DNA from: Rhizodiscina lignyota
Lineage: Eukaryota > Ascomycota > Dothideomycetes > Aulographales > Rhizodiscinaceae
Direction of reading: 5' to 3'
Length of the DNA: 64,000 nt
NCBI GenBank assembly: GCA_010015805.1
Contig: ML978123.1
Location: 2,604,001-2,668,000, forward strand
Below the pieces are notes generated by a model, which was not told the DNA's origin, did no database searches, and saw only the letters and a list, made by a program, of their open reading frames with translations. Both the position numbers and the translations under genes were made by a program. Each line of letters begins with the position of its first letter. Positions within the stretch are counted from its first letter, which is position 1. Of the stretch, positions 1-64,000 are shown in pieces.

Positions 1-596
1 GACTCTCTAATCGAGCGCGGTGGTAGCTCCCATACGTGCTGAATCTGTAAGACCTCCATATCACGGTCTGACATGGTCATGATCGAGCTCTGGGGCTGAT
101 CCGGCTCATCGTCAATCGGCACTTCAGCGCCAATATATTCACTCCGTCCAAGGTAGCTCGCGCCAGTAGGAGAGAAGTTGTTCGTATTTCTCCGCGATAG
201 CGATGGCTCGATTGGGATTGGGGCCGCCGTTTCTGTGTCAGTGAACACAACAGACACGCCCTCCACACTTGGTGGATCCTTGATGCCATTTGAGTTCCCC
301 GCAGAGCCCATACTCCCATTCAGCGTCGCGATCCCAGGAAGACTTGTCATATGCCCTCCGCTATGACCATTCGCCGTAGCCATGCTAGCCCTCCGCGCGC
401 CATCACGAGGCGGGCTTGGTGAGAAAGCGCTATATCGCTTCCTCTTGCGCTCGCGGGGTATGCAATCGTCGTAGCCATCCTTGATGCAGTTCGAGCACCG
501 CTGCCCATTCACGGCGTCGAGATCGCATCGAATCTTCTTCTTGTGACAGATGACACACGCCTTAGAAGCACGCGGCCGGGATGCGTCGGCAGGCAT
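1..596 (-). CDS. Zn(II)2Cys6 transcription factor, 3' part outside window
   Basis: The reading frame opens at an ATG at 596 and stays open for 198 codons to the left edge, so only the N-terminus is present. Residues 14-45 form a fungal binuclear zinc cluster with spacing CX2CX6CX9CX2CX7C (C14, C17, C24, C34, C37, C45) and the basic stretch HKKKIRC, followed by a basic KRKRYS linker. The last visible residues contain YLGRSEYIG and ELPPRSIRES, of the kind seen just before the fungal_trans middle-homology domain. The role is nuclear DNA-binding regulation. It lies downstream of, and on the same strand as, the acyl-CoA oxidase gene. It might be a fatty-acid regulator of the FarA/CTF1 type, but that rests on weak resemblance and context. 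Family assignment is firm, target unknown. Confidence 0.88.
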   Translation of the reverse strand, partial: MPADASRPRASKACVICHKKKIRCDLDAVNGQRCSNCIKDGYDDCIPRERKRKRYSAFSPSPPRDGARRASMATANGHSGGHMTSLPGIATLNGSMGSAGNSNGIKDPPSVEGVSVVFTDTETAAPIPIEPSLSRRNTNNFSPTGASYLGRSEYIGAEVPIDDEPDQPQSSIMTMSDRDMEVLQIQHVWELPPRSIRE

Positions 597-1240
597 GGTA
601 CTTTTTGGTTTCCACTCCTTGAGTAAACAATCACGGCTCCTTCTGGCGCTCTGTGCTGTCCTTCGGCTGCTTACCGCCTTGCTGGGCCCTTCTCTGGTGC
701 TTGCCGGCACAGTACGGCAATGGGGGACTGTGCGAAAGATGGCGAAGGGGGCTGATCCGTACGATTGAGGCGACTCAACGCTCCTCCTGCCCCGATGTCT
801 GACAAGAAGCGCAATCTTTGAGGATGTCAGCAGTCTCCTGGCGTGCGAAAAGCAGCTCTTTTCGGAGGGTTGAGGCTGTTTTTCGTGCTTGACAGCAGTT
901 GGCCCAGGCTCGGTTTGCGGGGTTGGGCCGACCAGGGTTCCCCATCAGGAGCTAGATCACGAGCGGCTTAGTGGCTGAGATTGTTACCGGAGGGTATTCG
1001 TGTCCTTGGTGTGGCGCATGCGTGCATTTAATAACTGGAAAAGCCTCCATTTGAGCGTCGCTTCGTTCACCTTCTTTCATCAAGACGCATAGTGTAAGGT
1101 GTAGAGCTGGCATAGATAATCAATCCATATTGCGGTATATGCCCGCAATCCACTAAGAGCTTTTCTCCGCTCATGTTGAATGTTACCATTCCCATGATCC
1201 ACCCAGAGTGAAAGAAGGAGAAAACAGAAATATATACAGA
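597..1240. other. intergenic, promoter side of the regulator gene and 3' side of acyl-CoA oxidase
   Basis: No supported coding frame. It should hold the promoter and 5' UTR of the Zn2Cys6 gene and the 3' UTR of the oxidase gene. Confidence 0.6.
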
Positions 1241-3418
1241 TTAGAGTTTGGCCAAAACCTGCTGCGTGCCAGATCCACTTCCCATTACAATCTCCTCGTT
1301 CCGCCAGTCAGGGTTGAAGGTGATCTTGTTCAGGGGATTGTGCCGATGTACTCTGTCATACATGTCCTCATACACGCGCCCATCGTACCTGCCGAGAGAG
1401 CTCTCGAGGAGATAGTCGGGCATAGACCAGCTGTCTACCAACTTGATGGCATGTGGTCGGATCTTGTCAGTCATCAAGTGCAGGACCACATCTGGGATCC
1501 TATCCAGGGAAGCTGAAGTAACAGCGTTGGTGGCTGCAAAACTATGAGAGTCGGAATCGATGGTGTTGAGTGCGAAGAGTCGATATAGGTCGTGCATGAC
1601 AGTATTAGTTGGTGAAGAGAGTGGTGACTTCATCACTGCATCGTAAAAGTGTGAGATGAGGAAGGTTTGGGAGTATGCTGGACACATGTCAGTCACTGTT
1701 GAAGCCATTATTTCGATAGATGGGTTCCTCACCGTTGCTAAGCTTGTGGAGTTGGATCATCAGGTTATTCCACTTGCCCTTATTCACTATGCGAGCTTCG
1801 TATGCAAGATAGCTAAGGTGCGCTGCTCGCCACCGGAAAGCCTCAACGATTGCTTGGTCGTCCACCTGGCCAAATCGAACGATGTCGACGGGGACCTTGG
1901 AAGACCTCGACTTGAGATAGTGTTTGAAGAGGTCATCTGTCGAGTCCTTTGATGCCGCATTCGGATTCTTGACTACTGTTTCCATCTTCTTAATCAAGTA
2001 GCTTGCTACCTGCTGTGTGATCATCCAGTTGTCTCCCTCCACCGTCGGCTTCGAGAGGTAATCGTTGTTGAGAGGCAGGATTCCGCTGTATCCTCCAAAC
2101 CCGTGACCGCCCATTGACCTTCGACAGACTTCAATTCCGTCAGCCGCAAACGACGTGCACAAGCTCTTCAATCCGGACGAGGCGCTATGAAGCTCTGCAA
2201 GCTTGCTAAAATCTCCGCTTTCGATGCTCTTTCGCGTTCCCCAGTAAATGTTGTACATTGCTTCACCAGTGTAGTGCAGCGCGAACGTTGTTGCCAGTAA
2301 TGGCAGTAAACGAATCATGACGGTTGGGTAGTCCAAGACAGCAAGTTCCGGAACAGCAGCAGGATTTGGAGCATCCCTATCCTTGAATTGACGGCGCACT
2401 GCACCATATCTAATCGCTATTGTGCACGCTCTCGCGAGGATGAGTCGGGAGTGCATGATGATGTTGGCGCGGACATAAGTCAATGTGCCGTATACAACTG
2501 CGGGATGTCCACTTTTGGTGAGGACTCCCGTGTCCGGGTCGACTCTGTTGTATCGTGCCAGCATGGCGCTGTGCGGCACTCTGTAGTTGTCGAAGAGCAT
2601 ATATCCATTGTCCATGGAGGTGTAGCCATATTTCGGACCAATGTCACCAACAACAATGCCATCGAAGGGTTGATGTGTCTTCATATCGCGGATCTGGACA
2701 ATGAATGGATGTGGACCATGGTTAACATATGTAGTAGGGGACGACGCTTTAGGGAGCAGAAGTTGCGCTACAACAATTGCGTAGTTTGCGGTGCGGCCCA
2801 TCGATCCGTTCCACCATTTCGATGCTGTCAGTGTCGGACTGTGGATGATGAATTCCTTCGTCTTCGGATCCCACTTGGCCAGAGCCTCAACACCTCTGAC
2901 ATTACTTCCATGGCCGAGCTCGGTTTGCGCGTAACATCCTATGATCTCGTAATTATCGACTAGCGGCATCAATTTCGCTTTCTGCTCGTCACTGGCCTGC
3001 TCTCGGATGGTCTGTTGGAACATTGAGTTGTGCAGGTGATATGGTGACACTTCATCCACTAGGTATTCTGCCATCCTGAAATCGAGATCATCCCAGCCAT
3101 GTTTCAAGGTCAGCCTTCGGAGGGCCTTTGCTCTCGCAAGACCAACATGGTAGCGGTCCTGGATTGGGTCAATTGATAAACCTGAACAACATCGCCAGCA
3201 TATCTTACTGGTCTTGACAGATTCAGATTCTGCTTCTTTGAGAATAACGGCTCGCCCTCGAGAATCTTCGTCACCCTCTTTTGGCGTTCATAGAAGTCAT
3301 CGCGTGACAGAAGATGTTTTGCGAGCTCTTCTACATTGATCTTTGAGCGTGCTCGTTCGTCTACCAGAGTTTGTACACCATCGTAAAGAGGCTTCAGGTT
3401 GTCTGTGAAGTCTGGCAT
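1241..3418 (-). CDS. Peroxisomal acyl-CoA oxidase (POX1/ACOX type)
   Basis: Three exons (3418-3209, 3158-1733, 1677-1241) encode 690 residues, the normal size for acyl-CoA oxidases. The introns at 3159-3208 and 1678-1732 have GT-AG ends and keep the frame. The enzyme is a flavoprotein that oxidises acyl-CoA to trans-2-enoyl-CoA and makes H2O2, the first step of peroxisomal beta-oxidation. Recognisable parts are the N-terminal acyl-CoA-oxidase segment, the middle-domain motif YAQTELGHGSNV, the substrate/FAD motif TASKWWNGSMGRTANYA, and GGHGFGGYSGI in the C-terminal helical domain. The last residues are LAKL, a type 1 peroxisomal targeting signal (AKL). The start is the first ATG in frame with the conserved N-terminus. 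A CCGAGG hexamer lies 85 bp upstream. It is transcribed divergently from an acyl-CoA synthetase that also ends in AKL. Confidence 0.95.
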
Positions 3419-4601
3419 CGCGAGTCCGATCTATCGTTTCTAGAGTCTTTGTAATGATCAATGAAGCTGCGAAACTCATTGTATGTATATTCTTTTCCTT
3501 CGCCGAGGCTTGTATGCACTCCAGGGTCCACAGTACGGAGCCGTTGATGCCGCGCAGTCCCCACATCCCCGGGGCAGCTCGGCAAATTGCCAAATAGGGC
3601 ATCACGGCGAAGTTTATTAGTGGTCTGACGGTTGCCTGACGAGAATTTTGAGGTTGTTCAACCCCAATTGCTGTGTATGGGCCTAGTTAGAGGTGATTCT
3701 GTGTAAGATGAAGGTCGGAGATGCCGATTGTGAGATCTTTGAGCGAGGAACGGTTGTGGCGCTCGGGAAAAGGGGAAACTGCAGCGATTGATGCAACGTT
3801 TGAACTTCTTCAACTTCACTTTAACTACATCACATTGCAATCCTGTGCAGCGACTTCATGTCTATTCGTTCTATTCTAGCGGGGACAAGCTCAGATACGA
3901 ACAGACAATCCAACAAAGCGTGATCGGCTCTGCAACTCGCCCTTCTCATCACGCCTCGCTCGCTATTCCCCAAAAGTTTCAGATCAGAAATACGGCGACT
4001 TCTGTACAGAGATGCAAGCCCCGGCGCATCATGTGAGCTCTCATAAATTGAAAGATAGACGATGCTGCCCGCCGTTCCATTGTGCTGGATATCGCGCAAT
4101 TTCACAACTCGGCCGAATCACTATTCAAGATAGCACAACTTGCCAGAGTCTAGATACCACAGGATGACAGCCGTAGGAGTTCGATCTAGCGAGAATTACC
4201 GCAAGGCATTTTCCGGTTCATTGCAAGTCGCTGTCTTTTCCGTTTTGCTATCAAGAGCATGCCAGTGACCATGGAGCGGCGATTTTCTCTGGATGGATTG
4301 TTGATCTGGAAATCTCGCAAATTAATCTAGCTCCCGGAGCTGACGATGTCAGAGCTTCCAGAAGCCATACAGCGGAATAAGCTCTTTCTACTCGAAGAAA
4401 GCCAATCGCCGCGAAGTGCCGAATATGTCCGTGTTGGCATTTCGGTCCACGGTTATCGAGATTGGCGGGGAACGTGGGGACAAGCATGTGTAACGGCAGA
4501 TCGGCTTGAGGCTCAATAATTATTTCGTGACCGGTACTAGAGAGCGTTGCCGTGAAGCCAAGTACATGTCGTAGGCTAACAAGTTCTATCACCTGAGAAA
4601 C
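3419..4601. promoter_or_regulatory. Divergent promoter region between acyl-CoA oxidase and acyl-CoA synthetase
   Basis: About 1.2 kb lies between two divergent beta-oxidation genes. Short frames here have no recognisable content. A CCGAGG element lies at 3503-3508. Shared control is an inference from orientation and matched peroxisomal targeting. Confidence 0.5.
3503..3508. promoter_or_regulatory. CCTCGG/CCGAGG fatty-acid response hexamer (FarA/FarB type)
   Basis: The sequence is CCGAGG, 85 bp upstream of the acyl-CoA oxidase ATG. This hexamer is the established core site of FarA/FarB regulators in Aspergillus. Presence is seen; function is inferred. Confidence 0.45.
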
Positions 4602-6549
4602 ATGCCTTCGAGCGCCGCAGAAGCAATGGCACCGGATGCCGACCGAACCTTCTTTGTCCCACGCCACTCAGGAAGAAATATTCTGCCCTGTAGCGTAAGC
4701 TATTGCTCCCGAGCGACTTCGGAAGTATACTGACGTGCTGTACGGAGTAGCCACTGTTCAATCGCTTGTTGAGACACGCTGGCCGGAGACCGAATGCGTG
4801 TGCTATTCGAGATGATCGCGCCGGCTATGAAAAGACATACCTTCAACTACTCTCCGACGTCCTCTCTATTCGTGAAGAATTACGGCAGACCCTAGGTCCG
4901 GAGATTGTGCGGGCTCTCGACAATGATGAGGAAGTATACATCGCAGTTCTCGCCGCTGGCAGCTACGAGTTCACCGTCGCGATGCTGGGTGCAATGGCGC
5001 TTGGAGCGGCAGTTGTCCCTTTGACTGTGGTATTACCTGTTGAGGAAGCGGCATATTTCATTCGAAAATCAGAGGCGGCCGCAGTCCTAGTACAGTCGTC
5101 AGTTCTGAAGCTTGGAACTGCGTTGCAAGAGTTGATGGTATCCACAACCGATCCTTCATTCCGCTCGATACCCATCCAGAATAGCATCGATGCTTGTCCG
5201 CTGCAGATTTCCGATATCCTCATTTCCACAAATCCATACCTCTCGGAGAACGCTCCGGGGGTTGTCATATTCACATCAGGTACTACTGGACCACCAAAAG
5301 GTTCTGTCATGCGAAGAGCATTTGTATCCGACAATGCACAGGCGACAGCCGACCACTACCACATCACGGAAGAGGATGTGATCTTACATATCCTGCCGGT
5401 ACACCACGCGACGGGCATGGGCATCATGTTCTTCCCATTCTTAATCTCCGGTGCCTGCATAGAGTTCCGAGCTGGTGGATTCGACGAAGTATGGATGTGG
5501 GACAGATGGCGAGAAGGCGTCCGCAATCCTGCTAAGCGCATTACATTCTTTTCTGGAGTACCAACTATCTTCATGAGGATGAGAAGGCACTATCAGAGAT
5601 ACCTTAGCAAGCTACCACCGGCAGAGCTCTCAGAGTATATCGCTGCCGCAAGGCAGTTCCGCGCAGTTTTGTGCGGCACTTCGGCGCTCCCACAGCCCAT
5701 CAGTCAATTCTGGACCAGTCTCATGAAGGAGAGGATAGTTCAGCGCTACGGTGCGACGGAGTTCGGTGCTGTCTTCAAGGTTCATCTTGGAGACAAGGAC
5801 GTGCCTGAGGGCTCAGTGGGAGAGCTTACTCCTGGCCTGGACCTGAAGCTGTCAGAAGGAGACGAAGGAGAGGTGCTGGTAAAGAGTCCAGTAAGCCTCT
5901 GCATTATCTACAGGGGAGAGTATGCATGCTGACTTGAGCAGTATATGTTCTCAAAATACCTGAGAGATCCAGCAGCAACAGCGAAAGCGCATGACGCTAG
6001 TGGCTATTACAAGACCGGAGACAGTAAGTGCCACGTTCCGCTCTGTTATAACTCTTCTAACGCCCGACAGTTGCTCGAAAAGAAGGCAAATACTATTTCA
6101 TCATGGGCCGTGCATCATTAGATATCATAAAGAGCGGCGGATATAAGATCTCCGCGTTGGACATTGAGCGCGAAATCCTCGGCCTACCTTATGTATCTGA
6201 AGTCATGGTGGTCGGCGTACCGGATGAGGAGTTCGGACAACGCGTTGCCGCCCTCATCGGGCTCCAAGAAGAGCAGATCACGGATGAATTTCTCAGCACA
6301 CATGGCTCCAACGAGCATGTCTTGACAATTAACGACTTAAGGCGGGATCTGCGCTCTCGTCTGGCTGGCTACAAGCTGCCAACGCTTCTGAGGGTCGTAG
6401 AAGGCGAATTGCCAAAGACCGCGACCGGAAAGGTTATGAAGAAGATTTTGGGGCCGAAATTCTTCCCAGAGGATTATGACGATGTTAAAGAAGTTCAGGT
6501 GTGGAGAGCACCAAGCAAGGTGGAGAAGGTGATTGCGGCGAAGCTGTAG
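4602..6549 (+). CDS. Peroxisomal acyl-CoA synthetase, AMP-forming (ACSF3/malonyl-CoA synthetase-like)
   Basis: Four exons (4602-4694, 4751-5890, 5942-6023, 6071-6549) encode 597 residues. The first exon is inferred. Without it the frame starts at a stop codon just before PLFNRLLRHAG; an intron with GTAAGC donor, TACTGAC branch site and TAG acceptor (4695-4750) joins it to an ATG at 4602. The enzyme makes an acyl-adenylate from acid and ATP, then the CoA thioester. Seen are the AMP-binding P-loop motif TSGTTGPPKG, the A5-type YGATEFGA motif, and GRASLDIIKSGGYKISALDIE, which is typical of the ACSF3/malonyl-CoA synthetase branch, then PKTATGKVMKK with the late lysine. The protein ends AAKL, a PTS1. 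Chain-length preference cannot be read from the sequence. The second ATG, eight codons in, is an alternative start. Confidence 0.9.
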
Positions 6550-7047
6550 AAAGGGACGCTTCAGCATTAGAAATACCAACATACCCATTCATGAAACTAC
6601 ATTCACAATTGGAAACTCTGCTTGGACTCCTTATTTCTTTCAGCAGCTCTGTGCATGTTAGAGAAAAATGTCCATTCTTTCAAGTTATATGACATGATCA
6701 TGACAGTTGCTTTTCGGTAGTGGCTGCACTACTAGTAATTTTCAATCTCAAGATGCACACTTTTTTTGGTACGACAGCGAAACCATCACACCCCTGTTAA
6801 AATTCGAGGACCTACTTAGTTAACACATCAGGCATTCGGAGGAGGATAACAGAGGGCTACTGAAATGCAGTGTCGAATCGCATATTCCGTTAATGACTTC
6901 TGGCGAAGCCGCGAGACCGCAAGACGATAACATGTGCGCACCGTGCAAATATATCAAACCCAAGATCATGGAGCAAAATATATCGCTCTGCTGGATTATC
7001 ATTGTTATTTGAGTTGCCGGAGGAAGATGTCTGTAAACAAACAAAGA
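6550..7047. other. intergenic between convergent genes
   Basis: 3' flanks of the convergent acyl-CoA synthetase and hydrolase genes. No coding signal seen. Confidence 0.6.
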
Positions 7048-8983
7048 CTAGTTGGTCCTCGTTTTCTGAATCCAGTCAACGGCCTCTAGCAGATACGGGA
7101 CCTGAGTACTGTCAGCTCCAAGCAGAACTTCGGGTTGGCGGCGTGTCTCACAAATTTTTGCGGATTCTCAGTTGCAGGGAAGTGGCCAAGGTCTTTCATT
7201 GCCTTGAAATTCGCCCCTTTGATCTTATCTGCGGTCGCCTTGCTCATCGCGGGAGTTGTGCTCCAATCTGAGTTGCAGTAGTTAGTATTGCATTAGCCAG
7301 TGAGAGAAGCCATGTGATAGAATCACCGTATTCGCCAGTTAGGAAGAATCTGAATTTTATTCACATATTAGCATCCGCTTCTGGCACGACAACGGAATTT
7401 GTTGTGACATACATTGGACATTTCTTCACATCAATACTCGCTACTCGGTCGCGCGCATCCTACAACATGTTAGCAATGTCCGACAATCGACTAGTCGGAA
7501 CAATTCACGTACAAATCCTCCGAAGTAAAAGTCGAGCTGTTTACGGTGCAATAATGTTAGCATATCTGTTCAAACAGGGCGCACCTGGTCACGAACATCA
7601 CCATGGAAGATCCTGAAAACACGTCAGCTAGTCAATAAAGCATACTATCCTAATATAGCATACCCATAAGCTTGACCACTATACATGTGCCAAACCAATT
7701 GCCTGTTCACATAAGGGCTCTGAGGCGCCATCATGCCGTATATCCAATCTGGGTTGAAAAGCGACTGGTTCACCACCGGCGACTTGTCGTTGAATTGGCG
7801 ATCCATTGTCAAGTAATCGCAGCCCTGAAGCGGGATTGTGCCGCCGGCTCCAACCTCATCGGCGCGAATTGCAACCGCGACGCAGACCTATCAAACCTTT
7901 GAGCTCCGTATAGTGTTTGGTTATAACATCTTTAGGCATACCTGTCCTGCCATGGAAGCGCCACAGATGATTGGTTTGTCAAGCTTGAGCGCCTTAACCA
8001 TCTCCCTGATAGTGCCGACATATGCATCTTCGTTGTTCGTATGGTTACCTGGGAGGTAGTTGCTTCCAGGGAATGATCGGCCATGTCCAGGTAAATCTGT
8101 AATATTCAGTTTGATGTAAGCTCCAGTTCAGATGCTTGAACTCCTACCGAAAGCAATCATCGTGCACTTCTGCATCATCTCCGGGTTATTCTAGCTGTAT
8201 TAGTCTCCCGTCACGATCGATTCGGATGACTGTCCACTCACCATAACACCATGATACTGCCTGCTGTCGCTACCTGCAGTGTGCAAGAAGACGATCTGCT
8301 GAGGCCCATTGCCGCTCATTTCGTAGAAGACCTTCGTGCGGCCCCAGACTGGCGCATTGATATATATGTATTTTCCAGTGATGTGGTCCTCATTCATTTC
8401 AGGTTGTTCGTATTGTTTGATCTACAACACACAAAACGTAAGAGTGGCTTGGATCTCGATGCCAACTGCGAGGTAACTCACCGGCCCGTGCTCTCCTTCG
8501 CGGAGAAGCTCCAGGAGACGCGTTGCGAGATGTCCGTACTGAGCAAACTTAGTCTGGTTCCCGCTGATGCCTAACCGAATGTCAATATATTTCCTAGATG
8601 TCTTGCTCTACCCCAAACTCACCGACGCCCTCTTGCTTGATATTCATGCCCTGCAGACCAACGAAGCTCGTATACGGTGCTTTCGGGTTCGCTTCGAAGA
8701 ATTTCTCCCATTGCTCAGGTTTGGCGCTCAGAACGAAATCTGCTTTATCTGGGGATCCGGTGGATGCTGAAGTCTTGCCATGCGGAGCTACCGACACGAG
8801 CACCGCATCATTTCCGCCAGCTGACTGCACTCCCATCGTTACCGGTTCTACGATCGCATCAGTTTTTATGTAAGCTTGCCATTGAGCGTCGTTATCGAGA
8901 ATTTTCTGCAGGGAATTGACCGACTTGGACATCGCCTTGGGGAGGCTCGTCCAGGTGGACGCGGCACCATTAGCAGACGGCAT
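7048..8983 (-). CDS. Alpha/beta hydrolase with N-terminal SCP2-like domain
   Basis: Twelve exons encode 447 residues (introns 8571-8622, 8422-8481, 8191-8241, 8097-8147, 7888-7941, 7613-7663, 7537-7584, 7460-7512, 7350-7412, 7268-7326, 7102-7151). All introns are GT-AG, 47-63 nt long, and keep the frame; the one at 7268-7326 has a perfect TACTAAC branch site. Residues about 1-150 resemble an SCP2-type lipid-binding fold (FVLSAKPEQWEKFF and FVGLQGMNIKQEG). Residues about 160-447 are an alpha/beta hydrolase: HTAGSDSRQYHG near the oxyanion hole, nucleophile elbow GASMAG with Ser272, the acid Asp392 in GEYDWSTTP, and His420 in LGHFPATENP. It is a serine hydrolase of unknown substrate, cytosolic by lack of an obvious signal. 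Intron density is high and exons as short as 23-28 nt occur. Confidence 0.88.
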
Positions 8984-9799
8984 TGTTCACTGATTTGATG
9001 AGAGTTGACAGTGAAATATTTGGAGACTTGGCAAGGAAACTATAAGAATATAAAAAAAGATTGGGTATCAGGAGACCTCGATATTATTATCTGAACTGTC
9101 TATGAAGCGGTCCGCTCCCCTCCGCAGCAAACTTCATCATGATTGCCGGGATCAACTTCTCGGGAACCGAGTGAAAGGAACAAATCTGGACAATCATCTC
9201 TCCCGTGGAAATTGTCCTGTTCGTAAGCCGAAAATTGAAGCTCCTGACCCCGCAAATAGCTCTGGTTGGCCATGCATGGTGACGCCGTCGCTGACTTCAG
9301 GGAGAGGAGGGGAAACGGGATCTGGACGGATGGAAGGAGGGCTAGCTTGTGATTGATAGGTTGTCGTTACTCAAGCTATGAGATGGTTGGCTCTTCTTGC
9401 CTGCGGGAGGTGTTCCAGACCTCAGTGGATACCATGGAATTACCTAGGTACAAAAGTAGTCCTAAAAGCCAAGCAGCAGCCATACATACCGAAGCGGCGA
9501 TGCACGGTTCACCGTCCTAAGAAACCCCTAACCCTAGAGCTAAATAACCTATCAGGAGAGGTGCATCATTAACGTTCGTTCAATTGTGGGGCTATTTCAG
9601 GCCATAGCTACATTTGCAGGTGTTAAGTTATGTTCAGTAACCAATCCTCGAGGGTGAGCATTTCATCTGCTCAGAAAAGTGCCGCCTTTGACACCAGCCC
9701 GCTCATAATGATCCATAACCATAGCAAAGTTGAAGTAAACCCATCAACTCCTTGTCGTTGTAAAGCAACTGACATCATCATCATCATCATCATCATTGC
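8984..9799. other. intergenic with short satellite tracts
   Basis: No gene seen. It holds a telomere-like CCCTAACCCTA stretch near 9526-9536 and a (CAT)8 microsatellite at 9773-9796, just after the FEN1 stop codon. Confidence 0.6.
9773..9796. repeat. (CAT)8 microsatellite in FEN1 3' flank
   Basis: Eight perfect CAT units lie directly downstream of the FEN1 stop codon. Confidence 0.9.
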
Positions 9800-11196
9800 T
9801 CAACCAGTACCTCTCGGCTTCGCCTTAGCTTCCTTCTTGTCCTTGGCTGCCTGCTTCTGCTGTTTCTTCTTTGTAGCCAACTGCTCTTCAGCCTTTCGCT
9901 TCAGATTCGCCTTTTCTTCCTCAGTCTTCTCCTTTGGCTTGAAGAAACTCTCCATACGACTTTGCTGCTGCGCCTTCAGGTTCTTCTGCAACCTGGCAGC
10001 GCCACTTCTAACTCGGTCTTCGTTGAAGCCCTTGTCCTCGACCAAGTATTTGACAAGACTCTCAACATCAGGGGCTTCCCATTTGAAGTCACATTCTGGG
10101 TCGTCGGCTGCTCTCACGTCGGGCTCGAGGAAAAGCAGTCGTGCATCGGCGTACGGCCAGTCTGATATCGCCCGGAGCACGTTAGCTGGGCTAGACACTT
10201 TAGAATATGCATGACTATATACTCACCTGAAGGTATGGTGTACTTAGAAGAGGACTCCATGAACTTGACAACGCCCTCTAGGTTCTTGTAGTCGCGGATG
10301 AGCTTCAGAGCAGTAGACGGGCCAATGCCTTTGATAGGATCGACGTAGTCGCAGCCAAGGAGAATACAGAGGTCGATGAACTGCTCAAGCTCCATCTCAA
10401 GGCCCTCAAGGACCTTGTCAAGGAATATCTCCTGGATCGGTTCCTTACGTTGTTCGCTGAACGTGAGATGACGGAGGAGAACGGGAGAGTTGAAGGTCAG
10501 AGTATCCATGTCTTCACTGGCTGCAGCATAAACCTTTCCTGCCCTTGCAAGCGCTGCACACTGAGCTTCTGCTTCCGTTGGTGCGATGATGTATGGTATG
10601 CCCATGAGTTTCAATAGCTTCTGGCACTCGGCATTGTGTTCCCTCGTAACTCTGACTGTTCGCCTCGAGAACTTCTCCACCTCTTCCGCGGTACCTGTCT
10701 CTTTAGCCTCCTCTTGTTGCTCAAGCGCCTCGGATTTGCGCTGGAAGCGTTTCGCCAGTTCACCAGACTTGAGCTTAGGAGGGGCACCATCGAAGACGAA
10801 GAGGGGTTTGATGCCGTTATCAACCATACGTAGTGTGCGGTAGAACATGCCCATGAGATGTGAGGTAGTCTCGCCCGTTTCGGACATGAGTTGCTGGCCA
10901 TCGGATCGGACTGCGATGAGGAACGAGTAAATGCTCATGGAACTTTCAAATGTTAGAGGAGGTTCGGCGATATGAAACGCAGCTAATCTTACGCGTCCTA
11001 TATTATGTCAGTATCAACTTAAAAACAATAGGCAGTTAAATATACAATTGCAACCTTCCGGCCGAACTGATTCTTGATCTCGCCCTCCTTGATCGCATCG
11101 GTGGGACAGTTCTCTTTGATCAGCTGGTACAAGTCTGAGTAGTATTAGGTATTTTCCGCGCGGTTTTACAGTCGATCACTTACGTTTGATACCCAT
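9800..11196 (-). CDS. RAD27: Flap endonuclease 1 (FEN1/RAD27)
   Basis: Five exons (11196-11184, 11134-11046, 10997-10993, 10942-10227, 10161-9800) encode 394 residues. The enzyme removes 5' flaps in Okazaki-fragment maturation and base-excision repair in the nucleus. The N-terminus [21 protein letters not shown], the XPG-N metal ligand in FVFDGAPP, the XPG-I cluster PTEAEAQCA and EDMDTLTF, and the helix-hairpin-helix [20 protein letters not shown] are all present. QSRMESFF near the C-terminus is a PCNA-interacting PIP box, followed by a lysine-rich tail. The third exon is only five nucleotides (GACGC). It supplies the invariant metal-binding Asp (residue 35, human D34) and two bases of the next Ala codon, between introns 10998-11045 and 10943-10992. 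Any splice that skips it breaks the frame and removes that Asp. Confidence 0.97.
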
Positions 11197-11488
11197 TTTG
11201 CCTGCCTACTGTCCACCGACTGTGTTTCTTGGGTTTTGCGAAGATCAATGGGAAAGTTAGATATCGAAATGTCGCGCGGCGGTGGTGACGTTAATTAAGT
11301 CGCGTCAGGCACGCGCCACACGTGCTCACGCTATCCTACATGTAGTCAAGGCTCCCGGCGAACCCCAACATAGTTGGTGACAATACTTCAATTTGACATC
11401 AAGGACACTTTCTTGGGACAGTGTTTTATATGTCTGATTCACTACACAATCCATCCTAACACTCTATCTATGTCATTCACATATCATC

Positions 11489-12960
11489 TCAGTCCGCCGC
11501 TAGAAGCTGACCCGAAAATACCCAGCCCAGTAGCTGAACAAGCGCGAAATATGAACCGGCCTCTGCAATGACGTCCTTGAAACACTGTGAGCGCAATTAT
11601 CTATGGGCCCAGCAGCTCGGATACTCACCGGCCACTCCATGCTCATCTTCTGGATCTGCACTGTTCTTTCGGATCGTGGTACCTGAATGATGAGGCTTGT
11701 ATGGCACAGTCCCACATACTCGCCTGTGGTATTGGTAACATCACACAGCAGATTGAGATTCGAAACTGCTGAGAGAAGAACATCTGGCATTGTGAGCCGC
11801 TGGAAACTAGTATTACAGAACGACCTACCATAGAAGTAATACCCACTGCCATTCCGCTGTTGGTACCAAGTCAGATCAATGTCTATGTTCATCGGGCCAT
11901 TTGCATTGAACATATTGACAAGCCCGTAACCTTCGTAGTACGCTTCATCAAAGGAGAACTTGGGATCGTAAACCATCAACCAGAGGACAGGCTCAGGCAG
12001 CGCAGAACCATTTGGATGAGTTGTGTTGACTGGGATTTGATCAGCTTCGAAGTAAGTGCTTGACAGCGTATACTGACATGTGAAGTAAGCCTGCAAGGTT
12101 AGGTAATTGTTCGCACCAGGCGAAACGATGTATTCCTGGGGCTGGAACGATATGTACCTGTGGCTGAGCGTTCCATTGGGTCCATCATGTAATTCTTGAA
12201 CTCCGGGTACCCAGTTGTCGCTGCAGTTGCAACCATTCGCTTTAATCGAGGCGTCCAAGTGCTGTGCGGTGTAGTCGCTGCAGTGCGGGCCTTCAGGGTC
12301 ATACTGATTGATAAAGCAATTCCGAGGAGCAGAGACGAGATTTGCCTGATTCGTGGCGTTCATGTCTTGCAGTAATGCAAATGCAGGATAAGGAGGGTGT
12401 AGCTGTAGAGAAACTTAAGAAGTGATATCGATCTAGCCGGCAAGACCACTTACCATTGGCTCGCGCCGCGTCTCAATCACTTCGAGAGTAAGCTGCTGAT
12501 GCCACCGCTTCTCGTACATCGTCGTGAACAAGATAAAAGAGAAGAGCACAACGAATACTGTATTTGCTAGATTGCGCTTGTACTCTGCGTTTCCTGTAAT
12601 AGTTGGCATTAGCCTGCGTGAAGGTAAGTACGACGAATGCCACTTACTGCTCCGGATTACATCGTACATCCACTTTCCTGCTATGCCGGCGAAGTAGACT
12701 GCAGCGAGAGATGCAATAACAATCAAGAAGCTTTTGGAGGGAAACACGATTGCTAGAGCTCCGAGGAGGAGATAAGTCGCGAAACATATTAGTGCCCATA
12801 CAACCGTGCTCTTCCTTGGTTTAATATCCGCATCCGATTTAATTGAATCCTCCAGAAAATGATATACGTCGTGAGACGAAGTAGATACATATCGGGAAAT
12901 GAGAAAAATCTTTTGGGCGGCCCACGAGCCAATATACTGAGAAAGCGTGAAGGACGGCAT
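11489..12960 (-). CDS. Multi-pass membrane protein of unknown function
   Basis: Four exons (12960-12648, 12593-12454, 12402-11629, 11584-11489) encode 440 residues; all junctions are in frame. I do not recognise the family. Two hydrophobic helices lie at about residues 50-95 (VVWALICFATYLLLGALAIVF and FLIVIASLAAVYFAGIAG), a third near residue 120 (VFVVLFSFILFTTMY), and a weaker one at the C-terminus (YFALVQLLGWVFSG). Between the third and last helices is a domain of about 270 residues with several N-x-S/T sites and seven or more cysteines, which suggests a lumenal or extracellular face. It could be a secretory-pathway or plasma-membrane protein; no catalytic motif is visible. Confidence 0.72.
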
Positions 12961-14172
12961 ATAACAGGTGAGAACGGGATGATCGGCAGTCTAGCTGTAG
13001 AGATGGAGTGAAATAGAGTAGGATGGATAGCATCACCGGTAGTTTAAATACAACGACTTTGGATAAACGATTTTCGTACGCTACTCGTGCTCTAGTTGGA
13101 ATGTTCCTTACTTGAAAGATCGTCGTAGGCATCTACCACGTCCTTATTCTTCCGGTCAGTGGAGAGAAACTCTATTACAGTGAGGCAAGAGGCCTTCGCT
13201 CGACATGGTTGAAGGGAGAGCCAGAGTCTGGGGAACGGTAGGATGACATAGCAATATCATTCTTCCAGGTGGGCCATGGTTGTGACTCAAAGAAGTTGAC
13301 AAGTACACCGTAGGCTCACCATGCAGTAAGGATTTAGAGCCACTTTCAGCGCACTAAATGTTGGTCTTTCAGCTGGGTCGCGCTCTTCTACACCCTCTCG
13401 AGAGAAAAACTCTCCAACCGAGGCCACGTATTGAAGATAGAATGCAGAACCGTTTGCCTGGTGCTAGCCGTCCCCACTCGCTGCATAGTAGATCCAGGAA
13501 GGCAGCTGATTACAAGTGCAGATTTTTCCTTGCTCTTTAGGTGCGAGTGTTTCATGATCGTGCTGAGAAGAGGGAAGCAATCCATGCCGAACGCCAACAC
13601 ACCCGTACCGTATCGGATCCTTTGGATTGGGGCCAGATTCAACTCTATTGTCCATGGAAGTAGCAAAGAAAAAGGCTGCTTGCCTTGTGGCCTCAGGTCG
13701 AGAGTATGACAGGAAAATGAGGCTGAGGAAGAGTTTGGATGAGAGTCAAGGGGGAGGTTCCGGCACCAAGGGCATAATATACCCGTGGCCTAATTGGGAA
13801 TAGCTCAGCCTTGCTTGAAGTTCAGGGATCATGAATCATTGCGATGGAAGCTTCAAAGCCGCTCATCCAACTCGGGTTCAGAATTGCTGCCGTGACGGTG
13901 CTCGTAACTAAAGTTCTAACTATGTGGGAAAGGGGAATCCGGCTTTGCTCGGCGACCTCCTTTGCTAATGTAGGTATATTGAGCTGGTACGGCAACAGTT
14001 CATTCTCTTCAGCATCCACCAAGGTCCTCAGAGCCTCGGCATCTTGACCTCCTAGTCCAATTCGTCCCGACAGCTGCGTGTAGAACCTTTTCACAGGACG
14101 CCATAGACATCTTTTTCCTTTCTCTATCTCTCTATCAACCGTGCTACACGTCTCTGTCCGCTCTTTTTCACA
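12961..14172. promoter_or_regulatory. intergenic, divergent promoter region
   Basis: About 1.2 kb between the membrane-protein gene and glutaryl-CoA dehydrogenase. It contains CCTCGG at 14034-14039 and CCGAGG at 13418-13423. No credible gene seen. Confidence 0.5.
14034..14039. promoter_or_regulatory. CCTCGG hexamer upstream of glutaryl-CoA dehydrogenase
   Basis: CCTCGG lies 134 bp before the ATG, the FarA/FarB-type core. Function is inferred. Confidence 0.4.
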
Positions 14173-15639
14173 ATGTTCAAGCCAGCTTGCCGACATGCAG
14201 CGCGTCAATTGCGATCCGCGCCCCGCAACGCCGCTATCCTCTCCCAAAGTCGCCTCCTGCACGCCAAAGCCACATTCGATTGGAGAGACCCATTCAATGC
14301 CTCAAGTCTTTTCACAGAGGAGGAATTGGCCGTATCTGAGACTGCAGAATCATACTCTCAAGAGCGGCTGCAACCACGAGTACTAGGTATGCCCTCACGC
14401 GACACCTACTCTCCAATCGAAGGGATAAAAAGGACGAAAGCTGACCCATGTATTTGAATAGATGCCTTCCGCAATGAAGACTACGACAAGAACATCCTCA
14501 AGGAAATGGGCGAGCTCGGCCTCCTCGGTGCTACAATCAAAGGGCATGGCTGCGCCGGAGTGAGCAGCGTTGCCGCTGGCCTGATCACACGTGCCGTCGA
14601 ACGCGTCGATTCAGGGTACCGAAGTGCGATGTCTGTACAATCATCGCTATGTATGGGACCAATAGACGAGTGGGGAACGGAAGAGCAGAAGGACAGGTTC
14701 CTTCCAGGCATGGCAAAGGGACAGATAATTGGGTGCTTTGGCCTAACGGAACCGAACCACGGTAGCGACCCTGGGAGCATGGAGACGGTGGCAAAGAAGA
14801 GGGCGGATGGAAAAGGTTATAGTCTCAGTGGGAGCAAGACGTGGATCACGAATAGCCCGATTGCGGACTTGTTGCTTGTGTGGGCAAAGCTAGCGGACAC
14901 GGGCAAGATTAAGGGTTTCCTGGTTGAGAGGGAAAAGTGCCCGCCTGGTACACTAGAGACACCACCGATCAAGAACAAGAATGGATTGAGAGCGAGTATT
15001 ACGGGTATGATTCTGTTAGACGACTGCCCCGTACCAGAGGAGAACATGTTACCAGAGGTCGAAGGCCTGAAAGGACCGTTTAGCTGTCTTAACTCAGCAA
15101 GATTCGGCATCGCATGGGGAACAATGGGGGCTCTGGAAGACTGCCTGGCAAGAGCCACAGATTACGCTCTGGGAAGGAAACAGTTCAAGGGCAACCCGAT
15201 TGCGAAATACCAACTCGTACAGAAGAAGCTGGCAGATGCAGCAACAGATGCAGCATATGGTATCATGGCGTCATATCAAGTGGGAAGGCTGATAGATGAG
15301 GGTAAGGCTGCACCCGAGATGATCAGTATGATCAAGAGGCAGAACTGTGACCGAGCATTGATTGGTGCGAGAGCGTAAGTGCAAGGGCAGAAGCATCACT
15401 ACGAGGCAGCGAATTGACTTGGTTACAGATTACAAGAAGTCTTTGGTGGCAACGCAGCCAGTGATGAATACCACATTGGTCGGCACGTCTCGAATCTGTT
15501 TGTCACACAAACATACGAAGGCCAGAGCGATATACATTGTAAGTCAGAAGTTCTTGCAGAAGCCTCGCCTGAGAAACTAACAACAAGAACAGCTTTGATA
15601 CTGGGACGTGCGATCACCGGACTGCAAGCATTCTGCTAA
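14173..15639 (+). CDS. Glutaryl-CoA dehydrogenase, mitochondrial
   Basis: Four exons (14173-14386, 14462-15374, 15429-15538, 15593-15639) encode 427 residues, the usual length. The enzyme is an FAD acyl-CoA dehydrogenase that oxidises and decarboxylates glutaryl-CoA to crotonyl-CoA in lysine and tryptophan breakdown. The N-terminus is rich in Arg/Ala/Ser without acids ([16 protein letters not shown]), a mitochondrial presequence. [59 protein letters not shown] and [15 protein letters not shown] are family hallmarks. The catalytic Glu lies in [19 protein letters not shown] close to the C-terminus. The usual T-H after EG is Q-S here. The last intron is placed by frame and the ACAG acceptor. Confidence 0.95.
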
Positions 15640-15847
15640 AGAGGACAAAGTTTGAGAGTGCAAAAAGCATTAGCACATGTACATTGTCATTTTAGGTGCA
15701 CTCAAAATCCATTATCATTGTAATGGCTGAGCATATACCTCTTAGCATAGATGTTGGTATCATTTCTCCATGTCCTGTCGATACGACCGTTAATCCAAAC
15801 TCCCTGACACCGATCTGCGAGATATACACGCCCGGGTCTCTTCATCA
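15640..15847. other. short convergent intergenic region
   Basis: About 200 bp of 3' flanks; nothing else seen. Confidence 0.6.
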
Positions 15848-17674
15848 TTACTCGGGCTGAAAAGGCAGTTTGAACCCCCATTTCTCAGGATCGAACCAAG
15901 TCTTCACAATTTCATTTCGTACCTCATTCGCCCTCTTTTGCGCACTCTCCATCGTGTCACCCTTTGCGTCAACATAAATCTTGATCTTCGGCTCGGTTCC
16001 AGATCCTCTCATTGTGAATCTAGTATTGTGCTCCAGCTCCACGGTAATCATTTCACTGTCCTTCGATACTGGCAGGTCAGGAACATGGTTGTGTCCGGCG
16101 GTATCGAATCCTTCTGTGAGATCTCTCCAGCGGTGTATCTTGAAATGACCAAGATAACTAGGGTACTTATGGGGAACTCCCAGTTTCCGTATCGAAGCGA
16201 AGACTTCCTTCGTGACTTCTGCTGATGGCGAGATCAAGTACGTGTTCCCGTCTGCAAAGTACCCATATGTCTGGTACATGCTCTGCAGCTTCTGGAACGG
16301 CGTCATCCCTTGTTTGCGCCACCTTTCCACTGCCGTGAGGAATATCGCTGCTGCGACGATGCCATCTTTATCATGAACGACAGCCGGTGACATGTACCCA
16401 AGCGCCTCTTCATATCCGTATCGCACGTCGTAGCCTTCTGCCTCGAGCTCCAGAGCCTTATTGCCGATCCATTTGAAACCCGTGAGTGTCTCCACATGGT
16501 GCACGCCTTCGGCCTTTGCGCAAAAAGATATCATCTGACTGCTGACCGTGGACGAAATTAACGTGAGATTGCTCCTCGGATGATTCTCATCACTGGGGTA
16601 TGTCTCGTATACATGCGCCGCCAGTAGGACGCCTATTTGGTTCCCGGTGAATTGATGCCATTTGCCTTCCACTTTCTCTGCGGCTGCGAAGCGGTCTGCG
16701 TCCGGGTCATTAGCAAGAATCAGAGTGACACCGGCGTGATCTGCTGTGTGGATCGCTAGATCGAGTGCGCCTTTCTCTTCCGGATTTGGGAATTTGACAG
16801 TGGGGAAATTCGGATCGGTTGCTGCTTGTTCTGCAACCACTGACATGCCTGTGCTCAAAACTTTAGCTTAGCTCCAATAGTGTAGAGCGGAAGAAGATGT
16901 ACCCGGAATCTCCATCTCTGAAATTACGTGCTCTAGGAACGGCAATCCGACTCCATGGAGCGGAGTATAGACGAAGCGGACCTTGGAATGCCTGAAATCA
17001 GGCTGATGGTGGATTGTTGCCGCAGCGGCAACGGCCTGGTAATAAGCATCTCTTGTTTGTCCCAGTTCGCCTTCGACAAGGAAGGTGTTTTCAATTATAG
17101 AATCGTCCCACGAAAGTGGCTCGAGATTCTGTTCAATCGCCGCAGCAATACCAGTATCGTGAGGCGGGATTATTTGGCAGCCATTTGACCACCACACTTT
17201 GTATCCGTTGTCTTGCGCCGGATTGTGGCTTGCAGTGAGCATTACTCCTGCCGCAGCATTTAGGTAGTTGACTCCAAACGGGACGAGAGGAGTATGGACA
17301 GGCAGAGTGTAGCAGTAGACTCTGATGCCTTTTGCTACGAATGCCGTGATCGCTAGTCTCATGAATTTCTCCGCATTGTGTCGTGCATCTCTTCCAATGA
17401 CTACCCCCCTCTTTTTGACATCTGGCACATTTGCCAGAAGATATTCGGCCAGACCCTGCGAAGTCTGGATGATTGTTAACGAGTTGATGAATCCAAATCC
17501 GGCTTGCATCTTTGCACGAAGGCCAGCAGTGCCAAACGTCATGCGGTTGCGTAAGCGGAGCTCCAGTTCGCCTTTGTTATTGGCGTTTAGAAGTTGATAA
17601 ATTTCATCCTGCGTGTCTGGGTCCTTGTCGAGACGGAGCCACTCCTTGGCCAGCTCCTCTATCGGCACAGCCAT
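15848..17674 (-). CDS. Phosphoglucomutase/phosphopentomutase (PGM2-like)
   Basis: Two exons (17674-16903, 16848-15848) encode 590 residues; intron 16849-16902 is GT-AG. The protein is an alpha-D-phosphohexomutase. The active-site phosphoserine loop is TASHNP (Ser149), the Mg-binding loop is DPDADRF (305-311), the sugar-specificity loop GYEEALGY follows, and RGSGTEPKIK near the C-terminus binds phosphate. The FGTAGLRAKMQAGFGFIN start and the length place it with human PGM2/yeast YMR278W enzymes that interconvert ribose-1-P and ribose-5-P or glucose phosphates, rather than with the classical PGM1. It acts in the cytosol. It is convergent with glutaryl-CoA dehydrogenase. Confidence 0.94.
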
Positions 17675-18906
17675 CTCTTGATAAAAGCACGAGCAACGCT
17701 AAGCGATTTAAAGGAGAGTGAAAGTAGGGAATTGCCCAGAATATCCGGTCTATATCAATTGCCTGGATATGCAGACGTGAAGTTGGAAGAAGGTTGGACC
17801 GCTCCCTCCAAATCAACCAATGATGTAAGGAGTTTATGCCGTTCAAGCTTAATCAGCGCTTCGCGACGCGTGACGTTTGTCGAAGTTGTTGTTTGTGATC
17901 AAGTTGCTTGCCACGTCCTACTTACTTCAGCTACTCTTATAGATGAGTAAAGGGCATCTTAGCCAAGGAATGTATCATGTCATCAGGTTCTTGGTGTTTT
18001 GCAAACGTTGAAGCCGTACCCAGCTGTCATCCGACTCCATGCCCCCACGATCTCCCCACGAAGTCCGAGCCCGATCCGGGTGAAGCCGGGGCCGGTTCCT
18101 GTTTTTTGCCTCACGCAAGATCCTCGATATAGACCCCCAGATCCCCAGTTGATTGAAAATGTCGGGAGACTCACAGGTTTCTTCTCGGAGCCGCAGTGCC
18201 GCAGGTCACCACCACGAGCAAAGAGCAGATGACAATGAGGATACTGGTTGACGCGACGAAACTGTTGAGATCACACGCCTTGGAATCCCCCTCGAAATAC
18301 TCGACATCTCCCAGACACATCAAAATTGTTCATAAAAGGCCGGTTTCGAAACTATTCCATGGCTAGAGATCCATGAAAGCTGCATTTTAGCTTCGCTGCC
18401 ACATTCCGGATATCCTGAAAGTCCGCTATCGCATCACCACTGCCATGGTCCAGGAACCAGGAACGAGCGCGACAGTGAAAGATGCGCTTACATCTCGACC
18501 TGCCTCTTCAGGTCTCTCATCGCCTATGGATCCACGACTCGATGTACGTCCGCTGTACGGAGATTGAATAGGGCCTATGGCGATTACTCTCCGCTCTCCA
18601 ATCCCAGCGTCGTATTCCACCCCACGTGCTAATATGCAGATGCTGTTCCTGAAGCGGTTGCAACGTCCCGCATGGTGCCCCGCTTGCTAATTCGAAGTAT
18701 CCATTTCGACTCTACACGTTCCTGCAGACGCAGGATGGAGTGGATTAAGAAACGACCGGAATCATGGTAGCAGTAAGCAGACTAGAAAAGCTTGTCATAC
18801 TCAAGCATTTGTTTAAATATCGCTGTGTTTGTCTGTTGAATGGCCGTCAAGGGCCAACAAAACTTCAGAGGAAACCCCAGTTGACTTTCGTTTCAATCTC
18901 CTCAAT
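17675..18906. other. intergenic
   Basis: About 1.2 kb between divergent genes; short frames here are not convincing. It should carry both promoters. Confidence 0.5.
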
Positions 18907-20106
18907 ATGTCTCGTCTTGTGTACTCTGCCACTCTGGCACTGTTCTCTTTGGGATCTACGCTTGCTTATTCGTACGGTTCTTCTCAATCTCAGCTCGCTG
19001 AACTTGCTCTGGAAAAGGTCCTTACCGACGCATCGCCAATATTCGGTGTCTATCAGGATGGCAAGAAGCCCACATCTACTTGGATGAAGAACTACCCGGA
19101 CGACACTCCCATTGTTCACATGAATATTCCCGGAGTACACGACACTCAGACATGGAACTATTCTCTCGCTACCCAGCAGGCTCTCGACCACATCACAGCA
19201 CTTGACGGAGAGCAAATGTTTCCCCCAGAATTCTTCCGTTGCCAGGAGAAGCCAATCATCTCTATGTTGAACGATGGTATCCGTGCTTTTGACCTCCGCT
19301 ATGCGTTTGATATAACGAACAGCACGCTGGTCTTCTACCATAGCCAAGCTCTTCAATCCGAGACCGCCACGCTCGAGGATGTGCTCTTTGGATATTACCA
19401 GTGGCTGGACGACCATCCGTCGGAGGCAGTCTTTGTGTCCCTGATGTACGAAGGCTCGACCGCGATCCACGCCCAAAACGATGCCGCCGTGCAACATGAG
19501 CTCGTCCGTACTCTTACTACCGATGCAGCGATGAAGTATCTCAACCCAGTCAAGGACCATCTCGGAACTCTCGGTGCAGCCCGCGGTAAGATCACGCTCT
19601 TCCGTCGCTTCGATCTGGACCAGCTCCCAGCGTCGTACACTGCTGAGATGCCGGGCCTGCACTTCAGCCCTTCCAACTGGACGGACAACGACCCGCACAT
19701 CGAACTCGTGTACAACACGAAAGAGCACCTCACCGCGTACATCGAAGACTTCTACGACACCAACGCTCCCATAGGCAGTCCCGCGTCTCTCAGCATCCAC
19801 TGGAAATACAACGCCACGACGGCCAATTTCTTGCGCGCCGCACATGCGACTGGGGCTAAGAAGGATAGCTTGTTCTGGAGCTTCTGCTCGAGCGAGTATA
19901 CCTCCAATATCCCGCCCGAGACGCCGAAGATCCAGGCGCTGGGCAATGGAACCTTGACGCCGCTGGGAGGGGTGAACCAGCAGCTAATTCCGTTCTTCAA
20001 GAGCATGAAGGGGAAGAGGCTGGGCATTGCGATGTTTGACTTTTATGATCAGCCCAGCGATCTTGTGCAGACATTCTTGGATATCCAAGCTCCCTCTCAT
20101 TATTAA
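18907..20106 (+). CDS. Secreted PI-PLC X-domain-like phosphodiesterase
   Basis: A single exon of 399 residues. The chosen ATG gives a clean signal peptide (LVYSATLALFSLGSTLA); longer in-frame starts would bury it. The core resembles bacterial-type phosphatidylinositol-specific phospholipase C: IPGVHDTQTW with catalytic His78, DGIRAFDLRYAF, and FYHSQ with His145 as the second acid/base. Several N-x-S/T sites fit secretion. Proteins of this kind cut phosphatidylinositol or GPI-like substrates by general base/acid catalysis at the TIM barrel; the real substrate is unknown. The X domain spans roughly residues 65-230; the rest completes the barrel. There is no GPI-anchor tail. Confidence 0.88.
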   Translation: MSRLVYSATLALFSLGSTLAYSYGSSQSQLAELALEKVLTDASPIFGVYQDGKKPTSTWMKNYPDDTPIVHMNIPGVHDTQTWNYSLATQQALDHITALDGEQMFPPEFFRCQEKPIISMLNDGIRAFDLRYAFDITNSTLVFYHSQALQSETATLEDVLFGYYQWLDDHPSEAVFVSLMYEGSTAIHAQNDAAVQHELVRTLTTDAAMKYLNPVKDHLGTLGAARGKITLFRRFDLDQLPASYTAEMPGLHFSPSNWTDNDPHIELVYNTKEHLTAYIEDFYDTNAPIGSPASLSIHWKYNATTANFLRAAHATGAKKDSLFWSFCSSEYTSNIPPETPKIQALGNGTLTPLGGVNQQLIPFFKSMKGKRLGIAMFDFYDQPSDLVQTFLDIQAPSHY

Positions 20107-21137
20107 AAAGCTCATGCTATGGGCAGGGTGTGAGCGCTTAAGCTATCGCTCCAATTGAATACGCTTCTGCTATAAATTTACGCATTGCTCTCTCACAATT
20201 CAACATGGTGTTACGCTCCATGCGAGCATTGGTACATACACCGCTATGACGGAGAGTGTTAGCTAGCGCCCTTACCGTGTATATATACCACAAAAAGATT
20301 CCTTGCTCAATCAGCGCTTTTCCATCGTGATTGACACGGTATTCGGGTTATGTAAGTACCTTAATGTTAAACCACAGGGACCACGAGAGTTAGCGCTCAC
20401 AAAGATAAGGCGTACCCACTCCCAATAAGCCAAACGACCCCAATAGTGTAAAGGACGCTCTCTTAACTATTCCAGCACAATTCGACTGTTCTCTGTTACA
20501 GCCACGTCACGTTCGTTTAGACGAACTTTCACGAGCGCCAATGTGCTCTTCTGGGATCGACGCGTTCGAAACGCGTCATAAGCGTCTGAGCCACTCCTAC
20601 TCCGTCAAGCTGGCAGAGAGAACAGCGCAAGTCATTGCTGGCATGCAAGAGGCAGCAACGAGATACCAAAAGGCGGGAAGAAGCGGAGTGGGTGGGCGGT
20701 TGGTGGTGATTGAAAATTTGCCGCGCACATCACGCCTTTCCACACACGAACCCATGTGACTGCGCAGCAGTCGGGCCAAACCTAAATGAGTCGCGTCACT
20801 TAGGCCCCACTCAACGCTTCACGCTTCCAACCTGCTTTGTCTTCCATCACTGCCCTCTCTGCATCTTGACACTCCCGGTCTTCTCTATCGCGATATTCTA
20901 CGGCCGCGGCCTCTCTAGTTCCAAGAAATTCAGGTATATCGGCGTCGCCAGCAGGATCCGCGAATCCCAGAAAGCGGTCACCTGCTGGGACTCGCGTCGT
21001 TGCGATCGCGATCTTTGCCGGCCGCCGCCCACCCTCACTCACCACCGAATTCCATTGTCACATCAATTGCGCTATCTTACGGAATTTGGCACGATTTGAT
21101 CCATCGTTGGACGATATTTTCGAATTCGAGCTTCACG
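20107..21137. other. intergenic
   Basis: About 1 kb between two plus-strand genes; no gene or RNA recognised. The last part is the GC-rich promoter and 5' UTR of the next gene. Confidence 0.5.
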
Positions 21138-22828
21138 ATGGAAGCCATTCAAGCATCGGCCCCTGCGCCGCCACCAGGTGCTTCGCGTGACGCGAACGCT
21201 TCATCTCGGGAGCCTGCATCGCAGTACCCCGCTGGTTCGAGCGCGTCTCCTACGCCCAAAGTAATGGGTACGTCGCGTCCCTTGCGCATGTGCAAGTCTG
21301 GGTTGTTTCTGTATTGACTTTTACGCGTAGCCGCGCCGCAGCAGGTGTCTCAATTGACGCCGCCACCCCAATCTCCCGCGAAGAGAAAACAGAACGCCCC
21401 AGCAATAGCAGGAGCAGGGTCGCAAGAATCGGTGCTCTCGGATTTCTCGATGGGCGGTAGTATCGCTACTGCTCCTGGCCTCCAATCATCGAGTAGCAAC
21501 CTCTCGAACTCGACAATCCCGGAATCAGAATTCACCTCGCCTGCATCCTCGGTGGGCATGAGGCAGGAAATCCTGAACGCGCAAAGAGAAGCAGCAATGG
21601 CTGCAGCGGCACAACTGAACAACGTTCAAGCCTTTCCGTTACAAGGGCCTCGAACGCCTGACGCAGACACTGAAGTGAAGGACGGCACACTCATGGCAAG
21701 TAGCGTAACAAGTCCGATGGCAATCGATACTCCTTACCTCCATCAAGCATCGAAGAGAACCGCGAGTGGCACGATAAAGCCAACAGCGCCGAGCACCGTT
21801 GCATATGCGGGCATCACCGCAGGAAGAAGCAGTCCGCCGAAGCCGTCGCAATTGGGTCACTCACGCTCGCAGAGTAGTGTGGACGGGCTAAACAAGGCTA
21901 AAATCGCCGAGGTTCGTCTGCACATTCTACGTTTACATTCCTGAACCGTATAGTCGGTAGGCTAACACACGACACGTAGATCTCAGCACAGCTCAAGACC
22001 CGTCTGTCCTATGCCATGGTCAAGGTACAAAATGGCTGGGAAAAGCGCTCAATTGAAGACTTGGAAAATCAAATTACATCACCCTCGCAACTCTCGAATT
22101 CAAGGAAGACACCATCAACTCCAACTCCGACTGGCTTCGGCCACTTTTCTCGTCCGAGTACCTCCAGCATTGGGGGCCCCATGCGCAACTATGACGCAAC
22201 ATATTCCGCGAAGACCCAACGCTACGCACACTCTCCCGACGTGTCTGGCCGTAACAGCCCTCCTGGACCCGGTCCTGCGTTGCTGAGACGAACGACCAGC
22301 TCCTCATCCAGTGACGCTCCGATCAGCAGCTCTCCACGCACGTACGCGGCATTCTTCGCAAGGCACGGTGGTAACACAATTCCCGCATCCAGTGCCATGC
22401 GCACTCATGCTCATACCGCGTCTACTTCCACAATCACAAGCACAACACCTTCTCTAGGTCCTCCAGTGGACCTCGTCCCCAGTTCTACTCGTCCTGGCCG
22501 CTCAGGCTCCGCTTCTCACCCGCGCCGCTCGCACAGCCATCGTGCTCCACCGAACCTGTCCGGCTCTAGCCGCAAGATGCCGTATGCATCGCCCTCAAAG
22601 TCGCAGATGCTCACTAGCCCTACGACACCGACGTCAGGCCCTCTAGGTGGGTTGAGAGCTGGCGTTACACCCAGACCACTTCGAATGCCGAGCCAGCAGG
22701 CAGAGAAGGATGCCGTTGATACCCTACTGTTCATGAGTAGCCCGAACAACTCGTCGAACATGAAGCACATCCCGGGAAGCCAGGGAAGTCCGTTGAGAAG
22801 CGAATTCCCTCCAGGATTGCCGCGATAA
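21138..22828 (+). CDS. Whi5/Nrm1-type G1/S transcription corepressor
   Basis: Three exons (21138-21267, 21331-21911, 21980-22828) encode 519 residues. Most of the chain is disordered and rich in Ser, Pro and Thr with many S/T-P sites, as expected for a CDK target. The ordered piece opens the third exon: the segment AQLKTRLSYAMVKVQNGW with the following acidic helix matches the GTB motif of the Whi5/Nrm1 family, which docks on SBF/MBF transcription factors to restrain G1/S genes. A second conserved patch, AEKDAVDTLLFMSSPNN, lies near the C-terminus and is typical of filamentous-fungal members. An N-terminal basic PAKRKQN may act as a nuclear localisation signal. Whether it is the Whi5 or the Nrm1 ortholog cannot be decided; filamentous fungi usually have one. 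Confidence 0.82.
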
Positions 22829-24083
22829 ACTCAAACATCACTTGCACCACATGGATCACACTGATCCATCTAACGGTTGATGACTACTGGAAATACCTCT
22901 TATGTTGAAGTTGGGTTGGCGGAGAATCCCCCGAGACTTGTTTGAGCATCTTTCTTGATTCATCTGATTCTTGCATGGCGACAGCGGCCTATTGTGCCTT
23001 TGCTTCTTGCTCATCTAACGACTTTGCATGTGTTTTGTGTTTTGCATCAGGAGTATCACTGCATCGGCAGGGTCTCGACGGCGTTGATTTTGAAATATCT
23101 GGATTGATATCATGAACTCGGCCCCGATTAAGGTGTATACCTAGTGGAGCTGATAGAACGATGCCAGGGCGAGAGCCCTTGAGCTACCTAAATGAAGCTT
23201 CTGCTCAATAATCCGACATCGCTGCTGTAAGTGATGTTGTCATACGATTGCCTTCCCTTCGTGCAGTGTGGCGCTACAACCTACGGGTTGTGCTCGACTG
23301 GATGCTTCTTCAAAATGGGAAGCCATAATACTCGAGTAAACCTTCCTTCCTGGACGTCGTGTGTTCGTGCGATACAATACCAACGGCTGTATACGGCTTC
23401 TGATTAATTGAACGCTTGCTTCGTGTTCAATATAATCATGTTTGCATGGGTCTTTCTTAGACATCCTGCCTCCGCACAGAGTAGTGTGAGAATCGACAGG
23501 CTAAAGAGCTCAACCACGGCCACGTGCAATCAGTCTGACAAGACATACCGTGAGGTCCGCGGAACACGCATCAGCTGGCCAGATCACCAGGCGACTAAAA
23601 CTCAAACACCACGCTGACCCTTAATATGCATTTGCTGACTTGCGTTAGACTAAGCTTTCGGAATGCTCTCGCTCGGCTTGAAGAGTAAAACCCGATATTG
23701 CTGAGGCCTTTCTACCTGCATAGGAACCCTTGAGGTTATCTTTGGAAGATGGATAGTGGACCGTTTGTGTGTAGATAGTGATAACATCGTCGATCATCCA
23801 ATCTGGATGTGATGATATTTCTCCAGTCCGTTCACTACGTATGAATGGATTCCGTTGATATTTACATTGATGCTTACCAAACACCCGGGTTGTGGGCTTT
23901 GAAGCTTCTGGCTTAATTGAATTGATACTCCATACACAAGCAGGAATAGGCATCTGTTTGCAGAAGATAGTGGCAATCGCGAGTGTGTTTTCGTCATCGT
24001 CGTGTTGGGCTTGGAAACAAAACTCCGACGCTATGCAATTAAGCAAATGGCGGTCTTCAATGCGCTGCTATCGTCATTATCAA
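22829..24083. other. intergenic between convergent genes
   Basis: About 1.25 kb of 3' flanks. A minus-strand frame of 133 codons (23645-24046) has no recognisable content and is not called. Confidence 0.5.
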
Positions 24084-27000
24084 TCAACGCTTCATCTTCT
24101 TAGGCTTTCCGCCCTGCTGCCCATCATTCTTCCTCTTCCTCCCTTCCCGTTTCCAGTACTCCTCCCTCTCCCTCTTCTCCCTTTCAGCCCTCTTCTCCTC
24201 GTTCTCTGCCACCTTCTTCCGGTACACCGCCCTCCTTTCCTCCTGCTTCTTGGCCCTCTTTTCAACTTTCTCGTTCCGCACCGTCATTACCTGCTGCATC
24301 AGCCTGCGCCGGGCCTTCTCTTCTTTCCCGCCCAGCCCCACACCCAACATCCGCTTCTGCGTGTACGTCGGGTTCTTCTGCGGGCGGGTGGATACAGGCT
24401 GCGACTTAAACGGCAGGTCGGCAGCGAGCTTGTGCGGGATGCGTAGGGGGTTGAAGTGCCGCGTGGCGCGCTCGATCGGGCGGTAGTTCGAATCGCGGTT
24501 CTTAGGGGTTGGTATGTTTTCGGCGGCACGGACTTGGCCGGTGAGGCGCATGGGCTTCCAGGCTCCGTCGGCTTGGTCGCCGGCTTGTACTTCTTCATCT
24601 TCCCAAATGTCGCTCTCATCATCTTTATCGTTTGATGATTTAGTTTTGGTGGTGGCGGCCGTGATGTTGAGCAGATTGGTGACAGGGTTGTAGAATCTGT
24701 GCGGCCGGACCGGATACCACGCCCTTAGGAAGATAATGTCGCTCCTCAAGACCTTGTCCTCGAACGTCGCTCTGAAACACCCCTCCGGCTTGCTCAGAGC
24801 CCTCTTGATCTGACCTCTGATTCCAGACACGGTTCTTACGCCCGCACCTTCGAACTTCGCAATCTCCAGTGAGGACGAGAACATGTCCTTGACAAAGGCC
24901 GTATTCTTAAAAATCTTATAAGGATGGCCGGTGAGCTTGAGTTTCTTGACGATCTCAGTAGCCTCGTCGACACTAAGAACGACGCCAGTCGCGGCGACCC
25001 GGAATCCTGGGTTGGAGTTTGAGAGCGATTGAACAGCGCAAAAGCCGGTGTTGGGCGCAATGAGCGGTCCGTAGAAGGAAGCAAAGCAATGCATATGCTC
25101 AGGGGTGTATTTCAGCATCCGGTTTCGCGTCCGCGAGTCCGATATCGAGTACACGGGCATGCTTTGGAAGCGTCTCCAACCCAGGCTGAAGATTAGCGGG
25201 TCGTTCGTCTTCAGGATTTTCTTGTGCCATCGGTGTCTCTTTATCCTGACTTGCAAGAACCCGAACCGGTCCTCGGTCGGCGTCAGGCCACCGATGATGA
25301 TTGGAAACTTTGGGTTGAAGCCAACGGAAAATTCGTATGGCACGTTAGAGAGCGTGATACGTGCGTATGTCCCAGCCTTGTAGCCCTCAACGCGTACTCT
25401 GGAAAGCGTGTCCATAGATTCGAACTCTGCACGATTAATGTCGAGCTGCTTCTGGATTTGGGCCTTTTGAGCATCGTACCACTCATCCTCGCCAAATTCT
25501 TCTTGCGCAGCGTCGCCACCCTCGCCCTGACCGCGCTCGTTTGTTTTATCATTAGCGAAGCCTTCCCGGTCCTCTTCCTCGAAGCGAAGTTTTAGTTCTT
25601 CCTTCTTACGGGCGTTTCGTTCGCGCTCTGCTTCCATTGCGTTGGCCTCGTCTTCCTCGTCGATCCCACTGTCTTTAAGACCAAATGTTTCTCCTGTTTC
25701 AAGATCTTCGAAGACCCCGTCGCCTTCGTCACCTTCTTCGGCCTCCTCACCATCGCCGAGTTCAACGGCATTTGCTCCGGACGAGAGGTTCGCCGAGGCA
25801 AATCTCTGTCGTAAATCTTCCAAGTTCTCTTCTTCCGTCCATTTTCGTTCTAGCACACGGTAATCATATTGTGGTATGGCCCTGTCCTCATAATCATCGG
25901 AAGCAGTATCATCCTTGGCCTTTCTGAAGAACTCATCTTCTTCAGCTTCGTTCTCCTCGTCCATATCAGTGGCACCAGCATTTTGATCACCGCGCCATCG
26001 ACGGAGGATCTGTGCCGGCGTGAGAGACTCATCGTACATAAGCCGTGCTAGTTCTGCCGTTCGATAAGGTCTTCGCCGCCCATGCATCTTTTGAGCGTTC
26101 TCGGCGAGTTTTTCCTTCCATCGAAGAGCGCCATCGTCATCGTCATCATCATCGTCATCCTCTTCCTCATGTTCTCCTTCTACCTCGTCATAGAACTCTT
26201 GATCTTCTTCAGTAGATGATATCGAGCCCAAATCGGAATCGCTATCAGCGAAAGCTATATCATCGGGTCCGGACCCTGATTTGGAGCTGCTGAGTCTTTG
26301 AGAAAGCTGATTCGGTCCATGGCCATCTGTCTCCAGAAAGCCATTGTCATCTTCATCATCACTTCCCAATTCGTCAGGCATTTCATCTTCATCCTCCTCT
26401 CCACTCTCGAAGCCTTCATCCTCAATGAAATCGTCGTCACCTGCTTCTCGTTCTACAATCCTAGCATCTCTCTGCGACTTTCTCCCCTGGTCCTGTACAT
26501 CGTCTAGCGCCTCACCGCCAGTGAACAATCGCACTCCACCATCTACTGCTCCGAGTAATCTCCTCTCGCCTTGCAACCCGACCATCATCTGCTCCCCAAA
26601 TCCTCTCTCTTCATTTCGATCAGCCGCTTGCTGATCAAAGGTATTCGTCTTAACATCGATATACACTGCATCTTTGTCCACCAAGACGCCGCCGACGTCG
26701 CTCATCGGCGCGAACAAGATCTTCTGTTTTTCACCCAGCCTTCTCCTCTTTGGCTTTCCAGTCGCCTTCACAATCGCCTGCTCCATGAACGGCGTCGGGC
26801 ACGGATCAGGTAGTGCTTCGATACCAGAGACGTCCAAATCTCCCACGCCCGGTATATGCACCCTCGCGCCACTCGCGGGGAAGTTTGTCCCTCGTATATA
26901 GCCGTAGAGAGCAACTGTGCGATCGCATTTTGAGTTGGCCTCGATTTCAGTCGGAGGCGTAAGGTCAAGGAAGCGGTCAGCTAGGCAGTATGGATGTGCG

Positions 27001-27807
27001 TTTCGCCATACTAGCGGTCGCGGATTCTTCATTACGCTCAAAAACCGCGAGAGATTCAATATCTCGCGATCAGGATAACGGCCATTGACCACGCCTGAGA
27101 GGTAGAAGAGTTTTGCGCCATGGTACAGCTCGCTCCAAAATCGATGCTTTAGCCGCTTCTTCTGTGCCCTCAGCGCATCCTGCTTCCTAAACAAATCCAA
27201 GTGCGTCAGTATGCCGAAGACATTGCCCGGCATTCCTGTAGCGGCAAGGACGTTCAGAAACTCCATTGTCTCCATCTCAAATCCATAATTGCCATCGATC
27301 ATCAACAGCACGATGTCCACAATCTTTGAGATGTCAATCATTGAGGCGAGCGAGTCTGAAGGGCATTCGATGAAAGTCAGTCGCCGCCGCTTGGAGGTGA
27401 CGACTGTGAGAGGGCCGCGCGGCGAGGAGAGTGTCTGCTTCGTGTAGCGGCGTAGGAGAGACTTGATCAAGGTCGTTTTACCAACGCCTGGAGGGCCGAC
27501 GACGGCGACCACGATGGGAGGCGCCTCCTCGGGGAGACGATCGACGAGAGGGACGTGGAGGCGCTTTTCTTTGACCTGCGGTTCATCAGTATCAAAAACG
27601 CCTAATTCAGGCAATTAACCAAGCATACATCGTGAGAACGAGCGGCCTGTCTGTTCAATCGTCCTGGATGTGCGTATGCGAAAGCCTTCGGATTAGGGCC
27701 TGGGATATGTTAGCCTGGTTTTTAAAGATATGGATGGATCACTGACCTCCAGAAGACTGCTTCTTCTCTTTGCCCCTCCTATGGGGCCTATTCATCTGTT
27801 CTGCCAT
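24084..27807 (-). CDS. BMS1: Ribosome biogenesis GTPase BMS1
   Basis: Three exons (27807-27747, 27699-27629, 27575-24084) encode 1207 residues, the normal BMS1 size. Bms1 is the GTPase of the small-subunit processome and binds Rcl1 in the nucleolus. The basic start MAEQMNRPHRRGKEKK, then FAYAHPGRLNRQAARSHDV, leads into KRLHVPLVDR and the P-loop GPPGVGKTT (71-79). The G domain is followed by a long Asp/Glu-rich middle, the AARP2CN region, and the C-terminal block with SLGWRRFQSMPVYS and HMHCFASFYGP. The end is highly basic (KPKKMKR). The second intron is chosen to end at CCGCAG because this restores the conserved SHDVKEKRLHVP join; the shorter alternative adds an unconserved segment. Confidence 0.97.
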
Positions 27808-28204
27808 GCTGCTCGGAGATACGCCGCCAGATAAGGTGCTGAACTTTTCGAGTTCTTTTTTTGGTGGAGACCATCGAAATCGCGAAATCTTGGCACGGCC
27901 TTTCCTATTTTGTGTTAGCTGTTCGACAAGCCTAGATCTAATCTTATCGCATCTCCAACCCCCTGCATGAAAGTTCCGCTGATCTCTCATCTCACAAACA
28001 CCACTGCGGAATACTTAAAACCTGGAATTCTTTCGTAAACAGAGCAATATCTCAATATCCGGTACAGGCTCTGGTGAGAATGCGAAATAGATCTTGTCGA
28101 AGAGTTCTCAGCTGATGGCATTTTAGTATTACCATTCTTGGGTTCAATTGTCCCGACACGTCCAAACGCGTGAACCCAGCAACGTCGAAGGTGTTTCGTC
28201 GAAC
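27808..28204. promoter_or_regulatory. Divergent promoter of BMS1 and an F-box gene
   Basis: About 400 bp between two divergent starts; no further gene. Confidence 0.5.
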
Positions 28205-30041
28205 ATGGATCGCATCTCTGCCTTGCCGAATGAGCTTCTGGCACAGATATTGACATATGTAAGGGCAGACGTACTGATGGGTCCTTTGCTCGCTAACATT
28301 GCGACCACCAGATCGTGTTTCCTTGCGACCTAAAGGCTCTTTGCTTAGCTAGCAGGCAGCTCAGAGAACATGCCACACCGTCCCTTTATGAGCAAGCGAT
28401 CGTAAACATTGGCTCTGAAAGCCACCCAGATTCCTTTATCCGCGGCTTGAAGAGTTCCTCCGGGCAATATGTGCGGCATCTAGTCATTATTGACAATGTT
28501 GATCACCCCTGCGTACCAACATACCCCTCCGAGCCTTTCGATGATCTGGAGTTTGGGCAAGTCGGCACCCGCCGCCGTCGTCCCGAGAAATTTGGCCCTG
28601 TAGTTCGAAATATCATCCAGTGTCTTCACGATAATACTCTTAAAAGTTTCCGGTAAGCTTCCTTATCCGTCGTTATCTGCAAAATTCACCCTCTGGAGTA
28701 AAAGGAGAACGTTGCATTGTCCAGGAGATAACATACTTTCGCAGGTTTGCTTCCGCCGAAGTTCTAGATAGTTGGACCGCTCAACTACTTCACAAGAACC
28801 AGACGAAACTCGAGTTTGTGTCGTACAAGTTGAATTCGCCTGTTAGCAATTACTTTGCGAACAACAGTACACCTGATCTCCGATCCTTCGAGCTGATTGT
28901 GGGAAAGCGCTGCAGCCTTGACCGAGAACTTCCCGTTTTCGGCAAACTTAAGCACTTCGCGCTTATAGACCGCTCAGATGCTGTCCAACGGGACATGTAT
29001 TTCAATCGGCTCTTTGCACTCGGATTGAACTTCAAAGAGCTCGTTAGCATTCGCCTTGTCGGCATGGGCCTGGGAATGTTAACTCCCACTCTTGGAGTCG
29101 ATTCCCTTCCCTCAATGCGGAGCATTGTTCTCAGACACTGCACAGGGGAATCCCACTTCCTTCATGATATATCCAACATGGCAGCGAATAGCAAGTTACA
29201 GCTAAAGAGTTTTGAGCTCACAATGAGCAGCAGTAGGGCTTTGACGTCCCGCCACACTCGTGACGCCGCCAGGCGATTTTTGGAGTCATTCACTGGTCTA
29301 GAGTCTTTACTGCTATTCTTGGATACCCGAATCGGGGATGCCATTGCACACCATCGAGATAGTCTTCGGAAATTGGTACTTTTTGATCAAGGCTCAGATG
29401 ACAGAGACGAGACATACGATGTGCTCAACAATCGCTGGGAAAGATGCTTGAATACTTGTCCTCATCTCGAGCAACTTGGAATTTCCTACCCATTAGACTT
29501 GCACAGATGGCGTGACGAGCTTGACAAAATTTTCACCGTAAGTTGATCATTGTCCAAGTCATTGCTCACTTCACTTCACATCTGAGGCCCTGATCAGCTT
29601 GTACAAGTTGATTAATGTGGCGTTAAAAGCATCAATGCTCGACTGAGGCTAACATCAGTGCAGGGCATCTTAGGAGTCGCGCCAGAGTTGAAGACATTGT
29701 GCTTGCACAACACATCTAACAACGGCTGCCAAAAACCTGCATCGACAGCGTTCCGTCTTTCCCAGGAATTGGCTCCCCATCTGAAAGTAATATCTTTCGC
29801 CCCCGTGAGCAGCGGTGGCATGGCCAGACAAAAGCATTTTGTCAAGCATATGCAGAGACTACCTTGGAGTTCGACAGAGCAGCCAGTCGCTTTTCACTGC
29901 CCCGCAGCAGCAGTCAAATATGTCGAGCCTACGTCTGATATCTTGGAGTACGAGCCGTGGGATGAAAGAACAGAATATCATGCGCGTCGCATATTCGGAT
30001 ATCGCTCCTTCACTCCGTCTTCCTATGGTTGTCAATTGTGA
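28205..30041 (+). CDS. F-box protein, tandem copy 1
   Basis: Four exons (28205-28258, 28312-28652, 28745-29537, 29664-30041) encode 521 residues. The first exon encodes the start of an F-box (ISALPNELLAQILTY) and continues in exon 2 with DLKALCLASRQLREHATPSLYE, the usual F-box plus linker of fungal F-box/LRR-like proteins. The rest has leucine-rich, irregular repeats (LPSMRSIVLRHC, FTGLESLLLFLDTRIGD, CPHLEQLGISYP) and ends with FGYRSF. It would bring substrates to an SCF ubiquitin ligase via Skp1; the substrate is unknown. Exon sizes, intron positions and phases match the next gene, so the two are tandem duplicates. Confidence 0.88.
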
Positions 30042-30676
30042 GCGGTTTCAGAGGTCCTTCCGGTCACGACTTTGGAAACATCGGCTGGCTGACGTCAAGT
30101 TATCATACGCTGTCTTCTCGGATCAACCTCTTCATTTTCAAAAGAATTCATTCCACAATCTTCAGTTTTCGGACTATCATGTAAAGTTATTCGATGACCA
30201 GCCTTACCTGCTATGTTAGCAGGGGCAAACAAAGCACAGGCCTGAATTCTAGGTAGCCTGACTTGTATTAATTACTCCGTACATACCTGTTCCTGTTCGC
30301 GTTTTCCATGACCAAATGAAAGCCCCGGAGACCAGCCGCTGAGCCAACTAATAAGAACTTCAACCACCCAAGTTTAGGTGGGGCCCACCCCAGACAGGGC
30401 ACCCATGCCTCGATGTCGGGTCGGTAAGCCACAACGCGTGATGCGCCCCTTTGACGCGACTTCTAAGATTCCCTGCTTCACATCCATTTGCATGCCACGC
30501 TCTGTTTGTATTCGTATGGGGAGACGCTGTTGCACGTCGGCTTCCCCGCTATTGATTGTACTCATCACTCGTTGCACCTATTAAAACCCCCCAGTAGTCG
30601 GCAGCTCCATTGGGCTCTCTCGACTGACTCTCGGTGCAATTGTGACTTTCAAGTCTTTATCTTCGGGCCGTTCAAC
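30042..30676. other. intergenic between the two F-box copies
   Basis: About 630 bp. It holds one TACTCCGTA palindrome-like motif (30273-30281) and no ATG in frame with the downstream F-box. Confidence 0.55.
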
Positions 30677-32563
30677 ATCGACCATATTTCTCAATTACCA
30701 AACGAGATAACTGAGGAGATTTTGAGTTATGTAAGTTATGTGTCCCTGGGTTATGACAACTCTGACATTAAACGCGAACGGACCAGATCCAGCTCGATTC
30801 CGACTTGAAAAGCCTGTGCCTAACGAATCGACGACTACGAGCCTTTGCTACTCCTAAAATATATTCACAGGCCATCATCCACATCAACAGAGAGGAGTTG
30901 TTCACCTCGTTTATTCACGGCGTAGGCAGCATCTCTGGGCGCCATGTACGAAGTCTCGTCATTCTCGACGACCCCTGCGGCCACACCATGCCCAAGAGTA
31001 CATTAGATGACTTCATGGGGCTTGACGGGCCTGTATTCGGTGAGCATTTGCTAGTATGCGATGCGGGAGAGATGCAGTTTCGTGTCAAAATGATACTGCA
31101 AAGCCTACACCGAGATACCCTCAGAGCTTTTCGGTATGTTCGATTCCTTTACCCAAAACTCCATAAATGCATCGTTTCTTAATACTTCTATGCAGATTCG
31201 CTTCATGGAGAGCACTGAATAACCCCAATCTCTCCTTGCTAGAGAATACGCAAGGGCGCCTTGAATATTTCTCGACTCCGTTGATGTGGTGGTCCCCTCG
31301 GTCGTATACCTCGCGTCCTGATAGTTGTCTACACTCGCTCGAGACGGTCATCAATGAACATACCCTTCCACCACCACTCCTGCATGTGCTGGATAATCTC
31401 CGCCACTTCTCACTCGTTGTATCTAGAGCAGCTCTTTATTCACACGATACATTTGTCGACAGTGCCATGCCTTTGGGTGGACTATTAGGTCGTGGATCAT
31501 TAGACTCTCTTACAAGTATTCAACTCATAGGGGTAAACCTAGTGGCTTTAGTCCATCCGTTAGGGACCGATCTCCTACCGGCTCTGCGCTCTTTAGTCAT
31601 TCGCCGCTGTCGTCACGTCATCCCCCTGCTCAACGACCTCGTCAACCTCGGCGTACACAACAACCTTCATCTGCAGAAATTTGAGCTCTCAATGGATGAA
31701 CCCATCCCTCGTCAACATCAACAGCAAAACAATCTCTCCGATGTGCTGGAAGATTTCTTTGAGTCATTTACGGGTTTGGAGGAGTTGATGCTTTATCTTG
31801 ATGCTCTCTCCATTCTTGATTCTATTAAGATACATGGCAAGACACTTCGGAGGCTCGCCATATTTGGGCAAGAGCCTGCGAATCCATCTGATGAAACTCT
31901 GAACTCCGACCATCTGAGGGAATACTTGGAGCCATTTCTTCAATGCTGTCCTCTTCTAGAACAACTAGGAATACCCTTGATGCTGTATAGGCATGAGATG
32001 ATTGGGGAGTGGTGCTTGGAAAGCATTGTTCGAGTAAGTGTTATACTCTCACAACACCCTTTGATCTTTCTACATTATGTATCCTGCTTGATTTCGAACG
32101 GCCAGGGGAACACAAGACCAGAGAATTCAATCGTGCTGACATAGAATAGAGCTTGCTGAATCTGACACCACATTTGACGACGCTGTACTTCAACGACAAC
32201 ACAAGTGCGACTACTCAAGTCGTTGCCTGGTATCGGCGGTTTGCCTCTCTGACATTTCGCTGTGTGCAAGAATATGGACTGGCCCCCAAGCTTGGGGTTA
32301 TCTCCTTTCGTGCATCGAATATGACGTGGCATGAATCTTCATTTCCACAGCAAATTTTTGTTCCGCAGAAGCAGAAGCGACCGTGGACACCCAAGGAACG
32401 TCTTGTCGCCTTCCCTTGCCCGCGGGAAATGGCCAAATACATTGAGCCGGCGTCCGAAATTCTCGACTATGAGCCGTGGGAAAGTCTTTCCGAGAGATGT
32501 GTGCGCACTCCATTTAGGTACCGCTCGCTCTCGCTACCAAAGTTTGCTTCAGACTCGGAATAG
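30677..32563 (+). CDS. F-box protein, tandem copy 2, start codon apparently lost
   Basis: Four exons (30677-30730, 30787-31133, 31196-32033, 32150-32563) would encode 550 residues. The F-box (DHISQLPNEITEEILSY), DLKSLCLTNRRLRAFATPK, FTGLEELMLYLDALS, CPLLEQLGIPL and the C-terminal EPASEILDYEPWE parallel copy 1. All three introns sit at the same codons and phases, and the frame is intact to the stop. The odd point is the start: where copy 1 has ATG GAT CGC, this copy has ATC GAC CAT, and no in-frame ATG exists upstream to the last in-frame stop. It may start from an unseen upstream exon or a non-AUG codon, or be a young pseudogene. The coordinate given is the codon aligned to the copy 1 start. 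Confidence 0.7.
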
Positions 32564-33178
32564 ATACGAGGGGGGTTTCCATACAGGAAAAATATTCGAC
32601 TTTCCAGACGACGATGATTCCAGTTGAGGTCTTCGCCGTTCTGAAAGACACCTGCCACGGACAGTTCTCTCCAATGCCAGCATATTCACGTATCATGTTG
32701 AGTAGTATTGCAACCCTGCAAGCGCCATAATAATGTCACGACAGTCAAGAAATAAATGCGTAAAATGGCATGAAAGCAGCGAATACGGAACAGAATCCCA
32801 CTGCCTTCCTCGATAGCCAAGTTCTGCATCTCGGGTAGCGCGTTGCTCCACAACTGCCATAAGACACCAACCACCTTCGCAGCAAGCCTTCAACGCGCGG
32901 ATCAGCTATACTTCAAAATGCATCGCGTAGCCTTTTGCTTATGCTCTCATGTGGGTTACTTATTTTTTTTATCCTTGAGGATTTCGTGATATTGAGTCAC
33001 TACTTCCTTGAATTTAGAGCATGGAACATAATTTCAAGTCCTGAGATATAGGGACTTTCCATATCCATTGTATTTGTTCGACTAGTTGCAGTCTGCTACA
33101 CCATTTGTACTTATGAATGCGCTCTGTCTTCGATACTTTGTCAATTATGTTCAAATGAAGGCCAAGATCTCCACAGTC
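32564..33178. other. intergenic between convergent genes
   Basis: About 600 bp of 3' flanks; nothing recognised. Confidence 0.6.
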
Positions 33179-34959
33179 TTATTCCTTGTTGTCGTCCTGG
33201 GAGTGGACCTCATGATCCTCTTTATCTTGAGGATGAACCTCGCGTTCGTGATGCATGGCTTCCAAAACACCTTTCTCAGCATCTGTCATAGCGCTAGTTC
33301 TGATGCTGTTTTGGCGGTGGCCCTCTCTCGCCTCCACAATCTTCGCGTCGAGAAGACTGTTGCCTGGTTTAGTCTTCCAAGGCCTGACGGCATTGTCATT
33401 GAATAATAGCTCGATTTCTTCGATTGTCTTGCCCGCAGTTCTGTTGAAAGTCATTATCAGTATCCCAATCTAATGTAGATGTCTGGGTTACTTACTCTGG
33501 GTAGGATACGTAGGCTTGCGCAGAAGCCGCGAAGCAGAGCACGCCGAAGATGATGAAGAGCTTCCACGATATGTTTTGGAAGGCGGGCGGAATGAACAGG
33601 CCGATTGCGAAGTTGAACAACCAATTCGCAATGCTGGCAAGAGCCATTCCTATCTGAAGATCAGCACCGCTGCCTTCCAGAGTTTGGGAGACTTCTGGAG
33701 CGAGCTGGAGACTTACCTGTCGCTCGGGTCTCCAAGGACCAGACTTCCGCAGCGTAAACCCATGCGATTGGCGCCAGTGTCAGCGAGTAGGCCAGAACAA
33801 GCAAGTAGCTGAACGCGATGACCGTGTACGCTGGAGACCCTGAAACCTCAACTCTGACACTGAGATTGTTGTTCAAACCATTCGGAAGATACGTTCCATA
33901 ATTTCCGAGGACTCCACCAACGACGAACATGCAAATGCCCATCGCAAGTGCGCCGTAGATCAGGAGTGGCCTGCGACCGGTCTTGTCGATGAAGAAGAAT
34001 GTTGCGGCTGTTCCGACAATGAAGATTGCGTACTGGATACCAGAAGAGATCAAGCCGGTATTACCAGTCAGTCCTGCCATATCGAAGATGTACACAACGT
34101 AATAAGTCATGACATTTGCCCCGCTGAGCTGCTGCCACGCCTGTACTGATGTACCTGCAAAGGTTCTTCTCCACATGCCGTTCTTGAAGAAGCGGCGCCA
34201 GCCTCCCTGCGCGCCGCGCTCCGCCGTCAAAACTGTCATGATTTCTTCCCATTCAGCGACGACGAGCGGATCGTCGATGTTGCCATGAGCTTGGATGTCG
34301 GCAAGGACGTGGACTGCTTCTTCCGTGCGGCCGACTTTGGCGAGCCACCTTGGAGACCGGGGGAGGAAGGGAATGCCGCACATCAGGAAGAAGGCCGGAA
34401 CGAATTGAATGCCCCAAGCAGTGCGGAAAGAAGCTGGTCCAGAGATAAAACTGCATCCGTAGCCGACAAAGTACATAATAAAGATGCCCCATTCAATGGC
34501 CCATTGCTGGATGACGACAATAGATCCTCGTCTTTCTTTCTTGGTGATTTCGACCAGGTAGACCGGAACCTGCGACGAGGTGATGCCGACGCAGATGCCG
34601 TTAATAAAGCGCCCAGCAACAAGCATGCCAATGCAGTTACAGGCGACCTGCAATGCGGTCCCTAAGAGCCACCACAGGCAGGCGAAGAAGATCGCATCTC
34701 GTCGTCCAATCTTGTCCGAGACGGGGCCAGCCATAATAGCTCCGATGACAGATCCGCCAGCAAGAGCAGCGCCAATGCCACCCTGGGTGATGCCATGAGG
34801 GTTATTGAAGTAGGCAACATACTGATTTGTGCCAATGATTGCGCTCATAGACGAGATATCAAAACCAAACAGCGCACCGCCAAGGGTGGCAATGCAAGCA
34901 AGGAAGTAAACATTATGGAGTTTAGGAAAGTGAATCGGTGCTTTGTCGTCTTTCCACAT
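33179..34959 (-). CDS. MFS sugar transporter
   Basis: Three exons (34959-33717, 33649-33496, 33440-33179) encode 552 residues. It is a twelve-helix hexose-type transporter of the plasma membrane. Family marks are GALFGFDISSMSAIIG in helix 1, GPVSDKIGRRDAIF after helix 2, RFINGICVGITSSQVPVYLVEI, RSPRWLAKVGR before the central loop, QQLSGANVMTYYVVYIF in helix 7, DKTGRRPLLIYG, and PETAGKTIEEIE at the end of helix 12. The TAG acceptor at 33650 is chosen over an earlier CAG because it restores ATGMALASIANW. The C-terminal tail is hydrophilic and His/Glu/Asp-rich (HPQDKEDHEVHSQDD). Substrate cannot be stated; monosaccharide is most likely. Confidence 0.94.
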
Positions 34960-36063
34960 CTTGCAAACGGCTTCTGAGTCGAAACTGAACCGTATAACAC
35001 ATATGAATTGAGAGGCTATTAGAAATTCTCCTACGACAGCAGCATTTCGCTTAAGTAGATGGCTCTCACAACTGGCATTGCATCAATGGGTGTCATTGGA
35101 GCACGAATTATCTCCCGAGATGGACCCAACCGTTGCAAACATGCGCAAGCCTTACGTTTTTGCTGAATCGCAGTCCCATAATTCGTTCATGGCTCGCGAG
35201 TCGTAGGGCACTCGATAAGAATGTACAATGATGATCACTGGAGAATCCCAGTTATTCCCAGCTCCACGAGAGCGAAAAGCGGGACGCGATCGTCACTACC
35301 ACGGGTCGTTTACTACGGACATGTGAGCTTTGAAAAATGCTTGTTCGTGATAAGCTCTCGCATTCGCGGCTGCGGCAAGGTTGCTGGAACGGAAATTCCG
35401 ACCATTATTTCGATCGGACGTCATTTGGGCGAGGGTGTTGTAGAGAACGGAGTCGCCTCCTCATATCGGCCTTCGTCCTTCGCTTCGTTTGCCACCATGC
35501 GGAGCCTCTACCCAATAGTAAATTAAATTCGGATGTCCCGAGGGCGAGGCTGTCGCGGGAGAAAGTGTCGGTATATTGCAGAAGTTATGGCAAACTTGGA
35601 TCTCGATATAGAGCAAGTGTGTTGTCATTATAGTAGAAGAACCGCGAGATGCATAAGGTGATTTACAATGTCGAGAATCAACATTGAAAGCATACGCTGG
35701 TCAGACAGTGCATTCGATTGAGTTACCGTGGCTCTTTGTCAAAGATCAAAGATCGTTGTTGAATGGTAACGCTAGGTTTAACGAGCGGTTTTCGGTGCCC
35801 AAACCGCACAATTGCTACGCGTTTGAACTTGGGAGGAGTTATCTCAACCCCCCTGTCGCACTTAACAACTTGAACTTGTACGTACTAAGGCAAGCAGCTT
35901 TTCATTCATCTCGACACTCCTGCAAAGAGTATGCTGTACACAAAGTTACCGGTCTGCATACACCCACATTTAGTTTAGGTCGTGCTGATGCAGTTTGTTA
36001 CGAAAGACCAAAAGGTAGACATGAAGCGCATCGCCATAACACTCCGTATTGACACTGCCTTCA
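34960..36063. other. intergenic
   Basis: About 1.1 kb of promoter side of the transporter and 3' side of CTF18. A 122-codon plus-strand frame (35684-36052) has no recognisable content. Confidence 0.5.
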
Positions 36064-39000
36064 TCATAGACCTCTCAGAAGCTCCTCGAGCGTTATTGGC
36101 TTCCTAACAGCATTGCTATAGCCCTCATTAAATGAGCACCACACATCCGTAGCATTTCCATTCCCACTCTTTCCATCTTTACTGTCTGGACGCTCTTGTT
36201 GAGAATTTTCCGCACCACCGGCTGGCGCGGTAGATTTGATGATTCGCCCAAAGAAGTCTCTCTTCGCAGCTTTTGCTTTTGGTTCCACATCTGCACGGTT
36301 AGCTTCGTTGCCTCCCTTCTCTTCCTCCTGCACATTATCAGCCTCTAGCAGTCCACCTCTTTTCCCTCTCGCGTCGTTCTCCCTTTTCTTCATTTCTCTT
36401 CTCCATTCTGCGTCTAGCACCTGTCTGACCGCGTACCTCACGCCTTCGCCGGCTTTGTCTCTTCGTTCATGCGTTTCAAACACGCCAAGCGTATCCAATG
36501 GAGGTTCCATTCTAAATACCCAGCCACCATTCCCTTGATGAGGTCTTGAAATAGCGTCGTTCTCAATCCTGGCGCGCTCATACTGAACGCCTGTGGCAAT
36601 CATCCCTTCAACGGCGCGAGATACGAGCACTTTCTCCGAGGCCTTTCGGACAGATGCAGTGCTTGTGGGACCGGTGGATGCAGGGCCAGATGACAGCTTC
36701 GAGCCAGTGTTCACGATCACGGGCTTCACATCTGGCGATAAGATCCGTAGGACATACGGCAGCAGCTCCATCGCTATGGTTTCAGGTGCCCGATACATTC
36801 GAGTGAGTCGAAGCGATAGTCCGGATTGGAAAGTACTGATGTACGCAGCATTTGCTTTCTGGGCTTCTGACGCTTGGAAAGCCGCCGAAGGGCCTGAGAA
36901 AGGCTTTGATTCTCCTTTCTCTTGGTCTGCTGCATCGTCCTTTGCTGCAGACTGGTATTTCTTGTAACTATTGCGACCGTCGACATTGCTGGAATAGAGA
37001 TTATGTCTCGTGGACGACGAAGCAAATAGGTTGTGGAATGCAATAGTCGCTTCTGACAAGTAAGGCCCCAGTTCCCACTCTTGAGATGAATAAAGCTGGG
37101 ATGTGAGAGCATCATGGAAGTGGAGCCAGTCGTGACAGGCATTCGGTTTGGACAGAAGAGTGTCATCTTGGTATGGATGAGTGGGATAGGATGTGAATAA
37201 ATCTGTGCATGCATTAGATTTCTTTATTAACGGCGGAGCAACGTATAGTTACGAAGTGTTCCACTTACCAGATAAGATACGGTCCACGTCGCCGCACGTC
37301 GCTATCATTTCACGCAACCGCTCCATAGCACGCCGCTTTTGTGCTTCGGCAACGCCTACAGGCGCTGAATTGCCGTCATTCGCCGCGCGATGGTCAACCG
37401 GTATATGCGTTTTCGGGAATCCAGCTCCTTCCAAAAAGACTCGCTCTGCGACTTCCCTTGCACCGCCTCTTCCTAGACTGCGAGCAGCTCCACCACCATG
37501 AGCGAGGTCACTGAGTACGTTTTCTTCAAACCATCTCCTCGTCAACCTCGCGCTGGAGTCTTGCGATGAGCGTAGCTTTCGTGCGACCCACTCAGCAACT
37601 ACTATAACACTGCGAATATCGCCTTCTCCGGTGCCAGTGCCCGACTGGCCCTCCTTGTGGTTGCTCACTCCCCATGTTGACTCACACAGTCGGCGAACCC
37701 CATCACCATCACAGGGAACATGCTCTTTCTCCAATATTGCCTGCAGCCGCGCCGCAACAACGTTGATCGGTGGTTTGCGCATATGGACAACCTCTGCGAA
37801 AGAGCTTTGGCGCAGCGGGCGCAAAGACGGATGATAAACATCATTGCAGATGAGAATCAGCGGACGCAGCATCCGAAATTTATCACCCTTCCTCTTCTTG
37901 TTGGTCGAATTCGTCCCATCCTTGGTGGGAAACGCTTTCGAGTTCCTCTGATCAAGCATCACCAAATCGATGAGAGCCTTGATGAAACCACCTTCGCCTC
38001 CCCCTCCACTGTTGCCGCTCACAACGCCGTCGACTTCATCGACTACGACACACACCGGTTTGCCAGCCTTGCGCACTTTGCCATCGCTCGTCTTCGTATC
38101 GATGCCCTTGACGTTTTCGGTCCCGACCATGTCTCTGATTCTTCCTCTCACAACATCCTTGCTACGCTCATCGCTTGCATTGATTTCTTGGACCTCATAG
38201 CCGGCTTGACGAGCACACACATGTGCCAACGTGGTCTTTCCCAAGCCAGGAGGGCCAGTAAGCAGGAGGATTTTGCGGTGTGCTCGTTCTTCGCCGCCCT
38301 CTCGATTGTCTTTGGAAGCCTTCGTATGGAGACGAGCCGAACCTGGAAATACGATCGAGTCCCAGCATTTGAGCCAACGAAGAACAGACCGATGAGTCCT
38401 ATCATCACCAACGAGATCTGTGAATTTGCGAGCGCGATACTTTTCGGTCCACATCAGAGTTCTGGCATTACTGCCATTCAGTGGCTTTTCTGCGTGTTCC
38501 GTTGACGGCCGGATATCACAGTGCGCGTTCTTCTCAGCTCGTGCTTGGTGATCGGCTACTTCTGCCGCGGCGTCGTCCATGAGCTGATGAATATCTATTC
38601 CATAGAAGCTCTTGCGAGCTCTACCAGCAATCGAAGTCGAGCGCGACGCGATCAGCTGTTCATACGATACTTTTGCCGCCTTGCTTCGTTCGGCGATGTA
38701 CATGTTCCTGCCATTCGAGGTTTTTATATAGAGCGGTGCATTCGAGTGCAACAGGGGCTTTTGAGATGGTGCAGAGCCGGTCGTGTCTAGTATGGAGTCC
38801 ACTGCGACGTAGTCATCATCGTCCTGGACTGTCCTTTGCTCCTGAACAGTTTCCGTCGTAATTGGAAATTCATTTTTGGAGACATTTGCCAATCGTTGCT
38901 CTCCCGGCTCACGCGGTTTTTCAAAGATACGTCTTCTCGCAAAACTGCCATGTCCTTCCTCCTCCTCCTCTTCGTCTGAGTCGTTAGCAGCAAACGCACC

Positions 39001-39644
39001 AATCTTCGTTTGAGCCTGACTGTTGTCTACCTCTTGCAATTCACCAAGTTCACGCGGCTTCTTAAAGATACGTCTTCTCGCAATGCCACCATGCCCTTGC
39101 TCTTCTTCATCTGAATCCTCGGCAGCAAATGGACCAATCCTTGGTTGGACCTGATTATTGTTCACCTCCTGCAAAGGGCTCCTTGGGGCGTCATCCCGCT
39201 TTCGCTTCTTGGAAACATCTTGTACAGGCGAAGAGATGGTAGGATACGCAATTGGCGAGGAATTGAGAAATGGCATGTTGGACAGAGGTGGTGACGAAGT
39301 AGGGGCACTTATTGGCAGCAAAGTATGCTCGATTCTCTCCAATCGTTGAACGTGTGCAGTTGAAGGTGAAGCTTCGCGAAGTCAGTTTGGTCCGTAAAAT
39401 TAATCAAGTTCAGACAAATACCAGTCGTATAATCGTCCTCACTCCTGAAAGCTTCGTTGATTTTCCAGATTCTATGCTGTATAACAATGCCCTTCTCGTT
39501 GTTCGCGGCTCTTGTTTCCTGGACCTGAACGTTCAAGGCCTCGATATCGTCCGACGCGCCTCCAAATGCCTCGTCTGCTTCTGAATGTAAATGGATTGCG
39601 GGATCAAAAGACGACAGAATGTCCGAGGGCAGTGAGCATGGCAT
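36064..39644 (-). CDS. CTF18: Clamp-loader subunit CTF18 (RFC-like)
   Basis: Three exons (39644-39422, 39371-37269, 37202-36064) encode 1154 residues. Ctf18 is the large subunit of the alternative RFC that loads PCNA at forks and supports sister-chromatid cohesion. Seen are the ARTLMWTEKYRARKFTDLVGD box, Walker A GPPGLGKTT (about 447-455), INASDERSKDVV, Walker B VCVVVDEVDG, and LILICNDVYHPSLRPLR with the sensor residues. The third exon carries the C-terminal part including FHDALTSQLYSS. The N-terminal quarter is acidic and disordered and holds a duplicated block of about 44 residues (39168-39043 and 39036-38908, each with an acidic DSDEEE run and ARRRIF-KPRE). An ATG 28 codons upstream (39728) is an alternative start. 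Confidence 0.95.
38908..39168 (-). repeat. Internal tandem duplication in CTF18 N-terminus
   Basis: Two adjacent copies of about 43 codons share Q-P/T-x-IG-x-FAA-x-DSDEEE, GHG-x-x-ARRRIF and KPRE. They differ at several positions and in the length of the Glu run. Confidence 0.8.
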
Positions 39645-40158
39645 CACCGCATATTGATTCTCAATGTAGTCATTTCTCGGGTTCAATAATGGTGATATGG
39701 GGATTGAAAGTTGGTTGATGTGTACCACTTAAGACGCGTCCGGGACCGCGAGGCGCGTTCTTGCCCTAAGACGTTTTAAGCTAGCGCGGTCTGTGCGGTG
39801 GCTTCATAAATGGCGGGGCTGCCGTCCAATGTCGTTGCCAGCTCCAGCCACCCGTAGCTCCTGAGTGAGCCACTGAGCTCCTGGAGCCCCAATCCTGATC
39901 GCATCCCAGCACTTGCCTTTCCCATCTTTCGTCGCAATGTGGCCGATGCCCTCTTCCTGCAATCGCATATGTACCGCCCATTTCGCATGGGCTATTCGCA
40001 GGACAAGATAGCTGGCCCCGTTGTATACGTGCGGGATTTCGCTTTCGAAGCTCCTCCATATCGACGAAACGTGGGCATGGCTAGCAGCGGCAACATCGGT
40101 TTGCAGCCTCCTTGCAAGATGCGATCTTCCATAGCTAACAGTTCAGCAGCTGAAGTGA
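39645..40158. promoter_or_regulatory. Divergent promoter of CTF18 and a BTB gene
   Basis: About 500 bp. A minus-strand frame without ATG is open from about 40146 to 39807, but no family is recognised. Confidence 0.45.
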
Positions 40159-41838
40159 ATGCGAAGAGCTTCTCAGAGTATGTCTTCCAGCCCTCGAACG
40201 TATGCGCGCCCGAGTGGAGGAGATCGTCCTGGACTCGAGCATCGCATGCACTCCCAGCGTCTTCTCGTACAAGCAAATGCTAAGTCTCTGCGTCAAAGGT
40301 TGCTCTCCGGGCCGCTTGTAGACATCTACGTAGGAAAGGACAAGAGGCATTGGGCCCTGCACAGGAACCTCCTCTGTTACCACTCCCAGTACTTTCAATC
40401 CGAGCTCGAGCCACCGCAATTGAACGACGGGTCACCGCAATCGAAGAAGAAGAGTCCTACCTCTTCAAAGGACGAGCTCCGCCTCGAATTCCTAGAGGAG
40501 GACCCTAAAGGATTCGAACTATTCATTAGGTGGATGTATCAGGGCAAGATAGATGATGTGGACAACATACTAGACGACCAGGAAAAGTACGAATACGCAG
40601 TGGCTTGTCATAAGCTCTACAACCTGTGCAGCAAGTTCGAAATGCCGGCGCTTAAGAATTTGGCAATCGACCAGTACCGGAAGGGGCTCCACACGACTGA
40701 GCTGGTTCCAGATGCAGAGGAGATCGATCAAATATACCGAGCTTCGCCAGTTGCGTCACCATTTCGACGATTGATGACGAAAATTGCAGCTCGCCAGATT
40801 ATGGACCCCGATACTGACAAGGACGCGGAAAGCTACAGGCGATGCTTTGAAAGTAATCCTGATTTCTGCATTGATCTCGTCAATGCGATTAAGGATGGAA
40901 GTGGAGGTTTCCTGTTCGAGGACCCGACTGCCGGCGATGAATGTGAGTATCACGATCACTCGAATGGTCCGCATTGCCACATAAAGAAGAAAGGCAGAGC
41001 AGGTAAATAATCCAGCATCTCCTCGGCTGTAAGCCCCACGTCAGCGTCGACGCAGCCCAGCACCCACAATGTTCTGAGATTGGAGTTCTAGAGTATTAGA
41101 TCAATAACCTCTTATCCGCCTCAGAACCAGCCTCGACTCTTCAAGCATCGGCCGGTGCGCCAAAATCTATCGGCGCGCTAAACTCCATCACTCCGTCGGG
41201 TAAAAAAGAGCAACAGCGGCCCTTTCGGCCGCCGTCCCAACCTCCCGATCCTCCTCCGACAGCAACCGACGCCTCCGCCGAACCAAAATCACTTAATCCG
41301 AGCGACATCCCCTCCTCGCCCGCACTTCGTCATCCCTCACCACCCACACCACCTCCGTCGCCACCAAAGCACCTCAGTCCTCCAGTCACGCCCCAGCGCA
41401 GTGTCAGCTTCGCCGCGACTCCTTCCTCGAGACCTCCCCCAACCCCCACGCCCGGTCGCACTATCCCAGCCAGCACCAGCAGTCTCCCAGGAATCCTTAA
41501 GCAGCAGCCTCCCACCCCCACCCCTCCCCCAAGGAGTGCAAGCAGTGCCATCATCACGGGACGGCCAGCGCCCTTCGCAACCCCAACCGGACAGCGGCTC
41601 CAGCGCGCAAGAGGAACAGGCTCTGCTCCAGCCAAATCCTATGCAGCTGCCGCCCAGCGAGGCCCTCCAAGGTCCCCCGCTGGATCTATGGGAGCTGTGG
41701 CAGGTAGCAGTCCAGCCATCTACACTACTCCACCGACCTCAGTCACCAGCAATACCAGCGCCTCCTCCACAGACAGAAACGGAAAGAGGGCGCCGCCAAA
41801 GCTCAGAAGAGGCCCGAAGTCTGGATCCGGCGCCTAGT
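40159..41838 (+). CDS. BTB/POZ-domain protein with proline-rich C-terminal tail
   Basis: Two exons (40159-41002, 41126-41838) encode 518 residues. Exon 1 holds a BTB fold at about residues 45-150 (SGPLVDIYVGKDKRHWALHR, LLCYHSQYFQSEL, FELFIRWMYQGKI) and an all-helical continuation, ending in an acidic, His/Cys-bearing stretch (DECEYHDHSNGPHCH). Without splicing, translation would stop at 41010. A GTAAAT donor (41003) and CAG acceptor (41125) keep the frame and add 237 residues very rich in Pro, Ser and Thr, with RSVSFAATPSS and LPGILKQQPPTPTPPP, a motif style common in fungal regulatory tails. The unspliced 284-residue form is the alternative. BTB proteins dimerise or adapt substrates to Cul3 ligases; the role here is unknown. 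ATG 40180 is an alternative start. Confidence 0.75.
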
Positions 41839-42225
41839 GTCTCAGAGCGTCCAAGTATTATTGGCAAGAGGAAGAGATGGAGTTTTTGGTAGTTTGGACG
41901 GGATATCATTCCATATATGTGATATACTTGCTATCTATTTAAATTTACGAGGCCATGTTTGGACGTTTGAAATGTACGTTGGGACCGACAATATACTGTA
42001 TATCTTGTATAGAGTCATGGTATATATTTCTCGAGCATCTCTTTCCACGTAGCTGAACCGTCGACTTGATCAGTGTGACCCCCGACATCCGCCCCACGCG
42101 CCGTGGGCCGCCGGTCAGCTTGTTGTACGGTATACAGGCGTATCGAGTGCGCAATATGGCTCCATGCGCATAATGTCCAGGCGTGAGTCCTACCTCGCTA
42201 GCATCTAAGTCGTAGTAGACCCAGA
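41839..42225. other. intergenic
   Basis: 3' flank of the BTB gene; nothing recognised. Confidence 0.55.
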
Positions 42226-42426
42226 TCATGATCCAGTGTCATTCCCCCAAAAGATTTTCCGAAGCACTCGTGCTTCCATATAGAGATTCTCCTTAGGGAA
42301 TGTATCAATTCTGGCGCTGAAGTCATCACCTTCGTTATCGTCTTCCAACTTTACCTGCTTTCCCGTAATATTGCCACTCGCGACGTCAGTGTTCTCTTTT
42401 GCCTTCTTCGTAGCCGGGGCCTTCAT
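42226..42426 (-). CDS. Small lysine-rich ORF, uncertain
   Basis: A frame of 66 codons with an ATG (APATKKAKENTDVASGN...). No family recognised. It lies 106 bp downstream of the DUF3716 gene on the same strand. It may be a separate small gene, a downstream exon of that gene, or chance; composition alone does not decide. Confidence 0.25.
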   Translation of the reverse strand: MKAPATKKAKENTDVASGNITGKQVKLEDDNEGDDFSARIDTFPKENLYMEARVLRKIFWGNDTGS

Positions 42427-42532
42427 CTCTCGATGCGTTCCAAATTCTTAGAAAAACAATGAATGCTCTCAGAGCCTTATATTCTGACTCTGGGAAATAT
42501 TTTCGACCGCTTGTCACTGAGTAAATTTATTC

Positions 42533-43263
42533 TCATTTGGAGTATCTTTTCGGCCTCTTTGCCACGCGGAAGTTGTACCCCCGTCTGCCTTTTGGGCTTG
42601 CGGTGCCGCGCTTGTCTGCTGCAACCTCTTTCGTCTCCTTATTCTTCTGATCATTTCGAACTTCCCTTATCAGCATACTTTCCCCGACCTCTTGCCGCAA
42701 TGAGCACTGTGCGCCATAGTCATCGTATCGGCAATTGCCGCATACGTTCGAGAACCAGCCCTTAACGTAGATACATGACTTCGTACCATTAGCAGATGTA
42801 TCTTACAACCAAGAAGAACTTACAGCAAAGGGACCATGACCGTCAGGCGACCTCTCGACTGGCTGACAGAGAGTGCAGGGCTTTCCTTTAGCGCCGCTAT
42901 ATTTCATAAGTTAAATATATGCAATATAGTACGAGACCTCAGACAGCTAAATTATACTTACACAGCCTGAATTAAAACTGCCTCAAATGTTCGGGCGTAC
43001 GACTCTCGTTCTGCCGGAATTGTGCGGCCTTTCTTGAGCAAGACATCTGAATACTCCAGGTACCTTCTCGACAACAGCGCTCTTGCTTCCGCTATCCAAT
43101 TGATTCCTTTATTGAGCTCCGTACTATTAGCATCTTATACTGTAAATCCCGATACAGCTCAACTTACCTCACCGCCTGTTGTCGCAATCAAGAAATCATC
43201 CTCATCGGTTGTCGTAGCCTTAAGCTTGAGCCTCCGGTTGCTGTTAAAGTTGTGCAGTGCCAT
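42533..43263 (-). CDS. DUF3716-like zinc-ribbon protein
   Basis: Four exons (43263-43168, 43116-42962, 42896-42824, 42760-42533) encode 183 residues. The helical N-terminal half has no known motif. Exons 3 and 4 encode PCTLC...GHGPFAGWFSNVCGNCRYDDYGAQC, a pair of CxxC knuckles plus Cys that fits DUF3716, a domain frequent in Aspergillus and relatives and without known function; a metal site is likely. The tail is basic (KGRRGYNFRVAKRPKRYSK). The acceptor of the first intron is placed at GGAG|CTC because the earlier TAG gives a stop codon within five codons. An inverted-repeat element lies 240 bp upstream. Confidence 0.65.
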
Positions 43264-43499
43264 TATATAATTAATATGGCGAACGGCATCACAGAATCGC
43301 AACCAAAACAAGTGATAATCTGCGACATCGAAGGCTTATAAATTAAGGGACGAGAGAATGGGAGGCCCTCAAGGTACGAAAAGAAAGAACGCTATACAAA
43401 CTCGGACAACTGTGGAGAGCCGGTGCATTATTCTAATGCAAGACTAAAGGCCGTAAGAGAATATTTAGTTTGCAGGGCAAACTGTAACACCTTTGAAGG
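43264..43499. other. intergenic
   Basis: Promoter side of the DUF3716 gene; AT-rich, no gene seen. Confidence 0.5.
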
Positions 43500-43805
43500 C
43501 AGCTGTAGGATATTACTACACGATGGTCACATCACCATCCAACGACCAGCGCGTCCCGGAATAACTTTTTACCGGACATTAAAAATGTCGACCCCTAAGA
43601 AAATATCGATAAAGGCTATTTTATATCCTAAGAAAACAGTTTAAATTTCTAAATTTTATTAGATAGATATTAAAATAAAGCCTCTTATAAGTACTATACA
43701 AAAAATTAAGCTCTAAAGCCTAGCCGTTGTAACGTTATCTAATAAAGTATTCCGTGCTGAGCGTTAGGCGATGATGTGACCATCTTGTAGTAATATCCTA
43801 CAGCT
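43500..43805. mobile_element. MITE-like element with 34-bp terminal inverted repeats
   Basis: The left end (43501-43534) and the reverse complement of the right end (43772-43805) match at 33 of 34 positions, starting AGCTGTAGGATATTACTACA. Weaker similarity runs about 25 bp further inward. The interior (about 240 bp) is AT-rich, codes for nothing and looks like C-to-T-rich RIP sequence. AAGG occurs at 43496-43499 and at 43806-43809, which could be a 4-bp target duplication if the element starts at base 43500. No transposase is present, so this is a non-autonomous DNA element. Confidence 0.82.
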
Positions 43806-45013
43806 AAGGACGGGAAGTCACTCATGCACTTCGAGGTAAGCGAGATTGTGTCCGAAAGCTTAGTTCTATGTTCTCGAGAGTGTATATGACATTAACGGGC
43901 CTTTCAAAATCTTCTATCTTTATTACTTACGCAGTGAGCTGAAGCGTGAGCCGCGTGTATGTGTAATTTGCGTTCGATTGTACGCGAAGGCAATACATTC
44001 TAACTGTTCTCGGTCTTGAAAGTTGCAGTCAACTCTTTGTCGTGCGCTCTCTAGAGTGGCCTTTCCGTATTCTCAACACAGCGTTGTGCTTCTTCCCGTT
44101 CTTCTTTTACTATTCCGATCCGCATGATTAAAGTACGGTTCCACGTCACATCGTCGTTCTTGCAGGAGCTTCGCAGGAGTGCTTGAGATGCTGCTCTTAG
44201 CCACAATGCTCTTTTCCGCCAACGTCACATGTGTATCTGTAGTCCATCTTCTAATAATTTATCCGCTTTTCTTCTGTTTGCTGCACAAGTGACCTTGGAG
44301 TCTATCTTCAACTCCAACCGACTCTCTTCTGTCTCTCCAATCTGATATCAAAGTCCGTAGTGCCAATATCATCCCTCAATCATCCCTTACCCTCACCTGA
44401 ATCCTCGGCTGTTTACATGGCAGCACTTACATATTGTTCGATCCCTGCCATCTCATAACGATATTATTTATTGCAAATGGAGTAGTATTTCGGTCTTCTC
44501 TAGAGTCTAAGACTCTGAGTTGGAGAATGGTCTAAGGGTCCTTGACCCTTGCACTCGTTCCCCTAGCCTCCGACTTTTCTAAACCCTGTCCACTCCGCTT
44601 CTTAACCGATGAATGATTGGCCAGACTAGAAATCCTCTTCGGCGAAAAAGTGTCATGCAATCGCCGCTGTTTCTTCAGGTATTATTCTCCGCATAAACCA
44701 GTGAGTACTCCGTATGTACTGCATTATCGAGGGAAGCGACCTCAACGAGTGAAACGAGTGATTAGTCTCCGGCAAATGTAGTAGGCAGTGCGATCTGTAA
44801 TCCTGCATCACCGCCCTCCAACGTGAGAGTAGCTACGGCTGGATGCCGAGGTTCTTCATCGCCGTTAAGAGCCGTGCCGACGGATCTTCCCCACCAGCCA
44901 TAAAGCCTCCCCAGCTTTTCACCCAAGCACATTTTCGGCGGTCACCAATTCAAACTAGCATTCCAATTTCGTGATTTCTTCTTTAATCCTTTTCGGTACA
45001 ACACATTTACAAC
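43806..45013. promoter_or_regulatory. intergenic and thiolase promoter
   Basis: About 1.2 kb, AT-rich, no gene seen. It contains a TACTCCGTA motif at 44706-44714 and a CCGAGG hexamer at 44846-44851. Confidence 0.5.
44846..44851. promoter_or_regulatory. CCGAGG hexamer upstream of thiolase
   Basis: CCGAGG lies 163 bp before the thiolase ATG, the FarA/FarB-type core. Function is inferred. Confidence 0.42.
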
Positions 45014-46444
45014 ATGGCCTACGATCGTCTAAAGTCAATCGCCGCCCAGGTCACAGGACGCAGCGGACTCGCCGCGATGTAAGAGAACCCCACTCGCCAC
45101 AGAGCTCCGCACTCGTTCAGATGCTAAACACCATATACTTTTGCAGACAAAGCAAGAACCCCGACGATGTTGTGATCACTCTCGCAATCCGAACGCCGCT
45201 CACCAAGGCCAAGAAGGGAGGCTTTAAGGACACGCACCTTGATGCCCTGGCCGTAAAACTCCTCAAAGAAGTCGTCAAGCGCTCCAACATCGACCCACAA
45301 CTAGTTGAGGACGTGTGCTTGGGAAATGTGCGTACTGAAAGTGGTATGATCCATCCCGTTGCTTTGCGCGCTGACGAAAGGACGCATGTCAATAGGTCTC
45401 CGATGCTAAAGCTGCCTACTACGCTCGCGCCGCTGCCCTCGGCGCCGGTTTCCCCAATACCACTGCCGCGTCCTCCGTAAACAGATTCTGCTCGTCGGGC
45501 TTGAAGGCGGTACAAGATATTGCGAACCAGATCAGCATGGGAAGCATCGACTGTGGTGTTGCTATCGGTGCTGAGAGCATGAGCATGGGTGGTGACAGGC
45601 TGACTCGTCCCTTCGACGACGAGGTTCTCGAGAACCAAGAGGCAAGGGATTGCATGCAGCCTATGGGTCAGACATCAGAGAACGTTGGCAACGACTTCAA
45701 CATCACCCGCGAGATGCAAGACCGATATGCGGCGGAGTCTTACCACCGCGCAGAGGTTGCGCAGAAGAATGGCTGGTTCGACGACGAAATCGTTCCGATC
45801 AAGACGAAGGTAAAGGACCCGAAGACGGGTGAGGAGAAGGAGGTTGTTCTCACAAAGGACGAGGGCCCAAGATGGGGTACCACATACGAGGCGCTGAGCA
45901 AGATTCGTCCAGCTTTCATGCCCCACGGTGACAAGAGCACTGGTGGAAACTCCAGTCAGGTCACCGATGGTGCGGCAGCTGTGCTTCTTATGAAGAGGTC
46001 AATGGCACAGGAGCTGGGCCAGCCTATCCTTGCCAAGTTTGTCGGTGCCACTATTGCTGGTCTCGCCCCGAGAATCATGGGTATCGGTCCATCGATCGCA
46101 ATCCCCAAGCTTCTGACCAAGTTCAACATCTCGATCGACGATATCGATGTCATCGAATTGAACGAGGCTTTCGCCTCAATGGCAGTGTACTGCCTTAACG
46201 AGCTCAAGATTGATCACTCGAAGATGAACATTCGCGGTGGTGCTATTGCTCTGGGTCACCCGCTGGGTGCCACTGGTACCAGACAGATTGTCACAGGTCT
46301 CAGCGAGTGCAGGAGGCAGAACAAGAAGATCCTTTTGACGAGCATGTGCATTGGTACTGGGCAGGGGTAAGTTCTCCATCCTTGATAACACAAAGCAATC
46401 TAACGTTGCGTAGCATGGCTGGGCTTTTCGTCAATGAGCAGTAA
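45014..46444 (+). CDS. 3-ketoacyl-CoA thiolase, peroxisomal (POT1 type)
   Basis: Four exons (45014-45078, 45147-45327, 45396-46366, 46414-46444) encode 415 residues. The enzyme cleaves 3-ketoacyl-CoA with CoA in the last step of beta-oxidation. The nucleophilic Cys114 lies in NRFCSSGLKAV, GGNSSQVTDGAAA and NEAFA precede the catalytic His in GGAIALGHPLGATG, and the second Cys is in SMCIGTGQGMAG at about residue 400. Residues 5-13 (RLKSIAAQV) fit a type 2 peroxisomal signal R-L-x5-Q-[L/A] except that the last position is Val. There is no PTS1. The last exon is 31 nt and supplies the final ten residues. The first three introns were fixed by frame and by the known N-terminal motifs. Confidence 0.95.
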
Positions 46445-47348
46445 ATAGTGGTTCTCTCAATCAAAAATGTTGCGTGCACATAAATGGAAGAGACATTTCT
46501 TGATGCTCTAAGATACACATAGCGCCATTAGCAGCCCGCTTGCCACGTCCTTTCCCTCGTTTGTTGTTCTGTCAACACTTACCTGCTTCCCTGAAATATT
46601 CCGCTCAGGTCCGGTTTTCAGAGTGCCCCTGTAATACTCACCTTATTTTTATATGCATCTTCCTCACAATTACAGACAAAGTGAAATGTGAAGCATCGTC
46701 CGAATATTTTCAATTTCGTTTTGGAGGCAACGTTATTCTCGTGAACCCGGCGAAGAAATCCGGAACCGGCATATGCGCAAATTCCGCATGCATTGGATCT
46801 GCATTCAGGTTGCTCGAGCCCAGTCTTCTCGTTCTCGTTATTTCGCTCCAGGGGCGCGCGAAGATGCAGCATGGCTGACAGATGCAAGCCCACGCCGAGC
46901 GCGACCCCAACTCGACGTCACACGAAACCGAGCGCCGAGAAACTTCGCGACCTAGATCACACTCTAATCCATCCGATACTCGATGGCCACCATACCATTC
47001 TGTCCAGAGACCAATGATGCCTTCACGTAATTATTATTTTCCCTCACGAAACTCACCCTCCGATGTGCCGGTTGATAGAGCGATGTCCAAATCTGTCAAT
47101 CCAACGCGAAGGATGAACGAACTGCAGGACACCTGCATGATTGCAATGTTGAGATCGCGCCTCGCTCTTCCAAAGAGGCGCCATGCGTATTAAGAGGTGT
47201 TTAGCCAGATAAACGATATATTTGAAGGTATAAGTATCTCAAGCAACGGATAGAGCTTATGTTCCCCTCCAACGCTACATTGAAGGTCAAGAAAGCCTCA
47301 GCTCAGTTTCCCCCGATTTTCAAAGCCTCTCGTCAAAGAAACGAATAA
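46445..47348. other. intergenic
   Basis: About 900 bp. Short Arg/Pro-rich frames (for instance 46882-47193) have no family resemblance and are not called. Confidence 0.5.
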
Positions 47349-48199
47349 ATGGCCTCCCCGCAGTCAAGCCGCCTGGACGGCAAGGTAGCGTTGGTCACTG
47401 GAAGCAGCCGTGGCATGGGACGACAGAATGCCATCGAGCTTGCCGCTCGCGGTGCGGATCTTGTTATCAACTATGTCCACGGCGCGGACGCTGCCAACGA
47501 CGTTGTCAAAGAGATCGAGAAATTGGGTCGCAAGGCAATTGCGATCCAGGCCGACATGTCCAAGCCTGCTGAGATTGCGGACCTCTTCGACCAGGCAGTC
47601 AAGCACTACAGCCAACTCAACATTGTCGTCTCGAACTCCGGCGTCGAATCATTCGAACATATCAGCAAAATCACGCCTGAAGAGTTCGATCGCGTCTTCC
47701 ATATCAACACCCGTGGGCAGCTGCTCGTGGCTCAGCAGGCGTACAAGCATTTGTCTACCGGCGGACATCTGATTATGCTATCTTCCATTTCTGCGAAGGC
47801 CAAAGGCGTCAAGAACCACGCAGTCTACTCCGGTAGTAAGGCTGCAGTGGAGGCGTTTGCTCGTTGCTTGGCCTCGGATATGGGAGACAAGAAGATTACC
47901 GTCAACGCCATTGCGCCTGGAGGCATCCAGACAGATATGGCGGCGGAGGCGGCCCGGATGTACCTCCCAGCTGATAAACAGGATCTCCCAGATGAAGAAG
48001 TCGTCAAGCTTATTGCGGGCCTTAGCCCCCTTGATCGAAGCAAGCCCCATAGTGTCAGCAATGTGACGAAGAATTTCGCTAATCAAGTACAGTGGGTTAT
48101 CCTCAGGACGTCGCTCGTGTCGTTGCGTTCCTCGCCTCTGACGATTCGGAGTGGGTCAACGGCCAGACTATTGAGATCTCAGGCGGTGCCATGATGTAG
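47349..48199 (+). CDS. Short-chain dehydrogenase/reductase, naphthol-reductase-like
   Basis: Two exons (47349-48039, 48093-48199) encode 265 residues. The NADPH-binding TGSSRGMG (17-24), NSGV, the catalytic Ser in LSSIS and the Y160xxxK164 pair (AVYSGSKAA) are present. [32 protein letters not shown] and the C-terminus [23 protein letters not shown] are close in style to fungal tetra-/trihydroxynaphthalene and versicolorin reductases. So it probably reduces a polyketide-type or quinone-like ketone; the substrate is not shown. The intron (48040-48092) begins GCAAGC, not GT: without it the frame ends in an unrelated tail, and with it [19 protein letters not shown] is restored. This is a GC-AG intron. 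Confidence 0.9.
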
Positions 48200-49546
48200 C
48201 TTAAAATGACAGCTAATCGAAAATCGGGGTTTTTGGAAGGGAAGAAACCCGATGCATGTGACTGGAGGATTCATATGGACACTCTTTTAAAGGTTCTGAT
48301 TTTCAATTATTACCACTGTGCAACGCTCTTTTAGAATACATCAATACAATTTAACGGCCTCATCAATCTTCTCTGTATATATGGTGTAACCTCGTCTCCT
48401 TTTCACACCACGCTTTTCAAGCAAATTGAATCGAACTTTGTCAACCCACTTCAAGCAATACTTCTTGCGCACTATAAGACATCAGCAACGCACTCCAGTC
48501 ACCATCCACAGTAAGTTTGCACCAATTTATACAACTATCAAGGCAAAACAAAACAACAATGCTGTGCTATTCGAGCACCATTGTATGGGCCGTACATAAG
48601 AGCTCTCATATCGAACACTGGTGCTGGCAGAATCCGCGATGGTGCCTCTCTTGTGACTCAACAAGTCTTCGTTGTTAATATCAGCATATATTATTGGATT
48701 ATCGCGATGGTAGGTTCAAAGGCCAATACAATCCATATCTACAACTCCTCGTCATCTGTCAACCAGCACGACGCAAACGAATAACGGAAACGTTAGTTTT
48801 ATTGACTACATGAAATAAATTGTCTTCAGTCTTAATGGTGCCAAGTCAAGGGTAGCTGAAATCTTTTCACGGGACAATAAAGATATGTAGAGTATCAAGT
48901 TTGACAAGGTAGACAGGCAAGGCGGATGGCGCCTGTATAGAAATCGAGCCGAAGCTCAACCTTCACATGTAGGCCGAAAGCCGAGTGAGTTTACTTGGTT
49001 AAAATAATGAGATACCTACCTAGGCAAGCTGCAGTTGAGAGCGCGCAAATAGCCGAATTGAAGCTCAACTTCCAGGCGCAAGTCAGTAGCTCATTGAAAA
49101 TAATGAATCGAAGCAAAGCTCGGCCTATTCGTGTAAGCTGCAATTTGAACAACCCGCATATAAGCAAACTAAAGCTCGAGCTACGTGTATAAATAAGAAG
49201 TGAATAGCTACGAAACAGACAGCCAATCTCCGCACATAGTCTGACACTGGTGGCAGAGGGCTCTCTGATTTGCAGACAATTCCTCCACCCATAGTGCGAG
49301 GCCAGCGGAAGAAGGTGAACAGAATGAATACGCTAATCTCTGCGCATAGCGGGAAGGTCGCAGGAGAGATACGGCGGCTATTTGTCCCAGATTTCGGTAG
49401 CTCGTATTGCGAGTAAAGATGAAGCTGTTGGCATCCTTGTATCTAGCCCAAATCAGGAATAGTGCGGGATGAGGTCAAGACGCGCTTCTACGCGTTGGGA
49501 TCATCGCAAGTTGGGCAACTTCAAACAGTGCGAAGATGCACCCATT
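48200..49546. other. intergenic with degenerate short repeats
   Basis: About 1.3 kb without a gene. Between 48940 and 49380 similar words recur with C/T and A/G differences, such as GAAGCTCAA and AATCTC[C/T]GC[A/G]CATAG, suggesting an old, RIP-mutated repeat. Confidence 0.45.
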
Positions 49547-52422
49547 ATGGACGAAAGTGACCCATTCTATCCGTTTTCGGTGTCTGCAATCTGGACTACT
49601 CAAGCGACTGATCTCAACGAGGACGAACATCAGCCAGCGCTGTTTGCGCCATTCATAGCTGATAGTAAGAGGTTGATGCCTTTTTGCGCATTTTCAAGGT
49701 ACACTGACATCACATAGTACCGACAATCAAATTAGACAATCCCTACGCACCATCGAAGACCCTTAGTGAGGAGCTTGTGCTGCCGAAGCTCGAATCACTC
49801 GAATTACATGCCCCTGAAGACATAACTGCCTCGGACGGCTCGGTCTTTTCGTTTGGACCTGAGCAGGACCAGTTGGCCATCGATGATGAATATGATATAT
49901 GGGACGATATTCTGGAGGTTGAGGTGTCGGACCAAGGGAAGAAGCTGTACAGCTGGGAGGCTTTCGCGGACATAAACTATAAAGAGCCGGGGCCTGTGTA
50001 CATCTCTGAGGCCGGCCCCGACGCTTTCGACGCAGCGCTGCAGCATACTTGTCTTGCGACACCCGATAAACTTGGTCACGCATTAAGTGCCGATGTGCTA
50101 TTTCAGTCGCTTCTCGCCCTGGGCCTTGGGCGATCGTCACGCTTCTTCATGTTTAAGATAGAGCAGTCGAAGTTCGAGCAAGTTATCGAAGGAACTCGAA
50201 TGCCTGGCTATAGCCTGGAATCTTCGCAAGACTTCGTATTCGAAATGATGCGCAGTGGAAACGCAGTCAAATTCCTCCGACGATTTGCTGAGCGAGTTTA
50301 CGAAGCAACTTCACCGGCTCCTGGCCTCGTCGCGCTCGCTAGAGCGGTTGAGACCATCCTCTCTGCCTTTGAAGCCCATATTACCGAGCGCGCACCAACG
50401 TTAAGGAGCTTTCTACAGTTGGAATCCATCTTCGTTCAGGGTATCGAGGCGTTATGTAGCATCGAAGCTGCAGTGCGTGGTGTGGAACACGTCCGAACAG
50501 ATGAGGAACTGCTGTCTCTGCTCTTTACCTTCCACCGAGGAGTGGAGGAACAATCTAATGGCCTTCGATCTCTGTTTCGGCAAATATTTCGAGACGTTGC
50601 CCGACCTTGGCTTGAGAAGGCCGGGATGTGGGCTGGGCTTGGGCTACAGCAACAATACGCAACGGGCTCCGATGAACTGGAACCTGCCTTCGTCAAGACC
50701 CCTAAAGAACTTCCTGATAATGGGGTGCGTGCCAGTGCTGAAGTTAGATTTGAGCCAGCAAATCTCCCTTCACCTATTTCTGAAGACCTTGGGGAAAGAC
50801 TATTTGAGATTGGACGCAGCCTCCGTCTCTTACGTACCCATCACAGCGAACATCCGTTATGCGACTCGACTAAGCAGAACAACTCCCCGCCTAAGCTGGA
50901 TCTTGCCTTCAATTGGGATGACGTACATCGTATCACGACAGAGGCTGCAAGCTATGAACAAAGCTTGGCCACTGCTGTGCTGCACTATCAAGATGAAGCG
51001 CCAGGTCTGAGCCGGCAGCGCTCTGTTGCAACATCTATCATGAAAGACACGGCGCGTTCTACTGAGGGTGAATTTTCTCCTGTGACCTGGGATCAATTTG
51101 CAAACGACATTCTCGAAGGACCCTCAGCATACAATTCATCGGCTCCCACCGCCCTTCTACCAAACCAGCTTCACGAATTAACCTTGTCTGCGCTCAATAA
51201 TGAAATCACGGACCCTGATTATGCATTTCATCCAGAACTTTCCCTGGCACCAACGCTCTCGTTCTCCCCTCTGCTTACAGCACAAGCACGTCTCGTCTAT
51301 GCCGCTACTCTCCGATTATTCTTTCGCTCGCATCATCTCCGTGCGCATCTTGAGCTACAACATGAGTTCCATCTGCTGGGTAATGGTTCGTTTGTTACCA
51401 AAATCACCTCCGCCCTGTTCGACCCCGAACGCGCAACAGCCGAACGTAAGCGCGGCGTTATGCGGACAGGCGAGCAAATGGGTTTACGGCTAGGCACACG
51501 AAGTACATGGCCTCCAGCGAGCTCTGAGCTGCAACTAGCCTTGATGGGGATTTTATCAGATTGCTATGGGCAGTCAAAGATATCGACTTTGTTCGGCAAA
51601 TCCCAGCTCGAACGAAATGAAAGAGGAGATATACCGGGTAATCTCAGTTTCGCCGTTCGTCAACTGCCACCAGAGGAAGTAGAGAAGTGCATGGACCCGG
51701 ACTCGCTTTACGCGCTGGACTTCCTTCGCCTGCAATACTCACCGCCTTCTCCTCTAGGTGCTATTATCACACCGGCTAGCTTGGAAAGGTACGACGCTAT
51801 ATTCAAAGCTCTGCTTCGACTCCTTCGCATGCTTTTCGTCGTCGAACATCTACCACGCCGTGGCCTTTCCCTAACGCAGCAGAAATTCAGACTTGAGGTG
51901 ACACACTTCGTCTCCGCCAGCGCCAGGTATTTCTTTGATGCCGGTGTTAGAGATGCTTGGGCAGCATTCTCCAAGTATCTAGCTAGCGTGGAGAGACGCT
52001 TGGAGAAGGAAGACGAGACAGAGAGCTTGGGGCGTTTTGTCAGTGAGGGTTTGGACGACCTCAGGAAAGCGCATGAGCGGTGCTTGGACCAGATCATGTT
52101 TTCGCTCCTGCTAAGGAAGAGGCAGGTGCAGGTGATGGCGCTGCTCGAGGAGATTTTCGGCGTCGTCTTATCCTTCGCAAAGACGTGCGCTGCAGTTCCC
52201 GTGGATCGTATCACGGCAGAGGAGGAGCTTTCCAAACTCAGAGACACGTTCAAGAGCAAGGTCACAGTATTCCTGAACGTCTGCCGTGGTCTCATTGGAA
52301 AGAAAGGTTACGGCAAAGTAACAAACTGGGATGGGAACGGTTCTATGAGTGGGGAAGATAACACCATTGATAGGCTGCTGCTGGCGTTAGAGATGAATGG
52401 CTATTATGGGAGCCACTTGTGA
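49547..52422 (+). CDS. Gamma-tubulin complex component (Spc97/Spc98 family)
   Basis: Two exons (49547-49664, 49718-52422) encode 940 residues; intron 49665-49717 (GTAAGA...CATAG) keeps the frame at IADIPTIKLD. Proteins of this family cap and build microtubule-nucleating gamma-tubulin complexes at spindle pole bodies. The grip1-type N-terminal half covers roughly residues 170-440 and the C-terminal half has the helical gamma-tubulin-binding part, with LRMLFVVEHLPRRGLSLTQQ, FVSASARYFFDAGV and LDQIMFSLLLRKRQVQVM. Length and divergence fit a minor component (GCP5/GCP6, Mod21/Alp16-like) better than GCP2 or GCP3, but this subtype is only an inference. The start ATG follows an in-frame upstream region without similarity. 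Confidence 0.85.
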
Positions 52423-52738
52423 TGTTACTCGAGATACCCTCAAATGCAAGAATTGATGACTGGTTTTGTTCTTGAAATTATTATTTTTGGTTTTCAGTAT
52501 ATACAACTAACAGGTACAATAGATACAAATCAATAAATACAAAGATCAAACAAGCCGTGCCGTTCGCAATGCCATGCTTTTAAGCGAGTGTCTTCCAGAG
52601 TACAAACTCTTAGCCCAAAAAAAACCAGAAAGCTATGTGCAAGAAAAATCCCATATGTATAAGAAAAATCGCAGGTCATGTCATAACCAATTTCCATCCC
52701 GGTATGTACAACTCCCAACTCAAAACAGCTCAGCGTAT
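52423..52738. other. intergenic between convergent genes
   Basis: About 315 bp of 3' flanks; nothing recognised. Confidence 0.6.
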
Positions 52739-54715
52739 TTACTGGCCACCGCAGAGGAACGTGGCGAAGTTGACGTTGTTGTTCGCACCATCGCTGAAGT
52801 CCGTGTCCTGCAGACAGATGCTGCCATTGAAGCTCGCGAGCAGACCAAGCTCGGCAGAGGGACCGGCGCTGCCACCGCACGTGTTGTCGGGGAAGAAGCG
52901 GATCGTGCAGTCGGGGAGGTCGGTGAACTGGACGCTGTCGAGACCGCCTGCACCGCCGGCGTTCACAGGCTGGCAGCTACCGTCAGCGGGAACAGAGATC
53001 GGGGTGTTCGTGTTGATGACGCTGGCGTCAAGGTTCTGGCCGCAGTTGGTGTCAGAGAAGGACGTGAAGCTGATGGTCTGGACGGGAGCGGCCGGAGCGG
53101 GGGTGATGGTACCAGCATCAATCGTGGTCGCGGTGCTGGAAGAGCCGGAGGAGTCCGTTGTGGAAGAGCTGGAGGAGTCCGTTGGGGCAGAGCCGGCGAT
53201 GGTGACGCATGTGCTGAAGAGCTGGGTGGAGGTGGAGAGGATGGCCTTCTTGTTGGGGAGGTCATTCACGTTGCCGACACCGCCGAATGCATCGAGCTCA
53301 GCAGCAAGGCCGACATCGAAGTTCACACCGAGCTGAGCGTTAGGATCACCGCAGACACCGCCTTCGGAAGCAGCGTTGGCGGAGAGATCCATGGTGACCT
53401 CCGGAGCACTCAGGGACAAACCAGCAGCAGCACCCTTGCCGAAAGCCTCAACGTCGATAGCCAGGTCAATGCGAGGGCCGACAGAGCCGGAGACGGAGAC
53501 GCTGCCATCGAGGGTGGGTCCGATAGGAGTGAAGGTGGGGTTGAAGCCGTTGAAAGCGTTCTGGGTGGAGTCGAAGAGGTCGATTCTGGCAAGAGAACTA
53601 TCGGGAATACTCATATCCACACCAAACGAGAGGTCAACCTCGGCAGTAACCTCGGTGATTCCGACAACAGCGACAACGTTCAAGCTAGGGCCGATGCTGC
53701 CGATGGCCGGAATGCTGAAACCACCTGGGAGCGCGAGATGGTCAACAAGAGGGAAGGTGTCCGAGATAGCGTCGGTCAACTGCGCAGAGAGCTTGAAGTC
53801 AAGAGTGACGGATGCGCCAACGCCGCTAGGAGTGAGCGAAAGCTCAACCTTAGGGGTGTCGGTGTTACCACCGATATTAACATCAAAATTTAGAGTCCCA
53901 CGTGTAGCGCAGTTATTACAGTCAAGCTCAGCGCTAACGCTGTCGCTCAACTGCTTGCTGAAAATTTGGCCGGAAAAGTCGTGGCCGACACCAATCGGAA
54001 TGTTCTTGTCGATATTCGGAATCGGTAGAGATATGCCGAGAAAACGCCTCTCGAGCTCGCGCTTCTCCTTCTCTTGCTTCTCGAGCTCCTGCGCGTTTCC
54101 GATACCAGCACTGGAGAAGTGGAGGTTGAAGGTGTGAAGACCCTCCTCCCAAGTCACCTTCTCGGTCTTGAACGTTGCCGTATTGCCGTTGAACGAAACA
54201 CCAGTGGCCTTGAATGGCTGGCGCGGGTTGTCTCCACAGTTAGGGGCATTTGTGACCAGGAGAATGCTTCGTCCACCTTGGTTGACCCAACCGAAAGAGT
54301 TCTTCGCAGCGTTCATCAGCGGCTGGCTCTTGAAGGTGAATGCGACAGATTTGCCGTCGGCGCTGCAAGAAGTGCTCTTCAGCTGGCTGGAGAACTTCTC
54401 CATGGACAAGACACGATCGTTGTCACCACCGGCATAGGCCGTCAGATTGGCGTTGGGGTGATTGGGATCCTTGCCCCAGTACCAGCTGTCAGCGGAGACC
54501 AAGTCAACGCCAACTGGATCATCGCGTCTCGTAAGTCCCCTGAGTGCTGGCACGTTGTGCGAGACGGGTTGCAGCTCCGTGATGTCCGGACGAGGGGCGC
54601 GCTTGGTGACAATCTCCATAGTTTTCGTCTCGTGGACGGGCGTAGCTGCAACATTGCTAACAAAGCTAGACAGAGCTAGCGCAGAAACAGCAGAAGACAC
54701 AGCGTTAAAAAGCAT
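52739..54715 (-). CDS. Secreted DUF7029/DUF7223-type protein
   Basis: One exon of 658 residues. A signal peptide (AVSSAVSALALSSFVSNVAA) is followed by possible Kex2 sites (TKR, TRR, ERR). Residues about 65-190 match the style of DUF7029 (DSWYWGKDP, SCSADGKSVAFTF, LHFSS). Residues about 220-480 match DUF7223, with the conserved CNNCATRGTLNFDV start. A Ser/Thr-rich linker leads to a C-terminal Cys-bearing domain of about 100 residues ending FLCGGQ. Proteins with this layout are secreted or cell-surface proteins of filamentous ascomycetes of unknown role, some found during infection or development. Codon use is strongly biased to C-ending codons, as in highly expressed genes, and a TATATAAG lies about 200 bp upstream (54910-54917). 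Confidence 0.85.
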   Translation of the reverse strand: MLFNAVSSAVSALALSSFVSNVAATPVHETKTMEIVTKRAPRPDITELQPVSHNVPALRGLTRRDDPVGVDLVSADSWYWGKDPNHPNANLTAYAGGDNDRVLSMEKFSSQLKSTSCSADGKSVAFTFKSQPLMNAAKNSFGWVNQGGRSILLVTNAPNCGDNPRQPFKATGVSFNGNTATFKTEKVTWEEGLHTFNLHFSSAGIGNAQELEKQEKEKRELERRFLGISLPIPNIDKNIPIGVGHDFSGQIFSKQLSDSVSAELDCNNCATRGTLNFDVNIGGNTDTPKVELSLTPSGVGASVTLDFKLSAQLTDAISDTFPLVDHLALPGGFSIPAIGSIGPSLNVVAVVGITEVTAEVDLSFGVDMSIPDSSLARIDLFDSTQNAFNGFNPTFTPIGPTLDGSVSVSGSVGPRIDLAIDVEAFGKGAAAGLSLSAPEVTMDLSANAASEGGVCGDPNAQLGVNFDVGLAAELDAFGGVGNVNDLPNKKAILSTSTQLFSTCVTIAGSAPTDSSSSSTTDSSGSSSTATTIDAGTITPAPAAPVQTISFTSFSDTNCGQNLDASVINTNTPISVPADGSCQPVNAGGAGGLDSVQFTDLPDCTIRFFPDNTCGGSAGPSAELGLLASFNGSICLQDTDFSDGANNNVNFATFLCGGQ

Positions 54716-56511
54716 GATGGCGGCTCTGAATGATCGATGTAAAAATTGTTCGTAAATCCGAGGGAATGAATCTAGGAAACAACGAAAAAGGAAAAGACGA
54801 AAGGAAACAAGGAAATAAGGAAAACAACAGTTAGGAAATTCGTTTGTTTGCTTTGGATATTCTCTTGTTTGATGGAGAGAAAAACCAGTGGAGGAGGGAA
54901 CCTACATATCTTATATAGCTGAATACCAAGAAGGTGAGATGTCTTGGCTTGCAGGCTGCGAGCGAACATGCCGAACACAGTCTTCTCCACAAAGTCTTCG
55001 TCTAGAAATCGGCATTGTCTAGAATGGGCCAGGACGTAGCAGGGGCACAACCGCAGTGTCCGCACGTGGCGTCGTGGAGTTAAGGTGGCTGCATTGGCCA
55101 TAACCTAAACTTAGGGGCCTCCGGAAGCCACCCGAGAAGGCAAGGGTCGCAGATAAGAAATGAACTGTCCTGGAGTCAAAAATAACCTTAAGTGGTGTGT
55201 AGGCCAATGAGTGGCAAGCTTCACTGTGGTGGTGCAGATTTTGAGTCGAGATGCAGCTGAAAGCGCGGCATCAGCTCAGCACTAAATTTAACGGGTACCT
55301 GACTCGGCGCACCTCCGGTGCCACGTGATCCCACTATTCCCGTTCTATCACTGCTTCCCGATCTTGCTAATCTTGCCTTGCTCCCTCCCCAACCCAGATG
55401 AAGGCCGAAGAAGAACTTACCCATTTCGTCACTGTATCAAAGAAGGCTGGGACTGTGCAGAGGAAAGTGCCATCCCGGGTTGCTTCGAGGACAGGGTGCT
55501 GACCAAGCTTTCTACAAGCTCATGTCTGGCCGCGCTCTCGCGAGCTTCAACCACCACTCGTCCGCAGTTGCCCACCCCTCTCGCCAAGTCGCCAAGATTC
55601 TCGCCGATGATGTGGCTCGTCCTGCTGACCGCCTCTCCGCCTCTCCGCCTCTCGCTCTCAAGCGCAAGCGCCGGTGATTAGTCGGGATCGTAAGGCGGCC
55701 GCTCGTTCGTCGGAGCGAGCACCAGTTCCTACGACAGAACGACAGACTTGACTCTCCAAAGATCTCACCTGTTCTAACCTCTTCGGTAATTCCACCACTA
55801 GCACGGCAGCATTTGTGTCTGCGCCTCTCCGGTTTGAATGATGCATTTTTCCTAATATGGCACCGTGGGTCGGCCACAGAGCTACCCCTTCAACTGACAA
55901 TTTCCACGCGACGCGGAGTTCCATCTCACTCGAATCGCAGCAGCCAACGATTTCACTAGTATCATTGATCACCTATTCGATGCTCATGTCATCCTCGGTC
56001 GCGTGCGTTCCATATCGGGCAACCACTGGCTGGCTCCGTGTAAGACTTAGAATTTGTTATCCAGTCTTCAGCATCGCCCCTTTTGATGTCCTTCCACCAA
56101 AGTGACATTCAAGACCGTTACGACGGCCGCTCCCAGACCTTATCACGTCTTGGCTTGCAATATTTTGGGGCGCGTTGGACAAGCTACAGCATTTGCCAAG
56201 TCGTAGATTAGCGGGATATCGGCTGTCCATCATCCACGGACCACGGCACCACCAACTTCACCGATTCCGAATCGACGTGCCGCCAGTGAGGACAACGGCT
56301 GACTCCGGGGGCTTGTGCACGTTGGCAGCTCTTAATCGACGGCGTCAGTTTATTACGAATTACAGGCAGGTTCTCCAAGAGGCAAGAACGGCTCTTTCGC
56401 AAATGAGAAGTCCAACACTGTCTGGAATTCAATCTAAACGAAGGTGGTACGGATGTGAATAATACAATTATTTCCGCGTAGTCCCTCTTGTCAACTCTCA
56501 TCAAATGGAGC
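54716..56511. other. intergenic, left flank of the peptide cluster
   Basis: About 1.8 kb. Several overlapping frames at 55325-55681 (one starting PLFPFYHCFPILLIL) have no recognisable product and may be degraded coding sequence. No tailoring gene for the peptide cluster is seen on this side. Confidence 0.45.
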
Positions 56512-58192
56512 CTAGTTGTTACCCTTGCCAGCTGCTTCCTTTGCTGCGATCTGGTTGGTTACATGTCAGAGATATCCTGAATCGAGCGTTCCTCTTATGG
56601 GGATCGGCCTACCTGGGCTTCGGTGCTATACGAGGAAGAAAAATCAGCACTCCGTGTGATATTATCGCGGGTGGGGTAACTTACTGATGCGCTTCACGCT
56701 TGTTATTCTTGTTCGCGGCAGCTTCTTTCGCCGCGATCTAACCTGGTGATTAGAGCACTGTTGCGTTCGGGTAGTACGACGAAACATACCTGAGCTTCGG
56801 TGCTGTAAGACGGAAACCAGATTAGCATCTCCGCCTGCATACATCTGCAAGAGAGTATGACTTACTGATGCGCCTCAGGCTCGCGTTTCTCCCAAGATCC
56901 AAACTCATCGACCTCGCTGTCCCACGGGCCGAACTCATCAGGAGCAGGGACGTCGCGAACCTTGTTGTTGTTCTTGTTGGCAGCAGCTTCCTTAGCTGCG
57001 ATCTGAGCCTCCGTGCTTCATCGAGAACATCGATTAGTGCTGTTCACAGTACCTCTACACGACCAACTCACTGGTGGGCCTCGCGAGCCTGGTGCTTGTT
57101 GGCAGCAGCTTCCTTTGCTGCGATCTGGGCCTCCGTGCTTCACAGAGAGGAACAATTTAGTATAATTTAGGATATCCTCGTGCCGGAGGAAACTTACTGG
57201 TGGGCCTCGCGGGCCTGGTGCTTATTAGCAGCGGCTTCCTTTGCTGCGATCTGGTACCGAAGTAAGTAGGGTGTTAATAGTCGAAGACGGCCGACTGTAC
57301 CTGTGCTTCCGTGCTGCACAGAGAAGAGCGATTAGTACTGTTCAAGGTGTCCTTGCACCACAGGAAACTCACTGGTGGGCCTCGCGAGCCTTGTTGTGGT
57401 TGCCGGCAGCGGCTTCCTTTGCTGCGATCTGGTACAAAGGTAAGTAGGGTATTTATCCTCGAGGACGTTTGACAATACCTGAGCTTCCGTGCTAAACGAC
57501 ACGAATTAGCAAACTTTTCGAATTTGAATACAGGTCCGAAGAACATACTGGTGCGCTTCACGCTTGTCCACCCAAGAGCCGAACTCGTCAACCTCGCTGT
57601 CCCATGGTCCAAATTCATCCGGAGCAGGGGTATCGCGGCGCTGGTTGCCCTTTCCAGCTGCTTCCTTTGCCGCAATCTGGGCTTCGGTGTGATGCGCCTC
57701 ACGCTTGTCAACCCAAGAGCCGAACTCGTCAACCTCACTGTCCCACGGTCCAAATTCGTCTGGAGGAGGAGTGGCACGGCGTTGGTTGCCTTTGCCAGCC
57801 GCTTCCTTCGCCGCAATTTGGGCTTCGGTGTGATGCGCCTCTCGCTTATCGACCCAAGAGCCGAACTCGTCGACCTCGCTATCCCATGGTCCAAATTCAT
57901 CTGGAGGAGGGGTGGCCCGGCGTTGGTTGCCCTTTCCAGCCGCTTCCTTCGCCGCAATCTGGGCTTCGGTGTGATGCCTTTTATCAAACTCTACGTCGGG
58001 AATCATAGCCCTCTCAGCCGGAGAACCCTTGTGATGGATCAGCAAACATCTCCATGAAGGGGATTAACGGATGCGTACAACATAACGTCTCTCTACGTCT
58101 GTACTCGGAACTCCGAGAGCGCGTCCAGCGACAAGAGGACTAGAGGCCAAAAGGCCAAGAACGAAAGCCTGCGTAACAGAGACGGAATACAT
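56512..58192 (-). CDS. Candidate dikaritin-type RiPP precursor with Kex2-bounded repeats
   Basis: Twelve exons encode 353 residues: 58192-58079, 58027-57549, 57491-57479, 57428-57373, 57313-57301, 57250-57198, 57137-57072, 57015-56866, 56802-56790, 56737-56685, 56625-56613, 56550-56512. All introns are GT-AG, 50-63 nt, frame-preserving. Residues 1-23 form a signal peptide. The rest is nine copies of a spacer unit HHTEAQIAAKEAA; four copies also carry PDEFGPW followed by DSEVDEFGSW and then a VDKR or EKR dibasic site and EA. The dibasic sites fit Kex2 cleavage, the EA fits dipeptidase trimming. The pattern acidic residue, aromatic-starting four-residue core (FGPW, FGSW), V-D-K-R resembles the general layout of ustiloxin-type precursors (established family knowledge). 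Two UstYa genes lie next to it. It could instead be a Kex2-processed repeat protein without cross-links. A TATATAAGG lies at 58347-58355. Confidence 0.78.
56551..57548 (-). repeat. Repeated exon-intron units in the precursor gene
   Basis: Six introns interrupt the second His codon of HH (CA|C) at 57548-57492, 57372-57314, 57197-57138, 57071-57016, 56865-56803 and 56684-56626. Four introns lie after the CAG of TEAQ at 57478-57429, 57300-57251, 56789-56738 and 56612-56551. Introns at the same place share sequence (for example the CCCTACTTAC..GTACCAG 3' parts of the two at 57429 and 57251), so exon plus intron were duplicated together. Confidence 0.85.
57554..57976 (-). repeat. Three tandem 141-bp repeats in precursor exon 2
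   Basis: Units 57976-57836, 57835-57695 and 57694-57554 each encode 47 residues from HHTEAQ to KREA. Units 1 and 2 are identical in protein; unit 3 has two substitutions (A to D and P to A before PDEFGPW). Confidence 0.95.
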
Positions 58193-58832
58193 GGCTGCTT
58201 TCGGAAAAGAATGTATACAACTGAAGAAGGATTCAAAAGACTGCCCAGCAGTGGAGTAGAATGCAAATGAAGAGAAGGAATGAGAGCAAATGAGAAGAAA
58301 TGTAAGCTTGAAGTGGCGTGATGAATAACAGCAGACGGCTGAATGGCCTTATATATGGTGGACAGGCGCACCGCAGATTCAGTGTGGCTCACCACTTACC
58401 AGTTCGCTAGAGACTACGCGGCGGGAGGAGGCTCGGTTAGTGATTGGATCTTCATTGAGGGATGAAGACTTGTCCGTTGAGTGTTTCCGAGCTGTTCTCA
58501 ATCGCACATCATCGCCGTGGTCCGTCTCCTACGTGGATACTGGTCCTTGCACCGTAACCGCCCGTTTTACACTTCTGATACAAGAAACATGGCGTTCTTG
58601 TCATTCCGTGGTTAGGCCGAAAAAATTGAGGTAAATATATCCGGAACTGTCTCAGGACGAAACTAAGGGGAATAGCATTCCTTTTTGCAATTTTGCTTGT
58701 GCATCGAGTCATTGTATGAGAGATATCGGCTGCTTCGCTGTATCCTCATTTTTCAGATTTTTCTCATTCGCAACTTCCTCAAGCATTCTCATTTCCAATT
58801 TCTTTAAAATACTACCATCGAATTCAGCTACA
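58193..58832. promoter_or_regulatory. Divergent promoter of precursor and first UstYa gene
   Basis: 640 bp between two divergent starts. A TATATAAGG faces the precursor at 58347-58355. No gene is seen inside. Co-control is inferred. Confidence 0.5.
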
Positions 58833-59723
58833 ATGAGTCACAAATATCAGTCTTTACCCTTCGAAGCTGAGAAGCACTATGCGACTCACTCCGATTCCTC
58901 ATCCACAATCGGCGATCCCGACGATCTAGATGCGAAATCAGACCTCGAGTTCGATGAGGTCGAGCTCGGCATCCAAAAACCCTCCCTCAGAGAAAGGCTC
59001 CGGCTATCATGGCTTTGGCCGATCCATGCCATTCTTTTCATGACCTCCTTCACGCTCTTCATGTTCTCAATCACTCTTCAACCATCGACATTACAGCATG
59101 TCGAACAATTCTCCGCCTGGTCACCGGCAGAGGACGCTGTCAGTTACGAAACAGTTCGATTTAACATCACGACGAAAGAAAATCGATTCGTCGGCTCTGG
59201 CCCCGCAGTCGATCAAGCCTGGAGAGAAATTTCATACGATGTTGGCGACCAATGGCTGTCTAAGACCGACCTCGCGAGGCTCGGCATGCCTGAGACTTCC
59301 GTGAAGGTAGACCACCCTCAGACAGGTGAGGAAGGTTACCGTGTAGGAATGGAGGTATTTCACCAGCTCCACTGCCTCAACCTTCTCCGAAGGGTGACGT
59401 ACAAAGAGTACTACGAGCCACTCGGGGGTGAGTTTGCGGGTGGGCGCAAGGAACTGCAGGAGCATACAGGTAAACACTTTCGTCCCCCCTTTGGTTGAAC
59501 AGCACTGAACAAGCGTATAGACCATTGCATCGAAGTACTCAGGCTAAACTTGCTCTGTAACGCGGACATTGGTGTCTTTACGCTCTACATGGTGCCCGGA
59601 GATCCATTGGCATGGCCCGAGCTCAACTCCAAACATGTATGCCGGAATTTCGATGGCGTGCGGCAGTGGGCACTTGACAACTCGGTGGGAAACATGGAAG
59701 CGGGCGACTTAGTGAACAGTTGA
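58833..59723 (+). CDS. UstYa-family (DUF3328) oxidase, copy A
   Basis: Two exons (58833-59469, 59521-59723) encode 279 residues. After a polar acidic N-terminus there is one membrane helix (about residues 60-82, LWPIHAILFMTSFTLFMFSI), then the UstYa domain. The two diagnostic motifs are HQLHC (177-181) and HTDHC followed by IEVLR (211-220); the second is interrupted by the intron at 59470-59520. These His/Cys pairs define the DUF3328 family, whose members UstYa/UstYb and related proteins are required for oxidative macrocyclisation of ribosomal peptides (established) and some act in other pathways. It is divergent from the precursor gene. It likely acts in the secretory lumen. Confidence 0.93.
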
Positions 59724-60753
59724 AGCCAAGGTCAAGCGACGATGTAACTGTACTCCGTAGAATAGGGAGAAATGGCACAATTTTATGAAACGTCGGCATC
59801 GCTTTAATCGATTCATGTTCCAACCAGCAACGGGGAAGACTGCTCGAGCCTTCAAGTGCCACCTTCTTGTTACAAACATTAGCTAATGGTTGCCGTGTAC
59901 ATGCTGTTTGTTTAAGCTCGACGCTTAAGGTTGATGTTAGTGATGACGCCTTTGTGGAGAAATGCTATTAGCCGTCGAAACGTCGCCCCACAGTCTGTGA
60001 CATCTCGCTTAGCGAAACTAGCCACATTAACCCCTTTTTCTCCCTTGCAACAACATCCCATAAATCTCGCTTTCGGGCCATTTTGTGAGGACTCGTTACA
60101 GAAGTCCGGTCTCTATCCGGAAAACCGGTCGACGGGTGAGACTCGATTGGCTCCTGTCCATCTCCATCAGCGTGAACCCCTCCGCTCTGAAACGATGTCT
60201 CGGCTCCTAGCGCTCGTCAAAAGGCGCCGTCCAGGTCCTTTGTTTGACATTGCAAGGTCGGGGACTGCCAGATCAGGATACAAAAAACAATTGTGAGCTA
60301 ATTAACCCGTTTGGCGCCTCCGAGTCAAGCGCGTCTCCGACTGGTCGTCTGTGAATTCCGACCAGCCGCCGTCTTTACAGCGCACACCATCGCACCTCAA
60401 ACAGCGCCATCGGGGCTCTTCTGACTGTGCTGTTAATGTGGATCTGACAGCGTCTGTTACAACTGACCGTGAGCAAAATTGAGTGCAAACATGTTTCTTG
60501 TCTCAGCAATACGGACTTTTAGTCGAGATAATGGCTCGGTAGTTATCTTCCACCAGAGCAGACGGCAGAAGGTGTGCACCCAACCACACGTTCACTGTTT
60601 TCCGCCCTGATACTTCCTTTCGCATACTATAGTAATTTGGTCTGAATTTCCGAGACTCTGAGAGTCCAGTCTTCTATTCAGCTTGACCGTTTTCTATCGT
60701 GCACTTCCATTCCACAGACCGAAAAGGAAGACGTTGTCGCTGCCGCCTTACGA
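59724..60753. other. intergenic between the two UstYa genes
   Basis: About 1 kb. One TACTCCGTA motif at 59751-59759. A 121-codon frame (59931-60296) has no recognisable content. Confidence 0.5.
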
Positions 60754-61844
60754 ATGGATGAGAGCAGATATCCCATGTTGCCGCTCCGTCGGATTGACGA
60801 AGATGAAGAGGAAAAGCTTGGAGATAATTACTCAGACAGCACTAAGATATCGTCGAGATCCACATCACCACACGTTAAGTTTCTGTCACCGATACGAGAA
60901 AGCGAAGAGTCCAACCCAACTTGGTCGCACTTGAGAGAGGGCCAGCCAAGAAGATCAGAAGCCTGCTTGACGTGGGCGCGCTGGGTGGTTGTAGTGTGTC
61001 TGCAGTGCATTCTTATCGCAGCGGTCCTGCTTCCACGGAGTGCGGGTGTGAGAGAGCAGCAAGCGGAACTCCAGGGGAAGACTGTCGAGACCGGAGATGA
61101 CATCAATGGCTTATACAAGACGCGTAAGTCCTCTGAAGATACTGCTGAAGCTATGGAACTAACAGTCTTCATATTAACAGTATCACACTCGTACGAGTAC
61201 CTAACATTCGACGCTGAGAAGTTCGTTCCGAACATGACCACGAACGCCAATCGGATGGAAGTGAGGAGAAATTGGGATATGCTCATGCCGTGTAAGTATT
61301 TCATGAGCCATTGCTCTTCCCATCTCCTGTCTGCCATTCTTCTTTGACATCTCGTCCTGGTGTCTCAATCCGTTCCGACGCTAATTGAAATAAATAGTGG
61401 GAAGTGGTAGCGTCGCAATCCCGAACTATCGAGACCACCCTCTCCTCGGGAATCCCATTACAGATGACCCAATCCGCTCCGGCCCCTTGTTTGAGGCTTC
61501 CTGGACACACTCTTTACATTGTGTAAGTGCCTATCGTTCATCCTCTATCTCGCACCGCCGAACACATTACCAACACTGTGCAGCTATACTACGTTGTGGA
61601 CTCCTACCACCAACTCATCGTCAACGGCCGTAGTGATGTCGACAACCCATATCATGCCACCCATTGCTTCGAGTACTTGCGCACAAGCATTGTGTGCAAC
61701 CTCGACATGACGCTCGAAGGAGAGCAATCGACAGGGGCCGATAAAGAGAGGGGACAGCCGCATGTGTGCCGGAACCGTGAGGAAGCCGTCAAGTGGATCG
61801 AGGACAGGAGAGTGGATGACATGCAAGATATTGTCGGGCCATAA
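60754..61844 (+). CDS. UstYa-family (DUF3328) oxidase, copy B
   Basis: Four exons (60754-61123, 61181-61291, 61398-61522, 61584-61844) encode 288 residues. The N-terminal 70 residues are polar, followed by one membrane helix (about 74-95, WARWVVVVCLQCILIAAVLL). The catalytic-type motifs are HSLHC (about 198-202, ending exactly at the third intron) and HATHC followed by FEYLR (about 226-235). YRDHPLLGNPITDDPIRSGPLF and the C-terminal CRNREEAVKWIEDRR also fit the family. It is clearly different from copy A, not a recent duplicate. Paired, non-identical UstYa proteins next to a repeat precursor are the standard layout of fungal dikaritin clusters. Confidence 0.92.
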
Positions 61845-62387
61845 ATGCAAAGGTATCCCGCGAATGAGGACAATGCGTCTGCTGGTTTCAGATCGCCACT
61901 CGAGAAGAGCTGTGGCTGTCGTCAAGGAGACGATTGCCGAATTCTAGCGTTCCTTCGCAGAACATTGTGCTTAAGGCTGACAAGGCTTCTGCGGAAGTTG
62001 AACTGCTCCTCCACTGGGGGTGTGCGCGGGTGTTGCTGTTACTTCTGCCGAGCTCGAACCCCTTCTCGGCGATGTGGGTGGCTGGCTCGGAAGATGCTTC
62101 CAAGCTCAAATCACTTCGCAACAAACAATGCAGCTTGTGCAATAGTTGCATGTACTGAAATCAAATACAATTCCATCGCCTTACAGGCCGCAATAATTCT
62201 CTGACATTCATGGATGCCTCAGTCTGCGATCAGCTATGCCTATCATTGCAGTCAAAGAACAAACAACCAAGAGATAGAAAAGGCATATGATAACGACACA
62301 TCGATATATGTATCATGCATGTTGAAAAGCTCGCTAAAGTCTACAGGATATCCTACTTATTACATGAAACTGACCAAGCTCCAAACC
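61845..62387. other. intergenic between convergent genes
   Basis: About 540 bp of 3' flanks; nothing recognised. Confidence 0.6.
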
Positions 62388-64000
62388 TTAACTCCGGTTG
62401 ACAGCATGCTTACTCATTTGCCGTATCCTATGTCCATAGAAGTAAAACACATACGGTACGGGTACCAAAAGCGCACTGATGGCCCCCAAAATCGTCAGAG
62501 TCCAATGCACTCCCATATTCTCGTAGAACGGAATGCCCACGACCGTCATCCCGCCAGCAGCCCAGTACCGGATCAACGTCACGCTCGCGAGTGCAGAAGC
62601 GCTGTACACCTCATACACATCGATGATGTACATGTACGAGCTGATGAATATGCACAAGACGCCATATCCGAAAAGCACAGAGGCCAGGAGCGGTGACCAG
62701 ATAGAAATTGACGGGTAGCTCGTCCATCCCATCCAAAACAGTGACACCGGTATCGCGACTGCGCCGCCTAGCATCGCGAACCAAAGGCGGAATTCTGGTG
62801 GCAGTTTGCTGCCACCTTCTTCTTCGATCTTGCGCAAGTCGCGCTTCGCCCATCTGTAAATGATTGGGACTGGTCCCATGGAGGCGACGAGTCCCACGCC
62901 GATGCCGAGGAACAGGAGACCGGTGATACCGACCGAAGTGCCGTGGACGTCAGCAAAGATGTATTCGTAGCCGTCGAAGAATGTAAAGAGGACGATATAT
63001 ATGACCGTCAGATATAGCGCTACGAGCATTATAATCGGTTCGGTCGCGGTAAGGACAATTGGGCGATAGAGCGCTGTCCGGAGACGTGTGAGGAAAGTTT
63101 CGTCGCGGATCTCAACGGCTGCACGATATCTGTCATCCCCAGTGACTCGGCGCAGGTGGGCAGCGCGCCATTTGAGTAAGATCGGAGCATATGTTTCGGG
63201 TTGGAAGAGGAAGAGGAGGGCAAGAATAAGGCCAGCCATGAGGAGCGTGCTCCACTCAGTCCAACGCCAACTGACTACGTTGCTTTGCACAATGAAACCG
63301 CCCATGACCTTTTTGGGACGTCAGCTATGTTTACATCATCAAGAGGGAATGATTAGCTTACCGGTCCAACAACGGTCCCCTCAAATGCCATAGACGCAAA
63401 GAAGGGGAAAGCAATAATGCGTTGCATAGGCTTCCATAAGTCTGCAATACTGCCGCCTGCGCACACTAATGGAGTGCTGCCAAAAATGCCGGCGATGAAG
63501 CGGAAGGCGAGCTGAGCTCCAATGTTTGGTGCGAGTCCTGAAGCCATGATGAAGATAGAGAAGAGGAGCATTGTGACGATGTAAACTGGGTTGCGCCCGA
63601 CGGTCTCAGAAAATGGTCCTGCGAATAGTGCTCCAGCTCCGAAGCCAATGAGATAGATACCTGGTATCGTAAGTCAGTAAGGAGTGTTCGAATATATATT
63701 ACGGGGGCCCAAGCGGGCCACATACCTGTCGCCAGACTCTCCGTCACTTGGCTAACACCAAACTCAGCGGCAGCCTCGTGGACGGCGGTACTATCAATAC
63801 TGGCTGCAACGCTAACGACAAAGGCGACAGCTGCAACCATTATTGTTGCGAAGATTCTGATACCATAGCCCCAATTGTGTGGGTTCATAGGGTCGTCCGG
63901 TCCTTGATACCCTACAACGAACACCTGTTGGCTGACGCCAGGTAGCCCTTTACCCTCATGCGTCGTCCTCGAGCGTATGTCGATGCCAGTTAAAGAGTGT
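62388..64000 (-). CDS. MFS drug/polyamine-type exporter, 5' end outside window
   Basis: Three exons are visible (64000-63726, 63660-63362, 63308-62388); the frame is open to the right edge, so the true start lies beyond it. About 498 residues are present. The N-terminal EGKGLPGVSQQVFVVGYQGPDDPMNPHNW is the usual cytosolic lead-in of DHA1-type MFS transporters of fungi. Helical segments follow from IRIFATIMVAAVAFVVSVAAS onward, with GPFSETVGRNPVYI after helix 2 and WRWTEWSTLLMAGLIL before the central loop, and the C-terminus YFYGHRIRQMSKHAVNRS. It probably exports a small molecule through the plasma membrane. Its position beside the UstYa genes suggests export of the peptide product, which is an inference. 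Confidence 0.88.

Follow-up and report, generated by a model that had tools for sequence, protein, structure and literature searches.

Which peptide, and of what class, would be made at a locus of Rhizodiscina lignyota (Dothideomycetes) in which a repeat precursor gene, two differing UstYa/DUF3328 genes and an MFS gene are direct neighbours? A preliminary description of the window (the whole 64-kb stretch of DNA that was analysed) had reported a precursor with Kex2 sites, a pair of non-identical UstYa/DUF3328 genes, each carrying the two HxxHC motifs, and an adjacent MFS gene, all of which are borne out by gene models and Pfam matches. It had further taken the segment FG[P/S]W for the core of a new product, a claim that holds only in part.

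Gene content of the locus

The precursor gene lies on the minus strand at 56512..58192, and its spliced model (1062 nt in frame) encodes a predicted Kex2-processed repeat protein of 353 aa in 12 exons (58192-58079, 58027-57549, 57491-57479, 57428-57373, 57313-57301, 57250-57198, 57137-57072, 57015-56866, 56802-56790, 56737-56685, 56625-56613 and 56550-56512), separated by 11 introns of 50-63 nt, all GT-AG. The N-terminus, judged by eye on the spliced model, is hydrophobic, and the protein is predicted to be secreted. There are nine copies of HHTEAQIAAKEA within 56533..57976 (minus strand; first codons at 57976, 57835, 57694, 57553, 57377, 57202, 57076, 56870 and 56689) and four copies of DEFGPWDSEVDEFGSW within 56892..57901 (minus strand; 57901-57854, 57760-57713, 57619-57572 and 56939-56892). 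The last six of the nine HHTEAQIAAKEA copies are split by introns, and because splicing of these copies rebuilds exactly the repeat that runs uninterrupted in exon 2, the 12-exon model is not a chance product. Tandem Repeats Finder (TRF) reports one array of 3.0 units of 141 bp and another of 2.3 units of 126 bp in the gene. With a 98-aa repeat query the precursor gene is the only match in the R. lignyota genome, and 24 relatives were found. A Pfam match to Rpn9_C (E 3.2e-5, 23.9 bits against a cut-off of 26.5) was taken as a helical-repeat artefact.

UstYa-1 (58833..59723, plus strand; exons 58833-59469 and 59521-59723; 279 aa; Pfam UstYa E 5.3e-52) lies 0.64 kb from the precursor gene and is divergent from it; the intergenic region of 640 bp (58193..58832) is possibly a shared promoter. 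The public protein NA57DRAFT_35868 (203 aa) is 100% identical to UstYa-1 over 73% of the query. UstYa-2 (60754..61844, plus strand; exons 60754-61123, 61181-61291, 61398-61522 and 61584-61844; 288 aa; E 3.4e-15) lies 2.6 kb from the precursor gene. Both proteins keep both HxxHC motifs, HQLHC and HTDHC in UstYa-1 and HSLHC and HATHC in UstYa-2, and through its HxxHC(x)nHxxHC motif CctR, a DUF3328 protein, acts as a binuclear copper enzyme (PMC12435403). All 30 UstYa-2 rows retain every His and Cys of the two motifs, and one of them (P0189) has a two-residue insert in the second motif; the motifs are also conserved among UstYa-1 relatives, but the second is incomplete in rows P0045 and P0080. 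The only four solved-structure matches to UstYa-1 have E values of 0.82-0.96 and are meaningless.

The MFS transporter gene is on the minus strand, with its 3′ part at 62388..64000, its stop at 62388 and its start 386 bp past the window (L009:2386); the model has three exons and 626 residues (MFS_1 E 4.4e-31), and the gene is a candidate cluster member. Tyrosinase gave no match within 500 kb of the cluster on the same contig, and S41 peptidase, which is associated with ustiloxin, gave none anywhere on that contig. Of 318 candidate Zn-cluster regulators 150 were scored, and among the matches listed none falls in the interval from 2604435-2604563 (window 435-563) to 2801179 on C3, so that none of them adjoins the cluster. 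An Rfam search of the 64-kb window returned zero matches.

Conservation of the precursor with its UstYa neighbours

UstYa genes are numerous in this genome (76 exon-level matches, merging to 53 and falling into 36 loci), so that one could ask whether a repeat protein and UstYa genes that are unrelated to it simply lie side by side. However, by the merged match list and with the present locus counted in, the stretches that have at least two UstYa genes no more than 5 kb away add up to 0.33% of the genome, and the linkage recurs in other genera: among the 13 of 24 precursor relatives covered by the linkage count, nine can be linked to UstYa-1 or UstYa-2 orthologues. In seven of these 13 (Capronia epimyces, Fonsecaea multimorphosa, Icmadophila, Varicellaria, Xylogone, Ciborinia and Trichoderma chlorosporum) an orthologue is one to three locus tags from the precursor, and in Varicellaria the precursor, UstYa-1 and UstYa-2 have three consecutive locus tags; the two further links are in Talaromyces stipitatus and Trichoderma gracile, where the contigs that carry the UstYa orthologue and the precursor agree in length. 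Linkage was not seen in the other four of the 13, among them Scytalidium, in which the only UstYa-1 relative listed sits on a different contig. The preliminary description had named precursor orthologues devoid of UstYa neighbours as what would speak against a cluster, and these counts, in which four of 13 could not be linked and nine could, leave its reading of the gene set as a dikaritin-type signature supported, given the Kex2-repeat precursor and its UstYa homologues. We reject chance adjacency, which on the recurring linkage and the 0.33% figure is extremely improbable.

The best relatives in other genera have 63-67% identity to UstYa-1 and 61-63% to UstYa-2, and Trichoderma reesei is among the species with a UstYa-2 orthologue (P0151). 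Within the R. lignyota genome the best non-self match of UstYa-1 is at 36%, with pieces of 31-39 residues reaching 47-55%, and UstYa-2 matches are at 28-46%. The precursor and the two orthologous UstYa/DUF3328 oxidase genes are, to judge from these sequences, best explained as a compact, conserved three-gene ribosomal-peptide cassette. Trees were built inside each orthologue group from 25 rows, and in both a Helotiales-type group is split from the remaining rows. Trichoderma adjoins Xylogone in both trees, a placement that may reflect either old paralogy or a cassette that was transferred.

Two kinds of repeat unit

The 25 precursors (the 24 relatives and that of the window) contain 150 copies of HHTEAQIAAK-type repeats, which are present in all 25, and HHTEAQIAAK itself is identical in 141 of the 150. 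The R. lignyota precursor has nine copies of this unit as against four of FG[P/S]W; HHTEAQIAAK is thus the more frequent, near-invariant element, a point absent from the preliminary description, which had reported FG[P/S]W. That motif is itself conserved, with FGPW in 21 of the 25 precursors and FG[S/C]W in 23; two Trichoderma precursors have FGSW only, and those of Botryotinia and Ciborinia lack FG[P/S]W. Two precursors without it, against HHTEAQIAAK-type repeats in all 25, make it improbable that FG[P/S]W is the only core. Botryotinia and Ciborinia are, however, close kin (Sclerotiniaceae), and the argument from absence may therefore rest on one loss.

It is possible, though on balance we doubt it, that the product is a dikaritin with an FG[P/S]W core, and that HHTEAQIAAK serves as a spacer or as a recognition sequence guiding the UstYa enzymes. 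In RiPP precursors conservation is often strongest in the recognition segment, which fits HHTEAQIAAK, and the flanks of FG[P/S]W are conserved. The motif contains the aromatic residues Phe and Trp, and UstYs are included among the enzymes that cross-link aromatic residues (PMC12186524). Its distribution also parallels the split in both UstYa trees, as the precursors known from genera outside the Helotiales-type group carry FG[S]W and the known Helotiales-type ones (Ciborinia, and Botryotinia via its kin Botrytis) do not. However, the Ciborinia precursor, which lacks the motif, has UstYa-1 at the adjacent locus tag (only UstYa-1 was seen; for Botryotinia no linked UstYa row is among the matches listed), the copy number in R. 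lignyota favors HHTEAQIAAK, and the leader ahead of DEFG/DDFG is variable, with 32 forms among 62 copies, some starting with an X-Ala/X-Pro dipeptide and others not. Tyr is absent from the HHTE 12-mers and from all 42 FG[P/S/C]W segment variants of the 25 precursors.

Predicted processing signals

The definition of a KEP calls for at least three repeats separated by KR, RR or KK, and the R. lignyota precursor has nine, with KR ahead of six copies and a single Arg (AR) ahead of three. Across the family 149 of the 150 HH copies are preceded by R(X-[A/P])n, the exception being a copy near the N-terminus in P0020 that lacks a basic site; the basic site is followed by X-Ala/X-Pro dipeptides in 119 copies and stands alone in 30, and at 57 of the 149 cut sites it is a single Arg and not a classical dibasic Kex2 site. 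This Kex2-plus-Ste13 layout of the HH repeats resembles that of alpha-factor, and the genome has one match each to the kexin P-domain and to DPPIV_N.

These signals raise the alternative, which we consider improbable, that the products are linear, unmodified hormone- or pheromone-like peptides processed by Kex2 and Ste13, with the UstYa enzymes acting on FG[P/S]W only or being neighbours for some other reason. Le Marquer 2019 ties the Ste13 signature to hormones and reports it missing from toxic-cyclic-peptide and epichloecyclin precursors (PMC6339444), and the layout here, with dipeptides in most copies, is alpha-factor-like. DUF3328 neighbours are nevertheless rare for mating-factor KEPs (three exceptions among 227 + 216, as given by Umemura 2020; PMC7329392), yet present in nine of the 13 relatives counted here. 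At L021, where this genome has a further UstYa locus, there is also a repeat frame with KREAEA spacers, so that Ste13-type trimming and UstYa can coexist. Ascomycete alpha-factor-type pheromone precursors share with this family the repeats and the basic site followed by X-Ala/X-Pro dipeptides, and differ in that UstYa genes adjoin the R. lignyota precursor; by inspection, the latter contains neither PYG[L/M]P[I/V]G nor the two-Cys type of pheromone motif described for Dothideomycetes (PMC6339444).

Relationship to known systems

Ustiloxin, phomopsin and asperipin have a Tyr core, although not every UstYa-linked KEP does. Since a Tyr-containing core is lacking, the cluster is not classed here as an ustiloxin-like dikaritin in the strict sense. 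The family shares with the dikaritins ustiloxin, phomopsin and asperipin-2a Kex2-separated repeats and UstYa homologues adjoining the precursor, and its hydrophobic N-terminus may correspond to their signal peptide; it differs in that dikaritin cyclisation uses Tyr (PMC7329392), whereas neither R. lignyota repeat contains one, and in its X-Ala/X-Pro dipeptides, a layout reported to be missing from known dikaritin precursors. With victorin and the epichloecyclins, these three made up the five dikaritins known according to a 2022 review (PMC10512285). The best studied of them are Tyr-based.

In the Umemura 2020 survey 22% of fungal repeat-precursor genes adjoin DUF3328 genes, and KEP type G-3 (#6) comprises 20 genera, with 57 of 64 members having DUF3328 genes within 15 genes (PMC7329392). 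Genera and motif indicate that the present family is very probably this type: both have a di-histidine repeat motif and DUF3328 neighbours, and six of the ten precursor genera overlap (Capronia, Talaromyces, Fonsecaea, Trichoderma, Scytalidium and Botryotinia), whereas Rhizodiscina, Icmadophila, Varicellaria, Xylogone and Ciborinia lie outside its 20 genera. Di-histidine itself differs little between KEPs with and those without DUF3328 (5.7% and 3.9%; PMC7329392), and the description of type G-3, in the portion of the survey available, gives neither peptide sequence, trimming pattern nor UstYa orthology. The R. lignyota cluster is very probably an added member of an already tabulated, chemically uncharacterised kind of KEP. 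A text search of a literature library found no occurrence of HHTEAQ, HHTEAQIAAK or AQIAAKEA; only HHTEA matched, in three papers. A wider search with six peptide strings matched 73 papers, and among the 30 of these that were listed no title concerns a fungal repeat precursor. In the available part of a paper on a Trichoderma virens mutant and its DUF3328 genes (PMC7303927) no tie to this cluster was found.

A proposed pathway

With gene models, motifs, conservation and linkage read directly from sequence, we favor, with modest confidence, a Kex2/Ste13-trimmed His-His peptide oxidised by the two putative copper UstYa enzymes, with an optional FG[P/S]W peptide beside it. The precursor would enter the secretory pathway, kexin would cleave C-terminal to Arg (at KR or RR, often at a lone Arg), and a Ste13-type dipeptidyl aminopeptidase would strip the X-Ala/X-Pro dipeptides, yielding many copies of a peptide that starts His-His-Thr-Glu-Ala-Gln-Ile-Ala-Ala-Lys. 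Most of the known precursors contain in addition a second peptide, which is acidic and has one or two EFG[P/S]W units. The two UstYa proteins, both with the copper site HxxHC(x)nHxxHC, would hydroxylate, desaturate or cross-link residues of at least the His-His peptide, with FG[P/S]W as a possible further substrate. The segment first proposed, FG[P/S]W, is probably not the product of the cluster; being itself conserved, it may be a co-core or the main core, and near-invariant HHTEAQIAAK could be a recognition sequence and not the product.

We suggest, more tentatively and as something we think rather doubtful, that UstYa copper oxidases here modify, at His, Ile or Lys, a Tyr-free peptide that is trimmed in pheromone style and exposes His-His at its N-terminus. 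Such oxidised di-histidine peptides would form a class of their own, and since the sequence is almost unchanged in filamentous ascomycetes of several classes, the product would be a conserved signal or metal-binding peptide and not a lineage-specific toxin.

Distantly related fungi have in common this small gene set, for a long protein made of near-identical short peptides and for two copper-type enzymes that would modify those peptides. The HHTEAQIAAK precursor family is widespread, small and Tyr-free, with a mature N-terminus that can be guessed from the sequence, and it offers a precise target for mass spectrometry and a clean case for UstYa action in which no tyrosine takes part.

A conserved cluster of a repeat precursor and two UstYa genes, next to an MFS gene

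The cluster lies on contig C3 of the 33.4 Mb assembly of Rhizodiscina lignyota, a dothideomycete of the order Aulographales (window G000:C3:2604001-2668000). The precursor gene extends from 58192 to 56512 on the minus strand, with 12 exons encoding 353 residues, and the two UstYa genes, UstYa-1 (58833-59723; Pfam UstYa, E 5.3e-52) and UstYa-2 (60754-61844; E 3.4e-15), are directed away from it, each with two HxxHC motifs. An MFS gene on the minus strand (MFS_1, E 4.4e-31) starts 386 bp outside the window and stops about 0.5 kb past UstYa-2. The cluster given in the preliminary description is real, its linkage recurring in distant fungi, and the proposed dikaritin-type class holds in the broad sense. 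In whole-genome family searches the closest tyrosinase match on C3 is more than 500 kb from the cluster, and S41 peptidase has no match on C3. Eight long frames given to Pfam provide a partial annotation of the flanks: a DUF7029/DUF7223 protein, a gamma-tubulin complex protein, a short-chain dehydrogenase, a thiolase and an AAA protein on the left, and an MFS piece, a nucleotide-sugar-transporter-like protein and an amidohydrolase within 28 kb past the window on the right. Compared with the 279-aa UstYa-1 model built here (58833-59723), public protein NA57DRAFT_35868 is shorter at 203 aa; UstYa-1 matches it with 100% identity over 73% of the UstYa-1 length.

The DUF3328 protein CctR is described as a binuclear copper enzyme acting via HxxHC(x)nHxxHC, and the family is implicated in hydroxylation, halogenation and macrocyclisation (available text of PMC12435403). 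All 30 UstYa-2 rows keep every His and Cys of the two motifs; in UstYa-1 (38 aligned rows, 37 distinct) there is no variation in the first motif, and the second is at least 90% kept, being partly missing in the related proteins P0045 and P0080, apparently because of gene-model gaps. The best relatives from other genera are 63–67% (UstYa-1) and 61–63% (UstYa-2) identical; in the genome itself, UstYa-1 shares 36% identity with its best non-self match (up to 55% over pieces of 31–39 residues), and UstYa-2 shares 28–46% with its own. In the two trees, of 25 rows apiece, a Helotiales-type group that includes Microthyrium and, in one tree, Venturia stands apart from the rest, with support of 100/100 for UstYa-2 and 92/89 for UstYa-1; inner forks are often weak (stars on 5 of 22 per tree). 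Lichen rows fall with the rest for UstYa-1 and close to the midpoint root for UstYa-2.

Two peptides of differing regularity

Among 25 precursors (that of the window and 24 relatives) there are 150 HHTE copies, 141 of them exactly HHTEAQIAAK, and 149 are preceded by an Arg and zero or more X-[A/P] dipeptides (none in 30 copies, one to five in 119), the basic site being KR or RR in 92 and a single Arg in 57. Inserts between this site and HHTE are of even length in every case. The sole exception is a copy near the N-terminus of the related protein P0020, behind an alternating stretch that could be exposed by signal-peptide removal. The leader ahead of the first FG.W takes 32 forms over 62 copies, some starting with X-Ala/X-Pro dipeptides. 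From these patterns we read the mature HHTE peptide as having a defined N-terminus, which starts at His-His, and the second peptide as less regular. Candidate trimming proteases, a kexin P-domain and a DPPIV_N protein, have one genomic match each.

The suggestion that FG[P/S]W is the core is doubtful: FGPW is present in 21 of the 25 precursors and FG[S/C]W in 23, but those of Ciborinia and Botryotinia have neither; both Trichoderma precursors have FGSW only. The related protein P0018 carries DEFGPWDQDCDEFGCW, in which Ser is replaced by Cys, perhaps a disulfide-bearing variant.

All 11 precursor introns are GT-AG and 50–63 nt long. Three unbroken copies of HHTEAQIAAKEA lie in exon 2. Introns interrupt each of the remaining six, using one or both of two recurrent positions, one within the codon of the second His and one at the Gln-Ile junction; splicing regains the repeat in all six. 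Introns I3/I5, I4/I6, I4/I7 and I8/I10 resemble one another (z 6.8 to 10.8, from 60 letter shuffles of each pair), and are thus copies, so the repeat units were duplicated together with their introns. Unit lengths of 66, 69 and 150 nt are multiples of three and should therefore keep the frame under exon skipping; the number of peptides released could accordingly vary through splicing. In the precursor gene (56512-58192) the repeat array combines 13-nt microexons with copied introns.

Relation to published families

The tabulation of Kex2-processed repeat proteins (KEPs) by Umemura 2020, as far as available to us, lists for type G-3 64 members with a di-histidine motif in 59 strains and 20 genera, 57 of them with DUF3328 (PMC7329392). 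Because its genera list includes six of the ten named genera in which we found the precursor, the present family is very probably type G-3, and hence of a kind already tabulated. In the same source di-histidine is about equally common in KEPs without (3.9%) and with (5.7%) DUF3328, and therefore the motif alone is no pointer to UstYa. The available text of Le Marquer 2019 gives as other conserved motifs EDYXI, DADAATXYV[A/V]D, YVW[G/A][G/S], SPPHKT, QKLKVD and XSDW, and describes ustiloxin-type and epichloecyclin precursors as being without the Ste13 signature, X-Ala/X-Pro dipeptides behind a basic site (PMC6339444). Neither FGPW nor HHTEAQ is in the main text of a lichen RiPP survey, which gives as many as 50 RiPP clusters for Icmadophila (PMC12048977), and neither HHTEAQ nor FGSW in the available part of a Trichoderma RiPP paper (PMC7099791).

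Other UstYa loci

Kex2-type repeat frames were sought beside other UstYa genes in 20 ten-kb regions covering 18 loci, and 9 of the regions pass a repeat test whose threshold was raised following a first look; nothing passes in 82.6 kb of control DNA. With one partly masked region left aside, these are L017 (C3:335001-345000), L018 (C3:501001-511000), L021 (C2:1456001-1466000), L022 (C2:2302501-2312500), L029 (C24:100501-110500), L031 (C4:724001-734000), L032 (C2:3276001-3286000) and L033 (C5:451501-461500). With about 36 UstYa loci, the genome looks rich in such clusters, judging from these repeat frames.

Tyrosinase-family matches at C3:509629-510538 and C11:161667-162317 adjoin, within a few kb, L018, which has a repeat frame, and a further UstYa locus, L027, respectively, a layout closer to that of ustiloxin and phomopsin than is the main cluster. 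L021 has several UstYa matches and a repeat frame in which the spacers, KREAEA, are alpha-factor-like and a unit, QSPDLGTYVYF, contains Tyr; this locus is a further putative case in this genome of a Ste13-type signature together with UstYa. At L031 two distinct Kex2-type repeat frames, GELYQNPSEKR and the Cys-containing FGDDEPWCKEKR, lie around one UstYa gene within 10 kb.
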